From: Hirudo medicinalis
Taxonomy: Eukaryota > Annelida > Clitellata > Hirudinida > Hirudinidae
Length of the DNA stretch: 64,000 nt
NCBI GenBank assembly: GCA_011800805.1
Contig: MPNW01000140.1
Coordinates: forward strand, 12,138-76,137
Direction: 5' to 3'
Shown in pieces: positions 1-64,000 of the stretch (position 1 is its first letter; the number at the start of each line of letters is the position of its first letter). Made by a program: the position numbers and the translations under genes. Below the pieces are notes generated by a model, which was not told the DNA's origin, searched no databases, and saw nothing but the letters and a program-made list of their open reading frames with translations.

Positions 1-1490
1 GTCTGGTTGTACTTGTTCCATTCAAATCCCGTGTGAACTCTGTTGAAGAACCTGGGCTTCCTGGGTTTGTACTTGTCACTCCAAATGGACGCTTCGGGCT
101 TCAATTGAACTTCAACACTGAACTGGGCTTCCTCGTCATTCATGCCTGCCCTAGCCCTCTTCACGAACTCCTCCTCTTCATCTCTCTCAGCTTGTCCAGT
201 AGTGAGGACGCTCTTTCGGGTAAACTTGAGCCTGATCAGATCTTCGTCTGTGTCCACAATGATCACTCCAGGTGGGAGGTCTTCTGGCTGCAGGAGAGCG
301 GGACTGTAACGTCCAGACGTGTAATCCCTGATGCAGGGATCTTCTTTGGCTTCTTCCGCATCGTTCTCCTTCTCCACGTCAACATTTTCGGTCTTCAAAC
401 TATCCAGCCCTGATGTGCTCGGCGTTTCGACGTCCTGTATGTGCTTTGAAGAAGTCGATGGACCCGCCTCGGGCTCCTCTGTTGCATCTGATGGAAAAAG
501 TGGACCGGTTTCGATGCATTGCTCTCTTTTCAGCCTTAACAATTTGTTCTTCAGATGTTCTTGATGTCTCTCTTTTAGCCTTCTCCTTGCCATGTGTGGT
601 CTCAGCTGCTCCAACATGTCCTCCCATTGGCCGGTATCAATCCCCTCTCCTCCCTTCAACTTGTCTTTCATGGCTTTCTCAAGGTTGTACAAGTCCTGCA
701 TGGGAGTGTTTTTGAACGTGTTCTCGACCTCCTCTCTCATGACTTCGTTCGAAATGAGGGGGTTTCTGTTTGTGATGTGTTTTGGGTCGGACCTCCTCAT
801 TTTCTTTAGTTCATCCTCTGCAACGATGGTGATGTCCTTCCAGTAGTCCACATTCTTCCCCTGCTCCAATTCCAGGTAGACTTTGATGTCTTCAAGGAGA
901 TCCTCGAAGTCGTTGATCTTAAGACCATTGAGGAACTCGTAAGGTTCCTCAATTTCTGTAATCATGTCATCGTCCTCTGAACTAATGTAGTGAGCCAGAA
1001 GATCAATGGGCTTGGCAGCTCCATCACTGATTCTGATTTTTGATCTCAATTTTGCTTGCTGGAGGTGAAAAGTGTCCTCTTGTTTGGTCCACTCCCTGTA
1101 ATACGCAGACTCCTTTTCCCTTTGTAAGATTTCCTGCTCCCTCTCCCTCTCTTCTCGTTCTCTCTCCCTTTCCGTTCGTCGCTTTTTCACTTTGTGCAGT
1201 TCTTCCCTATTTTCAATCATCTTCCTCTTCTGGATCTTCTTGATATCCCATACATCAAAGTCAGACTTTCCCTCTAGTTCTAGCTTTTTCTCCCAGATGA
1301 GAGGCTCGTACAAGTTTGAATCCCCAAATGGATTGCACTCATTTGTATATCCCATGTGTTCTTCATCCCAGCCCAATTTTTCTTTTTCTCTTTGACTTTT
1401 AGCTAGTTTGTCTGCTAATCGCCTTGCCCTTTTCTCTTCTGGCGTTTCTAACTCTTTTGCGCGTTTCTCTTCCTTCTTGCCCATTGGCAT
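1..1490 (-). CDS. CACTIN: Cactin, 5' (N-terminal) part, single exon, truncated by window edge
   Basis: About 496 codons read without a stop on the minus strand from ATG at 1490 (a second in-frame ATG is at 1484) to the window edge. Cactin is a conserved nuclear, spliceosome-associated protein, first found as a partner of the IkB protein Cactus. The start is strongly charged (MPMGKKEEKRAKELETPEEK), followed by a long Lys/Glu/Arg-rich coiled-coil-like stretch and the conserved central helical region containing DLLAHYIS and WKDITIVAEDEL. An acidic, low-complexity linker precedes the start of the C-terminal cactin domain (KPRKPRFFNRVHTGFEWNKY at the window edge). Roughly the last 100 residues expected for the family lie beyond base 1. 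No intron is visible in the part seen. The identification rests on the C-terminal-domain motif and the order of regions, and I regard it as firm. Confidence 0.93.
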   Translation of the reverse strand, partial: MPMGKKEEKRAKELETPEEKRARRLADKLAKSQREKEKLGWDEEHMGYTNECNPFGDSNLYEPLIWEKKLELEGKSDFDVWDIKKIQKRKMIENREELHKVKKRRTEREREREEREREQEILQREKESAYYREWTKQEDTFHLQQAKLRSKIRISDGAAKPIDLLAHYISSEDDDMITEIEEPYEFLNGLKINDFEDLLEDIKVYLELEQGKNVDYWKDITIVAEDELKKMRRSDPKHITNRNPLISNEVMREEVENTFKNTPMQDLYNLEKAMKDKLKGGEGIDTGQWEDMLEQLRPHMARRRLKERHQEHLKNKLLRLKREQCIETGPLFPSDATEEPEAGPSTSSKHIQDVETPSTSGLDSLKTENVDVEKENDAEEAKEDPCIRDYTSGRYSPALLQPEDLPPGVIIVDTDEDLIRLKFTRKSVLTTGQAERDEEEEFVKRARAGMNDEEAQFSVEVQLKPEASIWSDKYKPRKPRFFNRVHTGFEWNKYNQ

Positions 1491-2489
1491 ATCAACAAAT
1501 AAAGTGGTCTATTTCGAAATGGCACTGTTTAATAAAATTAATAAAAATTAAAAATGCTTTGATCCGATAATTCTTCAAAATTCTAAGGTTTATCAAAATT
1601 CGATCAACAAATCCCAAAGAAAAACAATCGCGGATCTGGGATTTCTGGCAGTCTTAGCTACTTCTGCTGAACTTTTTCACTACTACGTTATGAACGCTTA
1701 AGAATAAAAGATACTGAATATTTCTATAATAATATAAATTTAATTATTTTGCGCCGCGGTTATAACAATATTATTTGCAGCAGGACCCCCACAACTTAAA
1801 TGAAGTCGGCTGTGAATATGAAGAAATAAATCAAATTTGTGCTTACATAATGGGATATTACATCAATTGGCGATCCTTTTATGTGCATATGGATGATGAT
1901 GTTCATGAACAGTATTAGTGAGATGATTTTTTAAAGCTAATTTATCGTATCCGTGTTATATTCTAATTGCCGGCAAGCTATTACAGAAATATTTATACCA
2001 ACCAAAAGATAGGGATTATTCTGAAATATTTACTTACTTAATGTTGTTTCACTACACTGTTAATGCTAAGTCAATTGCCTTTTCAGTATTAGCAGAAGAT
2101 ATAATTGAACTCAGATATTCTAAGCGTTTCAAGGACTCAAACTTTATCGATGCTTTAGAGGTGATTTTGATAATGATTAGTGTTTATACTTACCATGGCG
2201 TGATCTGCGGACTTAAATCGTATAGAAAAAGTTTGGAAACACACGACATATTAAAAAAAAATTTGGTGATCATGAAACTGAAGTAAATAACGAACTTGGT
2301 AGCTTGTTTTGGCTTTGTTTAATGACATGATCAGCACTTTTTGTGACATTTGCTGTAGAACATAGTTCAGCACATTCATGTTTTTTCCAGATATTCTGAG
2401 ATATTTTACCATGAAAGTTTGTTGTTGTTACGTTTTGTATTATAACGTAAAGTGATATCGAGTAACGTCCAACAAAGGAGGGTTTAGTT
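1491..2489. other. Intergenic, AT-rich, no supported gene
   Basis: This is the upstream side of cactin and presumably holds its promoter. I see no conserved coding segment. An 81-codon plus-strand ORF at 2041-2286 starts with ATG but has no recognisable domain and no splice context, so it is left unannotated. Confidence 0.6.
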
Positions 2490-2499
2490 AAGTACGTTT

Positions 2500-5400
2500 A
2501 TTCGCCTAACCACAACAACTACTATACAACTACTCGGCGAGCTCCTAACCCATCCAGTCGAGCATCCAGTCGAGTGACAACAAAATCGATGAGTTGGTGA
2601 ATGTTGAATGCCTTTGTTCGTTGCAATACCTTGTCCTTCATTATATGCATTGCACCTTCACAGAAATTATTTGTATTATTTCCACGAATGAGCAGCTTCA
2701 ACCTGCAGCACAAGGCCCACTCTGGACGTCGTTTGTAGAGGGACTCAAGATGGCTCAGAACTTTTGGATACTGCTTCATCAAACAATTAGAGATTGCATT
2801 CTTGAAAATTAGGACTGCAAATTTATGCGCGTTAACGGAAGATTGATGCGTTAATTTTTTTTTTCAATTAAAATTATTAACGCCACGATTAACTCATTAA
2901 ATTTTTTTAATTTTTTAATTTTGTGTTTGTCTTTGTTTTGTGTCCCTCCGACTTCCTTTTTGTTTATGAAGACTTACTGTTTCGCGCTTGAAAAAGATGG
3001 CCACAAGTAACACTGGTAGGTTGATTTTGGGAGGCGAATTTACTTTCAAATCAAACTGCCGTAGTTCGCTAAATATGTAAATGTGAGTTTAAGTATCATC
3101 GCAGTACGTCTTTTACATATAATTTGCCTAGCAAAAACCCATTTAGTGCTGGGGATCAATTGATGAAATCTGCCAATTGCAAGCCTTCTCAACGTCAACC
3201 AACACTGATGGAGTCGAAAGAAAAGGCAAAATCAATGGAGCAGTCCAAATTTGATGCTATCACTATAGCCATAGCTAAATGGATTGCCATGAATGGTAGG
3301 CCGACGAATATGGTAACAGATGGACTGCAAGATGTCATATGCGCTGCTGCAAGTAACCGGATAATAAATTTTGTTTCATTTATCAGATATTGTTGCTGAA
3401 CCTATGGCAAAGAAACAGAGGATTTTATATGAATATTTCACTGATTCTGATGAGGAACCACTGGTGCCACGAAGACGATCAGTATCACCCGCTGCAGTGA
3501 AGGCTAAAGCCTTATTTAGCTCATTATAGAGCTGAACCAGAGATCGACAAAGCTAGACTCCATTGGAATGGTGGCAGAAGTGTGCACCATCGCATGGCCT
3601 TGTTGTTAAGCTAGCATTCAAATACCTAGCTTCTCCGACAACCACAGTGCCATGTGAGCGGTTATTTTCCCTATCTGGGCATGTTGTGAACAGCAAACAT
3701 AAACAGACTCGTTTGCCTCAGCAACTGGCTGAATATGGACTAAGTGCCACAAAGTACTTGAATGAATAAAATTGATTGGAAAACAAGATGGCGCGATTAA
3801 AAATGCGTTAACTACGATTAAAAATAGTAATCGCGCGACTAATCGCGACAAGAAAAATTAATCGATCTGCAGCTCTATTGAAAATAGCTTCCAGCTCATT
3901 TTCTGATGGTGCATAGAGCATATCCTTCAAAATGCGAAACAATTGCTGGCGATTCCCCATCTTCACACCTGTTGTATAAATATAATTGTATGTAACCAAA
4001 ATGAATTGCTAAAGATTAAAGGGATTTATTTTTCTCATTAACTCCTATTATGTACATATCTTTGAAGTATAGTTTAATTATAACTTCAATAAACACAATA
4101 ATAACTCTAACCTGACTTGCTGTTCCACAAAAATCGTCAAAATGCTTGTAGGATGTGGAATGAACAAAGCAGCGACATTGAATCAGGAAGACCTCGCTTT
4201 TCGGAAGCTTTTCGCTCAGCAGTTGAGTCGAATTCGAGTCCTTTTTCCCTCGACCCGCGAAACATTCATCATCTAATAAAGATAGATATAACCGTAAGGC
4301 GCATGAGATCGTTTCGTTTTGCTCATTTGACAGCAACAGAACACCAATGGGCAGGCCACCAGCTGCTGAATGAATCAGTAACAAAAAGACTCGTGTGTTT
4401 TCTCTGTCCATGTGTCCTCCTAAATCAAATAAAACTATTTCACTGCTATGCCTGATCATACGGTGAACTTGTTTCATTAACGGAGTGCACATGGCAATGA
4501 CGCTGGCTTTATTGCTTTCAGTTATTGCAATAAAGTTTTCATCTGCTTTCTTGACAACTTAGTGAACTAAGTGGATTGCATTTTGGTGTTCAACGTCTCT
4601 ACATGCTGTTTTATTGCTGGAAACTGAACTTCCACTGGACCATAAGCTGTATGGAAAAGCTGGTAGTACTGCCTGAAAGCAAAACATTATATGCTGAAAA
4701 TATGCTTATATTAATGCCTACTTCTGGAATTAGAATAAAGGTCAGTCATGTTTGCAAACATTGTCATAAATAATCAACTTTTAAATTTAAGTTTTGAAAG
4801 AATAATGTATGCATTAAAAACCCGTAGCACCAAGCTTTGTCTGGATTCCACCGCCGATCACCACTGACAATGTAATATTGAGTGTCGTAGTCATTTTGAA
4901 GATCATATTGATGAAGAAGTCAGGCAGAAGAGGGTGACTACCCAGATTTGAACAAATCTTTAAACTTTTGACAAACGGATTCATCCACATCTTGATAGCA
5001 CAGTGCTGCTGCTGAGCTAACAGAATGGTTGTGTTTGCCCCGGATAAGTATTCTCAATGGGTAATCAGGCATGTGAGGGTCCTTGGATCTGAAGTTGCAT
5101 AATTAGCATAAATTTAACAACTTTAATTGATAATATATCATAAAACTCATTAAAACAAAAATTGCCTTTTTTTACAAATACAGCAGGGCTCAATGTGAAA
5201 ACTTTATGAAAACGAACGTCGAAATTCTGTGCAAAATTTAAATAATATTACATATTAAGCAAATAAATTACTAACTGGGTTGGATGTTTTTTCCCTGTCC
5301 TGTTCGTTCGAGTGTCAATAACACCTCTACAGGACAGTCCGTATTTTTTTTTACCACTGTGCCTCGAGTTATGCTGGCAGTGATATAATTTCTACAAGAA

Positions 5401-6010
5401 AAGATCAGTCTGATGTGATTAGGTAATCTAAAACCAACTCAAACCTTATGAAGCCTGTCAGTTTATAGTCAGTATAAAATTTCAGTAAGCAGAACAACAT
5501 TGAGCTTTCATTTATCACCTACTACAAGTATTGATGACAAAATACCACAAAAAATTGAGCAGTAAATATGCTCATAACATGTTTTTTTGACTGCGACCTG
5601 AATGAATTTACAATAACGGAATGGCATGTCACTACTGCAAAACAGAATACAAATGTACGTATCAAAATCTGCATTCCACATTCATTTTTTGTCGGAATAT
5701 TGTCTGTGATTAGCCGAATAATCAAGGATGTTGCAACAAATCAAAACAATAATCTTACATACTCACCTTGAACAAGTTTTTGGCTCCAAAGCCTTTGCTA
5801 GGGAAAGTCTGTTTTACTCGTAAAGTAATAAGAGAGATTTTCATAGCAATTGAGCCAGTCTAATGCCTGTTCTTCCGTTTGAAGATTGACATGCATCAAC
5901 GCTTCCAATCCATGTTCGCTGTCATTGCATGAATCAATTAGGTACTTTACTCCAGGTGGTAGAACACTCTGATGGAACGATAACGAATACAACACTTCAT
6001 ATACTAAACT
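2500..6010 (-). pseudogene. Degenerate MULE-type transposase gene, interrupted by a hAT element
   Basis: Pieces of a MULE (Mutator-like) transposase follow one another in the correct order on the minus strand. From 5995 downward there is an N-terminal segment with QALDWLNCYEN ending at a good donor near 5767. Next comes a YHCQHNSRH zinc-binding-like segment near 5390. A segment with MPDYPLRILIRGKHNHSV follows near 5070. The catalytic-domain core (DLGGHMDRENTRVFLLL, HSAAGGLPIGVLLLS) lies at 4492-4100, then the tail helices (RQQLFRILKDMLYAPSENEL) at 3990-3886. The C-terminal part with NTNNFCEGAMHIMKDK is at 2809-2522. Damage is clear: the frame shifts within an A-run near 5345, an in-frame stop lies near 4941, and a hAT element sits at 2810-3877. 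It may be a dead transposon or a dead host gene derived from one. I did not find its terminal inverted repeats. Confidence 0.75.
2810..3877 (+). mobile_element. hAT transposon copy 1 (non-autonomous, nested in the MULE)
   Basis: The ends are imperfect inverted repeats: TAGGACTGCAAAT on the left, and ATCTGCAGCTCTA on the right. An exact 8-bp target duplication TTGAAAAT flanks them at 2802-2809 and 3878-3885, the hAT signature. Inside are remains of a ZBED-like transposase. An N-terminal piece begins near 2996 (MATSNTGRLILGG) and a middle piece lies near 3240-3340 (FDAITIAIAKWIAMNGRP). A C-terminal hAT dimerisation piece lies at 3563-3769 (YLASPTTTVPCERLFSLSG). The catalytic middle is missing and frames are broken, so it cannot make its own transposase. 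Removing the element and one target copy rejoins the MULE reading frame. Confidence 0.9.
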
Positions 6011-6576
6011 TAACCTCAGTTATTAATAAAATATTGCTATTGAAATACAATAATCTTCTCGCTACTCTTGAACAACCTTCAACTTTTCTGCTACGTTGTC
6101 ATCGATTGGAGGGCTACGAAAGGAACAAGCAAAAACGTTCATTCTTCGAAGTCATTAGCTCCACTCGACATTGCCATTTTTCCAACTAACTACTCTACAA
6201 CGCTGAGTTTTGCCGCGGCTGGTCTTGTTCAAGTTTACCTTTTATTCAATTCAAATTTTTTACGACCATTATTATACATAAAGTATACTTTAATTAAAAT
6301 TAAACTTGTTAGATCTAGTTGGCTTAAAGCCAAAAAACTTTTGTCGATTCGGTCTAAGTTAAGATTTATTTCAAGGCGTTTGAAAATAATCATAACGATT
6401 TTAAGTAAATAATAATTTAAAAACTCATTATATTGAAAATTATTTCAAAATTAACTATGTTTTAAATAAAGTTAACATCACTAATAGTCTTTGAACAACT
6501 CCTTTAACTCTAAAATATTCATAATTTAAAAATAAGCTAATTTGGCGCCAGAAAATAGCAGACTATTAATTTAAGC

Positions 6577-9500
6577 ATGGAACTTGAAGCTGCAGGGGCT
6601 CACAAAGTTTGTTGATAAATTTCTTTCTTCTAAAATGAATAATTAAAAAAGTAAAAAAGTTTGTTTTTATGTCAGTATCTTCCATGTACGGATAGAAAAT
6701 CTCTTGTGCAGTCTTTCTTGGAAACTACGGGTTTGGTCAATGAGCACATACAATCTTTTAACCACTTTGTTGGAACTGGGGCAAGTTATAAATGGATTAT
6801 TTTTTTCCAAATGAAAAATGCAAATTATGATGCGATTTCTAAACTTTATCATCCTCCATCCGTTATGAATCACCACTTTTTAAGTGGAAATTATTCAATC
6901 GATCACCAACCAGTTTGTTTTAAAACGCTGAAAGTTTATATGATTAGTACATTACTTGCAACTTATCTCGGTGATTTTCTAACTTTATAGATAAAGGATA
7001 TCGTAAAAGCCAACAGCGTAGTCAGAAGTGAAGAACATGCATCATTTATGCTAAAGTATGATTTATGTTTAATACCATTTTTTTAAAACTCTGCCATATA
7101 TTCATGCATCCATGTATTTATTCCATGTAATTTTTATATAATTATAGAGAAATTATATTAACTCATTATGTAGCACAATTCAAATTTAGAAACATTGTGT
7201 TTGCTTAGTTGAGGGAATTAATAAGTTAATATCGCTTTTGTGATTGCTCAAGGTTCACAAGCGTGAGAGTAGGGACTCCTGAAGTGATGGAATTATCTGG
7301 TGCCAAGGAGATTACCCCTCAAGAAGTAGGATTTGATACATACTTGTAGTTAATTTTTTTTTTACAATAACCTCAATTATCATTATTTAGCGTCTGCCAA
7401 ACTTGTATAGTTTATAAGAATTATATGCCATTGACATATTTAAAGAAGACATATTTATTTTTTGTAAGGAAGATATTCCAAATTAGTAAATCGGCAGTAT
7501 TTTGAAATAGTGTGATATTGTCAATGTATTGTATTATAACCTTGCACTAAGTAATGATTTGCATTAATTACGTAATGAATTCTAATAAGTTTCAAATATT
7601 CCGTTTGAAGTGTCGCCTGAGAAACATGACTTACTCAGCCCCAATAAATGTTGACATTGAGTACACATGCAAAGGCATGTGGAGAGTAGTGAAAAATGTC
7701 TGCATTGGAAAGTGAGTAAATACGGTTTACGATTTCAAGTATCAATTTAATAGTTACCAAATTTTAGTCGGCATGTAATTTAATTGTTTGCATTGCTTAT
7801 TTACAATCGTTTAATTAATAATCAGGTTGCCAATTATGTTGAGAAGTTTACACTGCATTTTGCATGGAAAGAAAGAAGAAGAATTATACGGGCTGAGGGA
7901 GTGCCCTCTGGATCCTGGTGGTTATTACATTGTCAAGGGGACAGAGAAGGTGATTTTAATTCAAGAGCAAATGTCCAAGAACAGGATGATCATGGAGTAT
8001 GATAAGAAGGGCAGATTGTGCTGCTCAGCAACTAGGTTAGATGTTGAATGGAATAGCATTTATTGTTGCTTCATTAATTGTGCATGATATAAATAATTCT
8101 TTTGATTTATCAAAGCGTTTTATAAGCAAATGCGAATATATTATAATACAGCTGTACAGTGGAGAGAAAGACAAAGACCCACCTAAGCTTGTTAGGAGAT
8201 AGATCTTTAGTTCTCTGTCACAATTCCTTTACAGAGGTAAGAGTTTTAATATTTTATTTTAATTAATGTAATTTGTGCCATAGCAACTTTAATATCTCTT
8301 GACAACATTATTAAGATTTAATCGGAATTTAATTAACCTTCAGGATATTCCATTGTGTGTGGCATTCAAAGCGATGGGTATTGAAGATGATCTATCAATT
8401 ACACAGTTGGTGGGAGAGGGTGATTATTGTAACTTATATCTGTCTCCCAGTTTTAAAATGGCGCAGCAGCTTAAGATCTTTTCACAAGCACAGGTGAATT
8501 ATATAAAAAAAAGGCTGGATTTTAACGAAAATAATATACGTAGTATAAGCGATCGTGACAGTTCTTCATTTTAAGAATTCTATTATCTATAGGCATTGAC
8601 ATATCTTTCAAGTAAATTAAGCTCAAAGACTTTTGGTGGAGACACTGCAGAGGCCAGGATCAAGAGGGCCAATTACGTTCTAGAGATCTTTCAAAGCATA
8701 ATACTGTGCCATATTCCTGTATGACAATCCACTTTTTTAAAGTTTCTGATATAAAGCTCCTTTTGCAACGTTAACAATAGTTAACGAAATATATTAATTT
8801 TTTTACTGAGAAAAATATTACAATATCCGTTATCTACAGGTAATGAATTGGGACTTCACATGTAAGGCCATATACTTGGGTCTCATGGCAAGAAGGATTA
8901 TAAAGGCAAAGCAAACTGGCCACTTAACTGATATGGACTTTCTTGGCAATAAAAGATTTGAACTTGATGGCCAGCTGCTATCTCTAATTTTTGAAGACAA
9001 GTTTAAGAGCTTAATTACCAGTGTAAGACTCTTACCGAAATATGTTGACGAACTGTACTTAAATATGTTTTACATGTTTAAAATTAATATAGTCTATTAG
9101 TTTAAACTTATAGAAAAAGATTTAAAAAATTATGATGAGACTCGTATCACAGAGTTTTACTAGTGTAATAAAGATCTAAATATAGGAAATCAAGTTTTTC
9201 ATGTGGTTTATGGCTGAATGGGTTAATTAATAACTAATTATTGAGCTGCTTTGAATGAGGAGATTTCTAAGATATTTATATGTAGAAAGACAAACAATTT
9301 TCTAACGGTATGATGTGATTTTCACTTCATTTAGCTCCTTAGAGAATTAGAATCATCAAGAACCACAATAATGAACTTTGATGTGCTTGATTATTTTGGC
9401 AAAAGTGAAATCACTCAAGGCTTTGAACATGCTCTTACTTCTGTGAGTTTATGCATTTTATTTTAATTTAAAAAGAATCAGCTTCATGCCCTTGCTCAAT

Positions 9501-12500
9501 TATTTAACAAAAAAAGGTGATCCTAAGGACAAATAGTCATAACTTTTTATCTTAATTAAATAGGGTAAATGGGAAATCAGTAGATTCAACATGAAGAGAC
9601 ATGGAGTGACACAGACTCTCAATAGACTCAATTATCTATCGGCTATGTCACATATGACCAAAATTCAAAGCCAGGTTGGTGACTATTATATATATATATA
9701 TATATCCGGGGTAACACCTCGCCGAAAAACTTCGGCAATATTAACACGTAAGTGCACAATGAAAAAAAAGAAGCAAAGGGGAAACAATAGCGATTACAAT
9801 AGTTAAATAGTTTTATCATAACCGGCTGCGGCAATCTGTATCGAACTCCTAACTTTTTGCACTTTTTTCCTTAAGTGCCAGTCATTCTGGATTACTTAGC
9901 TCGCTACAGTAATTAACCATTGCACCTCAACATGACATAAATTAGAGTTAATGCTGAGCAATAATAATAAAAAAAGAAAAAAATAATAATGATAATGACT
10001 ATGACAATAGTATTGATAATAACAATATAATAATAATAATAACAATAATAATATATTACATTAATATTATGGTATTACAAAGAATCATATAAAAGTTATA
10101 TAAATACTATTTCTATACACAATAATCGTGCTAAAAGTGACTTTTAAATTCGATATTGAAGTAGTGAAACCTCCAAACATACAATCAATTGTGTCAATGT
10201 AAAAAATTACATTTGATCATAATTACTTAAGACTATTTATTTGTTTATTGCAATTTTAATTGCTTGAATGGCAGTTAAAACATGCTTCACATTATTTATA
10301 TTATATAATAAGTAGTAATAACATTGTTTTACTTATGTGAAACTATTTGCTTCAAGTTTGAAAAAACAAGAAAAGTTGGTGGTGCCAGGTCCATTCACCC
10401 TTCACAGTTTGGTTACATGTGTCATTTTGATACTCCTGAAGGAGAGGCTAGTTTTACAATTATTAAATTACTATATTTTTATCTTATCGAAATATAAATA
10501 TTTTGTGAATTTGTATGTTACATTGTAACAGCAATGCGGACTGGTCAAAAATTTTGCTCTTATGGCCCATATTACGTCAGAGGTACCAGAAGGTCCAATT
10601 ATTGAATTTCTTCTGAGTTTACAACCTGTATGTCCCATTGGTCTAGTTGATTTGGAAATTCTTAATCAATATGGTCATTTCAAAATATTTGTAAATGGTG
10701 AGTGCGCCTGTCACACTTGAGACAAGTCTATATTTATGACAATTTATATTTTTTGAAGGCAAGCTGATTGGCTTAACCGACCTACCGTTTGAAGTATGCA
10801 AGGTTTTCCGATGCCTGCGCAGGCTCAACAAGATCGATAGAAATGTTTCAGTTGGATGTAATTTATCTGACTCTTATATATTGGTGTCCACTGATGCAGG
10901 AAGAATATGCAAGTAAGATAATTACATTAGCAGTAATAACAAATATTTGCGTGATTACAAATATTTCATTCCATATAGTAAAAACATAATGGTCTTATCA
11001 TCATTTGATTTATGTGGATTAATGATGTCTTTAACGTTACAATAGCTGTTGAATTGTATGGATTATCAGTAATAAGTTGAGAATTTCCAGGCCTTTTATT
11101 ATTGTTGAAAACAAAGTTCCTCTCCTGAAGGAAAAGCACAGGGATGAGATTCGGCAAAAAGAAAGGTATGTAAATTATTAGCAATAGTGATTACCAATGA
11201 TAATAACAAATGACAAAATAATATTGATAATAATTGATGACAATGATTAAATTTCAGGAACTTTGATTCTCTCGTCGAAAAAGGTCTAATTGAGTATCTC
11301 GATCTAAATGAAATGAATGATTGCTTTGTTGCAGCAAATGAATATCACATTGCAGAGTTAGTTGACCATTTATGTCTGGAATGTTTACGTATTAATCCTG
11401 CATGTCGGGGTATTAGCACAAAGCAAGGGATATTAACTAATCTACTATGTGATTTTTTAAACAGAGAGACCACTCACATGTCCATTGAACCATTTACTAT
11501 GTTTGGGATCTGCACTAGCATAATTCCATTTGCCAACCACAACCAGGCACCACGTCTCACTTACCAGTGCGCCATGGGAAAGCAAGCAATTGGTAGATTG
11601 ACCTTGATCAATTTTTGATGATTGTTGTTAATGATATATAATGAATAAGTAAGCAACATAGCAACTAATCACAATTTATGCGATGAGTTAATCATTTTTG
11701 TCGTTCATGTTAAATAAATGATTTGATCAGTCCGCTGCGAATTTGCTTTCAGGTACTGTGGGATATAATGCCCGAGAAAGATTTGACAAAGTTCGTTATG
11801 ACTTGTGGTACTCTCAGAAACCTCTGGTTACAACCAATGTACGTTTATCAACGACTAAATTTGATTTGAAATCAAATCAAACTAAAAGGATTAATTAAGT
11901 TTCATTGAGATTTGCTATTAATATTTCTGATTTTGTTAATATAAGACCAAATACAAGGGAACTTTTAATTGTATGAACATTTAAATTACAGCCTTCTGAG
12001 ATACTTCATTACGATGAGCTCCCTGCTGGTCAGAATGCAGTAGTGGCCATAATGAGTTTTACCGGCTATGACATTGAAGATGCCATCATTATAAACAAGG
12101 CTTCCCTCGAGAGAGGTCCTCAGTATTTATTTAAGGATATTAGATTGTTTAGATGACATTCATTTACATTTCTTATAAGTTCAAGCCGCATTTTTGTGTT
12201 TTTTTTTAACAAAGTTGTTGCATTTTATAAAGGATTGGCACGAATTAATGTGCACAGGAGTTACTCAACAGAATTGAGGAGTGGCCAAGATAGTTGCCGA
12301 GAGACCCTGAAGGGACCAACAATTGATGAAAGCATGGGCGACTACATCCCTGAGCACGAAATTCTTGGCAGTGACGGGCTAAGTGAAGTTGGTGAGCGAT
12401 CAACATATTTTTGCCCTTAAATATGATATAACAAATTACGTTGCAAATTAATGTTGAGTAATTTAACTGTAAAGTGTCATGCATTTTTCAGGCCAACGAG

Positions 12501-14824
12501 TTTCAAAGGGTCAAGTGCTGATCAACAGAGTGAGGGAAAAACTTAGTGGAAGCAGTGTCGTTGTTGAAGAAATTCCAATTAGGTATTGCCTTCTAGCTGC
12601 AGCTTAATTGACATTTTAACTATTTTAACTAATAAATCGATAGATATGATTCAAAAGAGCCAGCCAAAGTCGACAAGGTTCTGGTAACAGTGAATGAGAA
12701 TGGCATTGTCATCAAGGTAGACACCAGGCAGGAAAGATCAGCGGAAGTTGGAGACAAATTCAGTAGCAGATTTGGTCAGAAGGGGTAGGCAAAAGTTGAT
12801 GACAATTCAGAAATCATATTTTAAGATAACTGCATTGATATGTGCATTATTATTATTATTATTATTATTATTAATATTATTTAACCAAAGTGGGCAGAGT
12901 TTGTAAATGTATGGAGTTATGATTAATGTATGTGCAATTGATTTAAACTAAATTAATTTTTTTTATGTTGTAGAGTCATTGGACTCATTGTTCCCCAGGA
13001 AGATATGCCATATTCTGAAACAGGAATAATACCTGATATTGTAATTGCTTCTTAATATTTCAAACTATTTTACTGATTTATAAATATAGACTTACATTAA
13101 ATATTACTTTTTAAATAGTTGTAGATACATTAAAGTATAAATTTTAATTAATAATTAGCATTGTGCATTTTCAACAAAAATATAATTACTCGCACATCCA
13201 GGTCATCCATTGGAGTGTTTAATTACATCTTCAATTACATTAGTAACATTTGTGTTCCAGATCATGAATCCACATGGATTTCCATCAAGAATGACTGTCG
13301 GCAAGCTCTTTGAATGTGCTGGTGCCAAGAAATATGCTGTTTCAGGAGAGGAAACGGATGGAACAGGTTGATAATCCCTTTACGAAGGAACTATATCAAG
13401 TTTTCCTACTGTAAAGTTTCTCATTAATTACAAAACATTTTGTCTGTATCTAGCTTTCGTGTTTGAAATGGATAAGGCGATAGAAGAAGGTCTGGAAAAT
13501 TGTGGCTATAGTTCAGATGGAATGGACGTTTTCATGAATGGCATCACAGGGTAGGTTTTAAACAATTTGAATTTTATATTTTACTGCAAGTTATTGATTC
13601 ATTATCAATCAATTATTTAAGATTGACTTATAAAAAATTATTAAAGAATTAATTTGAATAGCACCTTAGATGCAAATTAATTGTTGAAGAGACGTGACTT
13701 TAAGTGGCGCCTAAAAAACTACATGATTAGCTGGTAACTGATGAGGGGAGGAAGGGCGAGCATGGATTAAATAACATAAATTTAAAAGGAGTTAAAACTA
13801 AAAGAAAATAATTAGTTGCCAGTCATTTTCTTGCCGAAACAAATCTGCTTGTTGCGGTTAGCTCAGAGGGTTGCGTTTCTGCATGCCGAAGTAAGCATAG
13901 CATAGCAAAAGTTGTAATGTGTCATGTTCGCAACCAAACTTGCACTGCTTGTTGAGAAAAATCGCCTCCGACGTAAATCTTAGGCGCAACATCAAATATA
14001 GTTATACTTGACATTATTTATTTTAAAAAAGAAGTGCATATCTTTAATTCTATTTTTTTTAGAGAACCCCTTGAAGCTAGGATATTTAATGGTCCCATTT
14101 TCTATCAGCGCCTGAAACACATGGTGCAGGACAAGATCTATGTCAGGGCCACTGGTAATATTTGTGCTATGACAAGACAGCCTACTGAAGGAAGGTCTAA
14201 AGGTGGCGGCCTGAGACTCGGAGAAATGGAAAGAGACTGCCTCCTAGCATATGGAGCATCGTGAGTACTTATTAACTTGTTTTTGCTTTACATTTTACTT
14301 GTTATTGACAAGACTGTATACTGTGATTAGGCATCATTACAATTCTAAACAGTTCTTTTATTGCAACTGATGTCATTTAATTCTTTTTCGAGAATGCAAC
14401 AAAATCATTTATGAGTGTTTGCATAATTTTTTTAAAATTAATAAATCATTATCATTTTCCAGTTCCCTGATACATGAACGATTTGTAGTAAGCAGTGATG
14501 GCATATTAGTCGATGTTTGCAAGGATTGCGGGTTAATTGGCTATGAAGGATGGTATGTACCAATATTTTGATATCCAAATATGCATGGCAAATTATACGT
14601 TACAAAGATGTTATTATTGCTAGATTATTACTATTAGTATGTTACATTTTTTTGGATACATTGTGTTTCGGTATTGTTTAACATTGATTTAACAAAACAG
14701 GTGCAAGAGATGTTCTTCAGGCCAGCATATGAGTAAAGTGACAATGCCCTATGCAATGAAACTCCTTGTTCAAGAAATGATGACAATGGGTATAGCCCCT
14801 CGCCTGCAGCTGAAGGAACATTAA
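6577..14824 (+). CDS. Divergent paralogue of RNA polymerase III subunit RPC2 (29 exons, fully open)
   Basis: The joined exons give 1,113 residues with no stop or shift. Exons: 6577-6606, 6676-6780, 6991-7055, 7253-7325, 7611-7711, 7826-8035, 8152-8236, 8344-8493, 8593-8718, 8840-9022, 9335-9442, 9564-9674, 10357-10446, 10532-10697, 10759-10912, 11091-11165, 11258-11356, 11465-11592, 11753-11838, 11992-12115, 12233-12391, 12492-12582, 12644-12784, 12974-13040, 13261-13366, 13454-13550, 14063-14260, 14463-14552, 14701-14824. RPC2 is the beta-like catalytic subunit of Pol III. Kept motifs include [59 protein letters not shown] and the C-terminal zinc site (CKDC...WCKRC, residues 1062-1077). Changed positions include CPSD to CHFD before TPEG (H472) and RHGQKG to RFGQKG (F883). 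Introns 1-22 match the conserved copy at 44519-53226. A poly(A) signal lies at 14892-14897. Intron donors after exons 2 and 13 are GC. Confidence 0.9.
9818..9935 (-). repeat. tRNA-like SINE fragment in intron 12 of the RPC2 paralogue
   Basis: On the minus strand an A-box-like stretch (GAGCTAAGTAATCC) is followed by a B-box-like stretch (GGAGTTCGATACA). This is the internal Pol III promoter arrangement of tRNA-derived SINEs. It is not a tRNA gene, because no cloverleaf of normal length forms. Identification is tentative. Confidence 0.35.
9957..10064. repeat. Low-complexity AAT/GATAAT tract
   Basis: An imperfect run of ATAAT, AATGAT and AACAAT units in intron 12 of the RPC2 paralogue. It lies next to the SINE-like piece and could be that element's tail. 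Confidence 0.75.
12847..12882. repeat. (ATT)n microsatellite
   Basis: Nearly pure TTA repeat within intron 23 of the RPC2 paralogue. Confidence 0.9.
13849..13990 (+). repeat. tRNA-like SINE fragment
   Basis: GGTTAGCTCAGAGGGTTGCG resembles a tRNA A-box region, and TGTTCGCAACC some 60 bases later resembles a B box. The arrangement parallels the elements at 55850 and 56934. It lies in intron 26 of the RPC2 paralogue. Confidence 0.5.
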
Positions 14825-16845
14825 CATATTAAAGATACCTTGTGAACTTTGCTATCCACGAAAGCAAAGTAAATAATTCATCTTACAAAAAAATAAATAA
14901 ATTGTCTATTCTTTACATTGAATCACATTATCAAACTAAAGTTACGCAAGGAAATCCGAGTTTTGGCATTTCACAAATCGTCTTCACGAAGATCTTAATA
15001 ATTCTCGGCAATCCATTCCTCTGCAGTACTTTATCGATTGTAAGGCCTTTTCTGCATTTAAAGCAATCTATTACTACTTATTGAAATGAACTTCAAGCAA
15101 TTGTTTTTCGTTTATCAATCCCAACTAATAATTTCTAGAGGTTTCAACTCAGATTTGAAGAAGCAGGCAATTGATTCTTTGAAAATTCTAAAATATATTT
15201 ATTAAATTTTAATATACCAAGGTACGCACGGTATAATAATTATAATAATAGTAGTAGTTTATCATCCAGGTCTACTTTCTGTGATTTGCTGAGCTTAATA
15301 AATTAAAAACAAAACATAAGAATACTTATAATAATAATTTAATCAAACAACCAATATATTAATAACTCATAAATTACATCTGACACTGAAATGAGGTCAT
15401 CCGTGAAAGGTAACGCCACAAAAGCAGAACAAAGCTTATTTTCAGATTCGGGCTTCAAAACACCAGACCTAATAGCTAGAAAATGGAGAGCGCCACTAAA
15501 CATCTTTCGTGGATGGATTTAAAAAATGACGTCGATGTCAAGTAGTTTCAAAATTTAGAAATATCATAAACATAAAACATAAATTAAATATGGTAAATTT
15601 TGCTCAAACATTGCCGGTGCAGCGCCGAGCGTGTACGCAGGGATATAAATGGCATGGATAATCTAAAAAGCGGCGTTAGCTTATGCAATGCAGAAATAAA
15701 TTTAACTAACAAATAACATTTAAAAGTTCGACTTATAATTTAAAATGTATGATGATAATGTCGATTTACTCTTTTATTTTTAAAGCAATTTATGGATTAC
15801 ATAGCAACATCTCTTAAAGACGTCTCTAAAATAATTAAGCTACCTCTAGAACCAGTTGCTTTTATTTGCTATTCATGAGTCCGCTCTTTCAAAGATGGAT
15901 GAAAGGTTGAAAGTGATTTTACTAATTAATTAGAAAATAATGATTAACGGTAAATTGCAAGAGATAATTGATAATTTGACTTGGTAATTCAAATAACGAT
16001 TGTACAAATAATATTTTGTTAATCTATTTTTAAGATGGAAAATATCGGTCATTTTTGGAAGTTATGATTTTATAATATTTCAATTATAGCCTGCTAGCGA
16101 GTTGGTTATCAGTTTGCATGTCTACATTCGCTAAGAATAAATTTTATAAAAAGTTTGAATGTCATTGGGACAACACGTCTACAACTTTATCCGGAGAGTT
16201 TTTATAGCAAAGGAAATTCAAGGAATTCAAGATCAAGAGCTGACCAGCACCGTCCCCCGATTTCAACTCAATTAAAAATGTTTGAAGAAAAATAAATTTA
16301 TATACTAAAAGATAGGAATTCATCTATTCTCTCAAATCAAATTATTGTTTTTCGTCTTTTTTTCCTCTTTGCGCGCTGATCATAGTTCCACTGTTTCTTC
16401 TTTAATTATAAATTTTTATCGACAGTTTTTTTCTTCATATAGACCATTTTTAAACTGCCTAGGTTTGGTGACCATCTGAAGAATCTAAGGATTAAATGAT
16501 GATGCACGTCCGCGAGTAGGCGATCCCCATTATATAGTAATAATAATAACAATAATGATAATGATATTGACAATGAAAATGATAATAATAAATGTAGACA
16601 AATACCATTCAGTATGAACTAAAATAAAGCTCATTATTTTGTTATGGGTTTGGTATTGTGATATATTGCTATTTCATTAATGTTGCTTTAATGTAATCAT
16701 TGTACTGTAATAAACGACGACATCGATACGTGTCGAGTTTATAATTAGTTTAATTCATTAATTATTTAGTTTACAAGTTGGTCATAATACTTGTTAAAAC
16801 AATAGATCATTTTTTATTAAAAGCCTTTGCACGAAACACTCTTGA
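14825..16845. other. Intergenic, AT-rich
   Basis: This stretch holds the 3' end of the RPC2 paralogue (poly(A) signal at 14892) and then AT-rich sequence without recognisable coding. A short GAT/AAT-rich run near 16535-16595 resembles the simple-sequence tails of LINE copies elsewhere in the window. Confidence 0.6.
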
Positions 16846-19800
16846 ATGCTGCTAAATATGGCCGAGCTATCGAATAACTTGCCTGACAAATCATCTCAGT
16901 CTCACGACTTCTTGGCTCCTCATCATGAAGACATACTTTCACAAGGGGGCAAAGCCGCCAACCAGAGAAGGGGTTCAAATATTTCATTGAAAGGAATGTC
17001 TTTCCCATGGAGATTGAAATACAAAGATTTCCTGCCCGCTGGTCGCCCAACCGATTTTCTGAGCACTCGGGATAAAGCAGAACATTTTCAGTGAGTTGTG
17101 ATGAAGAGGATGATGATGATAAAAATTAAAGTTCACATAGCATTTGTTTTACGATAATACTTTTTAAATTAATTTGTTACAATGGAAATATTCCAATTTC
17201 TATAATTATTACCATCATTACATTAAGGGCTGTCCATAAATGGCGTCACGCAATTTTGATCTATTTTTTAACCCCACCCTCCCCATTGTCACGTTTCATA
17301 AAAAAAAAAAAATATACCCCCACTGATATAACAGAATGAATAATATTTGTAGCGAAAGTAGGTGCAGGATGTCTAATAAGCCACCTTCATAAACTTCTTG
17401 TGTTAAGTTGTTCACACAAGAAGTTTTGGTTAGAAGTTCTGCCGAATAAACCTTGAATTATTCTATTTGTGTGTTTCTTGTAAGAAAATAATTTAATAAA
17501 AAAAGATGTCAGCTGCTTACCAACAATAGGATCTCTGGTGGTTACACAGCAATCGATATTTTTAAGAAATATTTATGTCGATATTCAATAATTTTTAAAA
17601 ATGCTGACAACGCTAGTCTATAGCACGTTATCTACATATAAATGGTTATTAGTAGGGCTGCAGATCGATTAATTTTTCTAATCGCGATTAGTCGCGAGAT
17701 TAATATTTTTAATCTTAGTTAACGCATTTTTAATCGCACCATCCCATTTTCCAATAAATTTCCCAATACACTACATTTTNGCAGGGCTATGCCTGAAATG
17801 GCCAGCAATTGGCTTTAGTGATAGTATCAAATTTGGACTGCTCCATTGGCTTTGCCTTTTCTTTCAACTCCATCAGTGTTGGTTGATGTTGAGAAGGCTT
17901 GCAATTGAAGATTTCATCAATTTATCCCCAGCACTAAATGTGTGTTTGCTACGCAAATGATATTAATGATATAAGAGAAGACGTACTACGATGATACTTA
18001 ACTCGCATTTACATTTGTTGCAAACTATAACAGAGTTTGATTTGAAAGTAAATTTGCCTCCCAAAATCAACCTACCAGTGTTACTTGTGGCCATTTTTTC
18101 AAGCGCGAAACAGGAAGTCATCGTAAACAAAAAGGAAGTCGGAAGGACACAAAACAAAGACAAACACAAATTTTCGATGAAAATATTTATAAAATTAAAA
18201 ATTTATAAAATAATGTTATGAAATTAAACAAATTTAATCGTCGCGTTAATAATTTTAATTGCAAAAAAATTATAACGCATTAATCTTCCGTTAANTAAAA
18301 TTAAAAATTTATAAAATAATGTTATGAAATTAAACAAATTTAATCGTCGCGTTAATAATTTTAATTGCAAAAAAATTATAACGCATTAATCTTCCGTTAA
18401 CGCACATAAATCTGCAGCCCTAGTTATTAGTGATACCATCATATGTCTAACAATTTTTTAATTGTCATCATCGTCATCGTTCTTATTATTGACATTGTGG
18501 GTAGAACAAAAAAAATTCTAAAAAAGTAATCGATTGGACTTAATTAAAATGGTAAATATTGTCACCTCTTAATTAGGCTTATTTCGAGAGATTTATAATT
18601 AAAGAAACAATTCATGCAAAACAGATAAAATAACAATTAATTATTAATTTTTCGAACAGTAAGCAATTTTTTTGTTAGAAAACTCGTCGTCATAGCGAAC
18701 GAATGGCTAAAGAAGACACCTGAAACGAAGGTGACATCATGTGAGACGATCACGTGGATGTCACATGATCCTCGTACCCTAGGCGACAGTGAAATGATGC
18801 TGTTGACCAAAAGCGCCAAGGAAAACACCTCAACCTATTACGTCAGAGGATTGAGGTTGGTGATGGTATTAGTATTTTAATAATGTCTGAATAATGTGAA
18901 TTCTTTGTGAAGTAATGCAGTTCATGAATATTCGCAAAAATGTAATGACATCAAAGAACACGTGCAAACAAATTTGTATTAAATAATGTTGAAAGGCTTT
19001 GGTTGGTGCCAAGCGTCGTGCAAAAGTCCTGTCACCTGTCGACATGTGACGTCATTCCAGATGGATACGACACGATACCGGATCTGTTCAATAAGGCAAA
19101 CAAAAAGCTCCAGGGGCTCGCCAGCAAAGGTTAGGTCATCCCTAATGTAACCGCGATCACCACCGTCAGCTATAAAATGTAGAGATAGGTCAAAACCTTT
19201 TACCGAAGCATGTATGACAAAGCAATTATATTCAACAAAAACAACCAAGCACCTTTATGATAATAATAATAATAATAATTTTAGATTTAAGTTGGAATTA
19301 TTGTTATTTTTGTTGCCTGTTGACTCTTGTTGAGACCTGGAGTCATTGACTTTCCAGCCGTTGCAGTTGAGTTGAATGAATAAAATAATAATTGTGATGA
19401 TAATAATATTGATAATAGTCAATTTGCAAGGCATAGTGCATAGCGTCAGAGGCGCCTTGTGTTGTCGTTGTCCTGACTTCATGAATGTCGACCCGAAGAG
19501 AATAATCTTCAGGTAACTTTTGAAGAGCTCCAGGGGTGGTTGAGCTCTTACGAGGAGTTATAGTGCGTTCCAGACAGCAAGGGAGGAATATGAGAAGCCT
19601 CTGTTGACAAGGGATGACTTGTTAACCGGTTGGCTTAATTGAATTGTGGAAGATGAAGGAAGACCGGGTGCATTGTTGCGGAGAATGAGTTGATGGATAT
19701 GGAGTGGATTGGATGTCGCGAGAGTTTGTCTCTAACGGGGTCAGGGTTAGGGTTAGAGTTATAACATTTATGTCATTAGGGCGAGTTGAAGATGATGAGA

Positions 19801-22800
19801 TTATGGATCGACAACCAGTGCAATTGTTTCAGGCAGACAGTTTATTAAGGGAACATTTGTTAAGGAGAACAAGGACTTTGAGAGTTTACAATTATTTCAG
19901 CAAGTTTTTCCAATCTTGAACAGCCTGTGTTAGCTGCTTAAGCAAGTATCATGCATTACATAACTACTCAGTTAAAAATACGTTTTATAAAACTCTGCAA
20001 GTCGCAATTGTTGACATTTTTCGGTTATGTTCTCTTGTCTGTCACAATTTCAGTGCTGAAGTTGTTATTAACGGGCTTTAGATTTGAGGACGTCATTGCA
20101 ATATTTTATTATGGATGTCATTTTGGATAACAGCCCTTTGGATAACAGTCTTTCAAGAAGGGCATAAAAAAATGTTTGCATCAAAAGCTGCATCAAAAGC
20201 TAGGTTTCAAATCAATAGCTAGGTCAACAAATCTTCAATGAGAACAAATCTTGTGATTACTTGCATTTAGATTTCAGGACGTCATTGGAGAAGAATTATT
20301 GAATATAAATCGAATTCATCTATAGAATAACAATTAATAATGAAGAAATAAATAAATACATAATCACTTTAAAAGATAACAAAAATGCAATCGAGTATTA
20401 CAATTAACGTATTTTCAAATCTCAAAGTTTTAAATAATCCCAAAAGTTGGAGTTTTGACTTTTAATAAACGACATCTTTTATATATTCTGTCGTTATTCC
20501 AGGTCAGCTGGTTTCAGTGGAAACAGTCTGCGTGCCTGTTCTAAGGGGTAGTTGGAACTCCCAATTGACTAGATGGACTGAAAAGGTGGAGGATGACTGC
20601 GCCAATGTATTTATCGTCCGAATGTTTTTCATCAGGGAATCGTTGCATGTCCAGCATAGAGTCAGTGCTTCAAGTGTCCCTTCCATCAAGTTGGGTAGGT
20701 TGCTTTTGAAAGAAACTTTGATTATTTCGACTTCTCGTTTACCTTCATTCCATCAATGCTAACATCTGTTAGATTAGACAAACATTCGCGTCAATATAAA
20801 TTAAGTAGTAGTATTACTAAACGTTAAAGCGTTCTAAAAGTTAGGTAAATGCTATGTTAATGTCCGGTGGAATATGTTCAGAGGAATTAGTTATTAGGAT
20901 ATGTTTTTGTTCTTTTGGCAGGGTTTAAGGATATTGTGCCGATAATGCAAGAGGACGAGACATACGAAGGCTACGAAGCCCTGGTTGAGAAGGCGAATGT
21001 TTGGTTGAAGGAAAACTCCGGAAATCTGATGAGAGTTGTGTCCATGAGATCAGTTATGGTGCAGATGCACGACGGTAAGCGAACAGTTAAATAATTGTTA
21101 TGATAATCTCTTAAATAGTGTTATTAACCAACATTTTATACTATTCTAATTTATAATTAAAATTATTTTAATTTTTTTGTAATTTAGCAAAAATATTTGA
21201 TCGAATAAGTCGAAGTTTTGAAAATCGCTTTAAAAATATGAGATTACAATTTATATTCAGATGCTCCAATTAAATTGAATTTTAAATAATGATGATGAGG
21301 ATGACTGAAGATCACATCAGATGTGAGATGTGAAGAAGATGAAAGTCGGGACCACCGGTCGCAAATCGCAGGGGAAATGTGGCTCAAAAATTGTTTACAG
21401 AACAAACATTTTCTGTTTTTTTAAGTTTTATTTTTTTATTATCAAATATTTTTCTGTTTCTGATCTGATGAATGAATTCATTAGCTACATCATTCATCAT
21501 AAGTTTAAATATCGTCATTATTACGTTAAATGTCTATGAAATCACGGCATGATTTTTACCATCACCGTTATTATCAGGTCCACAGGAAGAAATAGGCAAC
21601 AGCTGCAACTTTCTCATGCCCGGCATAAATAACCCAACTTTGATTGAGTTTTTTCGTATCCTGAGAATAACCTTTCTGGAAAAAACGTATACACAACAGC
21701 AACATTCTAAGCATTCCCAAGTTCCTTCTAGGTCGGAGAAACAGGGATTGCTCGAGTCGTCCATGACTTCTTCGTTACCCCAGAGTCAACCATTAACTTC
21801 ACCTCTGACATTTTCATACGAGACCTTTACTCCTGAACTCGTCTGGAGCAAACAAACGACCATTCATCCAGCTGAAGAAGCAACCGCAGCAAAAGTGGAA
21901 AGAGTCGAAAAAATGAGGGAGCTGTTCTCGAAAGTTATGGCTCATCTCAGAAATACAGGCGAGTCTATTGCGATAGAATGACATTTAGAAGCACTTACCT
22001 AATTAGAAATTGCGTGCTCGAATTATGTTGATGACATCACCAATACATCAAAATGGGGAGATGATAACGATCGATGGTGATTGATTTTGCAGACCTTACG
22101 ATAATGATTGTAGCAATGCAGAAATTAAGACTGGCAGAGATTTACCTGGCAATTATATGCTGACTTGACTATGGAATGCGATGAAGGAAGAAATAATTTA
22201 ATAATAATGATCTTGGTCTCGATGTCATTGATGATTTCAAATAAAAACTTTTATCTCTTCGTAATTATTTGACAGGATCTTAAGCAGGTCCTTATCAAGT
22301 ATCAATTTTTTTTAGGCGCGGAATTTCTGGATGTTGAGACGGTTTTTAATCCAATGCAAGTATACCTGGACGATTCGAGTGTCAGCCATCTGTTCACGGA
22401 TCAGGAAATCAAATTCTTATTCACCGTCAGGTTTGTCAGACCTATAGAACTTTTTCACTTTCAACTTGTTTTTTTTTTATAATAGTTATTATTCGCTTCT
22501 GAAAGTATCTTTAAATTTCCACTAAGCATAATTTGGAACTTGCTGGACCATTTCATTGTTTCAAATGTCGAGAACGGATGAATTGATTAATTAAAACTAG
22601 TTAATTGACACAAGTATTGTGCATACGGTTTTACATAACTACTCAGTTAAGTAAATAAAATTTTACTATGAACTATAATGGCGGTACTTGGAGGCTTAAC
22701 TCGCCTCGCTCTGTCTTGTCTGCCTTGTTGTCCAAAACTGTTCGCTTGCAAGATTTTCGGTTGAAGGGTGTTTCCTTGTTTTAGTTACTAGCACTAAATA

Positions 22801-23609
22801 ATTATTTTTAAATTAAAGAAATAATAGGGTCATGCATTATTAAATTTGTATCGATACGAGCATTACTGTCCTCGACATTTTTAACATCACATTACCATTG
22901 TCATTAATGCTACCGCATTAACAATTACTCGAGAAAAACTCGGAAACAAACAGAAACTAAAAAAGAAGGGAACGACTGCCCTGGGAGGGTAGTAAATCGT
23001 TGGCCCAGGTGAACGGTCGCTAGGCAACGCACAGGTGCGCGTCGGAGCGCGTCGGCATAATCAGGAAGGATTATTGCATAATTGTGCATATAAGATCGGA
23101 ATTTGTGACAGAACCGAGTCACCCATATGTTTTCAGTTCTTTGCAATCAATCCATCCGCTCATCAATTCATCCATGCTTATTTTCAATTGATTTTGACTG
23201 ATTTAAGTTTCCTTCCGATTAAAATACCTGGCATTCAATACCTGAACGAGAAAATTTGCCAATTTCAGATTATGGAAAGCCGGAAAATCATTAAGTAAAT
23301 TTCGGTTTCAATAATTTGTATAAATTATTTAACCATAACTTTTTCAGGCTTTATCTCACTCATCATCCCGCCTATCTTTGCGATACTCGTCAAATCAGAA
23401 GAGCTTCCTTCCAACCCCCATCCAATCAGCAGCAAGTAGGTTTAGATAACGAGGGCATGGATTTTAAGCCAGGCAATGAGAGGAGACCATTGTTCTTGCG
23501 CAACGTGGTCGGGCGGCAGTACAAGTATCGGTGGCTTGTCTTAGCTATTTCGGCATTCACCTGCATGGCTATAATTGTTGTGGTTTCCGTTGTATATAGC
23601 AACCGATGA
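16846..23609 (+). CDS. Unrecognised tail-anchored membrane protein built of four diverged repeats
   Basis: Eight exons join without a stop into 552 residues: 16846-17090, 18679-18855, 18996-19129, 20503-20694, 20922-21074, 21578-21958, 22316-22430, 23348-23609. An in-frame TGA directly precedes the first ATG; the second ATG (16858) has the better context. I do not recognise the family. Four modules of about 80-110 residues share one pattern: an acidic/aromatic start ending in a Pro (for example GFKDIVP), a helix with a Trp-Leu core (ANEWLKK, ANVWLKE), a V-x-S/D-x-E-T strand (VTSCETI, VSVETV, LDVETV), and a closing strand (YYVRGLRLWL, FIVRMFFIRE, FFRILRITFL, FLFTVRLYL). One hydrophobic segment (residues 528-549) lies three residues from the C-terminus and there is no signal peptide. 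This suggests a tail-anchored protein with its bulk in the cytosol (inference). Intron 6 has a GC donor. Confidence 0.75.
17653..18422 (-). mobile_element. hAT transposon copy 2 (non-autonomous)
   Basis: Perfect 13-bp inverted ends TAGGGCTGCAGAT and ATCTGCAGCCCTA are flanked by an exact 8-bp target duplication GTTATTAG (17645-17652 and 18423-18430). Minus-strand remains of the transposase start (MATSNTGRLILGG, then VIVCNKCKCELS, part of a BED-type zinc finger) match copy 1, so the two are one family. It lies in intron 1 of the four-repeat membrane protein. An N at 17780 interrupts it. Confidence 0.92.
18191..18400. repeat. Perfect 104-bp direct duplication around an N
   Basis: Bases 18191-18294 and 18297-18400 are identical, separated only by an N and one base. 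Hybrid-copy hAT ends normally carry this segment once, so an assembly join artefact is likely. Confidence 0.85.
19381..19930 (-). mobile_element. CR1-like LINE 3' fragment with simple-repeat tail
   Basis: Minus-strand codons near 19630-19565 read SSLVNRGFSYSSLAVWNAL, the usual C-terminal motif of CR1-like reverse transcriptase ORFs. The 3' tail (19490-19381) has the family's GGCGCCTCTGACGCTATGC block, then GATAAT-type repeats. Stops break the frame. It lies in intron 3 of the membrane-protein gene. Confidence 0.7.
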
Positions 23610-26213
23610 AAGAGTGGAAATTTCGGCATGAATTTTAGAATTATTGATTGTTTTCCTACTCGAATTTTTGAAAATTTCTTTTTAAAATTCGTTAAATTGT
23701 ATCTTAATGCCTTGTGCCAATCGATCGAAATCTCTTCAATTAAACTGGATTGGCTTCAATTCATTGACCGATCCTGATATCCTTTAAGCCATTTCTACGA
23801 AATCACATTAATTTCATATTAAATTAAACTGTTGAATATATAAAAATTGATGTTTATGATTTATTATTTTTATGACATACGGATTAAGATTTTGTTGCAT
23901 TTGATTTTGAAAAACTTTACATAAACATATTGAGCAAATTCTTGAGATGGAGTGATTTACCTACGATTAAATGAATAAATATTAAAATTTAATTAACGCA
24001 TTATGCATTTACGAGCTATTCTTTTCTTTAAGAAAATCAGTTCCACTTTCAACCACATTTTACTTTCTCTTTCGCTTTGCTTCGATATTTTGCGTTGCTT
24101 TACATCTGACGATATGGAGTTATTGAGGTTTTTCAAGCTGGAATTCGAGGTTCGAATAGGCCTTGAAAGCATATCATTTCGTTATGATGACAATGGCTCA
24201 CAGCTTCATTCATGTGCTCAAACCAAGTATACCTTCTCAATTTTATGATTTTTAGTCATTTAAATATTTAAAACTGTTTTAAAGCTCATAATTGCTTCTT
24301 CATTCGATATGACTGAGTTCCATTGTGAAGTGTCTAAATAAAATCCATTCATATTCGTTAAGGCTATTTGGTTGACTACTTGGAGGTTAAGGCACGTCCA
24401 CGAAATGAACGCCGACGACAAAATTCCTTCTTAAATTCAGTAGCGCATTTAACATTATTTTTCATTTTTTCATTTTTGTTTTGAATTTTTCATTTTATGA
24501 TTAACAAAGTAATTTACAATTAGTAACTATACGTTTTAATGGAGAAAATCTTTCATTCCTATCAATTGTTAATGTGGAGAAATGTTTCTCATCGTTTCTA
24601 ATGACACTGATATTTTTCAATTTCTTTTAGCATTTTCCATTTAGCATCAATAAAACTTTGTGACTCGTTTGACATTCATTCGAATTGTGGTTCGTCGATT
24701 AAATAAGTCGCTTAATTTGCTTCAAGCGCCTAAGACAAATTTATTGTGAAATGTAGTGATTTCCACTTTGTCTTCCTGTTCTAAAAGCATGAGGTTAAAA
24801 ATTGTGATTAAAGTTTAGTGGACAATTTACTTGGCGATTTTTTACAAAATAATGTTTATTTCTTAAATAAAATGAAAGTTTATTTCAAAATGTTAATTCA
24901 AAATTAATTGTCAAATGAGGAGATTGTTTTGTGGTCAGTAAAATCTAAATATCCTAAATTATCTAAAAAGGGTGCAATTCTTACAGAACAACTTAATACA
25001 AAATATGATAGGAATTGCGGAAGACAATATTTACAGAATGTATAGTTTAATAAATGAGAATGTTTATAACTTTATTTGCAATACGATGAGGTATCAGAAA
25101 ATATGCAAGGATATCGGAGGCGTTTCTTTTTTAAATTTTGTTTAATATGTTGACATTTGAAGTTTCCATTTTAAATATAGTATTTGAGAACCCAGAAATA
25201 ATTCACAAACTGATTTGCTTCGGCAGCAGGAGTAAGCAATGCAATTAACTATGCGTAGTTATTGATATCAATTTCTCAGTTAATCGTCCATTTATGAAAT
25301 AAAAATTATTTAAATTGTAGAAGTTGATGAACCAATCATTCAATTAAAGCTGGATTCACGATTGTGGATTCAAGGCTGCCTTTTTAATTGGATTCTTTTG
25401 TCAGGACTTTTGGTTAATTCTTGTGCAGAAATATCGCTTTCATGTCTGCCAGAACATGCATTTACGAACCTTTCCAACGTAAACGACACGATCTGACAGA
25501 CATTTTGACGAACACCTTTCCTTCTATGGAAGAATTCTGCCATGGATGATGTTCCTCCAGCAAATGAATCCCTGATGAATAATGTTCGCTGTACTGTTAA
25601 ACTCATTAAACTGGCATTTATTCGAACTTTCTTTAAATTAACCTCAACTTTTTCTAGGTTCCAAGTGGGCATCCAGGATACCTTCTCACAAAAATATCGA
25701 ATAATGACGTCATCAAACTTTCGCCATGGAGATTTGCTCGCTCTGAAAATGTCTCAAAAGTTTAATAGTTAGAATTATTTTTATAATTAGTGCTAATAGT
25801 AAATTAATATTAATGACAATAGTAAAATAGTATTCTCACTTGCAACAGTAGCAATAATTGTAAGTGTAAGTGTTGGTAATGAAAAATCACTAAGATAGAA
25901 TTACAGATAATTAGTAACTATTATTGATGATATTAATTTATTGAGTGGTAATAAATTTATTGAAATTTGCTTCTTCTTCGAAAGGACATTGTTGGCTAAA
26001 ATGACTCACCTTATTAGAAGAAATATTAACAGTTTTGGAAACATTCCTCACATCAACAACTTTGTTCAGGAATTATTCCTGTCCTGCAATTCTCCGTTGA
26101 TAAATAAATATATTAGCAGTCCGTAACAACAATCATCCAACTTCTAGTTTCATCCTCATTATCACTTCTGATTAATATTAATACTAATTATCTATCTAGT
26201 ATTAATAATATTA

Positions 26214-26250
<37 letters not shown>

Positions 26251-29200
26251 CATCATCAACATCATTATCATTATTATTAATAAAAATATTAATGAGTCAT
26301 AAAATTTCAAAAGATGTATAAAAAGCGACATGTAAATTCATTTTATTTTCAGTCTTTGTAATCAGCCAAAGTAGCAATGAAAATAATAATGGTAATAGCA
26401 ATTAAGCTGATGGTCTTGAAGTTGCCAAATGTATTTTTTTGCGCACAAGAGGTTATGATGTCACAAAGTACTGCCTGTTCTGTACGTATGTTACACATAT
26501 GATATGACAAAACCTTATAAAGCTTTGATAAATTCGCAAACTCGTTACAGGACCTTACATTCTATGCATAACATTATTAGCTTTCGGTGTAGCGAAGCAT
26601 TAACTGCTTTCAGCTAGGACTTTCTTTTTTCACTTTCATCTCGAATTATGTCTTGCACTATGCAACTTAAGTTTTGATAAATTATTCAATGTACGGCAAT
26701 GACTTAAAGGCTCTTAGAATATCGCTCAAAACATGTTTTATTTCTTAGATAAACGAATAAATGATATAGATAGATAACATATTTTAATTTAGCCTGCATT
26801 ATCTTTTCTATAAAGTGTCCTCAGAATAAGTTAAAACTAGATTTTTCGCAATAGTACTCTTACATACTACTTGCCCATGACGCACAAAGGTCAACTTGTA
26901 ATGGTATGAAAGATCAATGGATTGAAAATATTCCGCGGCAACCGATATCATCGGATCGTGTGACTTGGCAAAACAATCTCAAAGCCATCGTACCTGATTA
27001 TGTATTCACCCAATGTTCGGTAACAAATTATAAGAGATCCAATGAGAAGTACTGATTTAATAGAGGGATGGCAAGGAAGACATATTTTGGAAAAATTTTA
27101 TAAGAGAAAAATAATAGAAACTTAGGGTTAATTCATACAAACCGAATTTACTATTTGCTATTAATATCATGTTTAGTCAAAGCTAATACATGATAACAAG
27201 AGCAACTTACAAATGCAATATCATCTATTTCCACAAAACATAGACAAACCTTCAAATGCATCCATTTTGCTCCCTCGTCACTTGTAGAATTGGTTTCACC
27301 TGTCTCAGAGTATTGCACACCTGTAAAGTCAATAAAGGTGAGCAACTTGACACTTCAAACTTTTCCCGTGTGCAAGTCTCGCGACCGAATAGCAAAGCCG
27401 CCTATCTGACCATCTAAATATTTATACAGCTTGTGGGAATGCCATTGGTAGCTTTAATCAGAAATTACATTGCCAAGGCAACTTGCATGCTTGTGCCTGT
27501 GTAATGGTTATTTGTTATAGCCTATGTTAATGAGGACTTAATAACCGCAACTAGTAAATACCTGTAAATAAATCACGTTGATGCGGTTTTGAACAAATTG
27601 TCAAACTAAATTCCACATGACTTGCAGTTGCTCATTTCTGAGGAAAGCAAATAGTTAAAATGCGCCCTTTAAAGTTCGCAATGCTTACAAAAAATTAATA
27701 GTTTCAACGTCGCCAAAGTGAATTAATAATCCAAAACAGCCAAGTCATTATTTACTAAGATACAATATTTTAAGAGGTAAGAGAATGTGTAGCTGTTACG
27801 TCATCAAGTGTTTTGTAGTTGATGACTAAATAAAGATGATTACGTCACTCTTCATAGCCTTCTCGATTGGATGAAAATGAATGGATCATAACTCATTAGA
27901 GGTAGTACAGCACTATCTAGATGCACTGCTATCTTGAAACACTCGAACCAAAGGAGTCCAACATTCATTTTAGATGTCTAAAATAATTGAGATTAAGTGG
28001 TTTGCCGTTCAACTTTACCGATACGAAATTGTTTCAATAAATTAATAAGTAATTGTCATTAAAAACATAATTTTCGTAATCACTGCTCATTATAACTTTG
28101 CACTTACCTGCTTATAGAAGCACTCAAACTTCATCGGCTTTCACTGATAACAGCGGTTCAGATATGATAATTGTATATAAAAAAATCCCAATTACTACTT
28201 ACATAAAGATCTGTAGGTGGATTTTAGAATGATTTTCAGAATCTTTAAATTGAAATAACGAAAATTGCATAACGTAATGAAGACATCAATTGATTTATCA
28301 ACTCAGGCTAAAATCGACAACTTCCTGAGAATTAAAAACTAAATTGCCATGTTATTATCACATAACATACTTTATTGTCACACTTTTATCCGGTATAGCA
28401 CTTCATTTATTAATAATTTAAAAGAAAATGAACATCAAATTTTAATAAAGTAAAACGAGAAAAAAACAATAAGTAAATGCGAATGTACGTTCACAAATCA
28501 CGAATCAAAATAATCATGTTTGTACATTATTTCAAAACATTACTGTGAAACTCATTAATTCAGTTATTAAATTAAATTGTTAAGTTGTTACACATTACAA
28601 TTTGTTTAATTTCAAATCTGTGAATAGAAGGGCATTGCAGCCCAACTTATATCGATATTTTAACAAAAATAAAATTAAAACATGCGGTAAAAAAATAAAC
28701 ATATTTCATGTTCAATTTGTGTTAATTCTTTACCTAATTAATACATAATTACCTAATTAATTACCTAATAATTACCTAATTACTACAGTTTTAAGTCCTC
28801 AAAATTTAATTTTTTTAAATTTGAAAACCCTCATATTATACTTAGCCCTGATTGCGAACGGTTGAGCTATAACATCATTAGATGCTATCAGGACCCATTA
28901 AGGTTCGACCCACCTTATCGTTGTCTTCATCCTCAACGCCTACCTCGATGCACGTGCATGAGAATGAAAACTTTTTTTTATCTCACTTTCATTCTCTTGC
29001 TTTGATAAGGAAGATCAAGATATATTGGAATCAATTTGGTGAATTATTAACATCCAGCGAACCTGTTCGAACTTGCAAGCCTAGGTCCCCTCTCGCCGTC
29101 GTTCGACTTCACAGCAGACTCAAATATTAATGGCCGCGGGGCAGCTCTAAGAAGTTTTAAAGTGGATGGATGTTGAGAGGACAGGTAGACGAGGTTGCGA

Positions 29201-31099
29201 GCGGATGAACAAAATAAAGTTAGAAAAAGAACATAATGTCGAGTGCTCGATCTTTGGAGAGCTTGGAAATTGACATTTTAAAGCCATTTAAACATATCGT
29301 CCATTGCTAATCAAATCATAATCGGTTATCAGATTTCATTTTGAATCAATTTCATGTTTGACTTAATTGTATACTAAATATCTACAAACAGTCTTCTATT
29401 TATAATGCAAGATGGACTGAAATAAACTTCTTGCATGCATCATAATTTAGCATGTTAAACGTTTGCTAACAAGAGCTTAAAAATATTTTTTGCAACCATG
29501 GAAATACCATTAGATTGAAGAGTATAAAGCTCTCCAACAATCTTAATATTGGAAATGCATATGCATATGCTACCAAGGACAGTTTAGGCAACCTTAATTC
29601 AAAATTGATTAATAATTAAGTATTGCAAAACATGCTACTCGATAACATATTCATAACAACTTTTTTATTTCGCAGTTGATTTTTTCAAACAATGTTTGAT
29701 ACTCGCAATTGTTAAGCTTGTATATGGTGTTTGAAATAGTAACAAAATGTTATCATTGCAGGGGAACTATCTTTCAAAACTCTGGTAACAAATTTTAAGC
29801 ATTTTATGCTAATATAAATATTTGCACTTTTATATAAATTATTATATGTTATGTTTAATTAATAATGTCACCATATTCTGTTCTTAGAATAACATAATAT
29901 ATATTATTTCTTAAGTAAATGAGTGTTTGTATGAGTCTGATCATGTTGCAACTAAATATAGTGTAATTGATCAGAATAAGCATCGAAAAATTTGGATCTT
30001 AAAACTCTAGACTAATTTAAATTCAATTGCTTACGTTATTTATATATTTTAAAATATATAGTTTTAATTTCGTACTTTTTCAAAGAAATTAAATCATCAT
30101 TTTTTGCTTTAATGGACGATCATCATTAAATCGTTAAAGTAGAAATTCGTTGTCTCAAAATCTCAATGATAATAATTCAATTTTTGCATTTTGAAAATGT
30201 CTTCCGTGCGGAATTGCTTAAGGCAAGTCATATATGAACATTAAGTAATCTTTAGCAAGGGTTTAAGTAAAGTTAAGCTCAAAGGCTTTTTTAGTAGTGC
30301 TCTGTGTCGTAAATTTGGGTTAAGGTTAGGGTTAGCTGAAAACGAAAAATAAGATAGCCATAATCAATTTAATACAGATTAATAAAAAACACTCTTTAGT
30401 AAAGCCTGAATTAGCTTTTACTTATTCTAGGATTCATTGTGAGATAGCTTTTGCTAATTTTTTTGATTCTGGGGACTTGAGGGAGTCCTTTCGTGCAGCC
30501 TATGGTTAACGAATTGTCGACCGAGGCTTTTGATTTAGCGTAAGTAAACACAGTTATGGTTTATAGCTCTCTGTAAATATTCAATAATCAGCCAAACGAC
30601 TTACTTTTAAAGGGAATAAGTTTGAAGACTTTTTCAATCTCTTTCCATAGCTAGTTTCCAGTGACCCATCCCGACCCAAACAATCTGAAAGGATTAAGCC
30701 GAGAAGTAGGGTCAAGAGGGCCGCTTTATATCAAAAGTTTCGGGCCAACAGCTACGCGATAGCAACTTCGAAATAACGAATTCTGAGGTTAATTTAAGCT
30801 TCTATTTTAGCTAAATTATAATTTTATAAATTTTGAAGCAACCGAAAAAGCTATCTTGAGAGAAATGGTTAAATTAAGCCTACTTAAACATAACCTCACA
30901 ATTTATGATTAATGCAGTTGTAAATTATTTCATTCCGTTTTGAGATCGAACTATAAAAGTAATTATAAAATAAATAATATAAATAATAAGAATAAATCAG
31001 TCAGTAATCAGCCAACATTTTAAGTTCAGTTTTTTCTATGGAAACTTATGAGGATAAACCAGAACTAAGTAGGGTAACATAAGAGAATGAGATAAAGTT
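23610..31099. other. Gene-poor AT-rich region
   Basis: About 7.5 kb with no coding segment I can support. It contains simple repeats (26212-26249, and a TTACCTAATTAA-type short tandem near 28730-28790). Several ORFs of 60-100 codons have no domain, no splice context and no alignment partner. A 100-codon minus-strand ORF at 25370-25672 overlaps an equally unconvincing plus-strand ORF. Confidence 0.55.
26212..26249. repeat. (ATT)n microsatellite
   Basis: Pure TTA repeat in the gene-poor region. Confidence 0.9.
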
Positions 31100-32260
31100 A
31101 GAATTGGTGGAATTTCTAAGGGCGGAAGTAGTCAAGCAGTTGAAAAGTTTGAAAGAATATAATAAAAAATTTAAAAAAAAAGCCTTGGTATAGATGGCCT
31201 CCATCCCAAAATAAAACATTAACGGTCATGGGAGAGACGTTGGCAAATTTGTTAACAGAATTATTTGTTAAGTCTTTCAACTAGTGGGTTATTTGGAAAG
31301 ACTCAGTAGTGGTTCCTCTTTTCAAGAAAGGAATTATAAGTTTTCCATGAAATTAACCCAACCCTAGCCCTAACCCTGCAATCAAATTATGGACCGATAG
31401 TCTAACTCCGTCATGGGTAAATTATAAATAATGGAAAAAATAATCATAAAGGTTGTATTTAAATTTTTGAGAATAATGATTGTAAAGAGCCAAAATGGAT
31501 TTGTTAAAAGCAGATTGCGCATTAATCTTGTCAATCTGCAGTGACTCGCAAACGATTGAGAGATAGGAAGCGAAAGATAGAAATGGGACGAATATACAGA
31601 GTGGCCTTGTTTTTGTCTGCTTTTCAAAGCTCTATTCCACAAGAGTCAGTGTTGGGGCCTGTATTATTTTGCGTATTATATGATAATGGAATATTATCTA
31701 AAATAAAAAAGGTTGCTGACGACATTAGAGCAAGAAAGAGGATCTAGATACATTTCGTGATGATTTTAACAAGTTAATCAAGTTGTCAGAGTATTAGCAT
31801 TTGATTTTTAATATAAACAAATGTTATATTAAGCGTATGGAAACAGTTTTGTTTAAGTAGAATTGGAATAAGATGAAAGCCTTTTAAAATAGTCCGATCA
31901 AGAGAGATCTGAGTGTGTTAAGAATGACATAGGTTCACCAGAGGTTTTTAAGAAAGCAGGTAAAATGCTAGGATAAAGATGTAATTCATAATATTTTATA
32001 AAGCTCTAACGAGTAAAGCAAGATATTTAGAAATGTTGGAAAAAGTGCAAAGAAAAGTGCCTCTTACCTGAAGTTTTTCTTAATGCTGCAAAAAGTACTT
32101 CTACTAGAAGCATGCTGCAGATTATATAGGGAAGCTTCCGGAAATTTAAAGGATATATATATTTAGCACAGCGGTAGACAAATAAACCGTGCAAATTTGT
32201 GACTAACTAAATATGGACATAAACTAAGGAGTGGTCATTCTCTTAGTGGCCTTAACCACA
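31100..32260 (+). mobile_element. CR1-like LINE reverse-transcriptase remnant (5' piece)
   Basis: Plus-strand fragments, broken by stops and shifts, follow the order of a non-LTR reverse transcriptase. SLGIDGLHPKI lies near 31175. SIPQESVLGPVLFCVLYDNG lies near 31633, matching the IPQGSVLGP motif. ADDIRA follows near 31715; here the second Asp of the usual YADD box is present in shifted context. The thumb-like MLEKVQRK lies near 32033 and YGHKLRSGHSL near 32212. The continuation expected for the family reappears only at 34454. Confidence 0.75.
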
Positions 32261-32305
32261 AAAATTGTTATGTTAATATGTTATCTGCTTCAACAACAAT
32301 TGTTC

Positions 32306-32374
32306 ATTAACGTCCGTTGCATAGCTAGATGATTAGGACGGTGCTCCCTCAACGGGATTCGAATCCGTGCTGCT
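32306..32374 (+). repeat. tRNA-derived repeat, best copy
   Basis: TAGCTAGATGATTAGGAC resembles a tRNA A-box region, and GGGATTCGAATCCG is a near-perfect B box with its arm. Related partial copies lie at 33508-33544 and 45246-45281. Its short length and dispersed copies favour a SINE head or tRNA pseudogene over a working tRNA. Confidence 0.55.
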
Positions 32375-32532
32375 TCAAACTCATTTTAGTAGTTTTATAG
32401 TAGGAGTAATTGATAAACTAAATTTTTATCTGATTGTAATTAAGTTGTAATTAATTAGTAAATTGCATATGAGTAACAATGTATAAACCTAACTATGTAT
32501 TAAAATGTTATATAATATTTGCTTCTTAGTTT

Positions 32533-32690
32533 GAATTATTTTAATTATAAAAGTAATAATTTTAAATATAAAAGTAATTATTTTAATTACAAAAATAATT
32601 ATTTTAATTAAAAAAGTAATTTTAATTAAAAAAGTAATTTTAATTAAAAAAGTAATTATTTTAATTATAAAAGTAATTATTTTGTAAAAA
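32533..32690. repeat. AT-rich minisatellite
   Basis: Tandem units of roughly 16-24 bp built on AAAAGTAATTATTTTAATTA, differing by the presence of one ATT block. The Ile/Phe/Lys-rich minus-strand ORF across it is a by-product of the repeat. Confidence 0.85.
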
Positions 32691-32836
32691 AGATTTATTA
32701 CTTTTATTTTTAATCTTAACAACTTATAATTTTTGGAACTAATAAATCGTAAGGCTAAGAATTACATTATATCCTTCATGGTATCTTGAAGCTGACTAAC
32801 TTAAATAGCCATACATTAGGGCAAATTAAATCTCAA

Positions 32837-33241
32837 ATGGCAACCACCGATAAAGAAGGAGCAGGCGATTTGTTATTTCCTAAGGAGTTCGACAATGCAG
32901 ACGTTCTCTTGATTTCAGAAGTCAAGATGCTGTTGGAATTTAGAAAAGCTCAAAACGAAAATTCAGAAGAAGTTCAAGAACTGCCTCTCACCACAATGAA
33001 AACTCTTGCCTATGCTCAAAGATTCTCCAAATTTTCTAATAGAGAAACCATAAATGCTACAAGAAACATGTTGATGCACAAGAAGCTCCATAAGTACGAG
33101 CTTGCCAGCATTGCAAACCTATGCCCTGAGACTGCAGAAGAAGCCAAATCATTTATACCCAGTTTGGAGGGCAGGATTGATGATCATTCACTGCAAGAAG
33201 TTCTTGACGATATTAAGACAAATAGAAGCTTTCAGTATTGA
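32837..33241 (+). CDS. POLR2D: RNA polymerase II subunit RPB4, intronless
   Basis: A single 135-codon exon encodes 134 residues, close to the 142 of the human protein. RPB4 pairs with RPB7 to form the stalk of RNA polymerase II. It acts in initiation and links transcription to mRNA export and decay. Diagnostic stretches are [66 protein letters not shown] and the C-terminal [10 protein letters not shown]. The start is set by ATGGCAACC; the frame is open a little upstream but has no other ATG. A poly(A) signal follows at 33362-33367. The human gene has introns, so the intronless state suggests intron loss or a retrocopy. All key motifs are intact, so it is probably functional. Confidence 0.95.
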
Positions 33242-33507
33242 ATCACTTCTTGTCTCCTTGTCATTTTTTAACATAACATAACAATGGAAATAGAGCCACA
33301 GCTAGAGATTACTAATGAATCTATTCTACCTCTGTAATTATATTAATTATTATTACTTGCAAATAAACTGTTTATTTTGTATGATAAGGGCTTGAACTAA
33401 CACTATACATTACTGATTACGATCGGTAATCTGTAGCTCTCGAGTTTAAAGCTGGTATGCGATTTAGGAAAAGGTGACAGTTGGAAAACAATACTCCTTT
33501 AGCTGTT

Positions 33508-33544
33508 TATTAACGTCCGCTGCATAGCTAGATGATTAGGACGT
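33508..33544 (+). repeat. tRNA-derived repeat, partial
   Basis: Matches the first part of the repeat at 32306 (GCATAGCTAGATGATTAGGA), without the B box. Confidence 0.55.
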
Positions 33545-33799
33545 TAATCAAGTCACTGCACCTTCCAGAAGAAAACCAGAGAGCAGTTTTTCTTTTCCTT
33601 TGTCAGCCAAAGGAGTGTGGAGGAAAATTCATGGTGGAAGACGTTCAAATTCCAGAAGATTTGGGAGTTTATTAAAGTGCGTTTCATTACATCAGAAGAA
33701 GGGTCAATAGGATCTCATTTTGTAAGCAGCGAAACAATAGAAATTCAGCTGAATAGCTTCAATAAAGTTGCATATCTGCAATGTAAAGGATAAGATGTT

Positions 33800-34060
33800 G
33801 AGTTCACCGCCGCCCAATCCCTAGCCACCTTCGTTCATCTTCCGTCATTCACCTACACCTATCATACCACAGATCATCCATCGTCAACCGAGTTGACGAA
33901 ACAATGGCTTCTCCCATGCCTCGCCCGCCGTCTGGAACGACCTGCACCTATCATTCGCTCTCAACCGACCCTCGAACTCAAGATAGCAATCCGGGAACCA
34001 AGGCGCCTCTGACGACATGCATGCAAATGAACGATTACTTTTATTATTATTATAATATTC
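33800..34060 (+). mobile_element. CR1-like LINE 3' fragment with ATT tail
   Basis: Reads GFSHASPAVWNDLHLSF near 33906-33960, homologous to the motif in the 19381-19930 copy. It is followed by the shared AAGGCGCCTCTGACG block and a TTATTATTA tail. Confidence 0.7.
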
Positions 34061-34439
34061 ACGCGGTCAAAAGATTCCATCTCTAAGTGTCAATGGCATA
34101 AGCAGGATTTTAAAATCAGTCGAGGTTCTTGGTTCGCATAAACGAAAACATAAACCAAGGCATTTATGAAAAGTCGCGCAATCTTAGTTTGAAATTTACT
34201 ATAGCCATTCACCTGCACAGAGAAAACACACCCCTCTTGCTATATCAAGTGGCATTGATGTGAATTGACCAAAGAAGGCTCCGTCAAAAAATTCATTGAT
34301 GAAGCCACCTAATGGGCTGGAGAAATTCAAGGACAAGTGAATGAAATATCAAACACGGAGCTATTTGGGCAACCGAAATGTTCGGTTATTACTTATCGGC
34401 CAACTAAATGTTTATAAACAAGCGATTGCTGTTTTCACC

Positions 34440-34645
34440 CAACCCCCCGACCTTTGGCGGAAGGCAAAAAAATCAAATCAAGTTGTGCGAGGTTTGGCCA
34501 CATGGCAAAAGCTGAAATAATTCCGGATAACTCTTATTTTATCACGAGACTCGTGATCCTATGGAACAAGCTTGACGAGGAAACAACATATACGAATTCG
34601 ATGGAACTATTCGAAATGGGTCTATCGAAATTTTGATACTAAATT
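34440..34645 (+). mobile_element. CR1-like LINE C-terminal piece
   Basis: Reads NSYFITRLVILWNKLDEETT followed by SMELFEMGLSKF and a stop. This matches the end of CR1-like ORF2 (R-x-V-x-x-WN-x-LP ... F-K-x-x-L-D-K-F). It could be the missing end of the remnant at 31100-32260. Confidence 0.65.
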
Positions 34646-35115
34646 TAAAAATAGCGTTTTACCACAAAAACATTAGTCTCCTTAAACCACTACAAATAAA
34701 TATAAAGTTAAGTTAAGACTCCCGATTGAAAGAAATGTATGATGCCAATCTTCGAGTTCAAGATAACTTTAGGGTTGGAAGGACGCAATTTTCGTTTCTT
34801 AATGCTAATTAAAATGAAGCTAAATGCGAATTTAAAGATAAAAAAAAATTAATTCTGACAGGCAAGGAAGGCATTTTGGTCTAAATTTAGTATTCCGGGA
34901 AAATACACTTCCTTATTCTTATTGCGTTGTTGTTAATAAATGTGCGACGGCTGGTCTTTTTCTTGCTTACTTTGCTCTGCTCAACCTCTAGTTTTGGTTT
35001 ATTATTAAATATAATATTTGCTAGAACTGTCAAGAGACTTACTTCCGACCGAGAACATCATCCCAAAAAAGAATATTTGGAGGAAAATATTGGAAAGTCC
35101 TTTGAAAGTGTCGCA

Positions 35116-38100
35116 ATGACGGATACCCTTGGCATTTCAACAATTTTAGAATCTAAATTTGAGAGTGTCCCCATAACCAAAGACATCAAGTTAGAGTTGG
35201 AAACAAAAGCTGAGCAACGTTACTCAATTGAGCAAATTCAGAAAATAATAATTGCTTTACCTTTCTTTGAAGAGCAGCTGAATAAGAATGATGATAACAA
35301 TTCGCAAAGTAATTCCAGGATAGATGTAGGAAGAAGCATCAATGACAAAAGTAATTCATTTCTTAGTGAAAACAATGAGATTGATTGCAGGATACTTGCA
35401 GATGATGATTTATCTGTAAGCTTGTCAAAACTTGAAATTGATGAAAAAGTCCATTTGAGCAAAGTAAATGGTGAAAAAACAAACAACTCTCTTGGCACTG
35501 ATGGAGGAATACAGGATTGTGAAGTTATACCAAGAGGAAAAGAATGTAAGGTAAAAAATGGGACAAAACCATATAACAGAGACGTACTTCAGAATGCACA
35601 TGCTTACTCCAACTATCTTCCTAATCTTCCTTCACTAACTTGCTTCAATAATAATAATTACAACCCAGGATATAGACAAACATGCAATATCTTAAAGCAT
35701 GAAGATGGGTTTTCAGGTGGGACAGTTATGATACGGAGTCCACTCACCACAGTCCCTCATACTGCACCTCAGGTGATCAATCTGAAGCATGTTTCAGAGA
35801 TATGTCCTTCCAATAACACTTTTGGTCCTGTTCCCTACACACAACCAGAGACTTTACCAATTAATATGGCTTTGGAAAAGCAGATCATGCCAGCAGTCTT
35901 GCAACCTTCCTTGGATGAGGATTTGCAGTTTATAAGCTATCCATCATGTCTAAATTCTCCTCGATCAATGGAGCAAATTCAGTCTGGAGTAGATTGCAAT
36001 GATTCCAGCCTTGGAGATACCATTCTTAAAGAGATTACAGATATTTCCTCATGCCTAGGAGATAGTTGCTTCAACAAGAAGATTTCTTTTGGTGATTCTG
36101 ATCTTTCTTGGAAAACTCTACAATGTCCATCATTTATAAATTCTCCTCAGTCGATTGAACCAATTTCACCTGGAGTTGATGACTTCGATCTCGGGGAAGA
36201 CTTTTTCAGAGAGTTTACAGTTGATTCCTCTTGCCCAAGAGATAATGTTCGCTCTCTCTCTTTTGGAGACACCACTCCTCCCTATGATCCTTTAAATGAC
36301 ATTATAGTAGGGAAAGATGTGAATGGCGAATTCTTGCTTGTTGTGCAAAGTTGTGATGACGACTCTAGGACTAATGGTTAGTTATATTTTTCCTTTAATT
36401 GTTGCTGATCGATTGGGATAGGTTTTGATATTATAATCTTGCTTATTAATCCTTATAAATATTCGCATTTTTGTTTTAGACTTTATGTTCCAAAGATATC
36501 TTAAATGGGTTCAGAGGACTGAAATCAAAACGCCAGGTTGAAATTTAAAAAAAAAACATTTATTACTACAGAAGCATAATATTTAATTATTATTAATAAT
36601 TATTTGATGTCAAACAGGGAAACCTATATGCCTTAATGAAAGAAAGCTCTTGCTATGCAATAGATATTTCACTCATTTAAATTATTAATCATCATGTGCA
36701 GAGTTGTTTGAAAAATTTGATTGCATGGAATTTTAGCTTTCACATTTTAGTTTTTCTACATTTTTAATGGCTCAATTAGATTGTCGCGATTAATGAAATT
36801 TTGTTGATTACGAACCGTTCGCAGACAAGGACATCAATGCCTACAGAGCTATGGCTTCGTTGCCTGAGGAAATGTTGACAAAATCTGATGAACACGGCAA
36901 TACGTGAGCTAACGATCAGAATCTAAACTTTAATCTTGAATTACATATTCTATTATATCACATATTACATATTTTATGATATTGTCAAGTCCTATTATCT
37001 TTTTGGTCACCACAACTTCATTTCACTAAGTTTGAAATTTTGTTTCTTGTTCCTTAAATATTAAGTAGGTAAGCGTCAAAAGGAAATATGAATCAAGTTC
37101 AACATAATGACCGATGCCTGCGGGCAACCCGACGGGAATTTTTTCCTCCTAATTGGACTACATGCTTTTTTCCCTGAATTAAATTTTTTTTTATGTTGAA
37201 GGTTGATTACAGATGTGGTCTTAAAATGCAGCCCATCAACTTTCAAGGCTCTCTTGGAAAGATATAAAAGGAGTGGATTACTTTCAGAATTTGTTAACAA
37301 GAAGAATAAGTCCAATCGAGTAAGTTTTCTTTTAAGTTTGCTTTATTTCATTCACATTTATTTATTTAATTTCATAAGTAAGCAGTGAACAAATGCCTTT
37401 TACTTGTTCATGAGCAAATAAACGAGAAAATTTGTCAGAGAGGTTGTGACTCGAACATATCATTTACAATAGGTAGGGAGTAAGGTCGTAATCATTAATG
37501 AGGCAGGTGAATCGAATGTAGGTTGTGGGTGAAACATGTTATTAGGGGAGTTCCAAATTTTGTTTTGATTATGCGATTAGTGAAAGAGTATTTAGTCGTG
37601 TCTAGTGAGCAATAGTCAGGCCTAAGTTAAAACTGATGTCCTTTAGTGATGAATAATTAGTGAAGTCTGTTGATATCAAGTTGATCATCTTGCATAGTAA
37701 ACAGAGATCAGCTTTGAGACAGTGATGTTCAAGTGATTTAAGTTTCACTGCCTTGAGATGATCATGGTACCCTAGTTGTCTGACAAGGGATGATGGCCTT
37801 GTTAAATATCTTTTGAATCTTTTCAATGCTCTCAATCAAGTACTTGTGGTGAGGGTTCCAGACCTGACAGCTGCACTCAAGGAGTGGTCTGACATAGTCA
37901 CAGAAAGCTTTGATGAGAAGATTTACATCCCTAGACAAAATACAGTCTAATTTTATGTTATGATTTTTACTTAAATAGACCCCACTGCATTATGCAGTCC
38001 ATCTCTGTGATGCACAAAAGGTGAGACTCTTGGTTGAAATGGGAGCTGATGTGAACATCGATGTAATCACATCTTCTTGCGGGGTACAAAAATGGAAAAC

Positions 38101-39974
38101 AGAGTCCCTCATAAGCCATGTCATCTCCAAAGCTCGATCAAACACTTCCCTTCCCATCCTGATAGAACTGCTCTGTTCTCCAAAAGCAGATCTGATGCAA
38201 TTTTGTTCAGAAGGTTAAGTTATTACATTTAACCGCTATCTATTTAGAATTGTTTAGATGATAAACAGTTAATTTGAAGCTGGCTAAATGATTTATCTTT
38301 TATAATGGGTTTTTATCAATTTTGTATGACTAAGATTTAATTAATTTTCTTCATTGAATGTCTATGTAGTGATCTTCAGTCAGTTGAATATGGGTCAATA
38401 ATCTGTACTTGATATTAATATTTTACAATTGAATAAATAACCATCAGTACATGTGATTATGTCTGTTATTGTGAATAATTACTGTTGATAAATTATATTA
38501 ATTAAAGATATTCAAGCAACTGCCAACAAAACGGAACAGTTTAGGCATTCTAACCTAAGAAATCGTGTTCCAAATTTTTCAGTAGAATTTTTGCAAATCA
38601 TGACATCATTTAGGAGACTATCATTGTCCATATTTTATTAAGAATATCTGAAGATATTGGTGTTATAATTAGTCATTTGATTATGTCTTGCTCAGTTTTC
38701 AACTTTGCAAAATATAAATAGATTTTACTTTCTCTGGGTAAGAAAGCTCATGAGTTGTTGTTTGTATGTATTTCAGGTTGCACGCCTCTTCATACAGCCA
38801 TTTTGTGTCGAGATGTGCCACTCAGCGTATCAAAAGAGATTATTTATCATCTCGTCATGAGGGGTTCTGACATCAACATGCAGGTCTGAAAATAATTTCA
38901 TTGTGAGGCAGCTGATCTTCATGGTCATATTGCCAAAATATGACCACATTTCTAAGTTTTTGAAACATCTATGCTTATTGCAAGTGTAATAGCTTCTCCA
39001 AAATATTCGAAATGCAACTATAAATCAGCTGTTAAAGATAGAAATGCATGAAATTGCTTTAGTAGGTGAAATTGTGACAGACTTTATTGCAATAGTTAAA
39101 GTTCTTATGTAATTGTAATTAAATTTTTATTTAGTGATTTTTAGTTCCAAAAATTTAATTTTAAAATGTGGAAACTGAGCATTGCAAAAAGGATTATATG
39201 ATGAAATTCTCCAGAAAATTGCATTTCATAATATACATAATTCTTAAAATTATTTCAAATATTTAGTTATATATCTGAAATCTATGAAAAATTTTTTCCA
39301 GACATATTTAAATAGTGAAATTCCATTTGAAAGAAAATGGTAAATGGATCTTAAATTAAAATATAATTTATCAAAAACTTCAAATAATACACTGAAATCC
39401 ATCACAATGTTGCCTATCTTCAAGCTAGTACATGCACTCCTATTTTTAATGGCTTTAGTCGTTCTTTGAACATTTTAGCATAGTTTATCATACTTGAAAT
39501 TTTACTTTTACTACTATCTTGTTTTTGGTCTCATTGCCCATAACACATTGTAAGCACAAAGGAACTTTGTTCAAATAAATGGCACTACCTTTTGTTGTCA
39601 TTGTAACATTTTTTTAAGTCGGTACACGTAGGCTGATATTTCAGGACTCACTCAAAAGGACCCCCCTTTCTTGTGCAGCAGAGCGTGGCCACCATCTTGT
39701 ATCTCATCTGTTCCAGGCAATTAAGGCTGCATATCCAGTTAAACACCAAAGCATGATAAAGAGCATGCTTCAACCTGGATTCAAATTCCTCAGGATGGCC
39801 TTTGAACTGCATCACTCCGAGCCCATTGCAATGGTCGAGCTCATTAACTTGCTCGTGGAGCACGGTGCCGAGCTGACCCAGAAAAGTGCTGACTCTGAGC
39901 TCAAGGAAGAGCTCTTGAGATTTCAAGGAATCAAGATAAATCTTCTGACCAAAGGTTGCAAACTAGCAGCTTAA
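35116..39974 (+). CDS. Ankyrin-repeat protein with long Ser/Asn-rich N-terminus (possible IkB-like)
   Basis: Six exons join without a stop: 35116-36376, 36825-36903, 37202-37319, 37979-38213, 38777-38883, 39645-39974; 709 residues if the first ATG is used. Residues 1-420 are polar and apparently disordered, with two similar segments near the end of exon 1. Residues about 440-690 hold some five ankyrin repeats. The clearest are RTPLHYAVH...LLVEMGADVNID, CTPLHTAIL...LVMRGSDINMQ, RTPLSCAAERGHHLVSHLF and LINLLVEHGAELTQ. A disordered N-terminus followed by C-terminal ankyrins recalls nuclear IkB proteins (Bcl-3/IkB-zeta), but I cannot assign it. The frame stays open for 189 bases upstream of the ATG, through a hydrophobic stretch with no ATG. 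A further 5' exon spliced at an acceptor near 34991 or 35030 is therefore possible. Confidence 0.75.
37580..37925 (-). mobile_element. LINE reverse-transcriptase C-terminal fragment
   Basis: The minus strand reads FCDYVRPLLECSCQVWNPHH, then LIESIEKIQK, the classic thumb region of CR1-like LINEs (YVRPLLEY...VWSP...IE.VQ). It continues to 37602. It lies antisense in intron 3 of the ankyrin gene. Confidence 0.8.
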
Positions 39975-42403
39975 TTGTGTGCCTCAAGAGGTGCCCTTCA
40001 GTGTTTATTAATGAATGTAAAAGCTAAAGATTCAGATTTTTCTCATAATTTATCCCATGCTTTTACTAATTGTTGCATTTATACATTTCTTTTTATTTGA
40101 TTGCCTCTTGGGTACTGCTCTGGTTTGTACTCTGACTTTAAATGTCAGCTAATTGTAATTGTAATTTATAGGGCAGCTACAAAGGTAGTAAATTCACATT
40201 TTATTTGGCGATATTAGTGACGTGGCGTGTTGGTAAGGCCTCTCAAACTCTTTGACATGAGCTTTTCGTCACTTCACTAATTACTCACTTAATAGTGCGG
40301 CCTTCCCGACCATTCGTCGTAAATTGCATCTACGTAGCATTGTCATTAACATTTTAAACAAGTTCTCACCACTATTCTTGTCTGAAAATTTGTTGATTGT
40401 CTGCCAACAAGTGCTTTTCTAGGTCTCTCTCTAAAACACTCCTTCACTCAAACACTGATAAGAAATATCATTGTAGTGATTATATTGTAGCAATTCGCTT
40501 TAGACCTTCAGTTAGTTGCAGCTTATAAATCCTGTGGACTTCATTAACTTCTTAGTAAATTTTAAGCTTGACATAGTGAAGGTCACTTTTCAAGCATCAT
40601 CAAAATTTAGATTTTTAAATCCATTTGTCACTTTTACCATAATGAATGCTCCAACTGCATTTGAATCTTATTTCGGTTCAGACAGACTTACTTTTACCAT
40701 TAGTTAACTAGAAAGACATAGCATTTTCATTAACTTTCAAAGTTGTTCACTTTCAGCCTTATTTTTAGTTTCATTCTATTATTAAAGTTTAATTGTAGTC
40801 AATAAGTAAAATTAGGGCTAAATTTATTTATTTATTAACTTAATCTGTTAATCCTTTATACTTAATCTTTGTTTCAAGAGCAAAATCTCTATTTCATGTT
40901 TTGCTTTGTTTTTTATCCTAACATGTTTTCCTAGGTGCATTCATGTAATTCCCAGATGAATCTGTAGTGCTGTTTATGGGGAACATTCCATGTTTGATTC
41001 AACTGATCAATTTGAGCTTTTATAATTGTTTTGACATTACAAAATTAATAATTTTTTAAAATTTATTTCGAATAATGTATTTAAGCAGCCATCCGTCAAA
41101 CTTCAACAGAATGTTCGGCCAATCAATATAATGCTCCATCCCGAGGAGGCTTGCAGCATTGCCTTGCTAAGGTGCAAACATGTCCTTACGACTGTCAACA
41201 ATCGTTTGGTTTTTGACGGCATAAATTACTTTGAGTGCTGGTGAACAAAAACAAATTTGCAGGTGGTGCTTGGTGCAGTCAGTGGAGAGCAACATAATAG
41301 CTGGCTTAAACAAAATAACAAATAAACAAATTGGATGATGTCTCAACATAAATTTTACAAAATTTGGAGTAAGTCCACGAATCACTTTATCAGATATCAA
41401 AATAAAATGAGAGCAAACGAGGTCACAAACAAAATAAGTTTTCTTCTCAAGTTCTAAAGCAGCTCTTTAATGAAGTGGTGTATTAATGCTATAACTTCCG
41501 TTTTTATTACTTTACTAAACCGATATGTCGAAATTACCATTTCTAGGGCGAAAGGAGATACTTTCTATATTCAAGGCAGAGTAAATCAACAGGGTTATTA
41601 GAGATTAAATTTGAATTGCATATAAATGATTTGAGTCAGTAATAAAAAAAGTTATCAGCATTAAAATAACAATGGTTTCAAGAAAAAAAATTCATGCACT
41701 GCTTAGAATCACAATTAACTATAATTAGCAATGAAACTTTGTAATAGGAAAGGCACTCATAATCTCATAAGATTAAAGAAGAAAGATATACCTTGGTGAC
41801 GATCAAGCTTAGACAACCTGATTGAAATGATTTATTTATTATGTAATCCCAGGTATCACTAAGCATGAAAATATTTTGCAGTTGTAACTAGAGCAAATAA
41901 ATTTGAAATGTGCCAAAGTGAATAAATCTAGATATGTAAAAAGGGAGATTCTGGCTGTGGAATAAATGTGGCTTAAGTAACAACCTTTAACTGTTAAACT
42001 TAAGTATATTAATTATTTGAAACACTTTCTCCTTCTAAGTTTATAAGAATTTAATTTTAAAAAAAGGATAATAGAAGCCAATCATTAAACCCTGAAAATA
42101 GTAAATAGAGTTTAAATATAGTATGTGGTAAATGATGATTGAATATGCAAAATAAGCAATAATGAGAGGACATGTTCTAGCAGGTCCAAAGTGTTTGATG
42201 CGGAGATTAACAACAATGTGACAAAGCAGACAGAAATTCCATAGGATTCAGTAGTGGTTAAGATTATTCGATAGGCACTCATCCTCAAAAGATGACATAG
42301 TTACTTTAATAACTTAAAAACGCCTTCATTAAATAAAGAAGTATAAAAAGCCTACTCTGTTGAGGGCCAATGCAAAAGGAAGATGAAAAACTTCTAGATT
42401 CCC
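39975..42403. other. Intergenic, AT-rich
   Basis: Convergent gap between the ankyrin gene (+) and the LRR gene (-), so it holds two 3' ends. I see no further coding segment or clear mobile element in it. Confidence 0.6.
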
Positions 42404-44145
42404 TTATAGACGGTTTTCATCTGCCTCATCTATGGAAAATGGAAACTGCTCCTTTAGGCCATGATATGAAAATGCTCCTTTGGAAGGGGACGAGCCTCCT
42501 CTTTCTCCCAAGCTAAGGGTAGCATTTGCTTGTCTTTTCTTCCTCAACTTGTACATCGCGTACAAGATAACCAGGGCAAAAAGAGAGAAACTGATAAATA
42601 AAAAGATGACCACGGACAATATCTTCATGGAGGATTCCTGGGTGTGATTGCAATGATGGAAGAGCAAGTCTTCAGCATCTCTAAAGGTCACATTCACTGG
42701 GATCACACACCTGCAAAAATTGAAAGCATAATAACATAAAACATAGCCCTGGTAGACATTTATAACCACCTGAAAAATTATTCAAGCATACTGGTTACAT
42801 TGATTTATTAGCAAACTCAAGCAATTAATAATTTCAAGCATGAATAATAAGCAAAACTTTAATCATTTATTAAATTTTTAAATTATTTATTTTAATTTTT
42901 TTTAATTCAACTGCTCATTAATTTAACTTAAAACAAACACATTTTAAATTTAAAGAATCACATAATGTAAGAATTGCACCATACATGGCAATGCTAATCT
43001 AGTTTTGCCTCATTCCCATTTTGAGACAAAGTATTCTACCAATAATGCATTTACTTTACAGATTATTTAGGAGAATATTAATATTCTTTCCAAAAAAAAA
43101 CCAACAATGTCTCATTTTGGTGATTGACGGCTTTAAGTGTTGGATAGGCAACCATCCAGGAGTTGTCACAATTAGAACAGTTGATGGGGTTGCCATAAAT
43201 AAGCAGAGTCAAAGATATATTGTCATGAGAAAATTTATTGTCAGGCAATGCCTTGATCTTCAAATCCTTGAGCTGGTTGTGTGAGAGGTCAATCTTTTCC
43301 AGCTTATTTAAATTTTGGAAGCACTTTGACTTCACCTCAGATATGAGATTGCCTTGAAGGTTCATGATGACCAGAGTTCCACTAAGAAGTATAAAATCTG
43401 GCTGCGATACACTCTTGAGAAAATTATGCTCAAGACTTAACTGTTCTAAGGATGGTATAAATTCAAAAAAGTCAACAGGAATCTGAGAAATCTTGTTGTA
43501 GCCAAGGTTTAGTGTCTTCAAACTCATCAGTTGATGGCTATGGGTTGCAAATTTCTCAAGGCTTTCAATTCTGTTCATTGAGAGATCCAATAGGACCAGA
43601 TTTGAGAGTCCTTGAAAGGAACTTTTTTCAACTTTAACAATATTATTTTCATTCAAATACAAATAAGTTAGCTTGGGTACATTGTTTTCTGTAAAGAGCT
43701 GAGAGTCTATTAAATAAATGCTATTTGAAGCTAAACTAAGGTAACTAAGGTTCTCTAGACCTTCAAAAGTCTTTGAGTCCAGATCTATTATGTGATTATG
43801 GGATAGAGAAAGATGGATTAAGGATGCCAGGTTTGCAATCGCATCATCTAACACCAGACGAATGCCATCATAATTTAAATCAAGTCTAATAAGTTTACTA
43901 AAATTACGTAGCGATGGCAAAATTATGATATCATCATTCGAGATTTTCAAGGCTTCAAACTCTTTAAATGCATCAGGGATGTCTTTGAGTTTCGCATTAT
44001 CACACAAAATCTCAAATTGTTCAGTTTCCCCAAAAGGACACAACAAACATTTCTCAAAATAAAAAGTTTTACATGTTCCATTTTTTAACGAAAAGACGGT
44101 AACCGCCACATAAAAAAATACAAAGATTAAGCCTTTGAAAAACAT
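42404..44145 (-). CDS. Leucine-rich-repeat single-pass transmembrane protein
   Basis: Two exons (44145-43106 and 42710-42404) give 448 residues. The ATG at 44145 (context GCGACCATG) starts a signal peptide (MFFKGLIFVFFYVAVTVFSL). A Cys-rich N-terminal cap follows, then about nine leucine-rich repeats such as LTYLYLNENNIVKVEKSSFQ and LVLLDLSMNRIESLEKF. The C-terminal cap GNPINCSNCDNSW...CVIPVNVTF...C is completed only after splicing. This supports the phase-2 donor GTTGGT at 43105. A membrane helix (about 23 residues starting SVVIFLFISFSLFALV) and a basic tail of about 50 residues end the protein. There is no TIR or kinase domain. It is probably a cell-surface adhesion or recognition protein (inference). 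It is head to head with POLR3B, 373 bp between start codons. Confidence 0.88.
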
Positions 44146-44518
44146 GGTCGCATCTCTACCCGATCTTAACTTTACACACAAAATACTCGATCCAGATAAA
44201 AACACAAAAGCAAGAAAGCAACTATAAACATTTCACTAACATTTTAAATAAAATGAAAAAAACTGCATTCCAGAAGTAACGAATTAATTTGAGTTGATTA
44301 AATAATTATTAGTAAATTATTTTTATGTAGAATTTGTATTTTTGATTACAGAAAAACCTTTTACAATTTTAATATTTTAATTATATAATATTATAGTTTT
44401 TATAATTAAAAGTTTTTTCAGAAGTTAGAATGTGTTTTCAAAATAAAATTTAAAAGTGAATGAGGTTCAATTTGCCTACTTGTTTTTTAACCGGCGGTTC
44501 ACGTTCTGAATCGTCGAA

Positions 44519-53226
<8,708 letters not shown>

Positions 53227-53639
53227 AACGTTGTGCGTTATCCTCATATTACAGTCGTCAATGTGAATGACTGTCTGTTATTAACTGCCTCTTTTGTTGT
53301 TCAATAGACCAGATGTGCCACAGTTTTGGCATTGCTTTGAGTAGATTTGTGGTGATGCTGAGCTATTCAACTATGAGTTTAGAAAGCATGATGGTGGAAA
53401 GCACTATCGTGGAGCTCATGGACGTCTGAATGTTTAGGATTTGTATCGTCGCGATGCGTTTTAGGCTTATTACCTAATAACACTGATAAACAGCCACAAT
53501 GCTTCAGAAATAAAGATAGTCATACCTTACTAAATACGATAAATACTGATTACGAAAATGATATTTAGAATTGTTGATTGACTGTAGTGTTCAAGATATA
53601 CAATCATTTAGTGTATTGTACTAAAGAAACTACTGCGGA

Positions 53640-53975
53640 GCATACCGAAAGGGAATCATCAGAGTGTCCCCGTCACCGAGCGTTTCGGCCCAAACTCCTT
53701 AAGCTCTCGTGGGGGTGGGCCAAACCCGTTTGATCAGGCGGGTGTCCCTGTCGGGTATTACCCTAATGTTACCCATCTTCAGAACATCACCCATTATGTT
53801 ATCGACTAAAGACTCGCGGCGACCTTTGCACATCGACACCATATAATGCAAACTGAGCGTTATATTTTCTTTGTAGCGGTCGCCTTCACTTTGAAAATTA
53901 CATTCACCGGCCGCGCGCATTTATCGCATTAAACGCTCATTGCGTTCTATGTCCTTTGCCAATGCGCGCGCCATC
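53640..53975. other. CpG-rich island of unknown nature
   Basis: About 330 bp that is much richer in G+C and CpG than anything nearby, between the end of POLR3B and the KLHL gene. A 73-codon minus-strand ORF (53920-53699) contains LHYMVSMCKGRRESLVDNIM and has no family I recognise. It could be an unmethylated promoter-type island, an exon of an unseen gene, or inserted foreign DNA. Confidence 0.5.
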
Positions 53976-54529
53976 ACCTCAACACCCAAACCACACATCT
54001 TTTATTTCCTCGAGGGAACTTGCATGATGTAAGAAATGTGATTCATACAGATAATGTTTGCTACTTTTGTGGTGAAGTGACTTACATCTCAAAAGTGTCA
54101 TGTAACTGCAACGATAAGAAAGCCTTTCACCTTGGCCCCTCTGAGAGTCATTAGAGCATGGGGAAAAAATGTTCAGCATCAACCACTTTAAAAAAAATTG
54201 TAGAACAGTAATTATTTTAATTAAGTGTAATTAGTCAAAGTTAAGCCTTATGACGTCATTTATGGTAAACCTTTAAAAATATCCAAAATTTCTTGATATT
54301 TAAAATAGAAGGCGCTTGATAGTTATATTAATAATATGTCTTTGTTATTTCTTGGATGTCCTTTGTAAATAGTCGACGTATTATATATATTATTATATAT
54401 TGTTCGTGGTTGTGCTTGTATACCTAAGCTGGTATAACCTTCTTTTTTTTCATTACGAATCTAAACATTTGTCAAAATAGTAACAAGCGGGTCATATCAT
54501 ATGAGTGGTCATTAAATACCTTTGTCGCA

Positions 54530-57500
54530 ATGGATTTGGAATCGAATAATGAAGGCCAGTTTATTGAAGAGTATCATGCGGAATTCATGATGAAAAGAAT
54601 GAATAATTTTTTTGAACAGGAACAGGTGAATGTGTATTAACACTATTATTATTACGATTTATAACCTTTTAACAAAAAGTTAACAGGTCGATATATGAAA
54701 ACAATGTCATCTACCTAACTTACTTTGCTGCAGTCATTGATTAAATTTAAAATAATTTCAATACTTGCAAAGCTCTGTGATGTAATTCTGGTCATTGGAG
54801 ACACAAAGATTGGGGCTCACAGAGTTGTACTTGGTTCAGCTTCTGACTACTTTGCTGCAATGTTCACCAGCAATATTAGGGAAGCAACTGTGAGGGAGGT
54901 GACAATGAAAGATATTGACCCAGAATCACTCAAGTCACTGATCAAGTATATGTACTTAGGTACATATTCGGTACTTAATGCGGATGACGAATTTAGTACA
55001 AAGCCATTACTTAAAAAGGTGTTTAGTGTCAGAAATTTCATAAAATTTAACAGATTTCATTTTAAAAATATTTTTTTTTTAATCAAGTGGAATATTTGAT
55101 CTATTTACTTTGTTTTATCACTTTTCCACCATTAGGAAATCTGGAAATAAGGGAAGAAACAGTGGAGAGTCTAATGCAAACAGCCTGTCTTCTTCAACTG
55201 AACCAAGTTGTCGGTGCATGTTCAGAGTTCCTAGAAAAACAACTTCATCCCTCTAATTGCATTGGAATCAGACATTTTGCAGATGTCCAGGGCTGCTCCT
55301 CTCTTTTCCGGAGAGCAGATGATTTTGTGATCGTAAGTGTTTCAATAATTTCAAGAGCCTTGCTCTTAAATGGTTCTTAATAACATTATAATGTTATTAT
55401 TAATTAATTATAATTATTCAATTATGCATTTGTTTGAAAAAGTTCCATTAAATGTTATTTGAATAAATTGGATAGGAACACTTTGAGAAAATCATAAATA
55501 GCCAAGAGTTCTTGAAGCTGTCCTCCGATGATTTGTTAGAATTGTTCAAGAATGAGGATCTCAATGTCTCAGATGAATCTATTGTTTTCCATTCCCTTGT
55601 CCATTGGGCCAACAATGATCCCATAGGCAGAAAGCTCCATCTACCTAAGTTGCTGGCTCATGTCAAATTACCCCTTTTGGCTCCACAGGTTGTAAGAGAA
55701 ATTATTTGCTTGAGGATATTAAAAGTAGTTCAATTAGGCCTAAGACATTTTATTTTAAACTGTTATTTATTTTAATTTGATTACTTTAATATATTATTTT
55801 AATTTGCTATAAAGCAAGAATTGCCTCAGTACAGTCAGCGTGTTGCCTGTGCAGGTTGGCCGAATGGGTTGCAATCCTGCGGCGGTTATAGCAACAGCCT
55901 TAATGTGTTGTGTTCACAACCCAGCCTGCACCACCAGGGAGCGCCCTTGGGTGGGGGCGCCATGTAAATGGCAGATCGATTAAAAAAGTACCTTGTTTGA
56001 AAACATCCTGTTCGGATATATGAGGCACTCAAAAGATCGGATAAATACAAAGTACTGACGTTATCAATGCAAGTCCTGTACTAACTTACGTCATATGGAT
56101 GATCAGCATTGCTATACATACATTTAACATATCATATTAAAGTTCTTTTTTGTTGTCACTGGATTTATTGCTGTTGCAAGAAATGTTTCAATCTCTTCTA
56201 ACAGTTTCTAGCTGACCATGTGGAGATGAACAGACTTTTCAAGGATGAACCCTCCTGCCAAGAGCTCATCTTTGAAGCCATGAAGTACCACCTGCTCCCC
56301 GAGAGACGACTCACCATGCAGAACTGGAGGACCAAACCTAGGAAGTCCACTGTAGGTACTTTGTATGCTGTCGGAGGCATGGACTGTTCGAAAGGTGAGT
56401 AATTGAGTTATCAATTTGAACTGATGTACAACTTAACTATTGTTACTACTATGTTAATGAACTCAATTTTATACCTTTGGATTTAGGCTACTCTTGAAAT
56501 GTTGGTTCCCAAAAATTAAGATGCTAGTATACTTGTACTCAAGAAAAATCATACAAAATAAATTGGCATTTATAATGAAATGTGAAATTCTGACAGGTGC
56601 AATCAGCATCGAGAAGTACGATCTCCGAACTGACAGCTGGGTGGAATTTGCTAACATGAATGGTCGAAGACTCCAGTTTGGTCTTGCAGTCATTGAGGAT
56701 TGTTTATATGTGGTGGGTGGGAGAGATGGACTGAAAACACTCAGCAGCGTGGAGTGCTTCAATCCGTCCACAAAGACCTGGTCGTTAGTCACGCCAATGT
56801 CCACGCATAGGCATGGCTTAGGTTTGGATGGATTTATTTTTTATTTATTTATTCATTCAAAAGATCAAGTGCACAATTTTAAATTTTGTCCACATTGTGG
56901 TTGAATGATAACTGGAGTTAGCATTTGAGTATTGGCAGGTTGGCTGAATGGGTTGCGCTCCTGCATGCAGTGGTAATGGCACCAGACATAATGTATGGTG
57001 TTCGCAACCCGGCCTGCATCGTTAGGGAGCTCCCTGTATAATGGTAGATCGATTAAAAAGTGCCTGCACATCCTATTTGGATACATAAGGCAATCAAAAG
57101 ATCAGTTAATTGCAATTGCAATTGTTCTGGTATAGATGTAAAAGTCTACTTTTAAAACATCTTTAGTATTTGGTAATAAGGATTATTCAATGCATACTAT
57201 GGAAATGGTTCTTACTATTCTTCTGTTTTCCATCTATTAATTCCTTCTATTTCAATCTAATTTTAATATTCAGGTGTTGCGGTATTGGAAGGTCCCATGT
57301 ATGCCATCGGAGGACACGATGGTTGGTCGTACTTGAACACTGTGGAAAGATGGGATCCCCAGGCTAAACAATGGTGTTACGTTGCCTCGATGTCCACACA
57401 GAGAAGTACTGTTGGAGCCACTGTTTTGGGCAACAAGTTTGTTTTATAGATAGTTTAACTATTTTGTTTGTTTTATAGATAGTATATTGTTGCTGATGAT

Positions 57501-58597
57501 AATATATTGATTTAATTAGTTGTTATTGCTGTTAATTAATTATCAGTGTGGGCAAACCCCTCACTGGTTCACACAATATGCAATGCGAAAAACAAGCAAA
57601 ATCAAAAGAAAAAAAGCAACAAATATGTTAGACTTCTTAACTACAAAGTCAATAGTTGCAGACCAAGTCTCCTTAAAAATTGTGAGATTATTTGAGCTGT
57701 CTCATTATTATAACCTCTCATTGGATCACACAATACGAATAATAATAATAGTAACATAATTACTAATATAATATAATTAATAATAATAGTTAATTTGTAA
57801 GGCGCCATGTGCATAGCGTCAGAGGCGCCTTGTGTTTTCGTTGTCCTGGCTTCATGTTGTTTATCAGAATTATCACTGCTATTATCTTGACACACTTAGG
57901 CTCTATGCAGTTGGAGGGAGAGATGGAAGTTCATGCCTAAGATCAGTGGAGTGCTTTGACCCTCATACTAACAAATGGACTCTTTGTTGTCCCATGTCTA
58001 AAAGGAGAGGAGGAGTTGGAGTAGCAGCCTGTAATGGCTTTTTGTATGCAGTTGGAGGCCATGATGCCCCTGCCAGTAATCCTAGGTCAAGCAGGTTTGA
58101 CTGTGTGGAAAGGTGAGTAGTATATACAAGTATCATTTTTTAAAGACAGATTTTTAATGCCATTCAAGCTCTTAGCTTTTATATCAAGGAACTTTCTAAC
58201 AGCTACTGGCATCTACATTTCTTATTTTAGATATGACCCAAAAACTGACAACTGGACCATTATAGCTCCTATCAACTCTCCCAGGGATGCAGTGGCTGTG
58301 TGTCTTCTTGGAGACAAGCTCTTTGCTGTAGGTGGCTGTAATGGACAGCAATACCTGAGTGATGTTGAGTGCTATGATCCTCAGAACAATTCTTGGAGCC
58401 CGGTAAGATGTATTAAGTTATAATAATTTTATCAATTATATAATTTATTAGGGAATTATTTTTAAAATATTGAGCTTGTGATCATAATTTATTAACAGGT
58501 TAAGCCTCTCTGCATTGGAAGAGCAGGTGCTTGTGTTGTACATCTGAACAATAAGAACATCAACCGATCCCCAGACACCCTAGGTTCCATCAGCTGA
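54530..58597 (+). CDS. BTB-Kelch protein of the KLHL1/4/5 group (ORF1, ends at UGA)
   Basis: Ten exons (54530-54625, 54773-54959, 55136-55332, 55476-55688, 56205-56394, 56597-56821, 57274-57436, 57900-58112, 58231-58402, 58499-58597) give 584 residues. Such proteins are substrate adaptors for cullin-3 ubiquitin ligases, and some bind actin. The order is BTB (about 33-135; [20 protein letters not shown]), BACK (about 140-250; [20 protein letters not shown]) and six kelch blades (about 285-565), for example [12 protein letters not shown] and [42 protein letters not shown] and GGHDAPASN are diagnostic of the KLHL1/4/5 group. The propeller closes with IGRAGACVV. Another 16-18 residues reach the TGA at 58595, after which the same frame stays open for 682 codons. 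Two SINEs and a LINE tail lie in introns. Confidence 0.95.
55850..56049 (+). repeat. tRNA-derived SINE, copy A
   Basis: Begins GCAGGTTGGCCGAATGGGTT (A-box region) and has TGTTCACAACCCAG as B-box region. It then has a shared body through ATGGCAGATCGATTAAAAAA and ends near CAAAAGATCGGATAAATAC. It matches 56934-57104 along its length. It lies in intron 4 of the KLHL gene. Confidence 0.75.
56934..57104 (+). repeat. tRNA-derived SINE, copy B
   Basis: Begins GGCAGGTTGGCTGAATGGGT and has GTTCGCAACCCGGCCTGCAT as B-box region. It then has TGGTAGATCGATTAAAAAG and ends near CAATCAAAAGATC. It is a diverged second copy of the element at 55850, in intron 6 of the KLHL gene. Confidence 0.75.
57720..57860 (-). 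mobile_element. LINE 3' tail fragment
   Basis: On the minus strand a piece with the AAGGCGCCTCTGACGCTATG block is followed by TTACAAATTAACTATTATTA. This is the shared 3' end of the LINE family. It lies in intron 7 of the KLHL gene. Confidence 0.65.
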
Positions 58598-58615
58598 CTA
58601 TCGGCCTGTGGGTCG
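58595..58615 (+). promoter_or_regulatory. Candidate stop-codon readthrough site (TGA CTA)
   Basis: The KLHL stop is TGA followed at once by CTA, the UGA-CUA context linked to readthrough in animal mRNAs. A small hairpin can form four bases after the stop codon (CGGCC, loop TGTG, GGTCG, 58602-58615). No AATAAA occurs between this stop and the next in-frame stop at 60644. Whether readthrough occurs is inference. Confidence 0.6.
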
Positions 58616-60646
58616 TGTAGCGGGAGGGGTCAAGAGAATGCCTATCATGGAAAATCTTTTCTGATTGATCAAGAAGAAAATGACTTTCTTGATCCTCAAT
58701 GGTGCCCCTGCTACATTGACAGAGAAGAGATGCCTTTCAAAGATGCCCAGACAAGCACTGACCCAGATTTTGCTTCTTCTTTCATTCCAGCTATTAGTCA
58801 ACCGTTGAGATTCCAGAACATTCATCTATTCCACTTTAGGAAACTTCTTGAGTGTGATGCTAAAAAAATGAATGATTCTTCGGGTGTGATTGTTGAATTG
58901 AATGAGAAAGTTTCTTCTCTATGTGATCGCATTAACTGCCACCTCTGTGCCCAGCCTTTGAGTCCTTTGAAATCAACCAATGAACCAAGGCTTGTACCTA
59001 CATTTGCAGAGCTGAAGGCAGCCTTTGCAGTGAATCTATGTGAAAAAGTCTTTAATAATAGCTATCAAAATAAACATTTGGGGAAGGAGTCAAACAGACT
59101 TGCAAATATTCTTCCATATGGGAGACCAATGTCAACATTTGAGATGAGAGATCTTGAAGATTTCCAATTGTTTCCTCCAGGGGATGAGTGCATTCCAGAT
59201 TACCATAAACATGAGAAGAGAATGTGTACATCACTCATGGAGACAACCCTTGACATCCCTATGAGTTACCAAAGATGTGACAAAGTCATTCTAAAAGAAA
59301 AGGGAGTGTTGGATTGTCTTAGTAAACTCCATTTTGATAAACGTGTCATAGCGCAAAGCTGCAGTCCCCATTCTAATAATTTAATTGCAGATAGGTTCTC
59401 AATTTTCAATCCTTGCTATGAAAGCACAACTCCTCCAGATGAAAAAGAGACAGATCCATCTTTAGTTAGATTTTCTAAAGCTGTTAAATTCTTGCATCTT
59501 TCCTCCCATGAGCGACCATTCTTTTCTGTTTCTAATGAGCATTTTCATAAAGTTGCAGTAAAGCTTAAAAGCAGAAGCTCATCTTTTAGTGGTGAGAAAT
59601 CTGCTTCTTTCAATTCACCTGGCAAAATGCCTCCTCCTCTTCCCTCCAGGAACAAATACAATGTGAAATCATTTGATTTAGTTTCTCCTTTTTCAGGCTC
59701 CAAAGACTCCAATGTCATTAGTTGTCCTTTAAATCCCATGCAGTCGAGCATCAAAGTGGGTCATCTTCACAAAAAAGACCCAAAGAACAGAATTTCTTGG
59801 TCTGGCTCTCCTAGTATTGTTGCTATGAAACCTGATGTCATTCCTTCTCTTCCTGTGAGACCAAACTCAATATCTGATGCAAATGAAGAATTCTATTCTG
59901 TTAGACAATGGTGCCACAAGTTTCCTGAAAGGTCCACGAGCGGAAAATCTGCCGCAGAAAAAATGTTCACATCGTCGAGATTGTCTGCTGACTTCTCTGG
60001 GCAAGTTATCTATGAGCGAGATGAGGGCAATGAGGAAGGAAAGAATAGTGATGAAGTATGTGATCCTGATAGGGCAAATGTGGAAGAGAATGTCTATTGG
60101 GAACTGGAGAACCAATGCAAAGAAAATTCTGAAAATACAGAAGGCACAGTAAAATCAGATCTTTCCTGTTGTTCTATGAACAATTCCAAAAGCTTTTCAG
60201 ACTTTGTTCTGGGAAAGAGTCAAACTTTGACAGAAAATGCTGCAGGGGATTATGGCCAATCCAACTGCTATGAAGATATTCAATTTTCAGAGAAGAATGT
60301 TTCTCTTTCCAACAGAGACTTATATAATGTTCCCTTCAAGAAACTGAGCAAGACAACTACAGTCAAGAGTTATGTCAGTTTAACATCAAAGGAGAAGAGG
60401 CCAAACCCTCTGCTAAAAAATTTGAATGCAGCCACTTCTTGTGAAACAAAGTTGACCTCCTTAAGCAATAATTCTGTTCCATCATCTGTTAGGAAAATCT
60501 CATCAAAGAAGCTGCAGGCAAAGCCAATTGTTCCTGAAAAGCCGAAAAAATTGAGGGATTCATCTGGCCAAAGGAGGCAGAGGTGTCCAACACCACCAAG
60601 GTTATCACCTAATGGTCTTTCCATAGAAGACATTGTCCAGATATGA
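58598..60646 (+). CDS. In-frame 3' extension (ORF2) of the KLHL gene, probable readthrough product
   Basis: 682 codons stay open directly after the KLHL UGA, in the same frame and the same exon. The first ATG is at 58730 (638 codons from there). It could therefore be a readthrough C-terminal extension (total about 1,267 residues), a second cistron, or a product of unseen alternative splicing. The sequence is Ser/Lys-rich and mostly disordered, with a possible short helix near 58855-58920. SH3-ligand-like motifs are PPPLPSR (about 59632), PSLPVRP (about 59845) and PIVPEKPKK (about 60524). Tyrosine motifs of SH2-ligand type are YSVR (about 59896), YWEL (about 60096), YEDI (about 60269), YNVP (about 60322) and YVSL (about 60370). 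No catalytic domain is visible. Poly(A) signal at 60745-60750. Function is unknown; a docking tail is my inference. Confidence 0.8.
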   Translation, partial: LSACGSCSGRGQENAYHGKSFLIDQEENDFLDPQWCPCYIDREEMPFKDAQTSTDPDFASSFIPAISQPLRFQNIHLFHFRKLLECDAKKMNDSSGVIVELNEKVSSLCDRINCHLCAQPLSPLKSTNEPRLVPTFAELKAAFAVNLCEKVFNNSYQNKHLGKESNRLANILPYGRPMSTFEMRDLEDFQLFPPGDECIPDYHKHEKRMCTSLMETTLDIPMSYQRCDKVILKEKGVLDCLSKLHFDKRVIAQSCSPHSNNLIADRFSIFNPCYESTTPPDEKETDPSLVRFSKAVKFLHLSSHERPFFSVSNEHFHKVAVKLKSRSSSFSGEKSASFNSPGKMPPPLPSRNKYNVKSFDLVSPFSGSKDSNVISCPLNPMQSSIKVGHLHKKDPKNRISWSGSPSIVAMKPDVIPSLPVRPNSISDANEEFYSVRQWCHKFPERSTSGKSAAEKMFTSSRLSADFSGQVIYERDEGNEEGKNSDEVCDPDRANVEENVYWELENQCKENSENTEGTVKSDLSCCSMNNSKSFSDFVLGKSQTLTENAAGDYGQSNCYEDIQFSEKNVSLSNRDLYNVPFKKLSKTTTVKSYVSLTSKEKRPNPLLKNLNAATSCETKLTSLSNNSVPSSVRKISSKKLQAKPIVPEKPKKLRDSSGQRRQRCPTPPRLSPNGLSIEDIVQI

Positions 60647-62175
60647 TGATTGTCATTTACACATGTACTTATTTCTATCATTGTTACACTTAAGAGATTT
60701 TTAAAATATTAAATATTACATTTTTGAGAATGTTATTCATGGAAAATAAATCAATTCTCTTTTTGTAATACGCTTTGTCAATACAGTGATACTTTTCTTT
60801 TGCATGTTCTTTGTCTGATAAAAAGATTGACATGCTCTTTTTATAAACCTTTTATTTTGGATTTTTTTATTGTATATAATCAATAAACAATGAAGAATCA
60901 AACTGTAAAAGGGCAGTCGTAAGAGACATTCTTCTGTGTACCTGTACCTTTTCTAGGAATAGTTCTTTTTTTACCTCTTATGCTTGGATTGGTAGCTTTT
61001 TATTTTAACTCTTCATCAGCAATAAGCAGCAACACATAGCTAGAGTTTATATTTTTATTGCATTGTTGCGTTAATTTATTTTTCAGGTTACTACTGTAGC
61101 CTTCTCAACAATTCCACTTTAGAATGATCATTAATTAGTCTTCATAATAATCATTATAGTTATCGTATACTTTAATCTTACAATCCAATCCTTAATTTTT
61201 ATCATCATGATATATCGTGTGGTATTTTTCATTCTAAATTTTTTTATTCGAATATGCAAATTGGCCATTGCTTCCATCAAATTTTGATCAATTTTAATTT
61301 GTCATTTTTTTTGAATTTTTGCTAGTTCCTTTATTCAAATATTTGTTGTGCTTTTTAAAGCTTTTGACATGTTTTCAATATTCACCTCACTTCTTTTCAT
61401 TCTTGTTACAGTTGATGCACCTGATCGGTTCTTGGCTATTGCTATCTTGGCTATCTTTGTAATACATGGCCCTTGGACTTAAGTGCATCAATAACTTATC
61501 AGAGGGTTGCATATTAAAAATTACTTTGGCATTGCTGTCATTCCTGGCTAAAATTATTGATTCACTTATTGGACATTTTCTTGATTGTTTTGAGGTGTAT
61601 CAATATGATGTGCATTTTGCTAGTTCTGTTACAGGATTTCTGAAAAACTAGTCGGGATACATTAATGTTGCATTCCCTGCCTGTGATCAAATCATTTTAG
61701 AGATATCTTGAATTTATTCATTTCGTGATTGAGAATAAGTTTTAGGTTTACGAGAGGCTCTACCTGCCGTGTTGCGTTATTCGAAATATTTTTGACGAAA
61801 TCAGTAAGTGTTCACCTCCAATATTGGTTTTGGGATTCCACAAAATTTTCTATTTGGTCTTTATTGTGTTAATGTGTTCTTGATGAGTTGCTCGCTAATT
61901 TCGTCAGTGTAAGTGACGTTACAAGTACATCAAACCTTTCAACTTTGTTTTAGGTTGTGGTAAACATTTCACCTAATCTGTGTTGTCTTGGAAACAGATA
62001 CTAACTTGGCAGGAGCGACCGTATAAAATGTTCCTGCTGTCTTCAGCAGTCATGCTGGCTGCGGGGTTTCTAAAGACCTAGGGTCTAGGGAGATACTATC
62101 ACATCTCGGCAGATTTCATTTTCGATAAAAGATTGAAGTCCATAAAGTAATTTGTGGGAATCGGAGGAATCTACG
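60647..62175. other. Intergenic
   Basis: Holds the 3' untranslated region of the KLHL/ORF2 mRNA (AATAAA at 60745, another in TCAATAAACAATG near 60881). After that, AT-rich sequence without supported coding, and presumably the promoter of the gene at 62176. Confidence 0.6.
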
Positions 62176-63394
62176 ATGTCAGACAGGGAAACTAAAAAGC
62201 TTCAGATACCCATAACAGGAGGAGAAATGAAGTTGTTAAAGAAGCTATCGATTTTCACTAAATGTGATTTATTTACTAAAAATAAGCAGATGTTGGTTAG
62301 AAAGAATAGATACAGGTCAACAAGACCGAACTCGACCGATTGCGTGCTGGAAGAACCTCAAGCAGACGACAAAGGAGACCAAGTGTTTTGCGGTGATCGT
62401 GCTTCGTTATGCAACATTGAAGCATCGAGTCTGAAATTGTGTTCTCTCATTAAGAAAAGCCCAACCTTAACAGGATTGGAACCAAGATCTGTTATGATGA
62501 AGATGATTGAAACAAACGAGGAGGAACTTTTGGCAATGGAATCTGATCCCACGAGTACCAAAGTGATTCATTGTTTTTAAATAAGTTACATATTCCTTTA
62601 CAAATCCGCCGTTAAAGTCTCTCTTGAGAGATGGAACTACTTATTTCCTCCCTAAATTGATTTTTAAATTTGTAATCTACATATCTTGAATTCATCTACA
62701 TATCTTGAATATAATTATATTTAATGTCAATTAAGGAGTGGTTTAACTTTATTGTGATGAGATCAGGTCGAAGAACGATTTACATTGAGAATGCTGGATA
62801 ATCTGAAAACTGAATTTAAAGCTCGCTCAGAGCATGAAATAGGATTGAAAGATTTCAAAGTAATATTAAGGCAAAATTGCTCTGAAATATTTACAAAAGT
62901 AAATTACACTTACTCTATTTTTAGATGTTTTAAATTTAATGCCTTTAAAAATATCCTTTTTTTTTATATATTGTTTATAGTTAATAAATTTTGCTAAAAA
63001 AGTTACTTTTCTCCACAATGCTGATAGCTAAAATATAATATCTACAAAAATTTGCTAACCTAACCCATTACAGGAAAGAGACATGGAGACATTTTTTCAA
63101 AGGATTGATTGCTTTTCTGATGGCTTTATTACCTTGGATGCTTTGTGCAGTTACATGCAACTCATATGCTCAAAAAGCTTTTACATCAAAGATAAAGAAA
63201 AAGAAATGTTCTTCAAGTTACCCGCCAAATGCGTCACCTCTCCACATAGGGAGGATGTCTTGAGGGCTGTGCAATTGTGGAAAGATCCTGTTCAACACTG
63301 TCTTAGTGAGTCATTTGCCTGCTGTAGCAAAGATGGAGTCTTAAGCTTCTGGTCAATGGCTGGGCCAAAGTTGAAGAAATCCAAATGCCTAGTT
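62176..63394 (+). CDS. N-terminal part of a WDR49/WDR64-like gene, runs off the window
   Basis: Three phase-0 exons are visible: 62176-62562, 62767-62898 and 63074-63394; a donor (GTAAGA) at 63395 leads out of the window. The first ATG is at 62176. The first exon is basic and unrecognised. Exon 2 has RMLDNLKTEFKARSEHEIGL and DFKVILRQNC. Exon 3 has an EF-hand-like loop region (FFQRIDCFSDGFITLDALCS), then HREDVLRAVQLWKD and CCSKDGVLSFW, which looks like a first WD-type strand. Helices, an EF-hand and then WD repeats is the order seen in WDR49/WDR64-type proteins, but without the propeller the assignment stays tentative. The donor chosen for exon 1 (GTGATT) is weak. Confidence 0.5.
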
Positions 63395-64000
63395 GTAAGA
63401 ACATGTTGAATATAAAATATTCATTTTTGAGTATAAATTACCAAGTATAAAACACACGAGTATAAAATAATTTACTTTTTTTTAAAAACTTTATTGAACC
63501 TCAAGAGCATAACAAAGAGCACATACATAAATGACAAAACAGTTCAAAGGGATCATAAAAAAAAAACAAATAAAATTCTCAATAACAGACATAAAAAGGG
63601 ATATAATGGATATATAGGGGATTATGAGCGACAATCTGTAAAAACTCAGATTTTTTAGTTCTTCAAAATATAGTTTTATAAACAGTTTAAGGGTATTAGC
63701 AAATTTATGGTCATACTTAAACACCCATCCCTAACAAATCCATTCCTGTAATGAACTTTGCAATCATCAATGATTGTACTACCCATGTTAATACAATTTT
63801 CTCTTCATACATATACATGAATTAACAGTTTAGGCATTTATTGATCCATAAATATTAAGTACATTGCTAGAAATAAAGGTATTAACAGCTGAAAGTAGTG
63901 GGAAAATGTAAAATAGCAGTAATAAACCTTTTATGAAGTACATGCAAGGGAAGAAATTTGGAAGGGTAAGTGGTTGCCCATGCAATATTGCAATATGCTG
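63395..64000. other. Probable intron of the WDR-like gene
   Basis: AT-rich, with no exon that continues the frame of 63074-63394 before the window ends. The Phe/Ile-rich minus-strand ORF at 63491-63724 looks like low-complexity sequence. Confidence 0.5.

Follow-up and report, generated by a model that had tools for sequence, protein, structure and literature searches.

A BTB-Kelch gene of Hirudo medicinalis with 682 open codons after an in-frame UGA: a candidate for programmed stop-codon readthrough

The BTB-Kelch gene and the open frame beyond its stop

The DNA analysed here is a stretch of 64,000 nucleotides from Hirudo medicinalis, referred to below as the window. A gene on its forward strand, at positions 54530-60646, can be assembled from ten exons with GT-AG junctions and one frame throughout, the exon joints being placed from the sequence. 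The first nine exons (54530-54625, 54734-54959, 55136-55332, 55476-55688, 56205-56394, 56597-56821, 57274-57436, 57900-58112 and 58231-58402), assigned by exon joining, GT-AG boundaries, the open frame and Pfam, belong to a first open reading frame, ORF1, and carry the BTB domain, the BACK domain and Kelch repeats. ORF1 comprises 597 residues and stops at TGA 58595-58597. Its Pfam matches are to BTB (2e-28), BACK (3.6e-30) and, in six stretches, Kelch_1 (3e-84), and it thus contains the BTB, the BACK and the six Kelch repeats that characterize the BTB-BACK-Kelch (KLHL) family.

The start of exon 10 (58499-58594, forward strand), placed by exon joining and by comparison with a paralogue, encodes the final Kelch strand and a 16-residue tail that runs up to the UGA. 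Because the paralogue (L003 and L044, contig C175) ends earlier, the UGA of the Kelch gene lies 12 residues beyond the point at which the paralogue terminates. Motif similarity to human sequences suggests that the gene may be of the KLHL1/4/5 type; no KLHL1/4/5 chain is found among the best 60 of its 193 matches to solved structures. The short, 597-residue product is presumably a Cullin-3 substrate adaptor.

The in-frame UGA (58595-58597, forward strand) is the candidate readthrough stop. As the original prediction had stated, and as ORF reading and exon joining bear out, the frame ends at this TGA and is then open for a further 682 codons within the same exon. This second frame, ORF2 (58598-60643, forward strand), is closed by a tandem TGA TGA (60644-60649), the first of which (60644-60646) is its own stop. 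The long form had been put at about 1,267 residues; computed from the 597 residues of ORF1 onward, it is 1,280.

The length of ORF2 had also been claimed to exceed chance, and two comparisons uphold this. Among the 8,581 stop-to-stop runs in the six frames of the whole window (mean 13.8 codons) none is longer, and among 2,000 first-order Markov sequences with the dinucleotide steps of ORF2 the longest single-frame open run is 180 codons. A further comparison comes from other stops of the same genome. Thirteen Kelch-bearing stretches were taken from 64 Kelch_1 matches, and the gene end could be read with some confidence in four of them; the other nine were dropped because the last exon is uncertain. 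Together with the ends of POLR3B and of ORF2 itself, these four give six control stops, past which the frame stays open for 8, 34, 18, 28, 26 and 0 codons. The 682 codons past the candidate UGA are thus far above both the random maximum and the range of 0-34 at the controls.

Stop context and predicted RNA folds

The triplet directly 3' of the UGA is CUA (58598-58600, forward strand), as had been noted, and the UGA-CUA context is published as prone to readthrough (PMC4132726, PMC4207609, PMC4973966). UGA followed by CU is described as a core readthrough element (PMC4207609). CTA makes up 1.1% of the trinucleotides in the window. The context at this stop is that of a leaky UGA CUA, in which the next base is U and not the G of CUAG.

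Insertion of selenocysteine at the UGA was considered and is unlikely. No SECIS family appears among the five Rfam matches at E <=10 in 58400-63500, and a loose SECIS pattern gives 13 matches, none of which is convincing among the eight folds listed.

A small hairpin directly after the stop (58598-58620, forward strand) is predicted at -7.6 kcal/mol and, folded alone, has a z score of -2.6, with 4 of 200 shuffles as good. It is unremarkable once the stop is added (z -0.5) or within a 40-nt stretch (z +0.4), where another fold is preferred. The hairpin named in the original prediction thus folds when taken by itself, but is not notable in longer stretches, and a much stronger fold is predicted just downstream.

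This stronger structure takes two competing predicted forms, both on the forward strand. The first is a long imperfect stem (UGUAGCGGG...CCCUGCUACA) at 58615-58716, with -36.3 kcal/mol and a z score of -4.0 (0 of 500 shuffles); among 227 mRNA windows of 102 nt it ranks first by z and is surpassed in energy by one other, and the three windows of this length with the most extreme z are all found between +20 and +156 of the stop. The alternative is a three-way fold at 58654-58728, with -25.8 kcal/mol and z scores of -4.85 (0 of 200 shuffles) and -5.14 (0 of 500), which is first by both z and energy among 260 mRNA windows of 75 nt, the next having a z of -2.62. In an earlier scan of the spliced mRNA that was not centred on the fold, 58654-58728 has the lowest energy of 779 windows of 75 nt. 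The grid of the z scan (the 260 and 227 windows) was placed to include the outlying fold found in that way, so its rank is somewhat flattering, although the margin at 75 nt is still wide. The 100 nt that start at the stop are ordinary (z -1.05; rank 56 of 774 by energy), as is 58626-58697 (z -1.4); the main stem is predicted to start about 18 nt past the stop and to end near +120. No tRNA or known RNA family was found at the fold.

At the six control stops the lowest fold z ranges from +0.2 to -2.3, compared with -3.4 at the candidate UGA on the same coarse grid. Of all folds predicted for the mRNA, the most unusual one is thus placed no more than about 130 nt from the UGA, and the gene has the kind of downstream RNA structure, here a modelled one, that is seen in a minority of readthrough genes. 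In flies and mosquitoes, such structures are reported in 9-10% of readthrough candidates and in <1% of other transcripts (PMC5100048).

Pairing of the RNA around the stop could alternatively guide A-to-I editing, which would change the UGA to UGG (Trp) and open the frame in that way. The A of the UGA is indeed bulged in one predicted 31-nt stem, and strong structure is predicted nearby; that stem, however, is short and ordinary (z -0.5), and we regard editing as highly improbable.

ORF2 as a protein and the routes by which it could be made

About 5.8 billion proteins were searched, and among 4,939 candidates two matched ORF2 at E <=1. The first, P0001, has 638 aa and is 99% identical to ORF2, with six differences. 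The second, P0002, has 582 aa and is 83% identical: over ORF2 codons 97-682 it shares 485 of 586 residues, with four gapped, and the last 26 residues of ORF2 recur unchanged in P0002. The identity does not fade towards the start of the match, as 37 of the 40 residues over codons 97-136 are identical. Judged by these sequence comparisons, ORF2 from codon 97 on is a real, conserved protein. The searches that were run found no homologue of ORF2 beyond P0001 and P0002, and no Pfam match was found within it. It is rich in serine and contains six PxxP motifs, and the tail that it encodes is probably mostly disordered. The 133-Mb assembly yielded a single copy of ORF2, and no second copy or haplotype was found in the genome.

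Conservation of ORF2 had been put forward as support for readthrough, and at the protein level it holds for codons 97-682 against P0002, whereas codons 1-96 lie outside that protein. Codons 45-96 are covered by the near-identical P0001 only, and codons 1-44 by neither match. P0002 begins at codon 97, which is GTG in the window, although the window has an ATG at codon 45 and another at codon 91 (ATG45 and ATG91). Either of these, in an open frame, would probably have given the gene caller an earlier start, so the relative that encodes P0002 may be interrupted upstream; its frame may be closed or changed before codon 97. This late start is the weakest point of the case for readthrough.

Several searches bear on the junction itself. 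Fusion proteins of 704-2240 aa that contain ORF2 number none among 7,923 candidates, a set of unspliced genomic gene calls that would not reveal one, and protein fragments of about 84-266 aa across the UGA number none among six candidates. For relatives' DNA matching the gene, 208 pattern matches in genome_contigs and 95 in viral_contigs yielded none that was confirmed. Codon usage over ORF2 codons 1-64 hardly distinguishes the frames (0.126 versus 0.107), by a test that picks the right frame in just 71% of 68 segments known to be coding.

The stop might be a nonsense variant or a base error, carried by the assembly or by the individual, in what is normally one long frame. The stop base is seen in one assembly only. 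P0001 is uninformative on the stop because there is no in-frame ATG, GTG or TTG from 58499 to ORF2 codon 44, which makes the start of P0001 the first one possible. A random stop, however, would rarely fall at the end of the Kelch domain, as a UGA with CUA, and ahead of the predicted fold that is most unusual in the mRNA; we consider this origin improbable.

The late start of P0002 would also suit a separate downstream cistron, in which ORF2 is translated from ATG45 (58730) or ATG91 through reinitiation, internal entry, its own promoter or a trans-spliced leader. The predicted fold, which ends just 5' of ATG45, would in that case be part of the leader sequence. Against such an arrangement, the chance of an open frame all the way back to the UGA is 7% for 44 codons or 0.5% for 91 codons, multiplied by one third for phase, and the conservation against P0002 holds right up to codon 97. 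The absence of a poly(A) signal between ORF1 and ORF2, which had been claimed, is likewise unfavourable to a separate cistron: six poly(A)-type hexamers were scanned and none occurs in 58598-59068, the first AATAAA being at 59069, inside ORF2. Two others follow ORF2, at 60745 and 60882, and the former (60745-60750, forward strand) is the likely poly(A) signal of the gene. A Ciona leader sequence is absent, which tests one lineage only. We hold a separate cistron to be quite unlikely.

Alternative splicing could also join the end of the Kelch domain to ORF2 in frame. An intron within exon 10, with its donor at 58526 (CAG/GTGCTT) or 58583 (TAG/GTTCCA) and its acceptor at 58790 (TTTCATTCCAG/CT), all in phase 1, would remove the UGA, and retention of the intron would give the short form. 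The phases fit, and compared with the 25 introns placed here the donor at 58526 outscores 16 of 25 donors and the acceptor 13 of 25 acceptors; moreover, non-coding sequence upstream would suit the late start of P0002. However, the donor at 58526 would remove the final Kelch strand, and the donor at 58583 scores above only 2 of the 25. At least 10 of 337 exonic AG sites outscore the acceptor, six of them in ORF2. The stretch past the UGA has 64 codons without a stop, for which the chance is 3.5%, and its G+C of 0.45 exceeds the 0.17-0.37 of the 25 whole introns, yet 19 of 235 intron windows of the same length reach 0.45. Splicing would in addition leave both the UGA-CUA and the fold unexplained, and we consider it unlikely.

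Given the start of P0002 at codon 97, these routes to ORF2 that do without readthrough are retained here as the less likely ones.

Readthrough and its known counterparts

Programmed stop-codon readthrough is the best explanation of the ORF1-UGA-ORF2 arrangement, and a probable one. The original prediction of readthrough is partly supported, by the conservation of ORF2, the leaky context, the outlying predicted fold and the six controls; the start of P0002 at codon 97, instead of at ATG45, does not fit it as well. One mRNA would then give two proteins. Most ribosomes would terminate at the UGA at 58595 and release the BTB-BACK-Kelch protein of 597 residues, whereas in a minority a near-cognate tRNA would insert a residue at the UGA, aided by the CUA that follows and by the stable RNA fold predicted about 20-130 nt downstream. 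These ribosomes would continue through 682 codons to produce the form of 1,280 residues with its long C-terminal tail.

Programmed readthrough is already known as a kind of event, and the Kelch gene would be an additional case. To our knowledge, readthrough extensions that are both conserved and hundreds of residues long are rare, and fly kelch is the known example among Kelch proteins. We take kelch to belong to the KLHL2/3 subfamily and the Hirudo gene to KLHL1/4/5, so that the two would differ in subfamily. We suggest, tentatively, that in the Hirudo gene a BTB-Kelch adaptor may have evolved very long UGA readthrough independently, as a second case, in a subfamily other than that of fly kelch and outside Pancrustacea, and that UGA-CUA and a fold of about 110 nt within the coding sequence may drive it together. 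If this is true, Cullin-3 adaptors have repeatedly acquired long tails through readthrough, and this further example, from a paralogous subfamily and with both context and structure, could be used to ask why Kelch adaptors gain tails and what role the tail has. Among the papers listed by full-text literature searches, no title or abstract opening names the Hirudo Kelch gene.

The closest likeness is to Drosophila melanogaster kelch, a BTB-Kelch adaptor in which a UGA is likewise followed by a long in-frame extension in an ORF1-UGA-ORF2 layout (PMC4132726). Readthrough there is described as lengthening a 76 kDa product to one of 160 kDa, with a rate that is commonly about 5%, and the same source names 3' mRNA structure as a stimulator of readthrough (PMC4132726). 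Among the species tested in one study, abundant readthrough is reported in Pancrustacea only (PMC5100048), which counts against readthrough in the present gene; in an animal that is not a pancrustacean, it would represent functional readthrough outside the sole clade where that study found it abundant.

In its UGA followed by CUA, the gene resembles OPRL1, OPRK1, AQP4, MAPK10, LDHB and MDH1 (PMC4132726, PMC4973966). Four mammalian genes that are read through efficiently are described as marked by UGA-CUAG (PMC4132726), and in humans the consensus UGA CUA (G) is reported to give, by itself, readthrough in the range of 4% (PMC4973966). Unlike these UGA-CUA(G) genes, the Hirudo gene has U instead of G as the next base, an extension of 682 codons (compared with 13 residues in MAPK10) and a strong predicted fold downstream. 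In this last feature it resembles Drosophila dfr/vvl and hdc, which have a stem-loop 3' of the stop (PMC13170385; hdc as cited in PMC5100048). The dfr stem-loop (+9 to +59) is reported to promote readthrough in fly cells (PMC13170385); dfr uses UAG, whereas the Hirudo gene uses UGA, and its main stem is predicted to run from about 18 nt after the stop to near +120.

COX1 and Kelch matches in the genome assembly

Within the 133-Mb genome assembly searched, a stop-free COX1 match covering nearly the entire family lies at 20763-22199 of contig C459, which is 55.7 kb long, and Kelch matches on contigs C257, C1296 and C1150 fall within frames of 820, 450 and 1,727 aa, respectively. This COX1 match and the Kelch frames suggest that the assembly includes bacterial contigs. 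A second COX1 piece occupies positions 12202-13068 of contig C456. Because it is located inside a contig of 112 kb and its translation reads AGA as Ser and ATA as Met, this piece probably represents either mitochondrial DNA copied into the nucleus or a misjoin; a duplicated block within it adjoins an N.

Introns and 3' end of the Kelch gene

Two introns of the Kelch gene carry diverged copies of a repeat of ~200 bp (55850-56060 and 56935-57115), which share blocks of 20-48 nt with 81-95% identity, the first copy having a G+C content of 0.49. The pair is SINE-like. The 682-codon ORF2 is closed by two tandem TGA codons (60644-60649).

Neighboring genes in the window

A 496-codon open frame on the + strand (34891-36381) had no match in the Pfam search of the window. 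Pfam matches mark an Rpb4-type subunit exon (32759-33241) and an Rpb2-type gene (about 46060-53226), both within the same 64-kb window as the Kelch gene. The Rpb2-type gene is probably POLR3B; if the Rpb4-type exon belongs to CRCP/RPC9, two Pol III subunit genes would be linked here.
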